A program made the position numbers and the translations under genes. Below are positions 1-64,000 of a stretch of DNA of 64,000 nt, piece by piece (positions within the stretch are counted from its first letter, which is position 1; every line of letters starts with the position of its first letter). The DNA lies in NCBI GenBank assembly GCA_902587165.1, contig CACIKF010000003.1, forward strand, positions 124,001 to 188,000, written 5' to 3'. The notes beneath the pieces are model-generated. The model saw only the letters and a program-made list of their open reading frames with translations. It made no database searches and was not told where the DNA came from. Source of the DNA: Puniceicoccaceae bacterium. Its GTDB lineage: Bacteria; Verrucomicrobiota; Verrucomicrobiia; Opitutales; Coraliomargaritaceae.

Positions 1-237
1 CGAGAGGATACAGGCGAAAAGGCTCAAGATGCCGAAGGTTTGCATCTTACGAATTAACCCAAGTCGTGCGCGCAAATTCTCGATTTGGCGGCGCACTACG
101 ACGCTGCCTTCAGCTTTGTAACGACCATGTAGCACACGGATTATACTTGCGATGGCTAAAAAGCGGTTGGTATAGGCCAACATCAAAAGGCTCACAGCTG
201 GAAAAAGGATAGCCGGCGTAGTTAGAGAAATTTCCAT
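1..237 (-). CDS. DUF2721 family membrane protein (partial)
   Basis: Read leftward from an ATG at 237 this gives 79 codons with no stop before the window edge, so the C-terminus is missing. The N-terminus has a hydrophobic stretch (about residues 5-20) followed by LAYTNRFLAIASIIRVLH, the hallmark of DUF2721 proteins, which are small two- or three-helix membrane proteins of unknown function. A second hydrophobic segment begins just before the edge. It is divergent from the ABC exporter operon, with about 150 bp between them that must hold both promoters. The family call rests on the N-terminal signature alone. Confidence 0.72.
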   Translation of the reverse strand, partial: MEISLTTPAILFPAVSLLMLAYTNRFLAIASIIRVLHGRYKAEGSVVVRRQIENLRARLGLIRKMQTFGILSLFACILS

Positions 238-387
238 AATAAATAGATGCACCGCTCTTGGAATTCTCGCAAGTGTGGAGTCCATAGATTGGAACTAGTG
301 AAAAATAGGCCTTACAGAGTCAAGTAACGGATTGCCAGCCTCTGAGTTCTTCCTTCTGATCTGAGCTATCTGAACAATCGTCCATCT

Positions 388-1383
388 ATGGAAAACACCC
401 CCAGCATACGAGTCAAAGATCTAAGCCGCCAATACGGGGCCTTGACCGCTATCCACAAAGTCAACTTTACGGTCAATCCGGGTGAAGTTGTTGGATTCCT
501 CGGTCCTAATGGCGCGGGCAAGAGTACAACTATGCGGATCCTCTCTGGTATTATGTCGGCCACCTCGGGCTCGGCTTGGGTCGGCGGCATCTGCGTAGCG
601 CAAAACCCACACGAGGTGAAACGTAAGATTGGCTATATGCCGGAAAACAATCCTCTACCGGACGACATGAGGGTAGTCGAGTATCTACGCTTTCGTTCGA
701 GACTCAAAGAAGTCCCAAGTCACAAGCTCCGCTCTACCGTCCAAGAGGCGATGGAAATTTGCGACCTCGCCCGCACAGCCCGCCGCAAAATCATTGGCAC
801 ACTCTCCAAGGGTTTTCGCCAACGCGTCGGTATCGCCGATGCCCTACTTGGTGATCCCGAAGTCATTATCATGGACGAGCCGACCATCGGCCTCGATCCC
901 CATCAAATTCAGGGCATCCGTAAACTAATCGACAATCTGCGTGGCAAGCACACCGTCATCCTGTCCAGTCACATTCTGCCCGAGATCGAGCGCTCTTGCG
1001 ACCGCGTAATTATCATTAACCGCGGTCGCATCGTCGCAGCGGGCACAAGCACGGAACTACGCGATGAGTTCCTACCGAGTAACCGCTTTAGTTTAGTTAT
1101 CGAAGGCAACGAAACCGCTGTCGCCACTTGCCTCGCCAGTCGAGGAATCGATGCGGCCATCCTCGAAAGCACCCCGATAGCCGAAAATCGAGCTGAACTA
1201 AACCTACGTGTCGAAAACGAAGGTGACCTAGGCCCAAAACTCATCCAATTTCTCAGCAATCAGCGTGAGTTCACCCTCCACAGCTTAGCTCCCCGCGAGC
1301 CCAACCTTGAAGAGATCTTCCTCGCCGCAACCAAGCGGTCTTGGGAAGAAACCATCGAAACCAAGCCCAAAATTAGCGCTTAG
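388..1383 (+). CDS. ABC transporter ATP-binding protein, GldA-like
   Basis: This is a 331-residue ABC ATPase. Walker A is GPNGAGKST at residues 39-47, the signature loop is LSKGFRQRVG near residue 138, and Walker B with the catalytic Glu is IIMDEPTIGLDP near 160, followed by the SSHILPE switch region. The roughly 90-residue C-terminal tail after the ATPase core is typical of the gliding/ABC-2 exporter class (GldA, CcmA-like). It opens an operon with a permease (30 bp downstream) and a GldG-type auxiliary protein, so it should power a heterodimeric ABC-2 exporter in the cytoplasmic membrane. The exporter's substrate is unknown. Gliding is not implied, because homologues are common in non-gliding bacteria. 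Confidence 0.93.
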   Translation: MENTPSIRVKDLSRQYGALTAIHKVNFTVNPGEVVGFLGPNGAGKSTTMRILSGIMSATSGSAWVGGICVAQNPHEVKRKIGYMPENNPLPDDMRVVEYLRFRSRLKEVPSHKLRSTVQEAMEICDLARTARRKIIGTLSKGFRQRVGIADALLGDPEVIIMDEPTIGLDPHQIQGIRKLIDNLRGKHTVILSSHILPEIERSCDRVIIINRGRIVAAGTSTELRDEFLPSNRFSLVIEGNETAVATCLASRGIDAAILESTPIAENRAELNLRVENEGDLGPKLIQFLSNQREFTLHSLAPREPNLEEIFLAATKRSWEETIETKPKISA

Positions 1384-1413
1384 TCTCTTTTCAATCACCA
1401 CCCACCACTCAAA

Positions 1414-2178
1414 GTGCGCCACTTTTTTATACTACTTAAACACGAGCTACGCATGCTGTTTATCAGCCCGGCCACTTACATCGCCGCAGTACTCTTCCTC
1501 TGCCTGATGGGTTTTCTTTATTGGGCGATCTTACGTAGCATGGTCAATACTCCCTCGGAGACATTGCCTACCGTGCAGTTCTTTAGCGTTTTTTGGATTC
1601 CTGTTTTCTTCGTCGTACCCCTTTTGACAATGCGAAGTATCGCAGGCGAACGAAGTATCGGAACCTTAGATACACTGATGACCACGCCAACCTCGCGCGT
1701 ATCTGTAATCTTGAGTAAATTCGCAGGGGCTTATCTTTTCTATATGCTGCTATGGATATTGACAATTGGGTTTCCCTTATTCACCGGAAAACTCTATCCT
1801 AGTGCTGCTGAAAATGGCGCACTCTTGGAAATGGAACCGCTCGCAGGCAGCTTCCTCTTCCTTGCAACAAGTGGCCTACTCTTCATCTCGATTGGTATCT
1901 TTGCCAGTAGCGTTACCCGCAGCCAACTCGTTTCGGGGATGCTTACCTTCACGACTCTCTTCGTCGTCATTATCGGTGGCCAACAAATGGGTAATCTTGC
2001 GGATGCCGAGGGTGTCCTCTCTGGTTGGGCAGTCGCCGCAGTCAACTACCTTCAAATCTTCGAACATCTTGACGACTTTTCGCGCGGTATTATCGATACT
2101 CGTCCCTTCTTCTATTACGCCAGTACCAGTTTTCTATTGCTCGGCCTCTCTACGCTCGTGATCGAGGCTAAAGCCTAA
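1414..2178 (+). CDS. ABC-2 transporter permease, GldF-like
   Basis: This is a 254-residue permease with about six hydrophobic segments and the ABC-2 pattern: a first helix after LLKHELRMLFISPATYI, then a cytoplasmic LTMRSIAGERSIGTLDTLMT motif that couples to the ATPase. The chosen start is GTG at 1414, because it puts the conserved N-terminal KHELR segment at the expected distance from the start. It lies 30 bp after the ATPase gene and 17 bp before the auxiliary gene. Together these three genes match the GldA-GldF-GldG exporter module. The substrate is unknown. Confidence 0.9.
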   Translation: MRHFFILLKHELRMLFISPATYIAAVLFLCLMGFLYWAILRSMVNTPSETLPTVQFFSVFWIPVFFVVPLLTMRSIAGERSIGTLDTLMTTPTSRVSVILSKFAGAYLFYMLLWILTIGFPLFTGKLYPSAAENGALLEMEPLAGSFLFLATSGLLFISIGIFASSVTRSQLVSGMLTFTTLFVVIIGGQQMGNLADAEGVLSGWAVAAVNYLQIFEHLDDFSRGIIDTRPFFYYASTSFLLLGLSTLVIEAKA

Positions 2179-2195
2179 AGCACTAACATTGCCTG

Positions 2196-3677
2196 ATGCA
2201 AATCAATCGTTTCAACGAATACCGTCTCGCCCGACGTTTCCGCGTAGCCAATCGCATAGTCCAGATCATACTCGGGTTGTGCTTGATTGCCTCACTCAAT
2301 TATTTGGCAGCAAAATACTTCAGCAGGATCGACCTTACACAGTCGGGTAGCTATACCCTCGCGCCTGAGTCAAAAGCATATATCCGTGGGCTAGAGGAGC
2401 CTGTCAACATCATCGTCACCATTCCGAATGATCCCGAAGTCGCCGAACTAAAACAGATTCACCAACACTTACGTAAGCTCTTCCGCGAATACGAGGCCGA
2501 GGGCATGAAGGCGGGCAAGGCCTACATCAACATCGAGTTCGTCGACATCTATCGCCAGCGAAAGCGCGCTCAAGATATAGACAACAAATATAAGCTAAGA
2601 CAGGAGAACATCATCCTAGTCACTATGGGAGATCGCACCCGTCAGATTCGCCAAGCTGAACTTTACGAGGTCGCAGATAATCAGATAGTAGGCTTTCGTG
2701 GCGAAAAGGCAATCACCTCAGCAATCATTGACGTATCCGCAAAAGATGAAGATAAAATTTATTTCCTAGTTGGCCACGGCGAAATGCGCCTCGACGATGT
2801 CGACCCCCTGCGAGGCCTCTCACAGCTTGAAGCCTTTCTTCGTGAGCGTAATTACATACTCGCTACGCTTGATCTAACGGTGGACGAAAATGTACCTGTA
2901 GATGCCGACTTGATAGTCGTACCCTCCCCGCAGGCCAGCCTCCTCTCAGAGGAAGTCGAAAAGCTGCGTCGCTACATGAGCGAGCGCAATGGCCGTATGA
3001 TGGTGTTGATCGATCCCGGCCGTCGCCACGGCATGGAAGAGCTTTTCTATGATTGGGGCGTGCTTGCTGATGACATGATGGTTGAGGATATCGGCCCCGA
3101 CTTTCGTGCTCAAGGCGGCGATCTAATTATACGTCGCTTCGCTGAGCACCCGATCACAGAGCTACTCGTTGATTACCAGATCACCGCTCTTTTCGGTCTT
3201 CCGCGCCCCATGCGCACCGATCCAGGCTCTCTCAAAGACCCACGCCTAAAGGTTACTCAAATCATCGGCACCTCGGACCAGAGCTGGGGAGAGCGCGACT
3301 ACAAAACGCAAGATCCGATCAAATACGACGAGGGGCGCGACCTCAAAGGCCCCGTCACCATCGCCACAGTTTCCACACGCACTGCAGGCACAGAGCTTGG
3401 GATTAATATCCCAGGAGGCCGCTTTGTCGCCTTTGGTAATTCTGATTTCATCGCCAACAACCGCCTACGCGCCTTCGGCAACCGCACACTTTTCTTCAAT
3501 TCGATGAATTGGGCACTCGCTAAGAACAGCATGCTGAACATCGCGACTCGGCCACTGGAGAGTTACCAAATCGTCATGAGCGAGCGTGACCTGAACCGAA
3601 CCCTCATGTATTACTCAATCATACCGGGTACCACTGCGCTACTCGGGTTACTCATTTATCTCATCCGCCGCCACTAA
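2196..3677 (+). CDS. GldG-like ABC exporter auxiliary protein
   Basis: The 493-residue protein has one N-terminal membrane helix (about residues 20-45), a large extracytoplasmic region and a C-terminal helix just before RRH. The extracytoplasmic part resembles the ABC_transp_aux/GldG fold: LTQSGSYTLAPESKAYIRGLEEPVNI near residue 50, GHGEM near 190 and a VPSPQASLLSEEVEKLRRYM segment near 250. In GldG proteins this domain partners the ABC-2 permease. It ends 4 bp before the next gene, so the two are probably translationally coupled. The precise role of this family in export is not settled. Confidence 0.87.
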   Translation: MQINRFNEYRLARRFRVANRIVQIILGLCLIASLNYLAAKYFSRIDLTQSGSYTLAPESKAYIRGLEEPVNIIVTIPNDPEVAELKQIHQHLRKLFREYEAEGMKAGKAYINIEFVDIYRQRKRAQDIDNKYKLRQENIILVTMGDRTRQIRQAELYEVADNQIVGFRGEKAITSAIIDVSAKDEDKIYFLVGHGEMRLDDVDPLRGLSQLEAFLRERNYILATLDLTVDENVPVDADLIVVPSPQASLLSEEVEKLRRYMSERNGRMMVLIDPGRRHGMEELFYDWGVLADDMMVEDIGPDFRAQGGDLIIRRFAEHPITELLVDYQITALFGLPRPMRTDPGSLKDPRLKVTQIIGTSDQSWGERDYKTQDPIKYDEGRDLKGPVTIATVSTRTAGTELGINIPGGRFVAFGNSDFIANNRLRAFGNRTLFFNSMNWALAKNSMLNIATRPLESYQIVMSERDLNRTLMYYSIIPGTTALLGLLIYLIRRH

Positions 3678-3681
3678 GCAT

Positions 3682-5637
3682 ATGCGTTTCAAATTTACAA
3701 TTTTTCTTCTCGCACTCAACGCCATTAGCTTTGGTCTGATTGCATACCTTAACCACCAAGCTAGACAAATTGAGCCAAGCACCGGCGGCCTTTCAGGACA
3801 GATCGGACGGGAATTAATCGACGCTGACCGCATCGAACTTCATGGACGTGGAATCGAAACGCCCCGCATTCTTGAACGCGAAGGTTCCACTTGGTATCTT
3901 CTAGAGCCGATGCAATGGTCGGCCAACTATTTCGCGATCAATCGTATTCTAAATCAGCTACAGTTTCTCGAAGAAGAAGCTTCCTTTCCAGTCGATGATA
4001 TTGAAAAGACTGGACAATCCCTAGCCGACTACGGGCTCGAAAATCCTTTACTGAGGATCGTCATCGCTGAAGGCGAAGAAAGCATTTCTGTAAGTATCGG
4101 CACATTAACCGAAATAGGCAATAATGTCTATTTATTAGGCCCCGACGAGCGGGAGATCTTTGTCGTCGACCGCCAAGTCATTGATGGTCTGCTCGTTGAC
4201 CTGAACGATCTTCGCACCCGCGAGATATTTGATATACCTGTCTTTGAGGTCGAAGCACTTGGTCTGCAGATCCGCTCGGAAAATACTGCCGATGGCAGTT
4301 CGCTAAAAGTGCGCCTTGCTCGCAACAATGGCGCTTGGACTTTCGAGGCGCCCCTTGCAGCAAAAGCAGACCCTACTCTCGTCGACAACACAATCAATAC
4401 TCTGACCGCTGCCAAAGTGGGTCGCTTTATTGAGACCGAACAAAGCAACCTGATACTTCAAGGCCTTGAAAACCCCTTCATGCAGGTCACCATCCACGGC
4501 AATAAGCGCCGCCAGTCACTCATCGTCGGCAATCTCGATCCCAATTCGCAAGGTGCGCCTCAATACTTCGCTAAACTTGAAAATAATCCTGCGATTTTCA
4601 CTGTACTCGCCCGCCCTTTTGACATCCTGCGCGAAGCACAAGAAGCCCTCCGCGAGCGCAATTTCATGAACTTTGACCCAAGCAAGCTATCCACCATGAA
4701 TATATCCGAAAATGGCCGCAAGATACGGCTACAAAAACTAGAAACTGGCGAAAACGACTGGCAAGTCCTAGAGAGTAATGGCGAAAATGAGATCCAGCCT
4801 TATCGCGCGGATCCAGCCATCATGGATAGCTTGCTTAAAAATCTCTCTACCCTTCGAGCGAGCGGGTTTACCGCCGATGCCCCCACCGCGTCTGACAACG
4901 AGAATTACGGCTTCAACAACCCACGCCGCGTTGTGACGCTCAGCTTCTCTATAGGCGATCCACTAACACTTATGCTCGCGCATCCTGAAGGCAGAGAGGA
5001 TGTACTATACGCGAAAACAAACTTAGCTGATTTCATCTTTGAAGTAGAGCGCTATACGACTCTGCGCATGATTCCGCTCGATACCAACTACTATCGAAAT
5101 CGCTTACTGGACATGCTTCCCTCTGCGGCACGTATTAGTGCACTTAAACTTACCAACCTAGAAAAAAACGAAGCCATCTTCGATTACAAAATTGGCCAAG
5201 AAAATATGGGCTGGAATGATCTGATCGAAGAATTCGATACCGAGCATGGAGATCAAATACACGTCTTGCTCGACGCCGTACGTAAGTTTGAGGTTAAGAA
5301 CTACCTCATCGATAGCTATACTGAAGCTTATCCCGTCGACGAAGAAAATTCACTGCCGTGGATCTTCCAACTTAGCGCCACGATCCAGCTACCCGGTGGC
5401 GAGACCGACCGCACGGAGACACGTGAATACGTACTGACCGAACGCCTTTCTGGTACAGTTCAAGTAGCCGGGTCGAAACAATACAACACTATCTTCGAAA
5501 TTCCACAGCCACTAATCGAAGCACTTTACGAACTGACCGACGAGATGGAAATTCCACCAGAGATGGCAGAAGAGCCAGTACTAGAACCTAAGCCTATAGA
5601 TCCAGTAACAGCACCTGCGCAAATCAACACACCGTAG
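3682..5637 (+). CDS. DUF4340 domain-containing protein
   Basis: This is a 651-residue protein with an N-terminal signal anchor (about residues 5-22) and an otherwise soluble extracytoplasmic body. The body has repeated units of the DUF4340 type, with phrases such as LADYGLENPLLRIVI, ILQGLENPFMQVTI and NYGFNNPRRVVTLSF, each followed by a beta-rich stretch. DUF4340 proteins commonly follow GldG in Verrucomicrobiota and other phyla. The 4-bp spacing indicates the same operon and probably the same membrane complex. The C-terminus is rich in Pro and Glu and looks disordered. Function is unknown beyond this association. Confidence 0.83.
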   Translation: MRFKFTIFLLALNAISFGLIAYLNHQARQIEPSTGGLSGQIGRELIDADRIELHGRGIETPRILEREGSTWYLLEPMQWSANYFAINRILNQLQFLEEEASFPVDDIEKTGQSLADYGLENPLLRIVIAEGEESISVSIGTLTEIGNNVYLLGPDEREIFVVDRQVIDGLLVDLNDLRTREIFDIPVFEVEALGLQIRSENTADGSSLKVRLARNNGAWTFEAPLAAKADPTLVDNTINTLTAAKVGRFIETEQSNLILQGLENPFMQVTIHGNKRRQSLIVGNLDPNSQGAPQYFAKLENNPAIFTVLARPFDILREAQEALRERNFMNFDPSKLSTMNISENGRKIRLQKLETGENDWQVLESNGENEIQPYRADPAIMDSLLKNLSTLRASGFTADAPTASDNENYGFNNPRRVVTLSFSIGDPLTLMLAHPEGREDVLYAKTNLADFIFEVERYTTLRMIPLDTNYYRNRLLDMLPSAARISALKLTNLEKNEAIFDYKIGQENMGWNDLIEEFDTEHGDQIHVLLDAVRKFEVKNYLIDSYTEAYPVDEENSLPWIFQLSATIQLPGGETDRTETREYVLTERLSGTVQVAGSKQYNTIFEIPQPLIEALYELTDEMEIPPEMAEEPVLEPKPIDPVTAPAQINTP

Positions 5638-5689
5638 TCTGCAAACTTGCTCACGTCCAGTTAAGCAACTGTAACCTGCCACGCGAACC

Positions 5690-8383
5690 ATGCCACGCAT
5701 CAGAAAACTTCATCTAGTCACCATGCTAGAGCTGTTTTTTGATGCAACATTGTTAATTATCTTCATGGTGCAGGCCTTTGTCGTGGGGTGCCTACTCATC
5801 TACGGCCACCTACCGATTCCCACCAATTGGGGTAATCAGCTCATCGCCAAAAAATTACCCTCAGGTATCGTCCTTCGTATCGATGGAATCCGCCTGCGAT
5901 CAGATGCTTCTATAGAGTTCGAAGGCATCGAAGTACGTGCCGCAAATATTGAGCAATCCCTCTTCCGAGCCGATGCCGCCGAACTTGAACTGAAGTGGCA
6001 AGGCTTCAATATAATGCCCAGAGTAGAGAGTCTCTTACTATCCAAGGGGACACTCTTCGCCCCATCTGTGTATTCGCCTGATGGATACCATAGTCCTGTA
6101 TTAGAGCACGTTACCTTTCGGCTAGTTTCATCTGACGACACTTGGAAAGTCGATCGATTCGCCGCATTACATGAAAGCATACGCTTGCGTGGCTCCTTCG
6201 ATTTGCCGACCTTTATGGAAGACGGTGCCGAAGCTTTAGACATCGATATGGCCATCAATAGCTTTTACACTCAAGCGGCCACACTATCTCAACAGAAGGA
6301 ACTAATCAGTTACTTTCTGACGCCCACCGTTGCCTTTAAATCAAGTCATCTGGATGCCGATACAACGCAAATCGAAATGCGCATAACAAGTCAGGAGATG
6401 CAGCACGCAAAGGCAAATGCCAAAAAAATACAGCTCTTGGGAGTCGTCCAATTTGCCGAAGGCAAGCTTGTGCCTATATCAGTAATACGCCTTACCGCAC
6501 AGTATTTAGATGTGCCTCCCTTTAATTTGAACGCAGAAAGCCTCAGGGTCCAGTTACCTTGCGAAGACTTCGCCAGCATACTCTCAGGCGAATGGCCGCG
6601 ACTCAACCTAGCTGCCAAGCAGTTGAACCTCCAGAACTTCGAACTCGTCACTCCCATTCTCAGGATCGACTCAAAGGCCTACCCGCTAATTTCGTTTCAA
6701 GGTGCTGCTAACAGTTTAAAGGGCGCCATCGATTTAAACGGACAACTTAATGCCAAGACATGGAGTGCCCAAGTGCATGCACTTGGATGTCTAGATCTCA
6801 TCAAACTAATTCCCAAGGAGTTTACCGAAAAAATTCCAAAACTCGTCCCCGAGACACCCCCCTATTACGAACTCAAATTAGATTTTGAAGACGGCTTTCA
6901 CCTCAAACACACCGATCTCACGGCTCAATTTGAAGCACTTAGAATCAACGAGCTGACCTTTGATCATGTTAATGCACACGCCAGCTATGCCAACGGCCTC
7001 TTCGTGATCGAAGATCTTTACCTCCGCCGTCAGCAGCAGTGGCTTGATCTTACATTTAGCCTTGATACCAAGAGCTACGATTATCACGGCAGCCTTATCG
7101 GGTCCGCTGTTCCCTATGATTATAACTCGCTTCTTCCTAACTGGTGGGCAGCTATCTTTGAGAATGTCGATTTCAGTCACTCTGACTACAATCTCAGCGA
7201 TTTTACTATATACGGTAACACGCAGCGACAATCCCCCGACCTTTACTACGGTTACGCTGAGGCAAGCAAGGTCAGCTATAAAGACGTTGTTTTTGATGAA
7301 GCTGAACTTGTTGTGCGCGGTCGTGGCTCCTACTGCGAACTGCACGATCTCAATGTCCGCAAGGGCCAAGATTGGGCACGCGGCGACATCGCATTCGCTT
7401 CAAAGCGCGACGAAGTCAAAAGCCCGCTTTCGATCCGTCTAGACATGGAAGCTCAATTCCCTCTGGCCGAAGCGGCCAAACTTTTCAAAAGCGATATAGC
7501 CACAGTCATCACTGACTTTAAAACTACTAGCACCCCACTAATACAACTTGAAGCAGCCATCTTTAACAAAGCCTATTCCGAATATGTAGACAAAAGTTAC
7601 ATCGATCTTTCCGCCAATCTCGACCATCCGCTAACCTATAACGACGTGCCGCTCGATCATCTCAGCTTTAAGCTCTTCGGACGCCCTCAAGTCACTCACC
7701 TGCGCGAGGTTAAGCTTGGCTACGCCGACGGCCTAGCTACCGCCATGGTCGATATCTTCATGCCTGTAGAAGCCAAGAATTCATTGCGTTACGCGCTCGA
7801 TCTAAAAGATGCCGATCAAAAGCAAGCACTACGCGATCTTCCGCAATTCGATCATATTGAAGGAAGTCTACAAAGTACAAAAACGACTAAGCCTAGAAGT
7901 GATAATGCGCGAATCGACCTCAATATACGAGGGCAAGGCCCGACTGAAGATCCCTTCAAGCACCAGGGCTTCGGACACTTTGAAATCCGTAACGAAAAAC
8001 TAGGGACGATCCAGCTACTCGGACCTCTATCTAAGATCCTGCAAAACACGCAACTGAGCTTCACTTCCTTTAATCTCAACAACATGCGTGGCGACTTCCT
8101 CTACAAGGACGATCTAGTCACTTTCGACCCCCTTCGCATAGACGGAGACCGCACCCAGATCGACGCTCCGGGGACACTCTGCCTCAGCGATCAAACGCTC
8201 AACATGAATGTTGAAGTCAAGCTCCTCGGTAACGCCGGTAAGCCCGGTTCCAATCTACGCAAAATTGGCGACCTCATCACAAAACCGATACCCAACCTTC
8301 TCCAATTCGAGCTTACCGGCACCCTCAAAGATCAAAGACTTCGCTCTCTCTACGATCCGAGGAATTTGATTCCGGACTTATAA
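5690..8383 (+). CDS. AsmA-like / DUF3971-type large envelope protein
   Basis: The 897-residue protein has one N-terminal membrane helix (about residues 18-40) and then a long beta-rich region of the AsmA/TamB/YhdP kind. The C-terminal AsmA-like segment is recognisable from LTFTSFN-like strands through TLCLSDQTLNMNVEVKLLG and the closing LTGTLKDQRLRSLYDPRNL. AsmA-like proteins bridge inner and outer membranes and are linked to lipid transport. It follows the DUF4340 gene by 52 bp and is the last gene of the operon. The weakest part of the call is the middle of the protein, which I assign by general character rather than motif. Confidence 0.72.
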   Translation: MPRIRKLHLVTMLELFFDATLLIIFMVQAFVVGCLLIYGHLPIPTNWGNQLIAKKLPSGIVLRIDGIRLRSDASIEFEGIEVRAANIEQSLFRADAAELELKWQGFNIMPRVESLLLSKGTLFAPSVYSPDGYHSPVLEHVTFRLVSSDDTWKVDRFAALHESIRLRGSFDLPTFMEDGAEALDIDMAINSFYTQAATLSQQKELISYFLTPTVAFKSSHLDADTTQIEMRITSQEMQHAKANAKKIQLLGVVQFAEGKLVPISVIRLTAQYLDVPPFNLNAESLRVQLPCEDFASILSGEWPRLNLAAKQLNLQNFELVTPILRIDSKAYPLISFQGAANSLKGAIDLNGQLNAKTWSAQVHALGCLDLIKLIPKEFTEKIPKLVPETPPYYELKLDFEDGFHLKHTDLTAQFEALRINELTFDHVNAHASYANGLFVIEDLYLRRQQQWLDLTFSLDTKSYDYHGSLIGSAVPYDYNSLLPNWWAAIFENVDFSHSDYNLSDFTIYGNTQRQSPDLYYGYAEASKVSYKDVVFDEAELVVRGRGSYCELHDLNVRKGQDWARGDIAFASKRDEVKSPLSIRLDMEAQFPLAEAAKLFKSDIATVITDFKTTSTPLIQLEAAIFNKAYSEYVDKSYIDLSANLDHPLTYNDVPLDHLSFKLFGRPQVTHLREVKLGYADGLATAMVDIFMPVEAKNSLRYALDLKDADQKQALRDLPQFDHIEGSLQSTKTTKPRSDNARIDLNIRGQGPTEDPFKHQGFGHFEIRNEKLGTIQLLGPLSKILQNTQLSFTSFNLNNMRGDFLYKDDLVTFDPLRIDGDRTQIDAPGTLCLSDQTLNMNVEVKLLGNAGKPGSNLRKIGDLITKPIPNLLQFELTGTLKDQRLRSLYDPRNLIPDL

Positions 8384-8468
8384 AAAAATCGCCTAGTATT
8401 GAACCTAAAGGACTCGCCCTTTGAAGCCAGGTATCTAAGAGTAGTATGTTGGCTTTTAAAGGAGATAA

Positions 8469-8485
8469 ACCGAACCCAATTCGGT
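8469..8485. repeat. Short perfect inverted repeat
   Basis: ACCGAA at 8469-8474 is the reverse complement of TTCGGT at 8480-8485, with a 5-nt loop. It lies between the AsmA-like gene and the A/T palindrome. No T-run follows, so it is not a convincing terminator by itself. Confidence 0.5.
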
Positions 8486-8493
8486 AGCTAAAA

Positions 8494-8522
8494 ATTATAA
8501 AAAAAGAAACTTTTTTTATAAT
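8494..8522. repeat. Perfect A/T-rich palindrome, possible unwinding element or weak terminator
   Basis: Thirteen bases at 8494-8506 (ATTATAAAAAAAG) are perfectly complementary to 8510-8522 (CTTTTTTTATAAT) around a 3-nt centre. The arms have a single G-C pair each. The A-tract and T-tract could melt easily, as in a DNA unwinding element, and it lies 18 bp from the first DnaA box. It could instead act as a weak bidirectional terminator for the preceding operon. The sequence does not decide between these. Confidence 0.6.
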
Positions 8523-8539
8523 AATTTGAGAAGCTTGAC

Positions 8540-8624
8540 TTATTCACAGTGCAAATACGCTTAGACGAAAACCTAAATCGTTCGTTCACAGTTGCTTCGA
8601 AACTTATTCACATATTTATTCACA
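8540..8624 (+). other. Cluster of three perfect DnaA boxes (candidate replication origin or DnaA-controlled site)
   Basis: TTATTCACA, a perfect match to the DnaA consensus TTATNCACA, occurs three times on the same strand at 8540-8548, 8604-8612 and 8616-8624. The last two are 12 bp apart. A degenerate copy (TCGTTCACA) is at 8582-8590. An A/T-rich palindrome lies just upstream. The cluster is in the longest gene-free region of the window. Against a chromosomal oriC: the flanking genes converge on the site, dnaA is not in the window, and I see no obvious skew flip by eye. A DnaA titration site or DnaA-controlled promoter is therefore possible. Confidence 0.6.
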
Positions 8625-8629
8625 AGTCG

Positions 8630-8658
8630 TTGATTTACAATGTTTTATAGCTTAAAAC
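8630..8658 (+). promoter_or_regulatory. Possible sigma70-type promoter for the downstream RNA
   Basis: TTGATT at 8630-8635 is followed after exactly 17 nt by TAAAAC at 8653-8658, an acceptable -35/-10 pair. Transcription from it would begin near 8665 and run through the structured region to the terminator at 9744. The element begins 6 bp after the third DnaA box. It also overlaps a GTTTTA/TAAAAC inverted repeat (8642-8647 with 8653-8658). Alternatives using the TTGACA boxes just downstream have poor -10 partners. Confidence 0.35.
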
Positions 8659-8660
8659 AC

Positions 8661-8722
8661 TTGACAGCGGGAAAATGTAACGCATTGTTTGACATATTCC
8701 TTCGGGAATGTGATCTTTGACA
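8661..8722 (+). repeat. Three TTGACA boxes at exact 28-bp spacing
   Basis: TTGACA occurs at 8661-8666, 8689-8694 and 8717-8722, exactly 28 bp apart. The first and third units also share an A(A/G)TGTAA element at the same offset (8674-8680 and 8730-8736), and the second has AATGTGA at 8707-8713. The middle unit contains a UUCG-capped hairpin (8695-8711). They look like iterons or phased protein-binding sites. Use of one as a -35 element is possible, but no good -10 sits 16-18 bp downstream. Confidence 0.5.
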
Positions 8723-8759
8723 GAAATGAAGTGTAAAACAAGACTGCGAAAGTAGTTAT

Positions 8760-9744
8760 GAATACCACTTCAAGATATACTCCAAGCTTAGGTTTGGAAA
8801 AAGGTCGGGATGAGCTAACGTTCCTGGCCCCTGCTGCGAGTTGCCTGTTAAGGCAGCGAGATTATCTTCGGGTGATTATATTCGGCAGGCACATGTCACC
8901 GGCTTCAACGAAAAGGTTCGTGCCTTTTCGGTTTAACACGAAATTGAGGTCTGGCGGTGAGCGGCAACTTAAAGTGATGCAGTAAAAGGCACACTAGAGT
9001 GAGAACCAGCTGCAAACCGAGTAATGCTACAAGTTCCTGTTCGGAACGAAATAGCAAACACAGTCGGTCAAAGACCGACAGTTGCTACTGTGAGTTAGTG
9101 CGGAGTAGATAACGTAGTTTGACAGTATGAACGAATAAAGTGCTGTTAGATCGTAGGGGTGTCGCAATCTATACGGGAAAAAGAACTGCGGCTTCGCGGA
9201 GTGAGCGAACCAAGTGAGAGGTGCCTGTTTACGGGTAGTGATCATGGAAACGCGATAAAATCTGAAGCGCGGGAGGCTGTAGAAAAGCCGTCCGTTTGAG
9301 ACAATAAAAGCAACTTGAGGGTTAAGAGACAAGACCCGTTGCCTAAGGCAAACGATCGATGACGTAAGAAATTGATGCTGACCTTGGGCTACAGGAACGG
9401 AAGTGGAGATCTCAATCACTACCGATCCGTGTTCGGACTGTGAGTGTCGGCAGACAAGCGCAAAACCGGGCAGAGAAGTCTCACCCAACAGAGAACCAGT
9501 GTTAAAACTGGAATCAGGTTCCGCTGTGGGACCGAAACGTATCGCAATCGTTCTTGCGGTATGACACAGCGTCGGGGAACTGGCAGCCAACAATCGCTCG
9601 ACGGGTGATGAGAGCGCCCAATGCCAGTGAATCGGGGAAAGAGAGCGTGGCGAGCTCCCATACCTCACCTTTTTATGAATCTTCAGATTCGATAATAGGT
9701 TATTTAAAAGCCCGTGATTCGGTAACGAATCACGGGCTTTTTTT
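8760..9744 (+). ncRNA. Candidate large structured non-coding RNA (about 1 kb)
   Basis: There is no credible protein gene here, but local helices are dense. They include 8842-8846/8851-8855; 8861-8866/8871-8876 capped by C(UUCG)G; 8909-8916/8923-8930; 9025-9029/9052-9056 enclosing 9033-9037/9043-9047; 9063-9069/9073-9079; and 9272-9278/9286-9293. Further on are 9310-9314/9338-9342 stacked on 9319-9322/9334-9337; 9496-9500/9507-9511; 9522-9528/9565-9571 enclosing a 10-bp stem 9538-9547/9554-9563; and 9579-9585/9622-9628 enclosing 9595-9599/9612-9616. G-U pairs (9539-9562, 9542-9559, and two in 8861-8876) and the UUCG loop fit a + strand transcript. The 5' end is uncertain (8665-8760); the 3' end is the terminator. 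I do not recognise it as RNase P, tmRNA, 6S RNA, or a group I or II intron. It resembles the giant ornate RNAs (OLE, GOLLD, ROOL) only in general character. Confidence 0.7.
9710..9744 (+). terminator. Strong rho-independent terminator (bidirectional)
   Basis: A perfect 12-bp stem (9710-9721 with 9726-9737) with a GTAA loop is followed by seven T (9738-9744) on the + strand, ending the structured RNA. On the - strand the same stem is followed by TTTT and then A/T-rich sequence, so it can also end the convergent photolyase operon, whose last gene stops at 9769. Confidence 0.93.
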
Positions 9745-9768
9745 GTGTCTAGATTTCTGATTTCTGTG

Positions 9769-10743
9769 CTACACTAGGCCTAAAAGCACGGCAGCGGCGG
9801 CTTCTATGCCAGAGAGCGCGGCCCCTTCAACTCTTGCGCCACCAAATGAATCGCCCGCAAAAGTCAATTGAAGGCCAGCATTTTGAAAGTAAGGCTCGGG
9901 CCACGGGTTCACAGGTGTGGTGAACCCCCACCGGTGGCAGTCGTATTCGAGGACATTTGCACTGAGATGCGGAGCCGCCGCGTCGAGCATGAGCGGGCCG
10001 CGCACTTCGTTAGGTGAATCCCAATGAGCCTCGGCAAAATCTGCATCGGCATGTATGGTGATTGCAGAAACATCGGGTGAGATGCCCTTTTGCTGATTAT
10101 CAGCGATCCAGGTAAGTGGTGTTTCGTAGATTTTAATCCCGCCGGGCTCAGGTAAACCACTGGCACCATCTAGAATAGCGAGTGTTGCGAGACCGCGCTC
10201 GTAACGAACGGCTCGTAGCGAATCGCTTGCACCATTGGCGTAGCTCAATCCAGTCGAATCGAGTAGATTCATCGCCTGCGGAAGTGGCGAGGTGATCACT
10301 AGGTGCTTGCTATAAAAAGAATCACCAAATGCGGTACGAGCAATCCATCGATCTGCATCGCGTGATAGCTCGATGACCTGCTGAGAATTACAGACATCAA
10401 GCTCTTTAGCTAAATGCTTTGGGACATCAGTCATACCGTTGATCCCACAATAACGAGAGTAACCGTCGGGATTGGAATCTTCAGGCAGGTGGCGAAACCA
10501 CTCCTTAATAATGCCTGCTGCGAGCCAATCATCAGCATAGGCCTGGAGGCGAGGGTCGCGCACCGTAAAATATTGTGCGCCATGATCCAGCCGGCCACCC
10601 GCCATACGACGTGTAGCCATGCGCCCACCGAGACCACGACCTTTGTCGAGTATCCGCACGGACTTGTCTACCTTGCGTAGCTCGGTAGCGCAGATAAGGC
10701 CCGAAATTCCGGCTCCGATGATAAGGACGTCTGTGGCTTGCAT
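9769..10743 (-). CDS. Renalase-like FAD-dependent oxidoreductase
   Basis: The 324-residue flavoprotein has an N-terminal dinucleotide-binding motif IIGAGISGLICATELRK (about residues 8-24), then DKGRGLGGRMATRR and HGAQYFTVRDPR, which mark the renalase/amine-oxidase-like family. Near the C-terminus FAGDSFGGARVEGAALSGI supplies the second FAD contact. In bacteria renalase-like enzymes oxidise aberrant forms of reduced nicotinamide. The true substrate here is not shown. It is the last of four leftward genes (photolyase, FeS photolyase, epimerase, this gene), 19 bp after the epimerase. The location suggests a redox role during light or UV stress. Confidence 0.85.
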   Translation of the reverse strand: MQATDVLIIGAGISGLICATELRKVDKSVRILDKGRGLGGRMATRRMAGGRLDHGAQYFTVRDPRLQAYADDWLAAGIIKEWFRHLPEDSNPDGYSRYCGINGMTDVPKHLAKELDVCNSQQVIELSRDADRWIARTAFGDSFYSKHLVITSPLPQAMNLLDSTGLSYANGASDSLRAVRYERGLATLAILDGASGLPEPGGIKIYETPLTWIADNQQKGISPDVSAITIHADADFAEAHWDSPNEVRGPLMLDAAAPHLSANVLEYDCHRWGFTTPVNPWPEPYFQNAGLQLTFAGDSFGGARVEGAALSGIEAAAAVLLGLV

Positions 10744-10762
10744 GAAGAATAGGGGCGAGAAC

Positions 10763-11659
10763 CTAAGATGAAGACAGTGTTTGTTTTAAAGCGGTTTCGA
10801 GTTCGGCTTGCTGCCACTCAAAACCAAGCTCATTCAGTGAATTTGGGAGGACGCCCAGATTGCTGAGTACGGTCTCCCTACCCATTTCGCCAAAGAGCAT
10901 TTTAACAATACCTGTAGGCAAGGGGAAAACAGTGGGGCGACCCAAAACCTTGCCGAGTGTTTTCGTAAACTTACTGTTTGTGACCGGCTCTGGTGCCACC
11001 GCGTTGACCGCACTTCGCACGGATACATTTTCCACGGCAAAGACGTAGGCCGACACGAGGTCAGGCAAGCTGATCCAGCTCATCTTTTGCTGGCCGTCAC
11101 CAATGCGACCACCGACACCGAACTTAAAAGGCGTCAGCATCTTAGCCAGCGCTCCACCCTTAGCACTGAGCACAATGCCCGTCCGGAGAAAGACAGTACG
11201 AACGCCAGCCTCGGTCAAAGATTGCGCTGCACCCTCCCACTGGCGGGTCACCTCAGCGAGGAAGCCTTTGCCCGAACCGCTGGTCTCATCCAATAGGCGC
11301 TCGCTATCGATTCCGTAATAGCTGATGCCCGAAGCGGCAATGTAGGTCGGGCGCTTATCTTGCGCAAGAATTGAATCGACTAGCAGGCGCGTACTATCGA
11401 CGCGGCTATCTAGAATGCGTGCCTTAACGGCATCTGTCCAACGCTGGGCAACACTCTCACCCGCGAGATGGATAACAGCATCGACGCCGTCGAGCACATG
11501 CGGGTCTAACTGGCCTGCGGCGACGTCCCACTGATAATCACCGCGACCGCTGCGAGAAAGGGTACGCACGCTGTAGCCGCGTGCCCTGAGGGTAGCGCAA
11601 AGTGACTCTCCAACAAGGCCGCTGGCTCCGGTGATGAGAATAGTCTTAAGAGTGGTCAT
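10763..11659 (-). CDS. TIGR01777 family NAD(P)-dependent epimerase
   Basis: This is a 298-residue SDR-type protein. The start is set at the ATG at 11659, giving MTTLKTILITGASGLVGESL with the Rossmann GASGLVG loop at the expected position. A longer reading frame upstream would overlap the preceding gene and adds no recognisable sequence. Family features include VIHLAGESVAQRWTDAVKARI (about residues 80-100), SRVDSTRLLV, and a C-terminal domain with NAVAPEPVTNSKFTKTLGKV. TIGR01777 proteins (YfcH/SulA-like) have no firmly known substrate. It lies 46 bp after the FeS photolyase gene, a pairing frequently seen in light-exposed bacteria. Confidence 0.86.
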   Translation of the reverse strand: MTTLKTILITGASGLVGESLCATLRARGYSVRTLSRSGRGDYQWDVAAGQLDPHVLDGVDAVIHLAGESVAQRWTDAVKARILDSRVDSTRLLVDSILAQDKRPTYIAASGISYYGIDSERLLDETSGSGKGFLAEVTRQWEGAAQSLTEAGVRTVFLRTGIVLSAKGGALAKMLTPFKFGVGGRIGDGQQKMSWISLPDLVSAYVFAVENVSVRSAVNAVAPEPVTNSKFTKTLGKVLGRPTVFPLPTGIVKMLFGEMGRETVLSNLGVLPNSLNELGFEWQQAELETALKQTLSSS

Positions 11660-11705
11660 GTTTGCTTTCGTGACGAGTCCACTTAGGAACGTGCATGGAG
11701 GGAGT

Positions 11706-13271
11706 TCAAGTTTTTGAGGGCATACGGCAAGCGGACACGCTACGAATTTCATTTGCAGCTTTGGTGATACCGCTGCGATCACGCTCATTGAATCGATCGA
11801 GGTTACGGAGCTGAAGTCCCATACGTTGATTTGATTTGAGAGCAACTTGGTGTCTTATCAAATAATCCCAATAGAGCGTGGTAAAGGGGCAGGCGTTTTC
11901 TCCAGTCTTTTCCTTAGGATTTTTGGGGCAATTTTTGCAGTAATTGCTCATCTTATTAATGTAATTGCCCGTGGCGATGTAGGGCTTTGAGGCCATGAGT
12001 CCACCGTCGGCGTATTGCGACATACCTAGAGTGTTAGGGAGCTCGACCCACTCAACGGCATCAACATACACAGCGAGATACCACTCGTGTAACTTCTTTG
12101 GGTCCACGCCTAGTAGGAGCGCGTAGAGCCCAGTGACCATAAGCCGCTGGATGTGGTGCGCGTAGCCGTGCTCCAGCGTTTGCCCGACGGATTGCTTGAG
12201 ACATTCGAGATCCGTATCGCCAGTCCAGTAGAAGTCGGGCAAGGGTTCCTGCGCGTCCATCTCATTGCGGTCGATGTATTCAGGCATATGCATCCAATAG
12301 ATACCGCGCACGTATTCACGCCATCCGAGAATTTGGCGAATGAAGCCCTCAACCGCAGCAAGCGGGGCGTTACCGTCTTCGTAGGCTTTTTCAGCGGCAG
12401 CGACAGCGTCGCGGGGATCAAGCAGCTTTAAGTTGAGCGACGTACTGATCAGCGAATGGTAGAGCCAGGGCTCATCAGTCCACATGGCGTCTTGATACTT
12501 ACCAAATACGGCTAGCCGATTATGAATGAAATTGCTCAGTGCTTTTTGTGCCTCTTCTGGAGTCACAGGCCAAGCAAAGGAGTCGAGCGAACCTGGATGA
12601 TCGGCGAAGCGCTCGTTGACAAGGTCGAGCACTTCACGGGTGAGCACGTCTGGTTTAAAATTAGGGCCATTGTTTGGTTCTTCGGGGCCACCCTTGCCGA
12701 AGCTGCCCCGGTTTTCTTTATCGTAGTTCCAGTCGCCGCCAGTCGGCTTGCCGTCTTCCATTAAAACGTCGAAGCGTTTACGTAGTTCACGGTAAAAGAA
12801 CTCCATACGAAGAGACTTTCGGCCTTTGGCGTATTCTTCGAAATCCTTGGCGTTGGTGTAAAAGTGTCGGTCATCACGTACTTCCAGTGGCACTTCTTCG
12901 TCGCAGCAAACTTTTTTCAAAGCTTGAAGCACACGCCATTCGCCGGGCTGGGTGACGATGACTTTTTCTGGGCTCAAGGCACGGAGGTCGACACCGAGCC
13001 GATTGGAAAGTTTATCCGACCCTTCGCCATCATCTAGCTGCGTATATTCCACCCGGATGTCCTCCGAAAGTAGCGCGTCTCTAAAGTGGCGCATACCTGA
13101 AAGGAAGATCGCGATACGCTGCTTATGTGACCAGACGTGCTTCGATTCGTCATCGACCTCGGCCATCCATACGGCATCCTGAGTGGAATCAAAGTCGTCG
13201 AAAGCAGCAGCATCACGATTAAGTTGATCGCCAAAAATGACAATTAGGTGGCGTGGTGATTTCATTTTCAT
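11706..13271 (-). CDS. Cryptochrome/photolyase family protein with Fe-S cluster (FeS-BCP, (6-4) photolyase-like)
   Basis: The 521-residue protein starts with HLIVIFGDQLN, the opening of the photolyase-related family (COG3046) that includes prokaryotic (6-4) photolyases. The C-terminal half has the four-cysteine Fe-S region: one Cys in SNYCKNCPKNP (two residues), another in ENACPFTTLYWDYL, with the family pattern of tight Cys pairs near residue 440. It contains the Gly/His segment GYAHHIQRLMV, which is conserved around the FAD and lesion. Such enzymes repair (6-4) photoproducts with blue light. It sits 19 bp downstream of a classical CPD photolyase gene, so the operon would cover both main UV lesions. 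Photoreceptor function is the main alternative. Confidence 0.88.
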   Translation of the reverse strand: MKMKSPRHLIVIFGDQLNRDAAAFDDFDSTQDAVWMAEVDDESKHVWSHKQRIAIFLSGMRHFRDALLSEDIRVEYTQLDDGEGSDKLSNRLGVDLRALSPEKVIVTQPGEWRVLQALKKVCCDEEVPLEVRDDRHFYTNAKDFEEYAKGRKSLRMEFFYRELRKRFDVLMEDGKPTGGDWNYDKENRGSFGKGGPEEPNNGPNFKPDVLTREVLDLVNERFADHPGSLDSFAWPVTPEEAQKALSNFIHNRLAVFGKYQDAMWTDEPWLYHSLISTSLNLKLLDPRDAVAAAEKAYEDGNAPLAAVEGFIRQILGWREYVRGIYWMHMPEYIDRNEMDAQEPLPDFYWTGDTDLECLKQSVGQTLEHGYAHHIQRLMVTGLYALLLGVDPKKLHEWYLAVYVDAVEWVELPNTLGMSQYADGGLMASKPYIATGNYINKMSNYCKNCPKNPKEKTGENACPFTTLYWDYLIRHQVALKSNQRMGLQLRNLDRFNERDRSGITKAANEIRSVSACRMPSKT

Positions 13272-13290
13272 AAAAGTTTACTTCTTCCAC

Positions 13291-14721
13291 CTAGGATTTA
13301 AATTGATCCAATGCAGCGAGTGCCCTTTCGCGACCTTCCTTATGATCGATGATTGGTTCGGGATAGTCTTTGCCAAGCTCGACGCCTGCATATTCGAGAA
13401 TGCCTGCGGGTGCCTCCCATGGTTCGTGGATAAATTTGCTAGGTAACTTTGCAATCTCAGGCACCCAACGCTTCACATAATCACCCTCAGCGTCGAACTT
13501 CATACCTTGGGTGATTGGATTGAAGACGCGGAAATAAGGCGCAGCGTCGGCACCACAGCCAGCACTCCATTGCCAACCGAGGGTATTACTGGCCAGATCG
13601 GCATCGACTAGCGTATCCCAAAACCAACTAGCTCCTTCGCGCCAATCTTGCAACAGATGTTTCACAAGAAGGGATGAAACAACCATGCGAACGCGATTGT
13701 GCATCCACCCCGTGGCATAAAGCTGACGCATGCCCGCATCGACAATGGGGTAACCTGTCTGCCCGCGCTGCCAGCGCTTGAGGGCATTCGAATCGGGTTG
13801 CCAAGGGAAATCGGCATACTTTTCGTGAAGCGGCGCAGCAGGCGTTTTCGGGAAGTGATAGAGCACGTTATAAGCAAACTCGCGCCAATAAATTTCCTTA
13901 GCATAAACTTGTGGTCCCTCTTTGCCAAGATCGTGCTTAGCCTTCAGTGCGTGCATGACTTGGCGCGGACCGATCAAGCCCCAATGTAAATAAGGTGAGA
14001 GGCTCGATGTGCCGTCTTCGCTCGGAATGTCACGCGCCTGGTTGTAGCCTTCGACTGCTTGACTAAGGAATTTTTCCAGCCCCTTTTGAGCGGCTGCCTC
14101 ACTGACTACCCAGTATTCGTCAAATTTACGATACCACTGCTTTTCCGGCAAGAGGCAGAGAGAATCTAAAGCCAACGTCTGCGGATAGGTGTCAGGGAAC
14201 TTAAGTGAATCAAAATCAGGTTCGGCAATCGGTTCAATCGGACGGTCTTTTACCTTTTTCCAGTAGGGCGTGTAAACCTTGTAGGGATTTCCCCCACCCG
14301 TGGCGGCGGTGTGCGGTTCGTTAAGTAAGGTGCTATTAAAACTCTCCACTTCAATACCATCCTCGCGCAATTGACGCTTGATCGAAGCATCCAACTCCCG
14401 TTGCGGCGACTCGTAACGGCGATTCCAACAAACGCGCTTCGCTCCAGTCTTTTCAATGATGTCTCTCAGTTGCCCTAGAGAGTCGCCTTCTCTTAAAACA
14501 AACTCACCCCCCTTATCTTTCAAGGTCTCACTTAGGCTCTTCAAAGCCTGATGTAGCCACCACTTCGAAGCCGCACCCGGTGCCCAATCACCTGCCTCGT
14601 CGGGTGACCAGATGAAGACAGGAATCACAGGCAAGCCTGCCTCAATAGAAGCTTTAAGGGCAGAATTATCCTTAAGGCGCAGATCCTTGCGGAACCACAA
14701 AATTGTAGGGCTTAAAGACAT
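13291..14721 (-). CDS. phrB: Deoxyribodipyrimidine photolyase, class I
   Basis: The 476-residue enzyme opens with ILWFRKDLRLKDNSAL and carries the antenna-domain WNRRYESPQRELD motif near residue 105. The C-terminal FAD and DNA-binding domain shows LSPYLHWGLIGPRQV, EIYWREFAYNVLYHFP, PIVDAGMRQLYATGWMHNRVRMVV and DADLASNTLGWQWSAGCGADAAPYFRVFNP (in parts). This is the standard class I cyclobutane-dimer photolyase. It uses FADH- to split pyrimidine dimers in visible light. It is the first gene of the leftward operon and follows a 92-bp divergent spacer shared with the nitroreductase gene. Confidence 0.95.
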   Translation of the reverse strand: MSLSPTILWFRKDLRLKDNSALKASIEAGLPVIPVFIWSPDEAGDWAPGAASKWWLHQALKSLSETLKDKGGEFVLREGDSLGQLRDIIEKTGAKRVCWNRRYESPQRELDASIKRQLREDGIEVESFNSTLLNEPHTAATGGGNPYKVYTPYWKKVKDRPIEPIAEPDFDSLKFPDTYPQTLALDSLCLLPEKQWYRKFDEYWVVSEAAAQKGLEKFLSQAVEGYNQARDIPSEDGTSSLSPYLHWGLIGPRQVMHALKAKHDLGKEGPQVYAKEIYWREFAYNVLYHFPKTPAAPLHEKYADFPWQPDSNALKRWQRGQTGYPIVDAGMRQLYATGWMHNRVRMVVSSLLVKHLLQDWREGASWFWDTLVDADLASNTLGWQWSAGCGADAAPYFRVFNPITQGMKFDAEGDYVKRWVPEIAKLPSKFIHEPWEAPAGILEYAGVELGKDYPEPIIDHKEGRERALAALDQFKS

Positions 14722-14813
14722 AGTGATAGAGCGTTAGATCTTAACGAAACTTACACAAGAAAGAGACACTGATCGCCTCTTGATTCCACTATAAAACCAG
14801 TCAATATAAAATA

Positions 14814-15419
14814 ATGGATACAATCACCGCAATCAAAGAGCGTCGCTCCGTCAAACACTACGACAGCGCTCATGAAATGAGTGAGGCCGAGATCAACGCA
14901 CTGCTCGAACTGGCACTACTCTCACCGACTTCTTTTAACATGCAGAATTGGCGCTTTGTCGTCGTGACGAATCCTGAAAAGCGTGCCGCCATCCAGGCTG
15001 CCGCTTGGAACCAAGCGCAAGTAACCGAAGCCTCCATTACCATCTTGCTCTGCGCCAACCTTAATGCCCACGAAGACGCCAGCCGTTACTGGGTGCACGC
15101 CCCGCAGTCTGTGCAGGATATGCTCGTACCCATGATCGCCCCATTGTATCAGAATAATGCGCAACTGCGGCGCGACGAAGCCATGCGCTCAATCGGCATC
15201 GCAGCGCAGACCCTCATGCTGACTGCCAAATCAATGGGCTACGACTCCTGCCCCATGATCGGCTTCGATCCTGAAAAAGTTGCCGAAATCATCGAACTAC
15301 CTGAGAACCACGTGATCGGTATGATGCTAACTGTGGGTAAGGCACTTAAAGACGCCAATGTCCGTAGCGGACAGCTGCTTTATGATGAGGTCGTTTTTCG
15401 CAACGGTTTTTCGAGCTAA
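14814..15419 (+). CDS. Nitroreductase family protein
   Basis: The 201-residue protein has the FMN-binding nitroreductase start IKERRSVKHYD, then LLELALLSPTSFNMQNWRFVVV. Near the C-terminus is the dimer and FMN segment GYDSCPMIGFDPEKVAEIIELPENH. Enzymes of this family reduce nitro, quinone or other electrophilic substrates with NAD(P)H. The physiological substrate cannot be read from sequence. It is divergent from the photolyase operon and is followed by an 8-bp inverted repeat (15451-15458 with 15474-15481) that lacks a T-run. Confidence 0.9.
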   Translation: MDTITAIKERRSVKHYDSAHEMSEAEINALLELALLSPTSFNMQNWRFVVVTNPEKRAAIQAAAWNQAQVTEASITILLCANLNAHEDASRYWVHAPQSVQDMLVPMIAPLYQNNAQLRRDEAMRSIGIAAQTLMLTAKSMGYDSCPMIGFDPEKVAEIIELPENHVIGMMLTVGKALKDANVRSGQLLYDEVVFRNGFSS

Positions 15420-15560
15420 AGTGATCAAAACTTACGGTAGCAGAATTCCGAGGCTAGGCCAATCCAAGTTTCCCCTAGCCTAGGTTCTCAAAAACGGTCT
15501 CACCAGCTTTGCGCGATTCTTCTGAAAAATGTTTTGCTTCGCCCTGCACAGGGCAATTCA

Positions 15561-15920
15561 ATGATTCCTATGTACGAACTATCAGGAACCGTAAAACAAA
15601 TCTTCGAAGAGAAAACTTTTGGCAGTGGCTTTAATGTACGTGAATTCGTCGTTACCACTGAGGCCGACAAATACCCGCAGGACATCTGCCTGCAGTGTGT
15701 CAAAGAGAAAGTCGAAATGGTCAATCAGCTGAAAGAGGGCGAAAAGGTGAAAGTATCTTTCGACCTCCGTGGCCGCGAGTATCAAGGCCGCTACTTCGTC
15801 AATCTAAACGCATGGAAGGTCGAGGCTGCTGGCGCTGGATCTGATAGCTCCAGTAATGGCGACGAGCCGCCCCCCTTCGACCCATCCGACGAGATTTTAG
15901 ACGAGGAGCCTCCGTTTTAG
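15561..15920 (+). CDS. DUF3127 family protein with SSB-like acidic tail
   Basis: This is a 119-residue protein. The start at 15561 is preferred because AGGG lies 7 nt upstream; another ATG is at 15570. The body [20 protein letters not shown] through [18 protein letters not shown] is a small OB-fold-like domain of the DUF3127 family. The C-terminal quarter is low-complexity (Ser, Asp, Pro) and ends in [10 protein letters not shown], closely resembling the acidic protein-docking tip of single-stranded DNA-binding proteins. Function is not established. ssDNA or nucleic-acid binding is an inference from fold and tail. Confidence 0.8.
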
Positions 15921-15995
15921 GCCTCCAGCCTAGCCAAAACTCAGTGGTTGCGCTTCATTAGCAAATTCCTTTTTCTAAATATGAATTTTAGGTAA

Positions 15996-16430
15996 ATGAA
16001 ACGCATCGTCATCATCAACGGCCCGAACCTCGATCGCCTCGGCATACGCGAGCCAGACATTTACGGCGACCAAACGCTGACAGATCTAGAGAATTTACTA
16101 AGCGAAGAAGCAGAGTCTTTGGGTGTGCAGGTGCAATTCTACCAGAGTAATCATGAGGGCTTTATCATCGACGAAATTGGAGAATATTCTGACTCAGAGG
16201 TGTTCGGCCTCATTCTCAACCCTGGCGCCCTCACCCACACCAGTCTCGCGCTACGCGACGCCATCGCTGGGAGCGACCTACCTGCAATCGAAGTTCACAT
16301 TAGCAATATTTACCGGCGCGAGGACATCCGCCAGCACTCACTGACAGCTCCCGCCTGCATAGGCGTCATCTCAGGTCTCGGCTTCGATAGCTATGTCGCC
16401 GCATTGCGCCATTTGGCGAATCTCGATTAA
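15996..16430 (+). CDS. aroQ: 3-dehydroquinate dehydratase, type II
   Basis: This is a 144-residue type II dehydroquinase, the usual family length. It begins KRIVIINGPNLDRLGIREP and has the active-site Tyr in DIYGDQTL, the QSNHEG loop, NPGALTHTSLALRDA with the catalytic-site Asn, and EVHISNIYRREDIRQHS with the conserved His and Arg. It catalyses the third step of the shikimate pathway, from 3-dehydroquinate to 3-dehydroshikimate. It lies 75 bp after the DUF3127 gene and 69 bp before the SWIB gene, so it could be in a loose operon with them. Confidence 0.96.
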   Translation: MKRIVIINGPNLDRLGIREPDIYGDQTLTDLENLLSEEAESLGVQVQFYQSNHEGFIIDEIGEYSDSEVFGLILNPGALTHTSLALRDAIAGSDLPAIEVHISNIYRREDIRQHSLTAPACIGVISGLGFDSYVAALRHLANLD

Positions 16431-16499
16431 TTTTACAGATATTACTCACCGCAAACAAGGCATACCGCCTCAAAATAACCAAAAACGAAAGATAACACC

Positions 16500-16829
16500 A
16501 TGGCAGACGAACCTAAAGGACTGAACAAACCCGTAAAACTTAAAGCCGACTTGGCTTCCTTCCTCGGAGCAAGCGAGCTCCCGCGCACAGAGATCACTAA
16601 AAAGCTCTGGGACTACATCAAAGGTCAAGGCCTCCAAACCAAGACCGAGAACGGTGCTCCTGAAAACGCCGGCAAGTATATTGTAGCCGACGCAAAACTC
16701 GTTTCCATCTTCAAAAATACAAGGTCGACCAGCAAGTCTGGTAAACTAACTGACCTTACTAGTATCAGTGAAGGTGAAACTATCAACATGATGCAAATGG
16801 CCGCAGTAGTCGGTGCCAACATCGAGTAA
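16500..16829 (+). CDS. SWIB/MDM2 domain protein
   Basis: The 109-residue protein consists almost entirely of one SWIB domain (LKADLASFLGASELPRTEITKKLWDYIK through a short basic C-terminal part). SWIB domains are named for eukaryotic SWI/SNF subunits. Stand-alone versions are found in Chlamydiae, Verrucomicrobiota and some Proteobacteria, where they are thought to act on DNA or with topoisomerase. It is followed by a strong terminator that it shares with the convergent SNF2-family gene. Confidence 0.9.
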   Translation: MADEPKGLNKPVKLKADLASFLGASELPRTEITKKLWDYIKGQGLQTKTENGAPENAGKYIVADAKLVSIFKNTRSTSKSGKLTDLTSISEGETINMMQMAAVVGANIE

Positions 16830-16850
16830 GACTCTTACAAGTTCATTTCC

Positions 16851-16886
16851 AAAACGGCTACTCCATTAGGAGTAGCCGTTTTTTTT
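16851..16886. terminator. Bidirectional rho-independent terminator
   Basis: A 14-bp perfect stem (16851-16864 with 16869-16882) with ATTA loop is followed by T residues to 16886 on the + strand and begins with AAAA, so it can also terminate the SNF2 gene from the other side. Confidence 0.92.
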
Positions 16887-16905
16887 GTAATCACCTAGCT
16901 TTGAT

Positions 16906-19416
16906 CTATTCAGGCGGCAGCAGCTTTGCTAGCTCTTCTAGATCACTGAAGTGCTCGGCTAGATCCTTCGCGCTGCCCAAGTGACCGAGGGTACTTTCAA
17001 ACAACTCACGCTTCTCTTTTTTGAGCTGCTGAATACGTTCTTCAATCGTGCCTTGCGTGATCATTCGATATACGAAGACGCGGCGATCTTGCCCGATGCG
17101 GTGCACTCGATCCACCGCCTGCTCCTCCACAGCAGGATTCCACCACGGGTCGAGCAGGAAGACATAGTCCGCCGCATGCAGTGTAATGCCAGTGCCCCCT
17201 GCGCGTAGGCTGACGAGTATGACAGCGGGCTCTTTCGTATTCTGAAAGGTTTCGACGGGTTTAGCGCGGTCTTTGGTTTCGCCACTGAGTTCGAGTAAAT
17301 CCACCTTTGGAAAGGTCCTTTTAAGCAAAGGCTTCAGACGCTTTAAGAGGCTCAAAAATTGACTAAAGATAACGACCTTGCGTGCGCCATCACCACTGAG
17401 GGCCTCTTCGAGACGTGTGACTAGCATCTGTATTTTACCACTTTGCTGGATGTCGGCATTTACATCGGGAATCAGCCCAGGATCGCAGCAAGCTTGCCTC
17501 AAGCGCGTGAGTAAGGAGAAGAAGTGCATGGATTGTGTCTGCATAGCCGATTGCAAATCGTTGCCCAGTTCATCGCGCCCTCGGTCGAGAAGGTTCTTAT
17601 AGGTCTGACCTTGTAAGTCAGTGACAGGACAGATCAAATCCATCTCTACTTTCGGCGGAAGGTCCTTACCTACCAAATTCTTCTGGCGGCGAAGAATGAA
17701 GGGCGTCAATTGTTGCCGCAGACGGTCGGCAAAGGCCTCTCGGAAGCCTGTATTATCTGACTCGACGGCATCTTCAAATCGACGGCGCGAGCCGAGTAAG
17801 CCAGGCATCAAAAAGCGAAAGAGCGTCCATAGATCGAGCAGACGGTTCTCGATCGGTGTGCCGGTTAGCGCGAGCCGGCATTCAGCTTGGATCGCGCAAC
17901 AAGCCTGCGTCACTTTTGAATCTGGGTTTTTAATCTGCTGTGCTTCGTCGAGCACCGCATAGCCGAACTGCATCTCATCGAGCAAATGCTTGTGTCGTCG
18001 CAGTTGGGTATAGCTAGCGATCCAGAGCTTTGGCTGCGTCCAGCCGTCGCTCGAAAAGTCGCAACTGCTACGCAATACTTCGGTTTGAATATTCGGATAC
18101 CAGCGACGAGCTTCACTTTGCCAAACGGGCACCACACTTGCGGGACAAACAATTAAGCTATTTTTATTCTCGAAAGGATAAAACTTTAAGAGAGTAAGCA
18201 CTTGTAGGGTCTTACCCAGACCCATTTCGTCGGCGAGTAATCCATGGCAGCCGAACTCCCGGAGCTTAGCCATCCAATGCACACCTTGCGCTTGATAGTC
18301 TCTCAGAAATACAGGAAGCGTTTTCGCGTCGCTTGATTCCTCCTTGAGTAATTGCGCCCTCCATGCAGAAAGCTCTTCCTCCAAATCCAATTCAGCACCA
18401 CGCTCGCCAAACAAGGAGAATACCATATATCGTGGCCAAGTCTGCGCCTCTTCCAAATTGCTTGCAGCCGCCACGCGCCACTCGGCGAGTGCTGCCGATT
18501 GATCCTCGCCAATACTGACTAGGCCGAGGCCGCGAACCACATGGATGCCCCGCCCTGCTTTGGCCAGACGCTGGGCATCTTCGGGGTCGAGCCATTGCCG
18601 GGCAAGTTTGAGCCGCCAGTCAACGCGCATCTGCTCCTGACCTGAAGACTCAACACGGCCGATCACTTTGACTTCTCGCACACCTTCGGCCATAAGCTGG
18701 GCTTCGAAATCTAGGTCAATAGTATCAAAGGCCGCGTCCCAGCGCTTGAGCGCATGCGAGAAAAACGGTGCGATCCGCTCACCATCGAAGAGTATGAAGT
18801 CGTTGGAATCGCGACGAAATTTAAAGCCTGCTTCACCTGCCCTTCCCGTTAAACGGACCAGAGCCTCGCGCTCAGCGGGGTGGATCGGAGCTTCGTCACT
18901 GCGGAAGGCAGACTCTTGAGAAGAATCAACATTTGTCCAGTAAGCTGTGAGGCGAAGACCTGAACTCAAACCTTCGAGCTTCGGCGTCAAGCGACGAGCG
19001 ACCGCGACTTCCAGTTCCGCTTCAGGTTTCGAATCATTGAGAGTCTCCTCTGACTCGGGCTTTGGCTCGTAAGGCAAGGGGTCGATCTCATCGGCGATCA
19101 ACTCTTCGACTTCGTAGAGACCACCCACGCCGACCGCTTCACCCAGAGCGTCATCATCGATCGAACTACGCACCTTGGGCCCAGAAGGGGTCCACTCGAT
19201 CACAGCGTAGCAGGTATCTTTACGGGCAAACTTGCAGTGGACAATGGCTTCTTCGTTCGCGAGTTCGACGCCAGAAATCTGCCCCTTCCGGTAGATTTCG
19301 CGGCCACGCAAGAGCGTCTCTTTAGAAAATGACTGCTCCCAGTCCAGACCTACATTCGCGAACCAAACCTCAAGGGCAGCAGTATTATAAACACGACTAG
19401 ATAAGCGGGTAGACAT
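16906..19416 (-). CDS. SNF2/SWI2-family DEAD-like helicase (ATPase)
   Basis: This is an 836-residue protein. The N-terminal third is a poorly conserved SWIM-like or accessory domain in which the usual Zn ligands are not evident. The Walker A region GLLADEMGLGKTLQVL is near residue 394, the DEAQ box (VLDEAQQIKN) near 490, TGTPIENRL just after, and the helicase C-domain with VSLRAGGTGITLHAADYVF and HRIGQDRRVFVYR lies near residues 720-775. This is the bacterial HepA/RapA-like group, which translocates on duplex DNA and remodels bound proteins. It is transcribed leftward and convergent with the SWIB gene. Confidence 0.93.
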   Translation of the reverse strand: MSTRLSSRVYNTAALEVWFANVGLDWEQSFSKETLLRGREIYRKGQISGVELANEEAIVHCKFARKDTCYAVIEWTPSGPKVRSSIDDDALGEAVGVGGLYEVEELIADEIDPLPYEPKPESEETLNDSKPEAELEVAVARRLTPKLEGLSSGLRLTAYWTNVDSSQESAFRSDEAPIHPAEREALVRLTGRAGEAGFKFRRDSNDFILFDGERIAPFFSHALKRWDAAFDTIDLDFEAQLMAEGVREVKVIGRVESSGQEQMRVDWRLKLARQWLDPEDAQRLAKAGRGIHVVRGLGLVSIGEDQSAALAEWRVAAASNLEEAQTWPRYMVFSLFGERGAELDLEEELSAWRAQLLKEESSDAKTLPVFLRDYQAQGVHWMAKLREFGCHGLLADEMGLGKTLQVLTLLKFYPFENKNSLIVCPASVVPVWQSEARRWYPNIQTEVLRSSCDFSSDGWTQPKLWIASYTQLRRHKHLLDEMQFGYAVLDEAQQIKNPDSKVTQACCAIQAECRLALTGTPIENRLLDLWTLFRFLMPGLLGSRRRFEDAVESDNTGFREAFADRLRQQLTPFILRRQKNLVGKDLPPKVEMDLICPVTDLQGQTYKNLLDRGRDELGNDLQSAMQTQSMHFFSLLTRLRQACCDPGLIPDVNADIQQSGKIQMLVTRLEEALSGDGARKVVIFSQFLSLLKRLKPLLKRTFPKVDLLELSGETKDRAKPVETFQNTKEPAVILVSLRAGGTGITLHAADYVFLLDPWWNPAVEEQAVDRVHRIGQDRRVFVYRMITQGTIEERIQQLKKEKRELFESTLGHLGSAKDLAEHFSDLEELAKLLPPE

Positions 19417-19584
19417 TGAAAACGATTGAACCTGCCACCATAACTTTTGATAGGAATAAGCCGCAAGGAGAATTGAGAAAATTTGTACTCTTTGACGCGA
19501 GGAGCTTCACTTTCCATTGAATATTCGGCGTGCGAAGTATGGGTCAATCCCGTTCGGAAACAAAGAACTCATGAAGCCCCGATA

Positions 19585-21981
19585 CTAGCGCACCAAACCG
19601 AAATCAAGCTCACTGATGTCGAGGTAGTCACCCGGATACTGGCGTGAAACAACGATACGAAAACGCACATCTTCGGCCTCATTAGGCGCGGTGAAAGGCA
19701 AGCGAATCGCAACAGGCACGGCTCGGTGCTCGATAGGTAAGCGCAAGGGCAGTTCAGTTTCCAAATTACGGCCGTTGCGATCAAGCCAGGCCACATGTAT
19801 GTGTGCTCGGTTATCGAGGCTAATTTTCCAAGTACCCGTCATACGGAGTTCGTAAGTCTGATTGGAAACCACGGGGAAGGTATTAAAGATCGAAATAATA
19901 TCCGTGCCTATAACACGGAGGCCCGAGTCAGCACCGACCGAGGCCTTGCTTGCTTCGACCGCAAAATGCTCACTCGCCCTATAGTCGAGATGCCAATCCT
20001 CAAGTTGAGGTAATAAGGGACCTAAAAAATTGCGCATCCTCTTAGCGACATGCATCAATTTTGGATCGCGCAGTTGGCTAATAAACTCCCGAGGCTCGGG
20101 CTTGATCAATCCTCTAGCCAAGCGCTCGGGATTGGATTGGTTAAGCGCAATCCGCCGGCGCTCGGGTGAGTAGTTAGCGTTCTTGGTGTAGTCTTCAAAA
20201 TAGGCACGGTAGTCACCGGCGGCTATTTTGAATTGAGCCAAAAGAGTTTCGATATACACTGGCGACTCCGAATCAAAACAGGCCTGGACCAGAGCTCGGC
20301 GTGATTGATCGAAATCTGCGTAGAGCTCTGTCAGACGGAAAGCCTCGGAGACCACTTGCACGCGTTTTTGGAAACGTGATGCGTCTAGCTTAGGCGGGAC
20401 TCCAAGCTTGGCCTCAGCAAGATCAATATAGCCGCGCATCTCTACTAGAACTTTGGGGGTAAAGAGTGCGATACCTGACTCATCCTTGTAAAGCTTGATC
20501 CAGTCTGCTTGGCCTTCGTTTTCATTGCGATGGCGCTCGGCAGTTTCGTAAAAAGCGCGGATCGACGCAGATGCAGGCCCGAAAAAGTTATCGTAGTATT
20601 CGTCGAGTAGCGCATGGGCATCTTGCTCTGGATTCCAGAGCAGTTCGGCTGCAAGCCAAGCTTTGGCTCCATCCAAACCCCAGAAGGAAGGCAACTGGGA
20701 GAAAAAAACATCAATGCCTTCGTCTGACATATAGCGAATGCTCTCGATGATCCATTGATTAAACTGTCGTGGATGGAGATGCGGAGCTCCAAAATAATAG
20801 TCCCAAGTCGCCACGCGCTCTGCACCCGAGGCTGCCCATGCTTGGATCAATGCTTTGTCCTGATTCCGATAATCGGGGTCATGCCACTGCGCGCGGTCGG
20901 AGGTCAGCACGGGCATGACACGTGGGTGTATCGTAATGGTGGGAGCAGGCTCTGCCCAATAATATGAGAGTGCGGTGAGGTAGCGATCTTCACCAGTAGC
21001 TGTTTGCCATGCACCTCCTTTGTCGAATACAAGCTTAGCCACTTGATTCATGAAGCCGAAAACTAGATCAGTATAGTTGGGCCGAGTGCGAAAATAGCGC
21101 AAGGGTGAGACGGCGGCCTCAGTGCGCTCGGTCGTATCGAATAGCACGTTGTCATTGATCGAGAGGGAAAAGCTCTTACTGTTTGGATTATCCTCAAAAT
21201 GACTGAGTGCCGCTTGTGCGGCGACCTCAATCGCCTCGGGGTGAGTCAAGTCTGGCTGCGGGTCGGTGCCACCACTACCCCGCGGCACTTTGCGTCGCCC
21301 GTTGACTTTAGAAAAAACTTCGGGCTTCGTTGCGAAGACTTCCTCGCTGAAGACATTCGCTAAATTATGGTTGAAAGAATAGACTTGGTTCAATCTATTA
21401 CGTCGAGCGAAATCTGTATTTACAGGATAGAACTTACGCTGCGCAAAGGTAGGTGTTTCACGCCATGGACGGTTTGGAAAGTAAGTGAGTGAGGGTTTGA
21501 CGAATTCTAGACCCAGATCACCCGCCCAATAATAACGAGCGCCAAGCATCTCTTTTCCTATGGTGTAGAGTGCATTTGACCAACCAGCAGGATCACCGCT
21601 ACGAATAAAGACGCGCGTGCGCTCGCGGTGAATCGTAAAGCCGCCGCCTTTACTAAGATCAGCAGTGAGTTGAAAGTAGATTGCGTGTTTGGGACGGCCC
21701 CCGGAAAGAACTTGGACCGATCGACCGCTTACCCGTTGAATCAAATTGGAAAAGTCGGCGACTGAATCGACCAAAGACTTTGATGCCGACTCTGGCAGCA
21801 CAATTGCATCAATTTGAAATATCGATAGTTGCGCAGAGCCGACAAGCCTCTGCGGCTTCCATGGTTGTGCACCTTGATAGGACAACCCAAGACAAGGATA
21901 TGCGATCAGTAATGACAGTGAGAGAACTTTGAGTAGGGCTTTCAAAATGAGAACGTCTGCTAAAACAAATACTTGCGACAC
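19585..21981 (-). CDS. DUF4838 domain-containing glycoside hydrolase-like secreted protein
   Basis: The 798-residue protein has a hydrophobic N-terminus (about residues 9-32) suitable for a signal peptide. After a beta-rich N-terminal domain with FTIHRERTRVFIRSGDPAGWSNALYTIGKEMLGARYYWAGDLG, the central region reads as an alpha-glucuronidase-like TIM barrel, with the DUF4838 phrase RYFRTRPNYTDLVFGFMNQ and later WNPEQDAHALLDEYYDNFFGPAS. The C-terminal part is beta-rich and may bind sugar. DUF4838 proteins are abundant in marine Verrucomicrobiota and are thought to act on sulfated polysaccharides or uronic acids. No catalytic residues are assigned here. It is a single-gene unit. Confidence 0.78.
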   Translation of the reverse strand: MSQVFVLADVLILKALLKVLSLSLLIAYPCLGLSYQGAQPWKPQRLVGSAQLSIFQIDAIVLPESASKSLVDSVADFSNLIQRVSGRSVQVLSGGRPKHAIYFQLTADLSKGGGFTIHRERTRVFIRSGDPAGWSNALYTIGKEMLGARYYWAGDLGLEFVKPSLTYFPNRPWRETPTFAQRKFYPVNTDFARRNRLNQVYSFNHNLANVFSEEVFATKPEVFSKVNGRRKVPRGSGGTDPQPDLTHPEAIEVAAQAALSHFEDNPNSKSFSLSINDNVLFDTTERTEAAVSPLRYFRTRPNYTDLVFGFMNQVAKLVFDKGGAWQTATGEDRYLTALSYYWAEPAPTITIHPRVMPVLTSDRAQWHDPDYRNQDKALIQAWAASGAERVATWDYYFGAPHLHPRQFNQWIIESIRYMSDEGIDVFFSQLPSFWGLDGAKAWLAAELLWNPEQDAHALLDEYYDNFFGPASASIRAFYETAERHRNENEGQADWIKLYKDESGIALFTPKVLVEMRGYIDLAEAKLGVPPKLDASRFQKRVQVVSEAFRLTELYADFDQSRRALVQACFDSESPVYIETLLAQFKIAAGDYRAYFEDYTKNANYSPERRRIALNQSNPERLARGLIKPEPREFISQLRDPKLMHVAKRMRNFLGPLLPQLEDWHLDYRASEHFAVEASKASVGADSGLRVIGTDIISIFNTFPVVSNQTYELRMTGTWKISLDNRAHIHVAWLDRNGRNLETELPLRLPIEHRAVPVAIRLPFTAPNEAEDVRFRIVVSRQYPGDYLDISELDFGLVR

Positions 21982-22044
21982 TAAACAGCATATTTACGAG
22001 GTCGAGAATCAAGGATAAGTTAGTTAGAACAGTCGCTGCACGAT

Positions 22045-22078
22045 CAAAAAAGCCCCGTCGCTTTTAAGCGGACGGGGC
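22045..22078 (-). terminator. Rho-independent terminator of the thymidine phosphorylase-like gene
   Basis: Reading leftward, a G/C-rich stem with one bulge (GCCCCGTC around a TTAAAAG centre) is followed by six or seven T. It lies 23 bp after the stop of the thymidine-phosphorylase-like gene. Confidence 0.85.
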
Positions 22079-22100
22079 ATTGAGTAAAATTATAATCGCT

Positions 22101-23435
22101 TCAAGCGACGCGTTCGACGATGAGCTCCGGCGGATTCGGGCGTTTGGGCGCGAGGCGGTAAGCTGTCTTGAGGTATTCAAGCGCCTCTTCCATCTTAACC
22201 TCGTCGTTATAGTGAATCATCATGAGCGGCTCACCTTGCTTTACTTGCGTGCCAACCTTCTTGATCTCGGATACACCCACGGCAGGATCGTATTTTCCAT
22301 TTTTCTTAATTGCGAGTATAGCCACGCCTTCGGCAATGAGACCTGCGTTAATCGTATGCACATAACCGCGCTTTGGGGCAGGGAGCTTGCGAACGTGCTT
22401 CGCAGTCGGGAACTTCTCGGGATCATCAATCACGGATGTGTCGCCACCTTGGGCCTCTATCATATCTTTGAACTTCTGCAAAGCGGAGCCATCCTTTAAG
22501 TGGCGATGCACGGTTTGCTTTGCGGAGAGGGTCGATCCGGCGACACCTGCGAGTCGCACGATTTCCATGCCGAGTTTAAGAACAAGCTCTTGTAAATCTT
22601 CAGGACCCTCACCCTTAAGGAGCTGGATGGCTTCCTTGATTTCAAGTGCCGTACCAACGGTATCGCCAAGCGGTTGATTCATATCCGTCACCAGTGCCAC
22701 GCAGCGGCGCTTCATAGAACGGCCAACGCGTGTGATAGAACGTGCAAGCTGCTTGGCTTGTTCAACGTCCTTAATGAAAGAACCGTTACCCCACTTGACG
22801 TCGATGACAAGACCTTCGGCGCCTTCAGCTAGCTTGCGGCTGAGCACGCTGCCCGTGATGAGCGGCAGGCTGGGAATGGTTCCAGTTTCCATACGCATAT
22901 CATAAAGAATCGCATCAACGGGGGCAATTTCGGGATCTTTGCGTATGAAAGTGCAGCCGACTTTCTTGAGCTGTGCGTGAAAACCCTTTAAATCGAGGAC
23001 TGGATCGAAACCAGGAACCGCGGAGAGTTTGTCTAAATTACTGATAACGTGCTCTTCGTCCACGCCATTCATCGTCGGCATGACAACGCCGCACGCAGCA
23101 GCAAGCGGTGCGAGCACCAGCGTAGTCTTATCGCCGACGCCGCCAGTTGAATATTTATCGATCTTAGGGCGAGTGATTTTAGTTAGGTCAATGACCTCGC
23201 CAGAAAGCATCATCTCTTCAGCAAAGGTTGCCGTCTCTTGGGCAGACATGTTTTGAAAATAGACCGCCATGGCGAGAGCAGCTTGCTGGAATTTAGGCAT
23301 TTCTTCGTCTAAAATGGAGTCGACGATAAACCGGATTTCTTCGTCGGAGAATTCGCCACCATCGCGCTTCTTTTCAACTAAGTAGCTAAAGGAAGGCTTG
23401 ATGAATTTACGTGCACTAATGATCTTTTTTCTCAT
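22101..23435 (-). CDS. Thymidine (pyrimidine-nucleoside) phosphorylase-like protein with divergent active site
   Basis: The 444-residue protein has the full thymidine phosphorylase architecture: helical N-terminal domain, catalytic domain with KYSTGGVGDKTTLVLAP (residues 94-110), and a C-terminal alpha/beta domain. Aligned by eye to Escherichia coli DeoA: the His before STGG is Tyr95; the SGRGLGHTGGT phosphate loop is replaced by MNGVDEEHVISN (residues 122-133); Arg171 is kept (Arg181), Ser186 is kept (Ser196), and Lys190 is Arg200. NLDKL, SLPLITGSVLSRKLAEG and VIDVKWGNGSF are family sequences. It may use another substrate, or be inactive in phosphorolysis. Its neighbour is the glycolytic tpiA, 218 bp upstream. 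Confidence 0.72.
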   Translation of the reverse strand: MRKKIISARKFIKPSFSYLVEKKRDGGEFSDEEIRFIVDSILDEEMPKFQQAALAMAVYFQNMSAQETATFAEEMMLSGEVIDLTKITRPKIDKYSTGGVGDKTTLVLAPLAAACGVVMPTMNGVDEEHVISNLDKLSAVPGFDPVLDLKGFHAQLKKVGCTFIRKDPEIAPVDAILYDMRMETGTIPSLPLITGSVLSRKLAEGAEGLVIDVKWGNGSFIKDVEQAKQLARSITRVGRSMKRRCVALVTDMNQPLGDTVGTALEIKEAIQLLKGEGPEDLQELVLKLGMEIVRLAGVAGSTLSAKQTVHRHLKDGSALQKFKDMIEAQGGDTSVIDDPEKFPTAKHVRKLPAPKRGYVHTINAGLIAEGVAILAIKKNGKYDPAVGVSEIKKVGTQVKQGEPLMMIHYNDEVKMEEALEYLKTAYRLAPKRPNPPELIVERVA

Positions 23436-23464
23436 TGAATGAGTCTGCGTCTACTGTGAATAAA

Positions 23465-23479
23465 GCCGCTCGAAGCGGC
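23465..23479 (-). terminator. Possible weak terminator after tpiA
   Basis: GCCGCT/AGCGGC forms a 6-bp hairpin around CGA. On the - strand it is followed by TTTATT. It lies between tpiA (stops at 23654) and the thymidine-phosphorylase-like gene (starts at 23435). With so short a T-tract it is only a candidate. Confidence 0.4.
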
Positions 23480-23653
23480 ATAAACGTTTGATATATGGGG
23501 ATTAAGGTGCAAAATGTCGAGCCTTAAATATGATAAAATGATCAAACGCCATGCTACTACACGGCTAATCATGCTATTTCGATAGGCTTGCAGGAGCGCG
23601 AAGCCAGATAAAAAATGGTCCGAACAATTACCTAATTCCGATATTGTTTTACC

Positions 23654-24433
23654 TTACTTGGCCAGTTTTTGCGCGCTCTCAACGAGAGCGGCAAAAGAGT
23701 TAGCTTTGAGAGCGGCACCGCCAATGAGGCCGCCGTCAATATTCTTTTGCGCGAGTAATTCATCGGCATTTTCTGGCTTCATAGAGCCTCCATAGAGAAT
23801 ACGGACTTTTTCGGCAGCTTGTGCCCCAATGAGTCCCGTGAGGAGGCAGCGAATTTCTGCGTGCACTTCTTCGGCCATCTCAGGAGTTGCTGTCTTGCCT
23901 GTGCCGATCGCCCAAACGGGCTCGTAGGCGACGACGAGAGCATCAGCAGCTTCGGCGGTGACACCGATGAGGGCGCCCTCAAGCTGTGTTTTAATCACTT
24001 CGTTGACCTTACCGGCTTCACGCTCGTCGAGTGTCTCGCCAATGCAAACGATCGGCTTGAGGTTCGCGTCAAGAGCAGCAAGGGTCTTCTTATTGACGAT
24101 GGGGTCGGTCTCGCCGAAGTATTCACGGCGCTCAGAGTGCCCAAGGATGACGAAGTTTGTGAATAAGTGGCGAAGCATTTCGGCAGATATCTCACCCGTG
24201 TAGGCACCGGAGACTTCGAAGTGCATATTTTGCGCTCCAAGTTGAACGTTGGATCCGCTCACGACTTTAGATACGGATTCTAGAGTAGTAAAAGTCGGAC
24301 AGACACAGACGGCGACGTCTGTTTGTGCGCCGACTAGGCTGACAACATCCTTGGCGAGTGAAGCACCCTCTTCGGAGTTTAAATTCATTTTCCAGTTTCC
24401 TGCGATGAGGTATTTGCGCGCTGATTGACTCAT
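23654..24433 (-). CDS. tpiA: Triose-phosphate isomerase
   Basis: The 259-residue enzyme has the TIM signature. It begins YLIAGNWKMNL, with the catalytic Lys in NWKMN, and has the catalytic His in FVILGHSERREYFGETD and the catalytic Glu in VVAYEPVWAIGTGKTATPE, followed by the phosphate loop GGSMKPENADELL and GLIGGAALK. It interconverts dihydroxyacetone phosphate and glyceraldehyde 3-phosphate. It sits 45 bp after pgk and is probably in the same transcript. Confidence 0.97.
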   Translation of the reverse strand: MSQSARKYLIAGNWKMNLNSEEGASLAKDVVSLVGAQTDVAVCVCPTFTTLESVSKVVSGSNVQLGAQNMHFEVSGAYTGEISAEMLRHLFTNFVILGHSERREYFGETDPIVNKKTLAALDANLKPIVCIGETLDEREAGKVNEVIKTQLEGALIGVTAEAADALVVAYEPVWAIGTGKTATPEMAEEVHAEIRCLLTGLIGAQAAEKVRILYGGSMKPENADELLAQKNIDGGLIGGAALKANSFAALVESAQKLAK

Positions 24434-24478
24434 AATATTAGATGTATGATGGATAATAAATGATACCTAATGCTTAGC

Positions 24479-25672
24479 TTAGATTTGGTCAAGTGCAGTA
24501 ACACCGGGGAGCTCTTTGCCTTCGAGGAATTCGAGGGACGCGCCGCCACCGGTGCTCATGAAGGTTACTTGATCACCGTAGCCAGCCATCTTGATCGCTT
24601 TGACAGAATCGCCACCACCAATAATTGAGCAGGCTTCAGACTCGGCAATCGTCTTGGCCACTGCGAAGGTTCCCTTGTTGCAAGCGTCGATTTCGAAAAT
24701 GCCCATGGGCCCGTTCCAGAGGACGGTCTTGGCACTTTTGACTTCGTTGCTAAAAAGCTCGATGCTCTTGGGGCCAATGTCGACACCCTCCCAGCGGGCC
24801 TCGATATTACCTTCAAAGAACTTGCTCTCACCGACGGTGCCAGCACCAAAGTCGAGGTCTTTTACAGCAAGGTTATCGAGCGGTAGGAGGAACTTGACAC
24901 CCTTCTCCTTAGCCTTGGCTAAAGCGGACTGAGCTGTTTGAATAAAATCGGGCTCGCTAAGTGATTTCCCGATGCTGCGGCCTTCGGCCAATGCGAAAGT
25001 ATAAGCCATGGCACCACCAATTATGATGGTGTCGGCCTTTTCGAGGAGCGCGTCGATGACCTTGATCTTATCAGAGACCTTAGCACCACCAAGAATCACA
25101 GTAAGCGGACGCTCTGGGTTCGCAGTCTTGTCACCCAGGTAAGCAAGTTCCTTTTCGATCAGAAGACCACAGACGCATGGTGAGAGGTGCTTGGCAACCC
25201 CTGCTGTCGAGGCGTGGGCTCGGTGAGCGGTGCCGAAGGCATCGTTGACGAAAGCATCGGCGAGCTTGGCCAATGCAGCTGCAAACTCGGGATCGTTTTT
25301 TTCTTCACCAGCGTAGAAGCGCACGTTTTCTAGGAGAAGGACTTCGCCTTCACCCATTTTAGCCACTTCGGCTTCAACTTCTTCGCCGATGCAGTCTTCA
25401 ACGAAGGTGATGGGCTGGCCGAGCTGCTTAGCCAATTCTTCAGCGACGGGTGCTAGGGTATACTTGGCATTCTTTTCGCCCTTGGGTCGTCCAAGATGGG
25501 ATGCGAGAATTACTTTAGCACCCTGCTCAACGAGTAACTTAATCGTCGGCAGCGCAGCAACGATACGGGAGTCGTCATTAATAATGCCGTCTTTGAGAGG
25601 CACATTGAAATCGCAGCGAACGAAGACTCGCCTACCAGAGAGATTAACGTCTTTGATGGTTTTAGTGGCCAT
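24479..25672 (-). CDS. pgk: Phosphoglycerate kinase
   Basis: The 397-residue enzyme has RRVFVRCDFNVPLKDG near the N-terminus, SHLGRPKGEKNAKYTLAP, the hinge, and the C-terminal ATP-binding region with WNGPMGIFEID and GGGDSVKAIK. It carries out the substrate-level phosphorylation step between 1,3-bisphosphoglycerate and 3-phosphoglycerate. It is separated from gap by 245 bp that contain a strong terminator, and joined to tpiA by 45 bp. Confidence 0.97.
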   Translation of the reverse strand: MATKTIKDVNLSGRRVFVRCDFNVPLKDGIINDDSRIVAALPTIKLLVEQGAKVILASHLGRPKGEKNAKYTLAPVAEELAKQLGQPITFVEDCIGEEVEAEVAKMGEGEVLLLENVRFYAGEEKNDPEFAAALAKLADAFVNDAFGTAHRAHASTAGVAKHLSPCVCGLLIEKELAYLGDKTANPERPLTVILGGAKVSDKIKVIDALLEKADTIIIGGAMAYTFALAEGRSIGKSLSEPDFIQTAQSALAKAKEKGVKFLLPLDNLAVKDLDFGAGTVGESKFFEGNIEARWEGVDIGPKSIELFSNEVKSAKTVLWNGPMGIFEIDACNKGTFAVAKTIAESEACSIIGGGDSVKAIKMAGYGDQVTFMSTGGGASLEFLEGKELPGVTALDQI

Positions 25673-25837
25673 GGTGTTTAATGGAATATGGATGATGAGG
25701 TATTAGGGTTGGAGATATTTTGCTGGCTTGAGACCCTAAACGGGGCTTGCTCTTACTTCACTCTCGAACTTCAGAGGTTCTCTTCGCTTCGCTACCTTCA
25801 ACAAGTTCAAGACAGGAAAGCGTCGAGAGGAATGAAA

Positions 25838-25884
25838 AAGCCGCCGCGATCAAGAATCCGTTGGGATACCTACCGCGGCGGCTT
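25838..25884 (-). terminator. Rho-independent terminator between gap and pgk
   Basis: Eleven bases at 25838-25848 (AAGCCGCCGCG) pair perfectly with 25874-25884, enclosing a 25-nt loop. On the - strand the stem is followed by TTTTTC. It falls 34 bp after gap and so would end or attenuate the gap transcript before pgk, allowing gap to be made in excess of pgk-tpiA. Confidence 0.8.
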
Positions 25885-25917
25885 GAAAATCAATCAGTAG
25901 TTACCAAGAGATCCAGA

Positions 25918-27302
<1,385 letters not shown>

Positions 27303-28406
27303 ATGAAAATCAAAAATTGGGATATGTTCGCCTTTGTCGTCGCCTACCACATTGCGCTGGTAGCGCTACTACCTGCATTTATTAATGTATTTTCTTGGAC
27401 ATCGGTCGTATTCTTCCTCGTCACCTACATCCTTGGCGGCATGTCGATCACAGTCGGTTACCACCGTCTCTATGCCCACAAGGCCTACTCAGCCAACCCA
27501 TTTTTCGAGTGGTGCGTGCTACTAAGCTCGGCGCTCGCATTTGAGATGTCAGCGCTTAAGTGGTCGCACGATCACCGAATCCATCACAACCACTGCGACA
27601 CAGATAAAGATCCCTACTCCATCAAAAAGGGCTTTTGGTATGCGCACATTCTCTGGTTGTTCGACTACAAGCGCGACTTCGACAAAAGTTTAGTAGCGGA
27701 CTTGATGAAGAATCCACGCGTGGTGATGCAGGACAAACACTATGGTAAATTTCTACTCGCCGTTAACCTTGGCGTATTTTTTATCGGTTGGGCGCTGACT
27801 GGTAGCGCCCTAGCTTCTTTTTACATGGGCTTTCTAATGCGCATGGCGATGATTCACCACTGCACATGGTTCATTAACTCACTCTGCCACACATATGGCG
27901 CTAAAACTTACGCTCGTGAACTCAGTGCAGTGGACAATGCCATCATGGCCGTACTCACCTTCGGCGAAGGTTACCACAACTATCACCACGCCTTCGCCGC
28001 CGACTACCGCAATGGTATCCGCTGGTATCACTTTGATCCGACTAAATGGGCCATCTGGACGGCTGCAAAACTCGGGTTAGTGAAAGGCTTACGTGTGATC
28101 AACGAGGTAACTGTTCTGAAATCGCTCGTCTCAAAAGATAAGAAAATGATCCTTGAGCACATCAGCCACGACATGGACGGACCCGCCACCGAGCTCAAGG
28201 TTAAGCTCGAAGAAATCTCCTTCGCATTCGAAGAAAAGGCCGCTGTTCTAATGGCAAAACTCCGCGAGCTCAAACAAGCCAGCGCTGACCAAAAAAAACA
28301 GCTACAGAAAGAGGTCAAATCACTGCGCGCATCGCTCAAAACAACATGGGATGAGTGGGTAGAAGTGACTAGCAGAGCCTCTAAGCAATACGAGTTTGCG
28401 CATTAG
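27303..28406 (+). CDS. Acyl-CoA/fatty acid delta-9-type desaturase with C-terminal coiled coil
   Basis: The 367-residue membrane protein has the three His boxes of a front-type desaturase: HRLYAHK near residue 53, HDHRIHHNHCD near 89, and HNYHHAF near 225, plus four hydrophobic segments. These ligate the di-iron centre that inserts a double bond into an acyl chain. From about residue 285 the protein continues as a charged, heptad-rich helix (EISFAFEEKAAVLMAKL, then QLQKEVKSLRASLKTTWDE), about 80 residues longer than the desaturase core. The extension could mediate dimerisation or partner binding. Confidence 0.9.
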   Translation: MKIKNWDMFAFVVAYHIALVALLPAFINVFSWTSVVFFLVTYILGGMSITVGYHRLYAHKAYSANPFFEWCVLLSSALAFEMSALKWSHDHRIHHNHCDTDKDPYSIKKGFWYAHILWLFDYKRDFDKSLVADLMKNPRVVMQDKHYGKFLLAVNLGVFFIGWALTGSALASFYMGFLMRMAMIHHCTWFINSLCHTYGAKTYARELSAVDNAIMAVLTFGEGYHNYHHAFAADYRNGIRWYHFDPTKWAIWTAAKLGLVKGLRVINEVTVLKSLVSKDKKMILEHISHDMDGPATELKVKLEEISFAFEEKAAVLMAKLRELKQASADQKKQLQKEVKSLRASLKTTWDEWVEVTSRASKQYEFAH

Positions 28407-28411
28407 TAAGC

Positions 28412-30841
28412 CTACTCTACCCACAAGCCACAACTCAAAGGCGGCAAGTGAATTTTTGTATCCGTAATTGGGATACGAGCTGAGCGGATACCATCCAGGC
28501 AAAAACGTTCTTGGTCGGCAATTTGTTTTAGCTTTTCTGGCTGTAGATCCTCGCAGTCTATATCGGCATACTCTAGGTGCGGGTTGATCGCATAAATAAG
28601 CTGGGGCGCGTCGACGGATTTATCAGCATTAAAAATTACGACCGCCGCACTCGAACCTTCGGCGAAGTAAAACTGCATATAGCTCTCCCTCTGAGCACCG
28701 TCGAAGCGGAGGGCTTTTCCCAAATCAGAACGGCGGAAGTGTATCCAATCGCGAAAGTAACCATGCGTACCTGAATAAACATAACGGCGATTATAATCGA
28801 GTGCATTAATATCGCCACGCTGATAGGTGTTTTCAATACCACGCTTTGAACGCAAAAAGTCCTGCCCCTGCGCAAGCATTGGTACACCGAGCGAAGCGAA
28901 GAGAAGTGATGCCATCAAGTGCGTACGACGGCGGTCCAATAATGTGGGGTCAGAGCCATCCCCTTTAGGTCGCTCGGTGATACGGTCGAGCCAACAGTGA
29001 TCATCATGCGACTCAGTGTAATTAATAGTCTGCGCAGCGAAGCGCGTCGTGCCAGGAGAACCAGATACGAAGTGCCGGAGAATCTCCTGATTACCCTCGC
29101 CTTTGACATACTTGGCAATGTACTCCCTGTAACCGTCGTTCCACGAGGCGAAGCTAGTTTCTTTGAGCTCTTCTTGAATGTGTCCGCGAAAGCTCCAAGG
29201 CTCTGCGATTAGAATAAGCGAAGGTTTTACATCTTTGAGTTGCACTTCGATATCGCGCAATACTTCGATGCCAATCAGCTCGGCAAGATCAAAACGGAAA
29301 CCATCCACATCGAATACTTCGACAAGATGCTTCAAACTATCGATGATCAAGCGGCGCCCCATCGGTGTATCACAACGAAGATCATTACCGCAGCCGCTCC
29401 AATTCATAAGATCATTACCATTATTCAGGTGAAAGTAATAATATTTATCTATAAACAGCAGGTGGTTAGGTTCACCGACGTGATTATAGACTACATCGAC
29501 AATCACCGCGATGTCCTGATCATGGAAATCCTGTACTAGGCCACGGAACTCCTCCACTTGTGATGCTTTCTCTGGGGCTAACGCATAACTACTCTCAGGG
29601 GAGAAGTAATTGGTCGTCATATAGCCCCAGTGGTAGTCCTCAGGTTTTTCATTATCAAACTCTTGAATCGGCTGCAATTCAACCGCGTTGACACCGATCT
29701 CTTTCAAATAGGAGCCTTCTGCTATGAGCCATTTGCGTAAGCCCGCATAGCCTGAGCGTTCTTGAGTAGTTAGAGCAATTGGCGCGTGGGCGATCAGATC
29801 GCGTACGTGGGCTTCGAGAATGACGAGATCGTGCCAAGCCGGTGGGATGAAGGCTTGCTCAACTTTGGCCAGACGTTCGGGAGCGACCACGATACCAGGG
29901 CCACGGGAACTGACACAGGCCTTGGCGTAGGGATCCAGAATCGGAAACGAATCATCAAAATGCGAAGTGCCCTCGATGTTTAAACCACCAACGCGATAAG
30001 AATAGTAATAGTTGTCAAGATTTTGATCAATGATCAGCTCCCAAGTGCGTCCATCGATACAAGCCATAGATCTGGTCACGGCATCACTGCCATCCAAGTT
30101 TTGACCGTAGCATACTTCAACCGAAGTCGCTCGTGGCGCGAAGAGGCGGAAAGTCGTAATGTCTTCCTCTACAACGGCACCAAGGTCGAGATCTGTTTTC
30201 GCCATAGTGAGAAACTGCGTATGAGGCAATTCATGGACTTCTATGATCTCGGTATCACGCCAGATGATCTTCTCGTTGCCGACCGGCTCGTAGCCGTGCG
30301 GTGTATAGAAACGGAAGATGTGCGTGCCAGTTTGCTCTGGATTAAACTGAAAATTCAATGCGCCTTCACGCTCGGCAAGGTTGAGCGCACTATCCGGAAC
30401 ATCGAGCCATTCTCCCTTGTCGGTGACGAACTTGAAGGCGAATTCCTTACCATCTGGTATTAACTCGAGCGGCACGTGCAACTCGTAAGTCGTCTCGGGA
30501 TCACCAGAGGTCGGCTTGAGCTCCCACTGTGGTTGGCCAACGGCTTTTTCCCAATTGCTAATGTCACTACCTAGGAAAATGCGGACTTGGCGGTCCAAAA
30601 GTTGTGGATGGCGGCTCGAGTGGACGGCAAAAACCCAACTATTATTACGACGGTAGTAACGACATAAACTTCCGCTCTCCTCTGGTGACAAGCGCTCCAA
30701 TCTTGAAAATGGCTGCTCTCTAGGACCGAGTAAAAGGGGCGGTAAGGCCGTCGTGCTACACCAATTCGAAGACAGAAAGATCAAGCCCGTGTCCCTTGAT
30801 TCCCAAAATGCGTGTGCGATTTGTTCAGTTTCCTTAGCCAT
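28412..30841 (-). CDS. GH13 alpha-amylase family enzyme, pullulanase/glycogen debranching-type
   Basis: The 809-residue protein has an N-terminal carbohydrate-binding part (an [10 protein letters not shown]...WELKP region near residue 90) and a CBM48-like domain before the barrel. The GH13 catalytic regions are VVYNHVG near residue 450, the nucleophile Asp in [10 protein letters not shown] near 514, the acid Glu in LIAEPWSF near 545, and the third carboxylate in TESHDDH near 610. The sequence around them ([23 protein letters not shown]) matches type I pullulanases. It would act on alpha-1,6 branches of glycogen or starch. No signal peptide is evident, so a cytoplasmic glycogen role is more likely. 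It is adjacent to, and divergent from, mnmA. Confidence 0.86.
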
Positions 30842-30961
30842 GCAGTGATTTCTTTTTTGCGGGAGTGCCTAGCAAGCGCAATACCCATTCCAGAGAATCT
30901 CGAAAAATCAAAGCCTTCAGGTAGTTGACGCCAGTGGCGGCGACGACTTACTCTACGGCAG

Positions 30962-32032
30962 ATGAAGAAAATCCTTGTAGCGCTCTCGGGCGGTGTCGAC
31001 AGCGCCGTGGCGGCTTGGCTCCTTAAAGAGCAAGGTTACGAAATCTCGGGCGCCTATATCAGGACATGGATGAATGAGGAAATGCCGCTAGCCGATTGCC
31101 CTGCTCAGCAGGATATCGAAGACTCCCGCGCAGTGGCCACGCACCTCGGGATTGACTACGAAATCGTCAATCTGGTCAACGAATACCGAGAGCACGTGGT
31201 CAACTACTTGGTCGACGGTTACCAACGCGGTATCACGCCCAACCCAGATATCATGTGTAATCGCGAGATGAAGTTTGGTACCTTTCTAGACTACGCGCTA
31301 GACGCGGGCTTCGACGGGATAGCGACAGGGCACTACGTGCGTAAGCTGACCAAAAACGATGGCAGCCAAGACCTACTTGAAGGTCTCGACAAAAACAAGG
31401 ACCAGACCTACTTCCTCGCTCTACTACGCCAAGCACAAATCCGGAACGCGCTCTTTCCTTTAGGCGAACTCAAAAAGCACCGCGTGCGCGCGATCGCGCT
31501 GGAGCAAAACTTACCCAACGCTACGAAAAAAGACAGCCAAGGTATCTGCTTCCTTGGCGACATGAATATCAGCCGTTTTTTAGAGCACTACATTGAAGAT
31601 AAGCCAGGTAACATCGTGAACCCAGAAGGCGAAGTGCTTGGTCAACATCGCGGCCTACATCGCTACACCACAGGGCAACGACGCGGCATCGGCGTGCCAT
31701 CGAATACGGATAACGAGTTCTACGTGGTGACTGGCCTAGACATGGAGCGAAACGAACTTATCGTCGCGTTTGATCAACTCGACTCTCCTGGACTCTTTAC
31801 CTCAGATGTCGAAGTCTATGACTTGAGCTTTCTCAATCGCCCCGTGAGCAAGTCTTGCCGCTTGCTGGCTAAGCCACGCTACCGCGATCCTTCACAAGAA
31901 ATTACTTACATGCCGATCGACGACAATCGTGCAAAGGTGACTTTCGACAAACCGCAACGTGCGCTCTCCCCCGGACAGATTCTCGCTCTTTATGACGGCG
32001 AACAATTGCTTGGCGGCGGCTTTTACAAATAA
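30962..32032 (+). CDS. mnmA: tRNA-specific 2-thiouridylase
   Basis: The 356-residue enzyme has a PP-loop SGGVDSA at residues 9-15 and the conserved [14 protein letters not shown] with its catalytic Cys. [10 protein letters not shown] and [10 protein letters not shown] (second Cys) follow, and the C-terminal domain contains GQRRGIGV. It transfers sulfur to U34 of tRNA Lys, Glu and Gln. The downstream gene (xth) is about 180 bp away and is probably a separate unit. Confidence 0.95.
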
Positions 32033-32210
32033 GCACGCAGTCTAAAACCCGTGCCGTGATACACACGGAATGCCAGTCAGGCCGAGCATCATCGTTGCTA
32101 AGGCTACCTTTAGAATTAAGGACTAGGGCGTAATTTTTGAGACGCTCAATCCATTGAGAAAATTTTAATTGAGTTTGCGCTCGAAGGCGAGTCGGCAGAT
32201 GCTATGCGCT

Positions 32211-33005
32211 ATGACGTCGATCAAACTAATTTCATGGAATGTAAACGGCATCCGCGCCGCCCTTAAAAAGGGATTACTCGATTTTATTAATAGCGAATCT
32301 CCGGACGTGCTTTGCCTGCAAGAGACTAAAATTTCGACCGATCTCGTCGGTGACTACAGCTTCGATGATTACCCCTATGTTTACTGGAACTGTGCTGAGA
32401 AAAAAGGGTACTCTAGCACCGCCATTTTAAGCAAAACCGAACCGCTCAGCATACGCAACGGACTTGGCATCGAAAAGCACGACAAGGAAGGTCGCGTCAT
32501 TACAGCGGAGTTTGCCGATTACTTCCTAGTTACCGTTTATACGCCTAACTCGCAGAACCATGACGAAAACAAGCGTCCTCGTCGCCTCGACTATCGCACC
32601 AAGGAGTGGGATGTCGATTTCCTTGCTTACGTCAAAGGCTTAGAAAAAATAAAACCCGTTGTCTTTTGCGGTGACCTCAACGTCGCCCACACCGAAATTG
32701 ATCTCGCCAACCCGAAGACGAATCGAAAGAACGCGGGCTTTACTGACGAAGAGCGATCCCGTTTCGACGCCATCGTCGGGGCCGGCTTTGTCGACAGCTT
32801 TCGCCACCTCTACCCCGATACCACCGAACGCTATACATGGTGGTCCTACCGTGCCGCCGCACGTAAGCGTAATATTGGATGGCGCATCGATTACTTTTGC
32901 GTCTCTGAAGGAATAAAAGACCACATCGCTCAAGCCGATATTCTCGACCAAGTCGAGGGCTCAGATCATTGCCCCGTAGTATTGGAACTGGCTCCTAAAA
33001 CTTAG
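32211..33005 (+). CDS. xth: Exodeoxyribonuclease III / AP endonuclease
   Basis: The 264-residue enzyme starts at ATG 32211 ([17 protein letters not shown]). A longer frame beginning at a TTG upstream adds a non-conserved leader. Active-site motifs are LQETKI, the Tyr and Asp region TVYTPNSQ, the metal and catalytic pair [21 protein letters not shown], and [10 protein letters not shown] at the end. It repairs abasic sites and has 3'-5' exonuclease activity. The xthA name is conventional for this family. Confidence 0.93.
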
Positions 33006-33156
33006 TCAGTATAATTGATTTTAAAATTCAACCACCCTTAGTTTTGTATGCCGCTCCCACACCTCTGACTTGGCTAGATAACTTCACCTTGTAGCGTAAC
33101 TGCACTCCTGTTTTGACCACGCAAGTTGCTAGAAATTTCCAAGCTACTAATATTAA

Positions 33157-34131
33157 ATGTTCACCAAAAACGCAGACGAGAGCATCCGCGCCCTTGCCGA
33201 GGTTGCGCTGATCGCGCAGATTCGTCGCTGGCTAGGTGCCGTCGCGCCCTCTAGCCCGCAAGGCATGGGCGATGACTGCGCGGTGGTTGATTGGCCAAAA
33301 GGGATGAAGCAAATTTTGACGACCGATAGCCTGAGCTATGGCCAACATTTTGATGACAGCGTCTCCGCCCACGACGCGGGTGCCAAACTAATCAAGCGAA
33401 ACCTTAGCGACATAGCCGCGATGGGCGGACGCCCCGGCGAAGCTTTACTCAACCTGCTCAGCGGCGGCGATCTCCAAACCGATTGGCTAGCAGCCTTTTT
33501 CGACGGCATTTGCGACGCTTGTCAGGAATACGACCTGACCATCGTTGGAGGCGACATAAGCACTTTGCCTAATGGGCAGTTTACCGCAGTTCTCAGCCTG
33601 ACTGGCTATTCGGAAAAGACTCCCTTACTTCGCAAGGGTGCACAAGCAGGCGACGCGCTCTACGTTACTGGCACACTTGGCGGCAGCCTTTTAAAAAAGC
33701 ACTACAACTTTAAGCCAAGGTTAACCGAAGGCCAATGGCTAGCCCAGTCGATGGCATGCAGCGCGCTGATGGACATCACCGACGGCCTCGCCAAAGACCT
33801 ACGTGAACTCATCCCTGACGGATGTGCAGCCTACCTCGAACTAAGTAAAATCCCCCTCTCGGATGCAGCCCATCAGTGCGCCAACACGAGCGGACAATCT
33901 GCGATGGAGCACGCCTTTTGCGACGGAGAAGACTATGAGTTACTCCTCGCTGTAAAAAATGACACCAAACTAGATATTTTTGAAAGGCAGTGGCGGCAGA
34001 AATTTCCAAGCACTCCACTCAGTCAGATTGGACAAATAAGAAAGAGTATAAGCAAAGCCCCCTACATAGACTCCCAAAGCAACGAAGCCATGCCATGGAT
34101 CAAAGGTTTTGAGCATTTGATCGACCCATGA
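33157..34131 (+). CDS. thiL: Thiamine-monophosphate kinase
   Basis: The 324-residue enzyme has the ThiL ATP-binding motifs [41 protein letters not shown], and VGGDISTL. It phosphorylates thiamine phosphate to thiamine diphosphate. Its last codons overlap the start of tsaE by 4 bp (34128-34131, ATGA), so the two are translationally coupled. Confidence 0.95.
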
Positions 34132-34568
34132 GTGAGTTAGAAAAAAAATTAATAGCTGGCATCTGCTCGAGAAGCGCTGTCGAGACCAAAGCACTCGCCG
34201 CTAGAATAGGAGCAATTTTGCCCGTCGACACCGTACTCGCATTGCACGGTGATCTTGGCGTAGGTAAGACCACCTTTGTTCGAGGTCTCGCCCGCGCGTG
34301 GGGTATCCAAGAAGCCGTCACGAGTCCGACCTTCAACCTCTACACGATCTACAAAGGCGACCGTCAGCTCATCCACCTAGACGCCTACCGTCTAGGCTCA
34401 GGAACCGATCTCGACGCGCTCATGATAGAAGACTTTTTGCAGACCCCCTGGTGCTTCGCAGTGGAGTGGCCTGAGCATATACCGGACGCGCTCCCTCAGG
34501 ATGCTTGGCATTTTTATTTAACGATTAACGAAGATCAGAGCCACCAAATCAGATTGATGCCCGCCTGA
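34128..34568 (+). CDS. tsaE: tRNA threonylcarbamoyladenosine biosynthesis protein TsaE
   Basis: The 146-residue ATPase has its Walker A at [13 protein letters not shown] (residues 41-53), then [11 protein letters not shown], the Asp-rich HLDAYRL motif and the Glu in VEWPEH near the C-terminus. TsaE works with TsaB and TsaD to make t6A37 in ANN-decoding tRNAs. It overlaps thiL by 4 bp. Confidence 0.95.
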
Positions 34569-34635
34569 TTGAACACGCTTCTTCAATGTCTTCCCTGCTC
34601 GATTAAAAATAGGCTTGGCCGCCTTGAGTGAACAC

Positions 34636-34697
34636 TCATGCCCAAAGCATCGGGTCTTTAGCTCGGTGGGGCCTTTAGACTTCTTGCCTTGGCATGA
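34636..34697 (+). other. Structured leader candidate upstream of the type II secretion operon
   Basis: In the 287 bp between tsaE and gspG, TCATGCC at 34636-34642 is complementary to GGCATGA at 34691-34697. It encloses a G/C-rich region with an inner GTCT/AGAC pair. It could be a leader fold, a transcript end of thiL-tsaE without a T-run, or chance. I do not recognise it as any known riboswitch. Further downstream, TATATTATA at about 34811-34819 is a possible -10 region for the secretion operon. Confidence 0.25.
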
Positions 34698-34855
34698 ACT
34701 CGCTTCACAGAGCCAAAAACATAGTAAAAACCCTCGACAGCTGCAGAGACAGAAAGCTTAATATGAAATAAATTATCCGCTAAAGAAGACGCGCATTAAT
34801 GTAGACTGTTTATATTATATCAGCTATTTAGTGACTAACCAGAGGACCCCGCTCC

Positions 34856-35305
34856 ATGAAACATTCTAGACAATTCAATACCGCGCACCGCAAGAGCGGT
34901 TTTAGTTTACTCGAAATCCTGATTGCCATCGCTTTGGTGGCCCTACTTGCAAGTGTCGCACTCAATCAACTCACAGGCATTTTTGGCGAAAATCAAGAAG
35001 AAGCCGCTCGACTTTTTGTGACCAGTAATTCCGAACTGGCGTTAACCCGATATCGCCTGGATGTAGGCAATTTTCCCACGACCGAACAAGGCTTAGACGC
35101 ACTTTTGAAAGCACCTGCCAGCAAAGAAAATCGCTGGAGAGGACCTTATATCAAAGAATCACCGATTGATCCCTGGGGAAATCCTTATCAATACCGCTTT
35201 CCAGGTAGTCGTAATATTAGTGGCAACCGAAGTTTTGATATCTGGTCACTCGGCTTGGATGGTGTAGAGAGCGGGGATGATATTGGAAACTGGACCAGCC
35301 AGTAG
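34856..35305 (+). CDS. gspG: Type II secretion system major pseudopilin GspG
   Basis: The 149-residue pseudopilin has a short leader ending in KSG and the cleaved N-terminus [19 protein letters not shown] with Glu at +5. The mature protein is about 135 residues. It contains the GspG calcium-site and C-terminal region [13 protein letters not shown] and [19 protein letters not shown]. This is the most abundant subunit of the pseudopilus that pushes substrate through the secretin. It opens an operon of nine overlapping genes that lacks GspE and GspF. Confidence 0.95.
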
Positions 35306-35795
35306 GCCTCGCTCGCAAGCGGGTTTCACCCTGCTTGAGATTATTATTGTTTTTGCTCTAATCACTCTAGCATCTGGCGTGATCATCACAAATTTTACGA
35401 CTTTCCTGAATTTCGATGAGCAAATTAATCCAGAAGACTCCTTGCGCACGGCGATTCGTTCCGCCCGTTTCCAGGCCGCAAGTGAGCGGCGTGTCACAAG
35501 CTTAAGCTTTGATGGCGAAGCCGGAACCCTGGTCGTCGACGGCGGGGAGAGTTTCCAATTAAACTCAAACTTTGGCAAAGATGGGCGTGGTGAAATACGT
35601 TTCTACCTGCTGCCGCCCGCCCAAGGCATGGATCGTTTTCCGGATGCCGAAAGCAGTCGACTAGAAACAAAAAAGCTCAGCTTTGCGCCCGACCGTAGTT
35701 CGAGCCCTTTTGCAGTAGAAATCGATACGGGTAAAGGCAGACCAAAGCGATTCATCTTCGACCCATTTTCTAGCCTAGTCAGGAGCGGAGAATGA
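35277..35795 (+). CDS. gspH: Type II secretion minor pseudopilin, GspH-like
   Basis: The 172-residue protein has a prepilin leader ending in QAG followed by [18 protein letters not shown] with Glu5, typical of type IV-like pilins. The soluble domain is diverged and matches GspH only by position and general length. The first 29 bp overlap the gspG end. The following gene overlaps by ATGA (35792-35795). This is the first of three minor pseudopilins (H, I, J) that initiate the pseudopilus. Confidence 0.8.
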
Positions 35796-36277
35796 GAACT
35801 GATAAAGCACAATACTCGAACCGTAGGCGCGTCACTGCCTTTACTCTCGTTGAGGTTCTCATCGCAGTTGCGATCTTTGGGATGGCGGCATCTGTCCTTA
35901 TGTCAGCTTTTGTCAACGCACTACTATCGAGGGAAAGTGCAGCCAAATACGACCTACTCAATGCCGACATCCGTGCAGTGCGCATGCAACTATTACTAGA
36001 ACCCAAGCTAGAAGATGCTGAAGACGGTAATGAATATGAAACTGTCCACAGCGGTGAAGCCTCATGGGAAGCTCAGGTCGAACCGACGGATGTGGTCGAC
36101 CTCTTTCAAGTGGGACTTAGCATCCGCTTCAGTGAACCGCCTGAAGGTCTAGTCGCTGACTACTCAGAAACACTCTACTTATTGCGCCCCACTTGGTCGG
36201 AAAGCGACGAGCGCTCTGAGCTACTGCAAGATAAACGTGAAGCACTCGAAGACACCCGGAGGGATTTTAATTTCTGA
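35792..36277 (+). CDS. gspI: Type II secretion minor pseudopilin, GspI-like
   Basis: The 161-residue protein begins RRVTAFTLVEVLIAVAIFGMA with a prepilin-like TM helix, Glu5 and Ala (not Gly) before the cleavage Phe. The rest is diverged, with the family hint ALLSRESAAKYDLL and LRPTW. GspI, J and K form the tip complex of the pseudopilus. It overlaps gspH by 4 bp and gspJ by 1 bp. Confidence 0.8.
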   Translation: MRTDKAQYSNRRRVTAFTLVEVLIAVAIFGMAASVLMSAFVNALLSRESAAKYDLLNADIRAVRMQLLLEPKLEDAEDGNEYETVHSGEASWEAQVEPTDVVDLFQVGLSIRFSEPPEGLVADYSETLYLLRPTWSESDERSELLQDKREALEDTRRDFNF

Positions 36278-37206
36278 TGATAACTTTGCGTAATCATTTC
36301 AAAAAAGTTCCTCCCTTGTCTGGGAGGGGTGATCCGCTTGCTCGATCGGTGCTAGGCTATGCTAGTAATCAAAATTTCCCTTCCAATATTCGCGGCGTCG
36401 CTGCATTCACCCTACTCGAAGTCATCCTCGCCGTTGCGATTGCGGGTGCGCTGCTTGCGGGAGCCGCTACCTTAATGGTCTCGGTAACGAATGCCTGGCT
36501 CGAACGACAAGACCGGCACTTCTTCGAAGATCATGTCGACGGCGTCACCGAGTTCCTCCAAGCCAGCTTCTCCATGGCCGGTACTGAGATCGCCCTCGGC
36601 GATGAAGACGAAAGTAGTGGATCGACCTCGAATGAAACGGGGAACGAAATCAAAACAGATGGCTCTGAAGTGACCGTAGGCATTTCTGGAAACAATAATT
36701 CAGATGGCGGTAATTCAATGGACGGCGATACCACAGAGTCAACAAGTGGCAGTGGTCTCGTCCGCGTTTCCGAAGACCCCATCGGTTGGTCACAACCACC
36801 TGGTTTTGCCGACTACCAAGACCCACTTCTCCACTTTAGGCTTAATGACACTCCGCCACTGCTTGTACAAACAGAAAATGCTCCCATCATCGGGGTGGAA
36901 GCCTTCCTCCATTTTGAAGACGACGAAGGCCTCAGCCTCCTCTGGTATACGCCATTGCAAGAAGACTCCGAGGATCTCGATGACCTGCGCCGTACTCCGA
37001 TCAGTAATCTCATCACGAAGGTGGAATATGTCTATTGGGACGAACGCTTCGAAAAATGGGAAACCGAAACCGAGCCCAAAGAGGGTGAGGACGACGATCA
37101 ATTTATACTCCCACGCTTCTTAAAGCTCACTTTTGAATACGGAGGTGTCATTAAAGAGCGCAGCCTTACGATCCCCGTAACGTCAAGGAACGCTTTAATC
37201 TTTTAG
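36277..37206 (+). CDS. gspJ: Type II secretion minor pseudopilin, GspJ-like, with Asn/Ser/Asp-rich insert
   Basis: This is a 309-residue protein, longer than the usual 200 or so residues of GspJ. A long leader of about 40 residues precedes GVAAFTLLEVILAVAIAGALL, a prepilin helix with Glu5 and Ala before the cleavage site. Around residues 105-170 there is a low-complexity stretch rich in Ser, Asn, Asp, Gly and Glu. The C-terminal half has GspJ-like features such as DPLLHFRLNDTPPLL and RFLKLTFEYGG. The insertion is presumably surface exposed. Confidence 0.78.
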   Translation: MITLRNHFKKVPPLSGRGDPLARSVLGYASNQNFPSNIRGVAAFTLLEVILAVAIAGALLAGAATLMVSVTNAWLERQDRHFFEDHVDGVTEFLQASFSMAGTEIALGDEDESSGSTSNETGNEIKTDGSEVTVGISGNNNSDGGNSMDGDTTESTSGSGLVRVSEDPIGWSQPPGFADYQDPLLHFRLNDTPPLLVQTENAPIIGVEAFLHFEDDEGLSLLWYTPLQEDSEDLDDLRRTPISNLITKVEYVYWDERFEKWETETEPKEGEDDDQFILPRFLKLTFEYGGVIKERSLTIPVTSRNALIF

Positions 37207-37207
37207 A

Positions 37208-38305
37208 ATGATGGCTAACAGAGAACACTTTTCCGGACCTAAGCGAGGTAGCGTCCTTATCGCTGTCCTCGCCATCGTCCTGCTCCTCTCCTTTATTATC
37301 ACGCGATTCATTGATGAAGCGGTCGAAGATCTTGAGTATCGTGCTATTTTTAACGAGCCAGCCGATGTGCGCTCGTTTACTTACAGTATGCTAGAAGTCG
37401 CGCTGGCTACGATCCACGAAGTCGCATTGATCGACGACGGCAAACTCTTTGCCCCAGAGCAGGGCTGGGCCGAACCCGTCAAGTACGCCGGCATCAAGAT
37501 CCCAAATGGATGGGAACTAGAGATTCAGATCCAAGACGAAAGCAATAAGCTCTCAATCAATACAATGGACGAAGCACTGCTCAACCAGATGCTGGAAGAA
37601 AGCTTTGATTTCGATTTCGGCACAGCTAGAGAGCTCAGCAGTATGCTGCTCGACTGGATCGATCTAGACGAAAGCCGCCGGCTTAATGGGGCGGAGTCGG
37701 AAGACTACCTCCGCCGTAAGCCCGCCTACCGTGCAGCTAATCGCCCTCTTCAGAGTCTCGAAGAGCTAGGCCTACTCGAAATTTGGGAGGACGAATTTTT
37801 CGACGAGAACGGTGTGCCCAACGAACTCTTTGCCAAGCTCGAGAGCATGGTCTCAGTCATTAACGCAGGCGCGGCCAACATTAATAGTAGCTCTCAGCCA
37901 GTGCTAGAACTGATCGCCCTGCAAGGCGGCTTTGATGAAGACCGTCTCTTCGATGGACTCAATGATCTACCCTATCTGCAGCAGTTGCCCGAGTCGGCCA
38001 GCGGCGGTAGTGGCGGCGTCGAAGTTAGCCTGCTTCGCGTCACCGTGAGCCTCTGGCGCGGCCAAGCTCCCTTTACTGTGAGCGCACTAGTCGAGCCAAA
38101 TTTTAACACTGAGGAAGGTGCCAGCGGCAGCGTCCCTGGCAGAGATTCAGACGACACGCCCAAGACCGGAGCGCTCAGCGAACAAGAGGCGATCGGCTAT
38201 CCATTTAAAATCCTCCAAGTTTCCGAATACACTCAAGGACGACCGAGTAGCCCGCCCGCTCGCTATTCGGCGCTAGACATCGGTGAAGAAAGCGATTCAT
38301 TCTGA
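37208..38305 (+). CDS. gspK: Type II secretion minor pseudopilin, GspK-like
   Basis: The 365-residue protein has the GspK start KRGSVLIAVLAIVLLLSFIIT, lacking Glu5 as expected for this tip subunit. It then has the alpha-domain with SKLSINTMDEALLNQML, which matches the SKxNIN helix-hairpin-helix region, and RRLNGAESEDYLRRKPAYRAANRPLQSLEEL (in parts). GspK caps the pseudopilus. It starts 1 bp after gspJ and overlaps gspL by 23 bp. Confidence 0.88.
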   Translation: MMANREHFSGPKRGSVLIAVLAIVLLLSFIITRFIDEAVEDLEYRAIFNEPADVRSFTYSMLEVALATIHEVALIDDGKLFAPEQGWAEPVKYAGIKIPNGWELEIQIQDESNKLSINTMDEALLNQMLEESFDFDFGTARELSSMLLDWIDLDESRRLNGAESEDYLRRKPAYRAANRPLQSLEELGLLEIWEDEFFDENGVPNELFAKLESMVSVINAGAANINSSSQPVLELIALQGGFDEDRLFDGLNDLPYLQQLPESASGGSGGVEVSLLRVTVSLWRGQAPFTVSALVEPNFNTEEGASGSVPGRDSDDTPKTGALSEQEAIGYPFKILQVSEYTQGRPSSPPARYSALDIGEESDSF

Positions 38306-39473
38306 ACTTAATACACAAGTCGTGAGCGAACCTACCCAAATAGCACCCGAGCCCGAGAGCGTACCACTGCCGGACGTGCTTGTTCTACCTGCTGAATACT
38401 TTTTCATCGAAAAAGTCGAAGTGCCCGCTGCACTCGCCCCTTCCGAGCTGGCCGACTTCGCCGAATTAAGCATGGAGGCCGTCTCTCCCTTCCCACTTGA
38501 TCAACTACGCTGGGGATTTTCATCTGCTCCCGACGGCCAAAATCTACTCATTTACGCCGCGCTCAAAGACCGACTCAAACTCGCAGGCCACGCAGAGTTG
38601 GAAAGCTACACTTGGGTGCTCCCAGATTTCACTACCTTAAACGGTGCGCGCTTTACCCGCGATACCGAGATCGTCCTCGAAGGCAAGCATTACACCACCA
38701 GCTTTCTGCTTCCTAGCGGCGGAGGCTCGCCTGAAAACATCCGTAGCCTACCCGCAGGCACTGATCCGCCCCGCAGCGCAGGCCAAAGCATCCACCTCAA
38801 ACTGTTACCTTTCGAACTGAGTGAACAAGGCCTCCCTACTTTCAAATTTGAAACATTCGGCGAAGCACCTGCCGACGGGCTCTGGTCACCCCTAGAGCCA
38901 GACGAGGCCTCACTTTGGAATGCCGACATCCGACCGAGTAATTTCAAAGCTGTCGAACGCAGCGCCCGCCGCACGACTAGCCTTGTCTCTCGTATTATGG
39001 GTTACGCGGCCATCTTTGCCATCGCACTTATCGTGCTCGAAGGCCTAGTTTTCGCAGGTGATTTCTGGCTCGGCACCCGCACAGCCAAAATCGACGAGCA
39101 GGCTAGCAGCGTCCGTCGGATAGAGGACAAGCACAGCCTTTTAAATAAACTCGATCAAGTCGCGCAGAACGAACTACGCCCCATTGCCATGCTCACTGCT
39201 GCAAATGAAATTCGTATAGCGCTCGGAAAAACAGGGATCGAATACGACGAAACCATCATTGAACGCAGTAATCGTCTCACGATCGAAGGCAAAGCTAACA
39301 CAATCAACGAGCTCAATCTCTACACCAAATCACTTCGTGAGTCAGGGAAGTTTCAACTCGTTGGAGAACCCAAATATATTACCCGCGATAGCAAGACCAG
39401 CTTCACCGTGACCCTCGATTATACGCACAGCGAACCCAAAGCAGCCGAGACGAAAGGAGTCATGACTCCATGA
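38283..39473 (+). CDS. gspL: Type II secretion inner-membrane protein, GspL-like
   Basis: This is a 396-residue protein. The start is the GTG at 38283; an alternative GTG at 38322 would shorten it by 13 residues. It has a cytoplasmic N-terminal region of about 230 residues, a single TM helix near residue 240 (YAAIFAIALIVLEGLVFAGDF) and a periplasmic C-terminal coil and ferredoxin-like domain. Position and shape match GspL, which links the secretion ATPase to the periplasmic parts. The primary sequence is diverged and the actin-like fold cannot be verified here. Confidence 0.7.
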   Translation: MKKAIHSELNTQVVSEPTQIAPEPESVPLPDVLVLPAEYFFIEKVEVPAALAPSELADFAELSMEAVSPFPLDQLRWGFSSAPDGQNLLIYAALKDRLKLAGHAELESYTWVLPDFTTLNGARFTRDTEIVLEGKHYTTSFLLPSGGGSPENIRSLPAGTDPPRSAGQSIHLKLLPFELSEQGLPTFKFETFGEAPADGLWSPLEPDEASLWNADIRPSNFKAVERSARRTTSLVSRIMGYAAIFAIALIVLEGLVFAGDFWLGTRTAKIDEQASSVRRIEDKHSLLNKLDQVAQNELRPIAMLTAANEIRIALGKTGIEYDETIIERSNRLTIEGKANTINELNLYTKSLRESGKFQLVGEPKYITRDSKTSFTVTLDYTHSEPKAAETKGVMTP

Positions 39474-40021
39474 GCGACTTGAAAGACAGATTGCGTGCCC
39501 TCTACAAGCGCATGAGCCTACGCGAGAAAATCCTCTCCTTACTCTTCGTGCTCGTCATTCTCTTCCTATGGTCGAACAACTGGCTCGGCCGCCTGTCTGA
39601 GTGGGATGCACAACGCAAACTCACCGGGGTCGAGCTACAAACACAACAGCAATGGCTCGACCGTAGCGCCCTATTAACCGAGCAACTCGCCGTCGCTCTT
39701 GAGCGCGTCGACCCTTCCAAAACATTCGCGGCTGCACAGCTTTCCGGCCACATAGACAACCTCATTCGTCGCAGTGGCCTCTCCGCAGATATCGACCCTG
39801 TCCGCACCCGTGAGGGCGAGATTTTCAACGACCACAACCTACGTGTCCGTCTCGGCCGAATTTCCATTGCCCAACTGATTCAGATCAATAGCCTACTTCA
39901 AAAAGGGACGCCCTATATTAACATCCAAAGCATACGTATACAAAAAGACCGTCGCAATCCCTCGCAACTTGATATACGATACGAAATCAATTCTTTCGAC
40001 CTAAAAGACCCGAACCTGTAA
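39470..40021 (+). CDS. gspM: Type II secretion protein, GspM-like
   Basis: The 183-residue protein has a short cytoplasmic end, a TM helix (MSLREKILSLLFVLVILFLWSNNW, about residues 14-37, split here by eye) and a periplasmic coil. The MSLREK start of the helix is typical of GspM. GspM pairs with GspL in the inner membrane assembly. It overlaps gspL by 4 bp and shares its stop with the start of gspD (TAATG at 40019-40023). Confidence 0.72.
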   Translation: MSDLKDRLRALYKRMSLREKILSLLFVLVILFLWSNNWLGRLSEWDAQRKLTGVELQTQQQWLDRSALLTEQLAVALERVDPSKTFAAAQLSGHIDNLIRRSGLSADIDPVRTREGEIFNDHNLRVRLGRISIAQLIQINSLLQKGTPYINIQSIRIQKDRRNPSQLDIRYEINSFDLKDPNL

Positions 40022-42147
40022 TGCTCCGCTTCATCTCAATCATCTCACTAAGTGCAATATCTATTCTCGCTAGCCAAGGCTACGCTCAGGATACAGACGG
40101 ATCGCGCGCCCGAGTCCTCGCATCACCCACGGTCCTCCCCAAGGGTATGATCACACCCGCCGAGCCCGAGCTAGAAGAGCCCGAAGCCATAGTCGGTGAA
40201 ATCGTGCTGGTCGATGACACCGCCAATCAAGTCCTCGTCCTACTGGAGCAACTCACAGATAAGATCATTCTGCGCCGCCAAGACCTGCCCGTCTCTAAAT
40301 TTAATTTTAACTCTCGCGGCGCCATGACAAAGCGGGAGGCAGTGCTTGCCCTCGAAAGTTTACTGACCCTCAACGGCATCATGCTGACCGATATGGGAGG
40401 ACGCTTTATGAAGGCCGTCCCTGCGACCAACGTAAACAGTCAAGTTCCCATCATGCTTGCTGGCAGTAGCCTTGAACTCGACGCCAGCCAGCAAATCTAC
40501 GCCAAACTTTTCAAGCTCGACTACCTCAACGCAGTCGAAGCAGGCGCGCCCCTCGTACAAAACCTCGTTTCCCAAAATTCCAGTGTGCTGCCCTTCCCAA
40601 AGTCCAATGCACTCCTCATTACTGATGCCCTCGTTAACATACAACGCATCGAATCCATATTCAAAGATGCGGACCGTGCGCAAGTCATTCGCGAAGAGAT
40701 CAAATTCATCAAACTCGACTTCGTGCAAGCCGCGGAGATGCAAGAACGCATCGAAAATCTCATCCAAGGCCCGCTCAAAAGCTACCTTGAAGGGAATACC
40801 AGCGTGACTGCCGACGAACGGACGAACCAACTCATCCTCATCACCCACCCCGGCAACCTGGCAATTATTATGGACGTAATCCAAAGCGTCGATGTCGATG
40901 CCGCCCCACTCACCGCCAGCGAAGTCTTCCAGCTCCGCCAAGCTAAAGCTGAAGAAGTCGTCCCCATCATCGAAGACATCATCACTGGGCAAAAAGAAGG
41001 CCGCGAAGAAGATGCCCAAGTCGCCCGCGAAAACGAACGTGCAAACAACGCTAATAATCGCGGAAACAACGACGCACCCCCGGTCGTCGCTAATACGCCG
41101 GCGTCCTCCGCTGGCATTATCGAAGCTAACAGCTCTTTGCAATTTTCTAACTTTGTCGGCCTAGCCGCGGATGAGCGCACTAACGCTATCGTCGCTTACG
41201 GGACACAGCAGGACTTAAAGACGCTCAAAGAACTCATAGAAAAAATCGACATTCCATTGCCGCAGGTTCTAATCGAAGCAGTAATTACCCAAGTTACTTT
41301 GAGTGAAACGCAGGCCAGTGGCCTCAGCAGTCTGGGTTTCACTTATAAGGGGTTAACAAATACCTTTGAGGCGATCAGCGCTGGGACAGCTGGAGGTATT
41401 AGCTTCACGGAAGGCAAGATTAGTCTAGATAACCCAGTTGATTTCGCACTGGCTACAACTATCACGCCAACAAATAAAGATGGCAATACTCGCGTACTCT
41501 CGGCCCCTCGTATAGTCGTCAGTCATAATGAAGAAGGCATCATCAATGTCAGTCGCTCACAACCGATCATTACTTCAAGCACGAATTTTAATAACAGTAA
41601 TGGCACCAGTCGCAGCTCAGTCGAATACCGTGACATTGGTATTAAGCTCACGGTCACACCGCTAATTGGGGCGGACGGCACAGTGCAAATGGTGATTGAG
41701 CAGAGCGTTGAGAACGTAGTAGAGACTATTCTTATCGATAATAATCCACAACCGATCATCGGTGTGCGTGAAGCCACCTCAACAGTCAGCGTCAAAGATG
41801 GCGAAATTGTTGTGCTTGGCGGCTTACAAGAAAATACTGGGTCAGATAGCAACGATTATTTCCCTGTCATTGGTCGCTTGCCATTAATCCGGAATATTTT
41901 TGGCGGTTCAGCCGAGGATTATGACCGAACAGAGATTATCATATTTATTCGACCAACTGTTTTGCAAAATACAGACGTAGCTTTTGACGTTTCCAAGGGT
42001 TACATAGAAGCCGCTTCAGAAACAGAAGTAATTAAAGAATACATCGATACAAACTCAACAAATGACATCTACCTAGAAGGTAGTAAATTCGAAGACCCTG
42101 CTAAGCCTAAAAGAGAACGCACCTGGCCACGCTTCTTTCGCCGTTAA
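40021..42147 (+). CDS. gspD: Type II secretion secretin GspD
   Basis: The 708-residue secretin has a signal peptide (about 21 residues) and N-terminal N0-N3 domains with repeats such as ADERTNQLILITHPGNLAIIMDVI. A low-complexity linker lies near residues 323-375 (Glu/Arg then Asn-rich). The secretin domain begins around IDIPLPQVLIEAVITQVTL. Its key motifs include NTRVLSAPRIVV, VEYRDIGIKLTVTPLI, and VKDGEIVVLGGLQE. It forms the outer-membrane channel. The C-terminus contains basic residues rather than a clear pilotin signal. Confidence 0.94.
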   Translation: MLRFISIISLSAISILASQGYAQDTDGSRARVLASPTVLPKGMITPAEPELEEPEAIVGEIVLVDDTANQVLVLLEQLTDKIILRRQDLPVSKFNFNSRGAMTKREAVLALESLLTLNGIMLTDMGGRFMKAVPATNVNSQVPIMLAGSSLELDASQQIYAKLFKLDYLNAVEAGAPLVQNLVSQNSSVLPFPKSNALLITDALVNIQRIESIFKDADRAQVIREEIKFIKLDFVQAAEMQERIENLIQGPLKSYLEGNTSVTADERTNQLILITHPGNLAIIMDVIQSVDVDAAPLTASEVFQLRQAKAEEVVPIIEDIITGQKEGREEDAQVARENERANNANNRGNNDAPPVVANTPASSAGIIEANSSLQFSNFVGLAADERTNAIVAYGTQQDLKTLKELIEKIDIPLPQVLIEAVITQVTLSETQASGLSSLGFTYKGLTNTFEAISAGTAGGISFTEGKISLDNPVDFALATTITPTNKDGNTRVLSAPRIVVSHNEEGIINVSRSQPIITSSTNFNNSNGTSRSSVEYRDIGIKLTVTPLIGADGTVQMVIEQSVENVVETILIDNNPQPIIGVREATSTVSVKDGEIVVLGGLQENTGSDSNDYFPVIGRLPLIRNIFGGSAEDYDRTEIIIFIRPTVLQNTDVAFDVSKGYIEAASETEVIKEYIDTNSTNDIYLEGSKFEDPAKPKRERTWPRFFRR

Positions 42148-42150
42148 ATA

Positions 42151-42720
42151 ATGATCCGATCAACTTCAGATTTCGCACAATTCACGAAAAGAGCATTCCA
42201 CAGAGGTTTCGCTTTCGCTCTGCTTGCTAGTGTCTCCGTACTTAGCGCGGAATCGCTCGAAAGTAGCAATCCTTTTCTCCCACCTGGCTACGGAGAAAAG
42301 AAAGAAGTGCCAAAGCCTGTCGTGCAATCCAACGGCCCAATCAGTCGAGAAATCGAATTTCGCGGACTCGTTAAGATGAAGGGCCGATATCAATTTAGTC
42401 TTTTTAATAAACGCGATCAAAAGAGCTACTGGTTGAAAGAGAACGAAGCGACCGCGCAAGGTATCTCCGTTCGTAACTACGACTCGGGCTCCCAATCACT
42501 CACGGTTAGCATGAGTGGTCGCACCGAGCGCGTTACCCTAATTTCTGCCAGCTCCTCGCCCATCTCAGTAGTTGCCTCCGTCAGCCCGCCGGTTAACACA
42601 AACGGCAATGCCAACAAGCCGGGGCTCCCTCCAGTATTACAAAACATTATCAAGCCAAATAATAGCAATAACGACAAACGAGCAGTCCCCCGCCGCCGAG
42701 TCATCTTACCCAAGAAGTAG
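42151..42720 (+). CDS. Type II secretion periplasmic connector, GspC/PilP-like
   Basis: The 189-residue protein has a signal or anchor segment (about residues 20-35), then SSNPFLPPGYGEKKE and a compact beta domain with EIEFRGLVKMKGRYQFSLFNKRDQKSYWLKENE (in parts). This has the look of the homology region of GspC or PilP, which bridges inner membrane components to the secretin. It starts 3 bp after gspD. A short basic C-terminus follows a Pro/Asn-rich stretch. The match is weak in sequence. Confidence 0.55.
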   Translation: MIRSTSDFAQFTKRAFHRGFAFALLASVSVLSAESLESSNPFLPPGYGEKKEVPKPVVQSNGPISREIEFRGLVKMKGRYQFSLFNKRDQKSYWLKENEATAQGISVRNYDSGSQSLTVSMSGRTERVTLISASSSPISVVASVSPPVNTNGNANKPGLPPVLQNIIKPNNSNNDKRAVPRRRVILPKK

Positions 42721-42783
42721 ACCCCGTAATTTTTAGTTTATTCTGCTCTAGTCAGAATGTGGTGCTCTACCGAGCGGAGCGAA

Positions 42784-42869
42784 TGGTACTCAGAGAGGGA
42801 TTTGAACCCTCACGCCCGCGAGGGCACCACGACCTGAACGTGGCGTGTCTGCCGTTCCACCACCTGAGC
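42784..42869 (-). tRNA. tRNA-Leu (CAG anticodon)
   Basis: Read on the - strand, an 86-nt class II tRNA with CCA encoded. Acceptor GCTCAGG pairs with TCTGAGT (two G-U), and the discriminator is A. The anticodon stem is CCACG/CGTGG with loop TTCAGGT, so the anticodon is CAG (reads CUG). There is a long variable arm (GCCC/GGGC). The T arm is GAGGG-TTCAAAT-CCCTC. Confidence 0.95.
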
Positions 42870-43009
42870 ATCAGCTAAAAATCTGTATTCCGTATTTTTG
42901 AGTCGAACTGTCAATGATTTCGTTGTGGGATATGACGCTTGGGTGTCAGTAAAATAAGGGGACTTAATATTCTAATCTAGCGGACGGGCGAAGCGCTTTG
43001 CGCTGGCGC

Positions 43010-43852
43010 TCAAGTCATTTCAAAAACCAGCGCAGTGGTATTATCTTTTCCATCCGTCTGCACGGCCTCGCTTACTAGGCGCTCTGCGATGTCGGCAGGG
43101 GCATCCTTAGGCGGATTGCGAATAAGCCGTTGCATCCCACTATTCCAAAGACCCTCGACCAAGCCATCAGAACAAATCAGGAAGGCATCACCCGTCTCGT
43201 AGCCAACACCTCCGAACTGTGGGCTTAGCTTTTGATTCTTACCACCGAGCACTTGCTGGAGCCCGTTGCGTCCTGGGTGGTTACGAGCTTGAGTTTCACT
43301 TAGTTCACCTTGGCGCTGCTGCCAGCCAACATGCGTGTGGTCGTGGCTAAGTTGCTGGATACCCCCAGTCGCGGGTAAATGATAGATGCGGCTGTCGCCA
43401 ACATGCGCGAAGTAGACCCAAGCTGGGCGAACCCAACACAGACTGAGCGTGGCTCCCATACCGCTGAGCTCCGCATAAGCTTGCCCCAATTTAGTAAGTT
43501 CGCGGTGTATTTGATCAAAAAGCTCTCCGAGCAGATCTTGATAGCCGACCGCGATTCCATCTGCCGCTGCACTGAAGGATTGTGGCAACAGCTGTGTGAT
43601 TTTCTCTACCGCGATCTGGCTAGCAAATTCGCCCGCGTTCGCTCCCCCCATACCATCACTGACGGCAAAAATATAGTCACTCTCATTGAGCTCCGCCTCA
43701 CCGTATTTACCGAGGCGGCGCACGCCCTCGCCGTTGAGCGCCAGCGCGAGAAAGGCATCTTGGTTATTTTTGCGGAAGCGTCCGACATCACTCAGTCCAG
43801 ACCATTGGATGGTCTGTGCCCCACTAGCTTCCTCTGGCCTAGCTTCACTCAT
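43010..43852 (-). CDS. PP2C-family serine/threonine protein phosphatase
   Basis: The 280-residue protein starts at the ATG at 43852 (MSEARPEE); the longer frame upstream overlaps the kinase-like gene and adds no family sequence. The motifs are SDVGRFRKNNQDAF, DGMGGANAGEFAS with the metal Asp, VGDSRIYHL, LICSDGLVEG and KDNTTALVFEM. PP2C phosphatases remove phosphate from Ser/Thr using Mn or Mg. It overlaps the upstream kinase-like gene by 8 bp, which suggests a coupled kinase-phosphatase pair. Confidence 0.94.
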   Translation of the reverse strand: MSEARPEEASGAQTIQWSGLSDVGRFRKNNQDAFLALALNGEGVRRLGKYGEAELNESDYIFAVSDGMGGANAGEFASQIAVEKITQLLPQSFSAAADGIAVGYQDLLGELFDQIHRELTKLGQAYAELSGMGATLSLCWVRPAWVYFAHVGDSRIYHLPATGGIQQLSHDHTHVGWQQRQGELSETQARNHPGRNGLQQVLGGKNQKLSPQFGGVGYETGDAFLICSDGLVEGLWNSGMQRLIRNPPKDAPADIAERLVSEAVQTDGKDNTTALVFEMT

Positions 43853-44294
43853 CGCTGCCCTTTCGTTGCCAAGCACTACGGTCAGCGACTGTCTCCATCT
43901 TGGGCGACGGCGGGTAACCAGGCTCGAGAATAGTCGCAAACTCAAAATCAATCACGCAAAAGCGCCCCATTTGAGAATTATAGGTAATGTTGCGAAGCTC
44001 GGCATCGTCGTGGCAGACACCATACTGCTTCAGCTCGGCGAAGATTAGCTCCTTCTTCTTATTACTAAGGTGGTCAACACGTGCGCCACAATTAGTCGTG
44101 ACGAGGTAGAGCTCAGGATCATCTACTTTCACGACCTTAGGAACGAAGCTGCAGCCCTGTTGATCGAGAAACTGGAGCACGCGTAGCTCATTTTCGTAGC
44201 GCTCGCGGGCTTGTGGTCCCTTAAAAGTCTTGTGCACAAGACCATCATAACCGATGCGAACGACCGCACGGGCTGTATTTTTGGCTTCTTCCAT
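43845..44294 (-). CDS. Small kinase-like protein (LPS/RIO-like protein kinase fold)
   Basis: The protein is 149 residues from the ATG at 44294; longer reading would add an unlikely hydrophobic start. It has reduced kinase motifs: an ATP-Lys region VHKTFKG, the helix Glu in YENELRVLQFL, a catalytic loop GVCHDDAELRNITYN with HxDxxxxN form, and a metal-binding VIDFEFA. No P-loop Gly triplet is clear. The gene overlaps the PP2C gene by 8 bp. The target is unknown, and it may phosphorylate a protein or a small substrate. Confidence 0.75.
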   Translation of the reverse strand: MEEAKNTARAVVRIGYDGLVHKTFKGPQARERYENELRVLQFLDQQGCSFVPKVVKVDDPELYLVTTNCGARVDHLSNKKKELIFAELKQYGVCHDDAELRNITYNSQMGRFCVIDFEFATILEPGYPPSPKMETVADRSAWQRKGSDE

Positions 44295-44503
44295 AAATTC
44301 AATAAAATTGCAGGGTTTCTCTTGTGCAAAGGCAAGATTTGAACAAAACATTGAAAAAGTTCTAATTCTAGACCTTAACAAATATCCTCAAGTAGAAAGC
44401 ATTGGCATGCGGACTGCTCAATTAATTCGCGGGTTTTCGGCTAAGTCCAGCCACCTGCTGAAACTCAACAGTCAATCAACAACCTGACAAAACACAGAAT
44501 AAC

Positions 44504-45529
<1,026 letters not shown>

Positions 45530-45579
45530 GGCTACTTAGTAGCCCTGGAAAAAAGTTTCAGGGTCACAAGGCTTTAATT

Positions 45580-45610
45580 AACGCCACTCTTTCGGGAGTG
45601 GCGTTTTTTT
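45580..45610 (+). terminator. Rho-independent terminator of glnA
   Basis: A perfect 10-bp stem (45580-45589 with 45596-45605) around TTTCGG is followed by T residues to 45610. It lies 51 bp after the glnA stop. Confidence 0.9.
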
Positions 45611-45829
45611 GCGCAGATAAAAACAGTAGGCTCTTCGCAAAGCCAATCTAGGACAACTTCATCTATACCCAGCGAGCCAGTAATTGTCGTCTTTATCCCA
45701 CTCTTCAATGAAGAGTCAATTCTCACATCCCCTTTGATAAAATCGCCGCCACGGTCGATGAACATTTGCTTGGTTTATCCCTAAAGACCTCTTAAGACAA
45801 CTATGACAGACTAGGTTCATCCATTTAAC

Positions 45830-46936
45830 ATGCAATTCATCGACATCAAAGCCATCCATCAAAAAAGCAGCTCTCAAATTGACGCCGCCGTCGCCAAAGT
45901 CTTTGAACACGGTCGCTACATTAATGGTCCAGAGGTCTATGAACTCGAAGCCACCCTAGGCGAATTCCTAGGCGGGACAAAACCACTCGACTGCGTAGCC
46001 GTCGCCAGTGGCACGATGGCACTTGAAGTCGCACTTCGCGCCCTTGGTATTGGTTCAGGCGACGAAGTCATCACCACTCCCTTTACATGGATTAGTACTG
46101 CAGAGACCATAGCGCTTGTTGGCGCAAGGCCCGTCTTCGCCGACATCGAAGCCGACACTTACAACATCGACCCTAGGGAGGTAGAGAAGCGCATTACAGC
46201 CAAGACCAAAGCAATTATAGCGGTCAACCTTTTCGGCCAAATGGCTGATTATTCCGCCCTCGAAGCGATTGCCGAAAAACATGGCCTTAAGATTATTGAG
46301 GACGCGGCCCAGAGTTTCGGAGCGGAACAAAACGGACGCAAGAGCGGCACGATCGGCGCTGTTTCCTGTACTAGCTTTTTTCCCGCTAAACCACTCGGCG
46401 CTTATGGCGATGGTGGCGCTGTCTTCACCGCCGATACGCAACTGGGCGAAGCCCTCCGCGCTGTGAGCAATCATGGCTGCAAAGAGCGCGAGTCCCACTA
46501 TATCTTGGGCACCAACGGCCGCTGTGATAGCTTGCAGGCTGCCATCATAAAGGCCAAATTTGCAAACTTCCGCGACGAAGAGATTACCCTGCGCCAGCAA
46601 GTCGGTGCCCGCTACTCTGAAGCACTTAAGGATCACCTTACAGTTCCCGTAATCCATCCTGGAAACACCCACATTTACGCCCAATACACCATTCGCCCGC
46701 GCGACCGTAGCAGCCTGGGCGAGGCTTTAAAAGCTGCCGACATCCCCAGCGCCGTTTACTATCGCAAACCCCTGCACAAACAAGCCGTCTTCGCGGATCT
46801 GCCTTGTGCAAAAAAAACATTCCCAGAGACAAACAAAGCAGCGAAGGAAGTGATCAGCCTTCCCTTTCATCCCTACCTGAGCGAATCCGAGCAGGACCGA
46901 ATCATTGCTGCCGTGATCGCGCACGAAAGGGCTTAA
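45830..46936 (+). CDS. DegT/DnrJ/EryC1/StrS family aminotransferase
   Basis: The 368-residue PLP enzyme begins QFIDIKAIH and has the family features DCVAVASGTMALEVAL, EVITTPFTWISTAETI, VNLFGQMADYSALEAIAEKHG, IIEDAAQSFGAEQ, and the PLP lysine in FFPAKPLGAYGDGGAVF. These enzymes aminate UDP-sugars or other sugar ketones for surface polysaccharides. No sugar-gene neighbours are present in this window, so the substrate is open. Confidence 0.9.
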   Translation: MQFIDIKAIHQKSSSQIDAAVAKVFEHGRYINGPEVYELEATLGEFLGGTKPLDCVAVASGTMALEVALRALGIGSGDEVITTPFTWISTAETIALVGARPVFADIEADTYNIDPREVEKRITAKTKAIIAVNLFGQMADYSALEAIAEKHGLKIIEDAAQSFGAEQNGRKSGTIGAVSCTSFFPAKPLGAYGDGGAVFTADTQLGEALRAVSNHGCKERESHYILGTNGRCDSLQAAIIKAKFANFRDEEITLRQQVGARYSEALKDHLTVPVIHPGNTHIYAQYTIRPRDRSSLGEALKAADIPSAVYYRKPLHKQAVFADLPCAKKTFPETNKAAKEVISLPFHPYLSESEQDRIIAAVIAHERA

Positions 46937-46952
46937 GTAAAAAGAGTTTTAG

Positions 46953-47414
46953 CTACCTCAATTGCCGTAAGCCCTCGTAAGCTACAATACCAACAGAGGT
47001 CGACAGATTGAGCGAACGTAGCGTGTCATTTTTATGTGGAATCGTCAGACGCTGACCTTCCATCTTCGTATGCAGCCAATCGGGCGCACCATGCCCCTCA
47101 CTGCCAAAGACGAGCCCATCGCCGTCAGCGTATTCAACATCCCAATACGCATGATCCGCGCGTGTAGTCAAAAGCCAAAGCCGTTTTGGGGCTGCAGGGC
47201 TGAGCTCGAAAGCCTCCCAGTTTTCATGGTGGTGGACGTCGAGCGACTTCCAGTAGTCCATCCCACTTCGCCTTAGATGTCTATCCGTAATCGTGAAGCC
47301 AAGTGGATGAATCAAATGCAAGCGGCTCTCGGTGATCGCACAAAGGCGACCGATGTTACCCGTATTTTGGGGGATTTCCGGATTAAACAGAATGATGTGC
47401 AGCATAGTGCTCAA
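46953..47414 (-). CDS. trmL: tRNA (cytidine/uridine(34)-2'-O)-methyltransferase TrmL
   Basis: The 153-residue SPOUT enzyme has LHIILFNPEIPQNTGNIGRLC at the start, RSGMDYWKSLDV in the middle and LVFGSEGHGAPDWL (SAM knot) with RSLNLSTSVGIVAYE at the end. The start is at 47414 (MSTMLHI) or the internal Met at 47405. It methylates the wobble position of tRNA-Leu. It is convergent with the aminotransferase gene, with 16 bp between the stops. Confidence 0.94.
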   Translation of the reverse strand: MSTMLHIILFNPEIPQNTGNIGRLCAITESRLHLIHPLGFTITDRHLRRSGMDYWKSLDVHHHENWEAFELSPAAPKRLWLLTTRADHAYWDVEYADGDGLVFGSEGHGAPDWLHTKMEGQRLTIPHKNDTLRSLNLSTSVGIVAYEGLRQLR

Positions 47415-47545
47415 GCGAAGAACGAAGACCCGTTTAGCGCAAGCACCGATGCCCAGCAGATCAAGTAATTGAACAGACTTACGAGGCTAGCTAAGCTACC
47501 TATTCAGGCTTGCCCCTTAGAGCCTCCGAGCTTTCCTAAACTCCT

Positions 47546-49324
47546 ATGTCCATCTGGTTCAACCCATCCAAGGCGATCGATCAAATCTTACGCCAAGTAG
47601 CTGCCAAAACCGAAGGCTTCGGCGCAGACTTTGACCCTGGCATGCGTCCCGCTGATCCAAAGTTTGGAGATTATCAGGCCAATGGAGTGCTTGGCTTTGC
47701 CAAGCGCCAGCAAGCCAACCCTCGGGAACTTGGGCAAAAACTAATCGATGCCGCCCAAGCCTCAGGTCAATTTGATCCCGAACTCGTCGAACTTTCGTTG
47801 GCTGGTCCCGGTTTTATTAACTTCCAACTCTCGCCCAAGTTTATCTGGGACTGGCAGCTCACCTACTCCAGCAAGACCGACTACCAAAGCGGCGCAAAAG
47901 AACTCAAGAACGGGCTTAAAGTCATCATCGACTACCCTAGCGCCAACACCGCAAAACAAGCCCACATTGGGCACCTCCGTCCGATGGGCATTGGCCAAGC
48001 AATCTCGCGCCTCCTCGATTTCTGCGGAGCCGATCTTGTTCGCGACAACCACATCGGCGACTGGGGCACCAACTTCGGTACGCTCATTATGAAGATCAAG
48101 CGCGACAAGATCGACCTCACCAATCTCGGCGACGAAGCCCTCGTCACCCTCGACCAAGTCTACAAAGATGGCTCGGCCCTAGAAGCCGAGCAGCCCGAGC
48201 TACGCGAAATTTCCCGTAAGGAGCTCGTCCTACTGCAAAAAGGCGACGCGGAAAACACTGCTATCTGGGAACAAATCGTGGAGATCTCTAAAGTCGCCTT
48301 CGACAAACTCTTCGCTCAAATAGGCGTCGAAGTCGACGTCACCCTTGGCGAATCCTTTTACCGCGACAAGGTAGAGCGCATCTACGAAGAAATGACCGAG
48401 ATTGGTCTCGCTGAAGAAAGCGACGGCGCACTCGTCGTTTGGCACGACGAGGTCAAAAAATTCGCCCGAGATAACAAGCGCCCCTACCCATTCAACATAC
48501 GTAAGAGCGACGGCGCCAGCAACTACGCCTCGACCGATCTAGCCACCGTGCTCTACCGCCTTGAAGAGTTTAAGGCTGAGGAGATCATTTATCTGACCGA
48601 TGCCCGCCAGCAGGATCACTTTCAGCAACTGTTCCTGACTACACAAAAATGGTTTAAGGCTAAGGGCTACCCTCTCCCCGAAATGAACCACGTCTTTTGG
48701 GGCACCATCTTAGGGGCAGATAAAAAACCCTTCAAAACCAAGTCTGGTGAATCAATCAAACTACAGGCGCTTCTCGACGAAGCTCGCAGTCGCGCTTACG
48801 AAGTAGTCACCGAAAAGAATCCCGATCTCGACGAATACGAGCGTCGCGAGATCGCCGAGTCTGTCGGTATCGGTGCGATGAAATACGCCGATCTCTCTAG
48901 CAATCGCACACAAGACTACGTCTTTAGTTGGGATCGTCTCCTAAGCTTTGAGGGCAACACCGCGCCCTACTTACTCTATGCCGTCGCGCGTATTAACAGC
49001 ATCTTCCGTAAAGTTGGCGTCGACCCCGAAGCGCCGATCGAAGGCGCCAGTCAGTTGGAGACCGAGACTGAAATGGCGCTTGCTCGCAAGCTGATGGGCT
49101 TTGTCGGCGCACTCGAACTTACGATCAACGATCTGCGCCCCCACTTCCTCTGCACCTACCTCTACGAACTAACCAGTGCCTACAGCAGTTTCTATAACGC
49201 GGATAAGGTCCTAGTTGAAGATTCAGCCGTCAAAGCGCGCCGTTTGATCCTCTGTGCGCGGGCACGCACGGTTTTGAAAACGGGATTGGAGCTTCTCGGC
49301 ATCCACCCGCTGGAGCGGATGTAG
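47546..49324 (+). CDS. argS: Arginyl-tRNA synthetase
   Basis: The 592-residue class I synthetase has an N-terminal Add-1 domain, the HIGH motif as HIGHLRPMGIG near residue 140, RDNHIGDWGTNFGTL, and the catalytic loop region KPFKTKSGESIKL in place of a classical KMSKS. The C-terminal anticodon-binding helices include YLYELTSAYSSFYNADKV. It charges tRNA-Arg and needs the tRNA for activation. It is a single unit before the Fur-Suf locus. Confidence 0.96.
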   Translation: MSIWFNPSKAIDQILRQVAAKTEGFGADFDPGMRPADPKFGDYQANGVLGFAKRQQANPRELGQKLIDAAQASGQFDPELVELSLAGPGFINFQLSPKFIWDWQLTYSSKTDYQSGAKELKNGLKVIIDYPSANTAKQAHIGHLRPMGIGQAISRLLDFCGADLVRDNHIGDWGTNFGTLIMKIKRDKIDLTNLGDEALVTLDQVYKDGSALEAEQPELREISRKELVLLQKGDAENTAIWEQIVEISKVAFDKLFAQIGVEVDVTLGESFYRDKVERIYEEMTEIGLAEESDGALVVWHDEVKKFARDNKRPYPFNIRKSDGASNYASTDLATVLYRLEEFKAEEIIYLTDARQQDHFQQLFLTTQKWFKAKGYPLPEMNHVFWGTILGADKKPFKTKSGESIKLQALLDEARSRAYEVVTEKNPDLDEYERREIAESVGIGAMKYADLSSNRTQDYVFSWDRLLSFEGNTAPYLLYAVARINSIFRKVGVDPEAPIEGASQLETETEMALARKLMGFVGALELTINDLRPHFLCTYLYELTSAYSSFYNADKVLVEDSAVKARRLILCARARTVLKTGLELLGIHPLERM

Positions 49325-49365
49325 CACCACCTTGTCAGGGGAGAATGTGGTATTTCAAATTATAT

Positions 49366-49380
49366 TTAGAATTATTCTAA
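49366..49380. promoter_or_regulatory. Perfect 7-1-7 Per/Fur-type operator
   Basis: TTAGAATTATTCTAA at 49366-49380 is a perfect 7-1-7 palindrome. It has two differences from the Per box consensus TTATAATNATTATAA. It lies 80 bp before the Fur-family gene start, so self-regulation is likely. Confidence 0.7.
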
Positions 49381-49426
49381 TTACAGCTTGCTTCCTTATA
49401 AATGAGTGTACATAATAGACTAATAA

Positions 49427-49441
49427 TAAGAATCATTATAA
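49427..49441. promoter_or_regulatory. Second Per/Fur-type operator
   Basis: On the - strand, TTATAATGATTCTTA at 49427-49441 has two differences from the Per box consensus, in its right half. It lies immediately before the Shine-Dalgarno-like AGGA at 49444-49447 of the Fur-family gene and might cover the promoter or start region. Confidence 0.65.
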
Positions 49442-49459
49442 TTAGGACCCCCCACCCAC

Positions 49460-49891
49460 ATGCGATTAGAACCACAATATAAAGAACTGCTAAACAGCGC
49501 CTTAGAGCGTAGTGGGCAGCGTGCGACAAAGCAGCGCGAGCACATTTATGCGCTCCTCCTACAGAAACGTAACCATCCCACCGCGGAAGAGGTTTACGTC
49601 CGCGCAAAAGAGGATATGCCAACAATTTCTCTCGCGACGGTCTATAATTGCCTCGAGACACTGGCCGAAACAAAACTCATTCGCCAAGTCAATTTCGAGC
49701 GCGAACCGACCCGCTACTGCCCTAATCTGACCAAGCACGCGCACTTTTACTGCCGTGAAAGCGGCGAAATCGTCGATGTCGACCTCTCGGACCAGCTTCT
49801 CGACGAACTCATGAAGGTCCTACCCGCAGGCTTTACCGCCAAACACATCGAGATCTCCTACGACGGCGCCTGCAACGAATGTCACGACTAA
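49460..49891 (+). CDS. Fur family transcriptional regulator (PerR-like) with atypical zinc site
   Basis: The 143-residue protein has the winged-helix DNA-binding part [14 protein letters not shown] through [13 protein letters not shown], then the Fur dimer domain with [15 protein letters not shown] (residues 93-107). The usual CxxC near residue 98 is C-R-E-S, missing its second Cys (Ser101), while Cys138/Cys141 of the C-terminal CNECH are kept. So the structural zinc site has three Cys. It probably senses iron or peroxide. It is followed by sufCBD-sufT and preceded by two operators, so it probably controls the whole locus. Confidence 0.87.
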
Positions 49892-49962
49892 TATAAAAAG
49901 CCGATAATCGGTCACTTAGAAATCCCAAATCTCATATCACCAAGCATCTTAATTTAGAAAAA

Positions 49963-50727
<765 letters not shown>

Positions 50728-50759
50728 GTTCCTACACAATCATCAACTATTTAAAAACT

Positions 50760-52178
50760 ATGAGCGATATAGACTTACAAGATCAGGCCATTCAAGTCGA
50801 TACCGAGAAGGGAAACTTCAAGTATCCGGAAAACTATGAATTCGATGCAGGTATTGGCCTCACCGAGGACACCGTCAAATACATCAGCGACGTCAAAGAC
50901 GATCCCGATTGGGTGCGCGAGTTTCGCCTCAAGGCACTCGAAGTCTTCAAAAAGAAGCCCATGCCGACCAAGTGGGCGGACAAGGATCTGGAGAACATCG
51001 ATTTTGATAAAATCCGCTACTACCTTTCCAAGGGCCAACAACCTGCCCGCTCCTGGGACGATGTACCTGACGACGTAAAGGAAACCTTCGAGCGTCTAGG
51101 TATCCCCGAGCAAGAGCGTAAGTTCCTCGCTGGAGTGGAAGCACAGTTTGACTCGGAAGCTTCATACTCCCGCATGAAGGAAGACCTTGAAAAAGAGGGT
51201 GTCATCTTCGTCGGCTCGAGCGAAGGCCTCGCCGAGTATCCCGAAATCTTCAAGCCCTACTTCGGTAAAGTCATCCCAACCGCGGATAACAAATTCTCCG
51301 CGCTTAACAGCGCTACCTTCTCGGGCGGTAGCTTTATCTACGTGCCCAAAGGCGTAAAGCTTAAGCAGCCTCTACAGGCTTACTTCCGAATCAACGCGGA
51401 AAACTTCGGCCAGTTCGAGCGCACGCTCATCATCGCCGACGAAGACTCTGAGATCACCTACATGGAAGGCTGCACAGCGCCTAAGTTTGAGACAGCTACG
51501 CTTCACAGCGCAGTGGTCGAACTCGTTGCCCTAAAGAACGCCAAGATTCAATACATCACTGTTCAAAATTGGTCGTCCAACGTATTCAACCTAGTGACTA
51601 AACGTGGCATGGCCGACGAAGGCGCTGAGGTCAAATGGATCGATTGTAACATCGGCTCACGACTCACGATGAAGTATCCGGGCGTCGTACTCAAAGGCAA
51701 AGGCGCTCGCGGCGAAGTACTCTCCATCGCCCTCGCTAATGACGGTCAGCACCAAGACACGGGCGCGAAGATGATGCACCTCGCGGACAACACCACGAGT
51801 AACATTATCTCTAAGTCAATTTCGATTGGCAAAGGACGCTCCACCTACCGTGGCCAAGTCCACATGCCCAAGCATCTCAAGAATTGTAAGAATAATACCG
51901 AGTGTGACGCCCTATTGATCAACACGAACAGCCGGACCGACACCTACCCCGCCATCACCACTCGCGGGCAAAACAATACGGTCCAGCACGAAGCCAGCGT
52001 ATCCAAAGTCAGCGCCGAGCAGATTTTTTACATGATGCAGCGTGGTCTCTCCGAAGGCGAAGCCATGAGCCTCGCAGTCAATGGATTCGTCAACGAACTC
52101 ATGAAAGCCTTCCCGATGGAATACTCCGTCGAGCTCAAGCGCCTCATCGACATGGAAATGGAAGGCAGCGTCGGGTAA
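50760..52178 (+). CDS. sufB: Fe-S cluster assembly protein SufB
   Basis: The 472-residue scaffold protein has the SufB motifs [49 protein letters not shown] with a Cys, [13 protein letters not shown], and [20 protein letters not shown] (in parts). It is the cluster-building scaffold of the SUF pathway, with conserved Cys and His as candidate ligands. It is followed after 119 bp by sufD. Confidence 0.96.
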
Positions 52179-52297
52179 GCCTGACTAAACATTGAATTTA
52201 AAATAAAGAACAAGGTAAGAACTCCCCTCTTCAAAAGGAATGATCGTTTAACGCAGTCGGGGTAGCCACAGCCCGCAGTGCGCATTACTTACAAAAC

Positions 52298-53599
52298 ATG
52301 AATACCAGTTTGGAAACATCAACCAAGACCCTCTCCGCTAAAGAGCCTAGCTGGCTGGCCGAGCGCCGCAGCGCCGGGCTTGACCGGTTCAAGAATTTAG
52401 CCATGCCAACAGCACGCGCTGAGGAGTGGCGCTTCGCCAGCGTCGGCAAGCTAAGCATCGACAACTTTAATCCTGTCGTAGCGCCCAGCTCCGCAACACT
52501 TGATGCCTTGACTGAACGCTCCAATCTGGTCTCCGATCGCGCTGGACTCATGGTCTACGTGGACGACGCGCCAGCTAACTTTGAGTGCATAGGCCCCGAG
52601 CTTGCGAAACAAGGCGTGATCTACTTACCGATCTCCGAAGCGGTCGAACAGCACCCCGACTTGATGGAAAAATACTTTCTCCAAGAATCGACCGAACTCG
52701 GCTCACAGAAATTCTTTGGCCTCCACGCCGCCACAGTTAAGGCCGGCGCCATGCTCTACGTGCCAAAGGGTGTCGAAATCGAAAAGCCATTCGTCAACTA
52801 CTACTGGACGAGCGGAGGCCGCGCAGCCGTCTTTCCGCACACCCTCATCATCGCCGAGGATAATTCGAAAGCCTCCGTGGTTGATATCTTCTTCTCCGAA
52901 ACCAAGGATAATGAAGCGCTCAACATCTCAGTCTCCAACATCCATGCGGGAGCCAATGCCCATGTCTTCCGTAAAGTCGTGCAAGACTGGAATGAAAAAA
53001 CCGTCTCCTTCCAGCTCGACACCACCGTGGCCGATCGCGATGCACAGGTAAAAAATGTCGCGGTCAACATTGGTGCCGAACGTGCCCGCTTCGAGAACCA
53101 GACTCGGATCAAAGGTGCCGGTGCCGACGTAAAGATGTATTCATTGACCGTCGCGGAAGGAACGCAGGAGTTTGACCAGCGCACTTACCAGACGCACAAG
53201 GCGCCCAACGCCGTGTCCGACCTGCTCTATAAGAACGCGCTGCTCGATAACAGCCGCACCATCTTCTCTGGTCTGATCAAAGTCGCCGAAGGTGCACAAC
53301 AGACCGACGCCTACCAGACTAACCGTAATCTTTTGCTCGACCCCTCCGCCGACGCCAACGCCCTACCCGGCCTTGAAATCCTAGCCAACGACGTACGCTG
53401 TTCCCACGGTGCCACCACCGGTAACGTCGACAAAGAAGAACTCTTCTATATGATGCAACGCGGCATACCCCAACGCGTCGCCATGCAGCTCATGGTCTTC
53501 GGATTCTTCGAAGAAGTCATCGAAAAGATCGACAGCGAAGAACTCGTCGAAAATCTCCGCCAACTCATTCATCAGAAATTTTCTGGAAAAATTTCTTAA
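52298..53599 (+). CDS. sufD: Fe-S cluster assembly protein SufD
   Basis: The 433-residue SufB paralogue has the SufD patterns [27 protein letters not shown] (in parts), [73 protein letters not shown], and [25 protein letters not shown] (in parts). It completes the SufBC2D complex. It starts 119 bp after sufB, possibly with its own promoter or processing. Confidence 0.95.
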
Positions 53600-53666
53600 T
53601 CTATAGGACTGATTATTGATAATAATCCATAGCCGATCAGTCATCAGCCAACATTCACAGATAAAA

Positions 53667-54209
53667 ATGGACGATACACGCACACTCTCTCGCGAAGTCG
53701 AGGCCACACTCATTCCGCAAGGCACACCCATGAGCCTGCCCGAAGGCGAAACTGTGACCATCACCCATCGACTCGGCGGTAACTTCACTGTGATGACGCA
53801 TAATGGCATGTTCCGGATCAAAGGCGTCGACGGCGATGCCCTTGGCGAAGACGTGAGTGAAGCCGCCGCAAGCGACGACGAGCACGACGGCTCGCCGCCC
53901 GAAAAAGATGCGCTCTGGGAGGCCCTCAAAAAGGTCTTCGACCCCGAAATTCCCGTCAACATTGTCGATCTAGGACTCGTTTATTCGCTCAACACTAAAG
54001 AGCGACTCGAAGGCGGCTACAAGCTCGACATGGACATGACCCTGACCGCTCCCGGTTGCGGCATGGGGCCCGCCATCGCCGAAGACGCCAAAGGCCAACT
54101 CGAACGCGTCCCTGGCGTAAGCGAAGCCGAAGTCAACATCGTCTGGGATCCACCCTGGAACCAAGACATGATTAGCGAAGAGGGCAAAATGGTGCTCGGA
54201 TTGGTTTAA
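53667..54209 (+). CDS. sufT: SufT-like Fe-S assembly protein (DUF59/MIP18 family)
   Basis: The 180-residue protein starts at ATG 53667; an upstream Met adds a non-conserved leader. It has an N-terminal extension of about 75 residues including [27 protein letters not shown], as in SufT, then the DUF59 domain [44 protein letters not shown], and [22 protein letters not shown]. SufT helps Fe-S cluster maturation when demand is high. It follows sufD by about 67 bp. Confidence 0.9.
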
Positions 54210-54427
54210 GGTATGCAAGGACTCCAGCCTGTGCCCCACAGGAGCGAAAGGCCGGCTTGCGCTGTGAGCCAATGCAATAGTTAGGGCTGCCAAGCCTGCA
54301 TTACTAAGCGCGCCCAGTAATTGTGCCCGCTAGCTGATTTTACCGTCGCACGGAATCTTTTTCGACATGGGCAAGTTTTGCTGGCTAATCTGTGTTATTG
54401 GTAAGAAACTTTCTATAATAAAGGAAT

Positions 54428-57400
54428 ATGCGCGCCAGTCACCAAATGTTTGTAAAACACCAATCGGGCTTCGCTCTGGTAATCGCCCTGTCGTTGATGT
54501 CCTTCGTGCTGCTGCTGTTGCTCTCGATCACATCACTCATTCAAGTTGAAGCAATCAACGCGTCTCGCGCCCTAGACCAATTAAGAGCGCGAGAGAACGC
54601 TCGTCTAGGTCTGATGGTGGCGGTTGGTGACTTGACTAACAGCATCGGACCTGACCGTAGAGTGACAGCACGCGCTGACATTATCGCCAGTGAAGGCGTC
54701 CAGACTCACTCTGAACATTGGACTGGCGTCTGGAATACCACTGACACAAATCGCTCTCCGGTGTGGCTAGTGTCTGGGAAAGAGCCACTTCCTACTAACC
54801 CACTCGATGAGGGTAATTCGATTGTTTTGGATGTTTTCGAACCTGACGCAACCGGAACTCTTCCTCCGACAGCTGCGCGGCAAACGCGAGCCCCCAAAGT
54901 CTTGATCGAATCAGAGAGATCGCCCGGTGAATTTGCATATTGGATTTCAGACGAAGGCTTGAAGGCAAGTATCGCGCTTCCAGACAGATGGTTCGGGTTG
55001 GATTTGAAAAACTACGAAAATAGAAACTTTGATTTCGACTCGGTTTCCACTTGGCGGCGCGAACGAACCCGCAAAATGTCTGGAGCAATATTCAACATTC
55101 GTAGCGATCTCGAAAACACGTTAGGGTCGGGCGCTGTGAATTCTTCTCTCACGCACTTCGTAAGTGACCCAGACGATCCTCAAGATGATGGCATTATTAC
55201 TTTTTCTAACTTTGAGCGTTCGCTAAGGCTTAGCGACTTAGCACTCGGAGCCCTAGATCTCCCAGAAGAATATCTCGATTTTCGAGCACCTGACTATACT
55301 ACGATAAATTACTTTACTTTGACGAACACGCTTGATGGTGGCTTCCGCCAGGACTTGTCACAAATGCATCGTATGTATGACAGCCTAGCAGGCGCCACTC
55401 CAAGCCAGACAGATTTAGATCTCGTCTATAGTAATCCCCAATGGGACTATCTAACACCCGAAGTTTATAAGTTTATTAATTTCGACAGATACCACAACTT
55501 TGATCCTTTGGCGAAACCTCAGGCAATTGAACCGAGCGTGCCTGACTCATTTGAGGATCTGGACGTCGCATTTCCGACTACGCCTATTGTTACTGAGTTT
55601 ATTTGGAATGCAGGGCTTGGAGTTCGATCACTAACTGGCGGCAAAATCTCGAGGGATGTCTATCTCTATTTTTACTCGATAGGTGAACTTTTGAATCCAT
55701 TTGGTTTTCCACTTGCATTAGACAATCAAACTGGTGCTTATCCGGGAGATTCTAGTGACATTCTGCTCCGCATAAGCAATTTACCAACTATAACAATTAA
55801 GAATCTCGATTCAGGTTCAGTCCCATTGAACATCGATCTTTCAGACCTAGTAATTGCGACTGGCATTAACTCTTGGTACGATCATAGCCCAGGCTACATG
55901 AGACCTAACTTTGCACCTGCAGGTGGATTCAAATCCGCCATCAGTTCAAATACTAGAGTGGGTGTATTCGCGGTGAAGATAGGTGAGTTAGCCGTCGAAC
56001 CGGACTCCGTTCGCGACGACTTTCGTGTGGATTTTGGGATTTCTGATGTGACAGTCGAGATAAGAGAATCCAATACAAATGAGATATCAGATAACACTGA
56101 TAGGAAACAATGGGCTTTTTTCATGACCGATACACCTAAAGCTATCGGTGTGCCCCGCTTCGACCCTGGGGATGACCCAACGAAAGAAACCAAGCTAGTC
56201 CAAAAAATTACTCTAAAGAATTGGGGAGGTTTTAGTATTCGCTATGAAGGTGACGTCGCGGGTGGCAGTAACGCTACTCGGTTTGTTCGTGGAGGAACTG
56301 CAATGAAGCGAAGTGGCAGTGGAGGACTCAACGATGGCTTAGTAAATTTCGGAATACGCGGTAAATTCTTAGATGAATGGGTCGAGGCGCTAGCGCCCAC
56401 AGAAGAACAACCCCTCAGTCAGCTACTGACTCTTACCGATCCTAGAATTCCAGTTATTACAGTGGATATGAACAACCTTTTCGATGGAGACGGAGAGTTT
56501 TACGACATCTTTCCTCCCAGAGAAATGGATCGATCCGAATTTGTAAGGTCCGACGATTTTTTCCAAGGAGCTGAATTCGGCAGCGACCAGAACAACAGAG
56601 ATTCACGTATATTTGACGCACCCACACAAGAACCCATATCCGTTGCATCATTGAACGATCTATACTTTAGCGGGTTTCCTTATAAGCCGCTTGGCAATAA
56701 ACTTGCAGATCGCTTCCCTCCCTTGTTGCCAGTAGGACCAGACTCCAGTCTGGTCGACGGAAACATCCCGGGAAATAGCTTAAATAACTTCTTTGATCGC
56801 TACTTCTTTAGCACGATTCCAACAACTTCATCCAACTGGAATCGAAAGCAGGTCTTGCCGAATCAGAAAATCGTATTCACAGGCAATCCAGACGAACTTT
56901 CAGCCTCCGTGATTCGTAGCGATCTTGAATCTCATGAATCAGCCAAGCATCTCCTCGTCGAAGGTGGATTCAATATAAACTCAACCTCAGAGGCCGCCTG
57001 GGAAGCCCTCTTAAATCTTAGGCAAATTTCGGAGTTCTCATACACGCGTAGTGGAGACACTCCAGAAAAATCTAGACGTCTTTCAGCACAGAATGTCGAA
57101 CGGTTATTTTATTCGAGACCTTTCTCAGGAGATAAGTCTATTGAATCGCCAGCTCAGCAATACGACTTCATCCGAGCAAATTCATCAGGAGATCTAGCTG
57201 AGGACATCCTAACAAAAGGACCTCACGAAGTATACATTCAGGGCTTGCGCGAACTTTCAGCCCCACAAATTCGAGATTTGGCTCGAGAAATCGTCAAAGA
57301 GATTAAGGTCTTTGGTGATCGCGAAGGAAGAGCTTTTCTTTCTCTCACCGAGTTTTTGAACGAGGGTATTCTCCAGACAGCTATTGATGCGGTTTCGAGT

Positions 57401-57658
57401 ATAAACCGACCAAATGGCAAACCGATTCCCACAATGGCCCCGGCCTATTTCACAAGTGGAATGATTTTAAATGCCACCTCCCACTATCTCTTCGCCCGCT
57501 CAGATACATTCAAGATACGAGTAACTGCCAACGCAAATGACCAGATTACCGGAGGAGTCCTCAGCTCAGCATCACTAGAAGCTACAGTTCAGCGCTTTCC
57601 AGATAGCAACAGTGACGGACGTTCGGAAATACGTATTGTACGTCTACAACAGCTCTAG
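54428..57658 (+). CDS. Very large pilin-like protein, resembling Verru_Chthon cassette protein A
   Basis: The 1076-residue protein starts with a short leader and HQSGFALVIALSLMSFVLLLLLSITSLIQVE, a PilX/prepilin-like N-terminal helix (Gly/Phe junction). After that is a long, hydrophilic, mostly extracellular body with the phrases ISDEGLKASIALP and FNINSTSEAAWEALL near residues 200 and 845. This is the pattern of Verru_Chthon cassette protein A (TIGR02600-like), which is restricted to Verrucomicrobiota. The usual B, C and D cassette members are not recognised nearby. It may be a surface pilus or type II secretion-related protein. Confidence 0.66.
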   Translation: MRASHQMFVKHQSGFALVIALSLMSFVLLLLLSITSLIQVEAINASRALDQLRARENARLGLMVAVGDLTNSIGPDRRVTARADIIASEGVQTHSEHWTGVWNTTDTNRSPVWLVSGKEPLPTNPLDEGNSIVLDVFEPDATGTLPPTAARQTRAPKVLIESERSPGEFAYWISDEGLKASIALPDRWFGLDLKNYENRNFDFDSVSTWRRERTRKMSGAIFNIRSDLENTLGSGAVNSSLTHFVSDPDDPQDDGIITFSNFERSLRLSDLALGALDLPEEYLDFRAPDYTTINYFTLTNTLDGGFRQDLSQMHRMYDSLAGATPSQTDLDLVYSNPQWDYLTPEVYKFINFDRYHNFDPLAKPQAIEPSVPDSFEDLDVAFPTTPIVTEFIWNAGLGVRSLTGGKISRDVYLYFYSIGELLNPFGFPLALDNQTGAYPGDSSDILLRISNLPTITIKNLDSGSVPLNIDLSDLVIATGINSWYDHSPGYMRPNFAPAGGFKSAISSNTRVGVFAVKIGELAVEPDSVRDDFRVDFGISDVTVEIRESNTNEISDNTDRKQWAFFMTDTPKAIGVPRFDPGDDPTKETKLVQKITLKNWGGFSIRYEGDVAGGSNATRFVRGGTAMKRSGSGGLNDGLVNFGIRGKFLDEWVEALAPTEEQPLSQLLTLTDPRIPVITVDMNNLFDGDGEFYDIFPPREMDRSEFVRSDDFFQGAEFGSDQNNRDSRIFDAPTQEPISVASLNDLYFSGFPYKPLGNKLADRFPPLLPVGPDSSLVDGNIPGNSLNNFFDRYFFSTIPTTSSNWNRKQVLPNQKIVFTGNPDELSASVIRSDLESHESAKHLLVEGGFNINSTSEAAWEALLNLRQISEFSYTRSGDTPEKSRRLSAQNVERLFYSRPFSGDKSIESPAQQYDFIRANSSGDLAEDILTKGPHEVYIQGLRELSAPQIRDLAREIVKEIKVFGDREGRAFLSLTEFLNEGILQTAIDAVSSINRPNGKPIPTMAPAYFTSGMILNATSHYLFARSDTFKIRVTANANDQITGGVLSSASLEATVQRFPDSNSDGRSEIRIVRLQQL

Positions 57659-57679
57659 ATCACTCTTCTCAAATCTATA

Positions 57680-58462
57680 ATGGAAATAGCACAAAACTCA
57701 GGTAAGAGATGGAAAAGGATGCTCCTTTTTATCGGGCTGCCTTTTTTATGTCTGGCTCGAGGCTATGCGAAAGACGCAGAGAACCCCACGCGTCTTGACC
57801 TTAATTTCAAGGTTTTCCCAATTGAACGCACTTTGATTGAGGGATTGTATTATCGTGCAGAAGTAGATTCTGCAGAGGTAAACGAGGTCTCTTTCAGGAC
57901 AAGATATCGATCTCGCCAACACCCTTACAGAGGATCGGAAACCATATTCTTCTATGAGAAGAGCGTCGCTGATGATGGAATCACTACGATTCGCAAAACA
58001 GTGGCCTCAGCTGTCTTGCCAGCGGGTATTAAGGAGCCACTGCTGTTTTTTGTCAAAGCTTCTGAAGACGGAGGGGAATCGGGGCGAAAATATCATGTGA
58101 TCGCCATAGAGGATAGCCCGGACGATTTTCCTTTCGGCCATTTTAGAGTTCTCAATGCAAGTGGAGCAAATCTCGTCGGTAAAGTCGGATCCCAAAGGGT
58201 CGAGCTAGGCTTCGAAGCTTCAAAACCATGGCGAATCAGCAACCTGTCTAGAGGAGATGAGAAGTGGGTAAACGTCGCTTTCTTTCTAAATATAAAGGGT
58301 AAAAACGAAGTCGTTTATGCGAACCAACTCAGGTTCGAACCGAAATCAAGATCAGTTCTGGTTCTTCGTCCCCCGCGCAGAGAAAACTCAGCACGCGTTA
58401 TGACTTACTTGCTGGAAGACTTCGAACCGCCAGCAAGCGAGGAAACAGAAAGCGGTAGCTAA
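57680..58462 (+). CDS. Hypothetical exported protein
   Basis: The 260-residue protein has a signal peptide-like start (RMLLFIGLPFLCLARGYA, about residues 13-31). The rest is beta-rich and includes RYRSRQHPYRGSETIFFYEK and LPAGIKEPLLFFVKASEDGGE. It lies 21 bp after the large pilin-like gene, so it is a probable partner in the same operon. I do not recognise the family. The role may be linked to the surface protein. Confidence 0.55.
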   Translation: MEIAQNSGKRWKRMLLFIGLPFLCLARGYAKDAENPTRLDLNFKVFPIERTLIEGLYYRAEVDSAEVNEVSFRTRYRSRQHPYRGSETIFFYEKSVADDGITTIRKTVASAVLPAGIKEPLLFFVKASEDGGESGRKYHVIAIEDSPDDFPFGHFRVLNASGANLVGKVGSQRVELGFEASKPWRISNLSRGDEKWVNVAFFLNIKGKNEVVYANQLRFEPKSRSVLVLRPPRRENSARVMTYLLEDFEPPASEETESGS

Positions 58463-58644
58463 TAATGTATTCTCGTAAGAAGAATCTGATCCGCTAGCTG
58501 TCTATGCCCAATATCATAGGAACAAAGTAGATCATAATTTCGGGGACTTCCGCAATGCGCTACTAGTAAATCTTGTCACTTCACCGCCAGAGGTGATTAG
58601 CGAATCCGATGTTACCGAATTGTAACTATTAGTTGTTCGACTAC

Positions 58645-58661
58645 CTGTAAGTTTCTTACAG
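58645..58661. repeat. Hairpin upstream of the lamin-tail protein gene
   Basis: CTGTAAG at 58645-58651 and CTTACAG at 58655-58661 form a perfect 7-bp stem with a TTT loop. It could be a terminator without T-run for the previous gene or a regulatory site for the downstream gene. The 282-bp gap has no other clear feature. Confidence 0.4.
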
Positions 58662-58744
58662 ACATAAACAAAACTTTTACATATCCATAAGTTACTGGCA
58701 CAACAAGTGCATGATATTTCCTTTTACACGTAAACCTAACTCCC

Positions 58745-61672
58745 ATGAAAATACTCACATCTATACAAAAATACTTCTTCCCGGCTTTAGCCCTATGCCT
58801 TGGGCTTACGGCACAGGCACAAACAGTAATCCACACCGAAGACTTTGAAACAGATGGCCAGGACGCAGGCTCAGGCCTCACAGCCAGCGGTCAACAAGCA
58901 CGCTACACCGCAACCACCCCATTTAGCAGCACCGCAAACGACCATTGGAACCGAACCGACGGCAGTGGTCTCCAAAATGGTACAGGTGCATATTCATCTT
59001 TTAGCGGAACATACTTCTGGGCAGCAGAGGATACAGATACCGGCGGTAGCACTGGCGGGACTGGCAACGATGAACAAACTCTAGACATCACCGGGATCGA
59101 TATCACCGGGGCAACTGCCCTTCAGTTTCAAGGACTTTTTGGAGCGAATAGTCGACCTGCAGGAGGTTCGAATTACGACTCGACGGACTGGATCAAAGTC
59201 CAAGCACAAATCGACGGCGGAGGTTATAGTGACGTCATCTGGTTCGCTTATTTAGATGGCGGAGACAGCGCCAGCGAGCCGCTTGGAGTGGATCGAGATT
59301 TCAACCGCAAAGCGGATTCGTCAACGGATCTCCTCGGCCCTGCCCTCCAATCCTACAGTGCTGATATTTCAGGAACAGGGAGCACTCTAGATATCAAAAT
59401 TACAGTACATATGGATGGTCCAGATGAAGAAATAGCTTTCGACAATCTCCAAATCCTTGGGACGGTAAGCGCAAACGAAGCGATCACACTGAGCGCAACA
59501 CCGACTACGGTCGATGAAGGTTCAACACTGGCAGTTACTTTGTCTGTGCCCACGAATGTTGGCTCTGACACTGTTTTTAATCTGACCAGTGGCGGTGACG
59601 GCACTGAGTTGAGTATACCTGCCACCGCGACCATTCTGGCAGGAACAAACAATATCAATTTTGATGTTTCTGGATTAAGTGACAGCGAATATGATATTGA
59701 TACGGCCGTTACGATTACTGCATCTCTAACGGGTTATATCTCTGACACCTTAGACATCACCGTGGTCGATACAGATTTTGCGTCCCTAACAGCCATCCGC
59801 ACCGAAGACTTTGAAACTGATGGTCAGGGAACACGATATACCGCTTCCCCTCCATTCAGCAGCACCGCAAACGACCACTGGAATCGAACTGACGGTACTG
59901 ACATCAGCAACATATCAGGTGCCTATTCATCCTACAGCGGGACATACTTTTGGGCAGCGGAAGATACAGATGATATCGGCGGAGATGGCGTGGATGAAAA
60001 AACCCTAGACATCACCGGGATCAATATAGCAGGAGCAAGTGCCCTTAACTTTAAAGGACTTTTTGGAGCGGGTAATGAAAATGGCGTAGGTGCATCGAAT
60101 TACGACTCGACCGACTATATCAAAGTGCAAGCACAAATCGATGGTGGAGGTTATAGTGAGGTCCTCTGGTTCTCTTTCCTTGATCCAGGAGGTTCAGACA
60201 ACAGCAATGAACCGTTTGGAGTGGATAGAGATTTCGATGGCGCAGCAGATTCAGCCGAAGATCTCCTCGGCACAGCCCTCCAACCCTATATCGCAAGTAT
60301 TTCAGGCACGGGAAGCACTCTTGATTTGAGAATTCAAGTGCACATGGATATCGGAAATGAAGAAATTGCTTTCGACAATATTCAAATCCTGGGTTTGGTG
60401 AGCGACGACGAAGCGATTACACTTAGCTCAGCAGCGAGTACGGTCGACGAAGGTTCAACACTGGCCGTTACTTTGTCTGTTCCTACCAGTGTTAGCACAG
60501 ATACCACTTTTGTTCTAAGCAGTGATGGTGACAACTCTGAGCTGAGTATACCTACCACCGTGACCGTTCCGACTGGAGCAAGCAGTGTCGATTTTAATAT
60601 TTCTGGATTAAGTGACGGAGTCTTTGATGGAAATCAGGACCTTACGATTACTGCAGCTCTAGCAGATTACATCTCTGGTACCTTAGACATCACCGTTGTC
60701 GACACAGATTCCCGTCCCCCCCTAGGCAACATTATCTTCACTCAATATTACGACGGCACTAGCAGTAACAAGTGGGTTGAAATTTCAAATATAGGTGAAA
60801 GCTCTGTCGACTTAAGCAGCTATGAAATAGCTTTGTGGGGTGGATCAGCATCCCCAGAAGATTGGAAGACAGATGGCGGAACGCCCTTCAAAACACTAAG
60901 TTTATCAGGCGTGACTCTGGCTGCCGGTGAAAGCTACTTAATCGCGAACTCATCTGCCGCATTACCTTTTAGTAGTGACCTAGCAGATGAAACCAGTGAA
61001 ATCACATTCTTCAACGGAAATGATTCGCTGGTGCTCTACTCAGACCCGACGGGTTACTTAGTCAGCAACATACTTGACGCGATTTCCTTCACCGTTGCAA
61101 AGGAAGGCGAAGAAAGGGGCTTCGTTCGAACAAGCGCATCTTATGGTTTCGACTTTAATAGTGGTTCTAGCATCGAAGACTACGACGATGACAACTCTGG
61201 TCCTGCAGTATGGACGCAAATTACAACAGCCGCAGCTGATGCGGCAGTTGATGGTGATGATGCCTACCTTGGTTCCACAGGACTGGTGACTGCGGCTGAT
61301 CCAGTTGCCGACTACCTGACTGCTCGCAGTCTAACAACGGGAGATCTCGTAACAGACACCAATGGTAACGGATTCACCGTGCTCGAGGAATACCTAGCCG
61401 GATTCGGCGATGGTTCAGGCCCGGATGCGATTAGCTATGGCATCGTTAATAATGCCCTCACACTGACCAGCGACTCGCAGTCGGAGCCGTCTGGCATCAC
61501 CGTCACCCTACAAGCTACCAGTGATCTGAGTGTCGCCTTCGCAAACGTTGCGTTCACCGCCACAGAGGGCGACGTCAACGCTGATGGCAGCTACACACGT
61601 AGCTACACGGAAACATCACCACCTGCCGATGCCCTCCAGAGGTTCCTAAGACTCAGCATTACAACTGATTAA
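58745..61672 (+). CDS. Secreted lamin-tail-domain surface protein with tandem duplication
   Basis: The 975-residue protein has a signal peptide (about 27 residues, FPALALCLGLTAQAQ). It has two near-identical modules of about 320 residues, starting near residues 30 and 353, each with EDFETDGQ, STANDHWNRTDG, GTYFWAAEDTD, NYDSTD, KVQAQIDGGGYS and VDEGSTLAVTLSVPT. A lamin-tail domain (NIIFTQYYDGTSSNKWVEIS) follows near 655-800. The DNA of the two modules is also close (for example near 58926 and 59861). No PEP-CTERM anchor is visible at the C-terminus. It is probably secreted and may bind polymer or surface. Confidence 0.8.
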   Translation: MKILTSIQKYFFPALALCLGLTAQAQTVIHTEDFETDGQDAGSGLTASGQQARYTATTPFSSTANDHWNRTDGSGLQNGTGAYSSFSGTYFWAAEDTDTGGSTGGTGNDEQTLDITGIDITGATALQFQGLFGANSRPAGGSNYDSTDWIKVQAQIDGGGYSDVIWFAYLDGGDSASEPLGVDRDFNRKADSSTDLLGPALQSYSADISGTGSTLDIKITVHMDGPDEEIAFDNLQILGTVSANEAITLSATPTTVDEGSTLAVTLSVPTNVGSDTVFNLTSGGDGTELSIPATATILAGTNNINFDVSGLSDSEYDIDTAVTITASLTGYISDTLDITVVDTDFASLTAIRTEDFETDGQGTRYTASPPFSSTANDHWNRTDGTDISNISGAYSSYSGTYFWAAEDTDDIGGDGVDEKTLDITGINIAGASALNFKGLFGAGNENGVGASNYDSTDYIKVQAQIDGGGYSEVLWFSFLDPGGSDNSNEPFGVDRDFDGAADSAEDLLGTALQPYIASISGTGSTLDLRIQVHMDIGNEEIAFDNIQILGLVSDDEAITLSSAASTVDEGSTLAVTLSVPTSVSTDTTFVLSSDGDNSELSIPTTVTVPTGASSVDFNISGLSDGVFDGNQDLTITAALADYISGTLDITVVDTDSRPPLGNIIFTQYYDGTSSNKWVEISNIGESSVDLSSYEIALWGGSASPEDWKTDGGTPFKTLSLSGVTLAAGESYLIANSSAALPFSSDLADETSEITFFNGNDSLVLYSDPTGYLVSNILDAISFTVAKEGEERGFVRTSASYGFDFNSGSSIEDYDDDNSGPAVWTQITTAAADAAVDGDDAYLGSTGLVTAADPVADYLTARSLTTGDLVTDTNGNGFTVLEEYLAGFGDGSGPDAISYGIVNNALTLTSDSQSEPSGITVTLQATSDLSVAFANVAFTATEGDVNADGSYTRSYTETSPPADALQRFLRLSITTD

Positions 61673-61680
61673 TTCTAAGC

Positions 61681-61739
61681 AGCACTGCTGAGAGGAAGAA
61701 TCCTTTAGTCTTGGATTCTTCCCTCAGCAGTGCTCTTTT
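61681..61739 (+). terminator. Long hairpin terminator after the lamin-tail protein gene
   Basis: 22 bp of stem with one bulged A (61681-61703 with 61713-61734) and a 9-nt loop is followed by C and four T. It starts 9 bp after the stop codon. It is a likely rho-independent terminator. Confidence 0.8.
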
Positions 61740-61761
61740 GTGTACTGACATCGACATTCGT

Positions 61762-64000
61762 ATGCAAAGGCCTATTCACAATGAAACTAGCTCAACCAAC
61801 GCCTCAAGGATTGGGCGTGCTTTGCGAGTGTTTCTGATTGCGTCGTCTCTGGCATTTATCCCTCTGCACTCAAGCGGACAGGAGAACATAAAGACGCTTA
61901 GAGAAGTAATGGTTCAAGGGCAGGCTGCACTCGCGGCGGGTGATTATGCGACTGCTTTTAAAGCCTTTGAAGAAATTCAGACCACTTTCAGCCAAGAACC
62001 GGAAGTGACGGAGCGCGTCTTTCAACTGACGATCATGCCGCTGCATGCCTATGCGGCCTTGCTCAATGAAGAGACGGAGACGGCGATTCGCTTGTTTGAA
62101 TCGTTCGTGAAAACTTTTCCGGATGACCGCACACGACTGAGCTTTGTGCTTTTCAACCTCGCGCGTGCCTACTCAGAAATGAGTGAAGTCGATAAGGCGA
62201 TCGATACTTATAAGCGATTTGTTGCAATCGATCCAAATCGGGCGGAGGCCGCTCTGGCCACGCTGGAAGCCGTGCGCTTGATGTTTAAAGCTGGCCGTGA
62301 CGATGAGGCCTTCGCTACACTTGATAATGTCTACGCTAATCAGCGCGAGGGTGTCCTGCGTACAAAAGCACGCCTCATGGCGCTGCAAAAAGCCTTAGAC
62401 CTCGGGCGCACTGATCAAGCACGCGAATACATGCTCAGCTCGGACTGGTCGGTCGATCAAATGCCCGAGCTCGCCGTGCTGGCTTTTGCCGCACTCGAAA
62501 TGGGGCACCAACTACTTGCCTCCGGAGACTATGTCGACGCGGTCGAATGCTACCGTATCGTGCCGCCTTACACTCAGCTAGTTATAGCGCAAGAGCGCCG
62601 CCTCTACGAAACCAAGACTCGCTTCGAATCACGACGCCAAAGCGTGGGACTCTACCAAGGCGGTCAATTTTGGACTCAGTTTTATACCCGTCTTATCGCA
62701 CGCTTGGAGGCGCAACTTAAGGCTCTGCGTGAGGCGGATGACTATTCGCCCGATCTCTACCTTGCATTCGGTCAGGCCTATCTACTCGCCGAGCGCCCGC
62801 ATGAGGCATGGATACTCTTCGAGCACCTAGCGCGCGATCCTGAGTTATCCAAACAACAACAGTCAGAGGCGCACTACCGGTGGATTCTAGCAGCGATTCA
62901 AGTCGGCGTATGGGAAGATGCCTACCGGATCGCCAAAGGCTTCGGCCGCCGTTTCCCTGATTCCCCGCTCGTCCCCAACGCGCTCTACTTACTTGGCACC
63001 GCCTATCAAGAAGCAGGTGAGTATCCCGAAGCGATCAAGGTCTTTACTACTTTCCTCGAAAACCACGACCAGCACGACTTAGCGCCTCGCACTCTTTTCC
63101 TCAGAGGCTTCAATTATAACTTCATGAATCAGCCGGTGGAGGCACGGGCGGACTTCGAATCTTTCATTGCCCGCTACCCACGTCATCAACTTTCAAAAGA
63201 AGCGCGTCTCTGGCGGGCGCTCAGCTTTTTCGCCGAGCGCGACTACGCGACGGCACTCGAAGCTTTGAAAACCCTCGCACCCACGGTCAAAGGTGGACGC
63301 CTCGAGCCAGAGGTCGCCTACCGCATTGCATCGACTTTCTATGCTATGCGCGACTACGAATCGGCGCTCAGCTCGATCAATGCGTATCTCAATCGCTATC
63401 CTCAGCATACGCGGATCGACGAAGCCCGCGTGCTCCTTGGCGATATTGAAATGGGGCGCGGGGAACTAGCGACCGCACGGGTGATCTTCTCGGAGATCAG
63501 CCCGAATGCAGGGCACCTATTTGTCTACTCGGCCTTTCAAGCAGGAAAGATCCTACGCGCGGTGGCTGGGGCCGCCAAAAATAAAGTGGCCCGTGAGCGC
63601 TTACTAAGTAGCCACATAGAACACTTCCAAAACTATCTCGACCGCGAGGACGTGCCCTTTAAAGGTAGAATCAGCGAGGCCCTTTACTGGATCGGTTGGA
63701 CACATGTCGAACGTGGTGAAGAAGATCTTGCGCGCATGATCTTTGAACAAGCGCTCAGCCTGTATGGAGACGATATCAATTCGAGCGACGTGCCGACTAT
63801 TATCGATGCCTACGCGCGCATCGAAAAACGTCTCCTTGGAGTGGGTAAGAAAGAGCGTGAAGCACGCCTCAAATCGTGGATCGAAGAGGAAAAAGCCAAG
63901 GCCCAGCAAGCCGACCGCCTGACCTACTTAGCACGCCTCAGCCTCTACCTTCAAGCAATGGTGCCGCCCGAAAATCCCACCAACTTCATCTTTGAAATTG
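61762..64000 (+). CDS. TPR repeat protein (partial)
   Basis: An open frame from the ATG at 61762 runs past the right edge (at least 746 residues). An exported start (VFLIASSLAFIPLHSSG, about residues 23-39) is followed by tetratricopeptide-like helix pairs throughout, for example GQAALAAGDYATAFKAFEEI, VLFNLARAYSEMSEVDKAIDTYKRF and LYLLGTAYQEAGEYPEAIKVF. This is like YbgF/BamD-type and cell-envelope scaffold proteins. It is preceded by the terminator of the lamin-tail gene. The C-terminus and any other domain are beyond the window. Confidence 0.82.
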   Translation, partial: MQRPIHNETSSTNASRIGRALRVFLIASSLAFIPLHSSGQENIKTLREVMVQGQAALAAGDYATAFKAFEEIQTTFSQEPEVTERVFQLTIMPLHAYAALLNEETETAIRLFESFVKTFPDDRTRLSFVLFNLARAYSEMSEVDKAIDTYKRFVAIDPNRAEAALATLEAVRLMFKAGRDDEAFATLDNVYANQREGVLRTKARLMALQKALDLGRTDQAREYMLSSDWSVDQMPELAVLAFAALEMGHQLLASGDYVDAVECYRIVPPYTQLVIAQERRLYETKTRFESRRQSVGLYQGGQFWTQFYTRLIARLEAQLKALREADDYSPDLYLAFGQAYLLAERPHEAWILFEHLARDPELSKQQQSEAHYRWILAAIQVGVWEDAYRIAKGFGRRFPDSPLVPNALYLLGTAYQEAGEYPEAIKVFTTFLENHDQHDLAPRTLFLRGFNYNFMNQPVEARADFESFIARYPRHQLSKEARLWRALSFFAERDYATALEALKTLAPTVKGGRLEPEVAYRIASTFYAMRDYESALSSINAYLNRYPQHTRIDEARVLLGDIEMGRGELATARVIFSEISPNAGHLFVYSAFQAGKILRAVAGAAKNKVARERLLSSHIEHFQNYLDREDVPFKGRISEALYWIGWTHVERGEEDLARMIFEQALSLYGDDINSSDVPTIIDAYARIEKRLLGVGKKEREARLKSWIEEEKAKAQQADRLTYLARLSLYLQAMVPPENPTNFIFEI

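What the first reader, a model, noticed from the sequence alone, without database searches (positions are those of the whole stretch)
8665..9744. Candidate giant structured RNA of about 1 kb in a gene-free region
Between a convergent operon pair, a stretch with no plausible protein gene contains many perfect local and nested helices and ends in a very strong intrinsic terminator. Nested pairs (for example 9522-9528/9565-9571 enclosing 9538-9547/9554-9563, and 9579-9585/9622-9628 enclosing 9595-9599/9612-9616) are not explained by chance repeats. G-U pairs and a C(UUCG)G loop set the + strand. An 8-nt long-range match also exists between 8798-8805 and 9667-9674. It has the size and density of OLE, GOLLD or ROOL-type RNAs, but I do not recognise it as any of them.
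Basis: partly seen in the sequence, partly recalled or inferred. Interest (0 to 1): 0.9.

Follow-up and report, generated by a model that had tools for sequence, protein, structure and literature searches.

The report
Known giant RNA behind DnaA boxes
The gene-free stretch encodes MISL, a known large bacterial RNA of unknown function, and its relatives carry, just upstream of it, clustered sequences like the binding sites of the replication starter DnaA, which suggests that the RNA is tied to growth or chromosome replication.

Summary
The structure is real, but the RNA is not new: 8775-9658 (+) is a full-length Rfam MISL RNA (RF03079, 350 bits against a cut-off of 275). One is a pseudoknot that the model's nested structure leaves out. 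The 8-nt long-range match is not supported.

What looks new lies upstream. Of 125 MISL genes with enough flank, 115 carry at least one TTRTTCAC/TTATTAAC box within 350 nt upstream and 86 at least two; shuffles give about 4 loci, and 1 of 133 downstream flanks has one. The same boxes precede dnaA in 34 of 36 loci from MISL-bearing genomes, so I read them as DnaA boxes. Three lie at 8540-8624. A boxA-like element, also in the two 16S leaders seen, precedes 91 of 125 genes; a terminator-like hairpin follows 120 of 133.

Best reading: MISL is an autonomous, rRNA-like transcription unit whose promoter is under DnaA control. DnaA binding, transcription and the RNA's activity are untested. GC skew does not place the gene at oriC in three of four genomes sampled.

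The parts
8490..8529 (.). A/T-rich tract upstream of the boxes; poly-A/T tracts lie at similar places in several relatives
   Evidence: sequence; upstream sequences of relatives
8540..8548 (+). TTATTCACA, DnaA-box-like site 1
   Evidence: motif assigned by its place upstream of dnaA in relatives
8604..8612 (+). TTATTCACA, DnaA-box-like site 2
8616..8624 (+). TTATTCACA, DnaA-box-like site 3 (12 bp after site 2), the promoter-proximal box; TATTCACA is invariant in the window and five aligned relatives
8661..8690 (+). putative promoter: TTGACA (8661-8666), 18-nt spacer, weak -10 TTGTTT (8685-8690). Inferred from conservation of TTGAC in relatives; the consensus scanner found no promoter here
   Evidence: negative scan
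8693..8712 (+). leader hairpin, 8 bp with C(UUCG)G loop; TTCCTTCGGG invariant in the window and five aligned relatives
8712..8725 (+). boxA-like leader element GATCTTTGACAGAA (GTTCYTTGA in 91 of 125 loci), like GTTCTTTGAAA in two 16S leaders of the order
8775..9658 (+). MISL RNA (RF03079), full-length match
9517..9533 (+). hairpin 9517-9520/9530-9533 whose loop forms the 5' side of the pseudoknot
9522..9571 (+). pseudoknot helix 9522-9527/9566-9571, with compensatory changes over 138 homologues
9579..9628 (+). helix 9579-9585/9622-9628, strongly covarying
9706..9741 (+). intrinsic terminator, 16 counted pairs and T-run
   Evidence: terminator-like hairpin follows 120 of 133 MISL genes

Best explanation
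The window holds a MISL RNA gene. It is a free-standing transcription unit: (1) an array of DnaA boxes, (2) a promoter, (3) an rRNA-type boxA leader that would let RNA polymerase escape Rho on a long untranslated RNA, (4) the 0.75-1 kb folded RNA, (5) a strong terminator. DnaA, probably in its ATP-bound form, binds the array and switches or times MISL transcription, so that the amount of RNA follows the replication or growth state of the cell. The RNA then acts in trans. Shown here: the MISL identity, the covarying helices including a pseudoknot, the conserved box array, the same boxes upstream of dnaA in relatives, the boxA-like element and the terminator. Inferred: the promoter, DnaA binding, direction of regulation, antitermination, and the trans role of the RNA.
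For: MISL: 350.1 bits, full length. Boxes: at least one in 115 of 125 upstream regions and two or more in 86 of 125, against a shuffle mean of 3.95 loci (maximum 10 in 20 rounds) and 1 of 133 downstream regions; among 54 clusters of upstream sequence (75% identity), 44 representatives have at least one box and 29 at least two. Density is 6.4 per kb in the 300 nt upstream against 0.03 per kb in the rest of the loci and 0.034-0.085 per kb in three genome samples. The same 9-mers lie within 450 nt upstream of dnaA in 34 of 36 loci from MISL-bearing genomes (20 of 22 after clustering), with 0 of 36 in a control stretch inside dnaA; canonical TTATCCACA takes the distal position in L343. Same-strand TTATTCAC doublets occur at 4 places in 10 genomes, 3 of them at MISL. 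boxA-like GTTCYTTGA: 91 of 125, shuffle mean 0.55; two of two 16S leaders seen carry GTTCTTTGAAA. Terminator-like: 120 of 133 against 17 of 133 in one mononucleotide shuffle. No neighbouring gene is common to the loci (largest cluster 36 of 146), as expected of a trans-acting RNA.
Against: Ten of 125 loci have no box, and of two second MISL copies looked at, the one in G225 (L377) has the boxA leader but no box, while that in G393 (L378) has both; so the RNA does not always need the array. In another set of 20 genomes, 9 of 13 TTATTCACA/TATTCACA doublets lie away from MISL, so doublets are not exclusive to it. The motif could belong to another regulator of dnaA that shares the sequence. I found no DnaA-box cluster near the GC-skew minima of three genomes to confirm the box at oriC. 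The dnaA loci L248 and L347 lack the motif, and dnaA was not found in the window's own genome (79% complete). The window's promoter is not seen by the consensus scan. There is no transcription or binding data.
Confidence: 0.62

Rival explanations
1. The box array is a DnaA-titration or DnaA-recharging site (like datA or DARS, recalled) that happens to sit beside MISL. MISL transcription, or its RNA, opens or closes the site, and the main job is control of free DnaA.
For: Dense box arrays away from the GC-skew minimum in three of four sampled genomes. In G000, G041, G027, G169 and G336 the only doublet found lies at MISL.
Against: In the low-GC relatives the promoter-proximal box keeps a similar place relative to TTGAC, which suggests transcription control. 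A titration site needs no conserved 0.8 kb RNA. IHF-type sites were not examined.
Confidence: 0.2
2. MISL lies at the chromosomal replication origin and the boxes are oriC.
For: Box array plus A/T-rich tract next to it. In G032 the gene lies about 0.1 Mb from the GC-skew minimum.
Against: The GC-skew minimum lies about 0.54 Mb away in G020 and 1.55 Mb away in G035. In G177 the switch from negative to positive skew lies between 1.62 and 1.90 Mb, with some noise, while MISL is at 4.39 Mb.
Confidence: 0.05
3. The repeats are sites of an OmpR/PhoB-type response regulator (11-bp direct repeats of TTCAC), for example a phosphate-starvation regulator, so MISL is a stress RNA.
For: 11 bp is the commonest spacing of same-strand TTCAC repeats (14 and 12 cases on the two strands).
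Against: TTCACM-N5-TTCACM is barely above its reversed control in 12 genomes (21 against 17 matches) and is absent from all 20 PstS-like loci fetched. The same box motif sits upstream of dnaA.
Confidence: 0.08
4. MISL works like OLE, ROOL or GOLLD as a self-assembling RNA scaffold or cage; the upstream boxes only set its expression level.
For: Size and ornate folding, pseudoknot, no common neighbour gene.
Against: No structural or oligomer data; this is an analogy only. It is compatible with the best explanation rather than excluding it.
Confidence: 0.2

Closest known systems
MISL RNA, Rfam RF03079
   Same: Full-length covariance-model match, 1-751, 350 bits against gathering score 274.6
   Different: The window member is longer (884 nt against 751 model positions). 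The box array and boxA-like leader lie outside the model, and the pseudoknot is not in the nested structure shown; whether Rfam or the original report annotates any of them elsewhere was not checked.
OLE, ROOL and GOLLD RNAs
   Same: Large, ornate bacterial RNAs; OLE, ROOL and GOLLD form homo-oligomeric RNA-only complexes (PMC12286853: title and start of abstract, passages)
   Different: None is matched in the whole-window Rfam scan. The main text of PMC12286853 has no occurrence of 'MISL'.
CcnA ncRNA of Caulobacter (PMC8959179; abstract and passages seen)
   Same: A non-coding RNA tied to replication: its gene lies at the origin, which holds DnaA boxes, and a cell-cycle regulator presumably activates it
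   Different: Another, short RNA at oriC itself, under CtrA. MISL is not at the GC-skew minimum in three of four sampled genomes; the sequences of CcnA and MISL were not compared here.
datA and DARS sites of E. coli (recalled, not looked up)
   Same: Clusters of DnaA boxes away from oriC
   Different: As far as I recall, not promoters of a large structured RNA.
rRNA operon leaders with boxA
   Same: GTTCYTTGA element upstream of a long untranslated RNA
   Different: MISL is not an rRNA, usually has AGAAC soon after boxA, and the two 16S leaders seen show no TTATTCACA doublet.

Membership tests
MISL RNA (RF03079) | score above the family's gathering threshold over the whole model | tested here: met
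   350.1 bits against 274.6, model 1-751
MISL RNA (RF03079) | conserved structure with covariation among homologues | tested here: met
   helix 9579-9585/9622-9628 96.9% paired with many exchanges over 138 sequences
MISL RNA (RF03079) | non-coding | tested here: met
   no Pfam match in any of seven overlapping ORFs of at least 50 aa
DnaA-box array | match to TTATNCACA (consensus recalled) | tested here: met
   three exact TTATTCACA at 8540-8624
DnaA-box array | same motif at the dnaA promoter | tested here: met
   34 of 36 dnaA loci from other MISL-bearing genomes, 20 of 22 after clustering; control 0 of 36. dnaA was not found in the window's own incomplete genome
DnaA-box array | bound by DnaA | not testable with these tools
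   needs EMSA, footprinting or ChIP
oriC | lies at the GC-skew minimum | tested here: not met
   0.54, 1.55 and more than 2 Mb away in three of four genomes; about 0.1 Mb in G032. Not tested in the window's own fragmented genome
Pho box (PhoB/PhoP type) | shared repeats at phosphate-uptake genes | tested here: not met
   0 of 20 PstS-like loci fetched
boxA antitermination element | sequence shared with rRNA leaders of the same lineage | tested here: met
   GTTCTTTGAAA in 2 of 2 16S leaders seen; GTTCYTTGA upstream of 91 of 125 MISL genes. The window has the variant GATCTTTGACA, and no 16S gene was found in its own genome
boxA antitermination element | binds NusB/NusE and blocks Rho | not testable with these tools
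   needs biochemistry
OLE, ROOL, GOLLD | match to those Rfam models | tested here: not met
   the whole-window Rfam scan at gathering scores gives only MISL and a tRNA

The most novel reading that the evidence does not exclude
MISL is a replication-coupled giant RNA: DnaA directly times its synthesis through a box array conserved widely in the phylum, and the RNA feeds back on replication initiation or growth. It would be the first ornate large RNA class known to me that is wired to the initiator of chromosome replication.
Probability: 0.4. Interest if true: 0.82.

Novelty: new member of a known kind. Interest (0 to 1): 0.58.

Why it matters
MISL is a large bacterial RNA class for which I found no function: in the library searched it appears only as a chemical-mapping example. 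A conserved DnaA-box array gives a concrete, testable lead to its role and predicts when it is made. It would also be a new way in which DnaA acts, through a kilobase structured RNA, in a phylum whose replication control is, to my knowledge, little studied.

Tried and rejected
New RNA class: rejected by the Rfam match. oriC: GC-skew sampling of G020, G035 and G177 puts MISL away from the minimum; G032 is close (one of 20 G035 samples was masked and dropped). oriC at the recombinase/ParA-type box cluster of G049: no skew switch there. Pho regulon: no support. Long-range 8-nt helix: no support. Common partner gene: none; the largest neighbour cluster covers 36 of 146 loci, on a crude ORF call with flanks of unequal length. 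Plasmid or phage carriage: no match to the window RNA in either collection; one exact pattern match in viral contigs (L376) lies in a 2.3-kb contig whose long ORF looks to me like an RNA-phage maturation protein (not tested) and is probably chance. Box doublets as oriC markers: TTATCCACA none in 10 genomes, TTATNCACA on one strand none in 11, convergent TTATNCACA pairs at two places, both in G020. rRNA leaders could be compared in only 2 of 19 genomes, because no 16S match was found in the other 17.

Rows dropped before counts: 21 of 146 unique MISL loci lacked enough upstream flank or a complete 5' end, and 13 of 146 lacked downstream flank or a complete 3' end. dnaA loci L242 and L243 (only 30 and 49 nt before the match) and the fragment L349 were left out of the 36; L240 had only 130 nt upstream. 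For the 138-sequence alignment 140 of 146 loci gave a distinct complete 3' domain, and L144 and L145 were left out because the anchor was misplaced.

Full report
What is there. The stretch contains a full-length Rfam MISL RNA, RF03079, at 8775-9658 on the + strand (350.1 bits; gathering score 274.6; model 1-751).

Structure. I aligned the 3' domain of 138 homologues. Helix 9579-9585/9622-9628 is 96.9% paired, with many compensatory exchanges. It is supported for 9522-9527/9566-9571: U-A 67, C-G 50 and U-G 21 at 9525/9568, A-U 121 and G-C 17 at 9526/9567. The sixth pair holds in 112 of 138; the innermost, 9528/9565, in 11 of 138. The helix crosses hairpin 9517-9520/9530-9533 of the model, so it is a pseudoknot that the nested structure shown does not hold. 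The 8-nt long-range match is not supported: it stays at 7-8 bp in L120 and L130 but over 110 loci pairs no better within than between loci.

Relatives. Rfam searches found MISL in 20 of 87 genomes of the order (16 over the cut-off) and in 31 of 387 of the phylum (28 over the cut-off); both samples were drawn from larger groups with strict filters. In the order, 19 of 44 genomes of at least 3.0 Mb have it, against 1 of 43 smaller ones, that one being the window's own incomplete genome (sizes, counted). Two genomes have two copies (G225, G393).

Upstream array. In 146 unique loci the sequence upstream of MISL varies widely (54 clusters among 125 at 75% identity), but it holds repeats of TTATTCACA, TTGTTCACA, TTATTAACA and, in many high-GC loci, GTTATTCACC, in both orientations. 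Of 125 loci with enough flank, 115 have at least one site in 350 nt, 86 at least two and 37 at least three; 1 of 133 downstream flanks has one; shuffled upstream sequences give 3.95 loci on average. Of the 54 cluster representatives, 44 have at least one and 29 at least two. Same-strand doublets of TTATTCAC occur at four places in ten genomes, three of them at MISL. In another set of 20 genomes, of 13 TTATTCACA/TATTCACA doublets 4 are at MISL and 9 are not.

What binds. The sites fit the DnaA box TTATNCACA (consensus recalled). I tested this at dnaA: in 34 of 36 dnaA loci from MISL-bearing genomes the same variants lie within 450 nt upstream, mostly near -60 and near -340, 27 of 36 within the last 110 nt; a control stretch inside dnaA gives 0 of 36. 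After clustering by upstream similarity it is 20 of 22. L248 and L347 have none. In L343 a canonical TTATCCACA takes the distal place. A convergent TTATTCACA/TTATCCACA pair also lies upstream of dnaB in G020. This makes DnaA the best candidate, but another regulator of dnaA with the same preference is not excluded. The Pho-type reading, suggested by 11-bp spacing, found no repeat at any of 20 PstS-like loci.

Not an origin. GC skew sampled along four genomes of one or two contigs puts the minimum at about 4.54 Mb in G032 (MISL 4.44), 0.90 Mb in G020 (MISL 1.44), 3.99 Mb in G035 (MISL 2.45) and, with noise, between 1.62 and 1.90 Mb in G177 (MISL 4.39). The array is therefore usually not oriC. 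I also found no dense box cluster near the minima of the first three.

Transcription unit. In the window: boxes at 8540-8624, TTGACA at 8661, a weak -10, an 8-bp UUCG hairpin at 8693-8712 and GATCTTTGACAGAA at 8712-8725; the hairpin's core (TTCCTTCGGG) and the latter block are invariant in five aligned relatives. In most relatives the block reads GTTCYTTGA (91 of 125; shuffle mean 0.55). Both 16S leaders that could be seen, in G084 and G055, carry GTTCTTTGAAA. This resembles boxA in place and sequence (boxA recalled) and suggests antitermination of a long untranslated RNA. A terminator-like hairpin follows 120 of 133 MISL genes, against 17 of 133 in one mononucleotide shuffle. No neighbouring gene is common to the loci (largest cluster 36 of 146), so the RNA most likely acts in trans.

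Results against the reading. Ten of 125 loci have no box. Of two second copies, the one in G225 has boxA but no box, the one in G393 has both. Box doublets also occur away from MISL. The consensus promoter scan found nothing in the window. There are no expression or binding data here. dnaA was not found in the window's own genome (79% complete), so the dnaA test rests on relatives.

Literature. Searches for 'MISL RNA', for 'MISL' with 'Rfam', and for two of 'MISL', 'structured RNA' and 'Verrucomicrobia' gave one relevant paper, the Ribonanza preprint PMC10925082, where MISL is a chemical-mapping example (listings; passages). Searches for 'DnaA box' with 'Verrucomicrobia' and for DnaA boxes with non-coding RNA listed nothing on this RNA (listings only). 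The paper that I recall as the likely source of the family (Weinberg et al. 2017) is not held, so I cannot say what it reports about the flanks.

Verdict. The RNA is a member of a known family. The conserved DnaA-box array, with the boxA-like leader, is the part worth following; I found no report of it in the searches named.

Noticed in passing
L377 (G225 second copy); also L126, L131, L161, L167, L215: MISL genes without DnaA boxes by the strict motif; L377, L126, L131, L161 and L167 keep a GTTCCTTGA leader. The assembly of L167 also holds L108, a copy with boxes. This may be a second, differently regulated MISL paralogue.
   Followed up: partly
L240-L247, L320-L348 (upstream of dnaA): Two conserved DnaA-box-like sites before dnaA in many of these loci, near -60 and -340. 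In L245, L246 and L247 the distal one is followed by a shared CTTGTTGGAAAGT block.
   Followed up: partly
L096 1448-1521 (G049): Three TTATTCACA plus weaker copies beside a tyrosine recombinase gene and a ParA-like ATPase gene, in a member of the window's genus in which no MISL was found; no GC-skew switch there.
   Followed up: partly
L250: Convergent TTATTCACA/TTATCCACA pair upstream of dnaB in G020.
   Followed up: no
window 11706-14721: Two adjacent photolyase-type genes on the - strand: a DPRP-family protein and a DNA photolyase.
   Followed up: no
G197:C1:1446085-1508665: A long run of PstS-like phosphate-binding domains; 43 matches in the genome, many side by side.
   Followed up: no
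window 9027-9668 (-): A 213-codon antisense open frame through the MISL 3' half, without a Pfam match; probably chance.
   Followed up: partly
L091 and L092 (G064, G078): A TTATTCACA/TATTCACA doublet about 9 kb from MISL on the same contig, between a response regulator/histidine kinase gene and a SixA-like gene (last name recalled).
   Followed up: no
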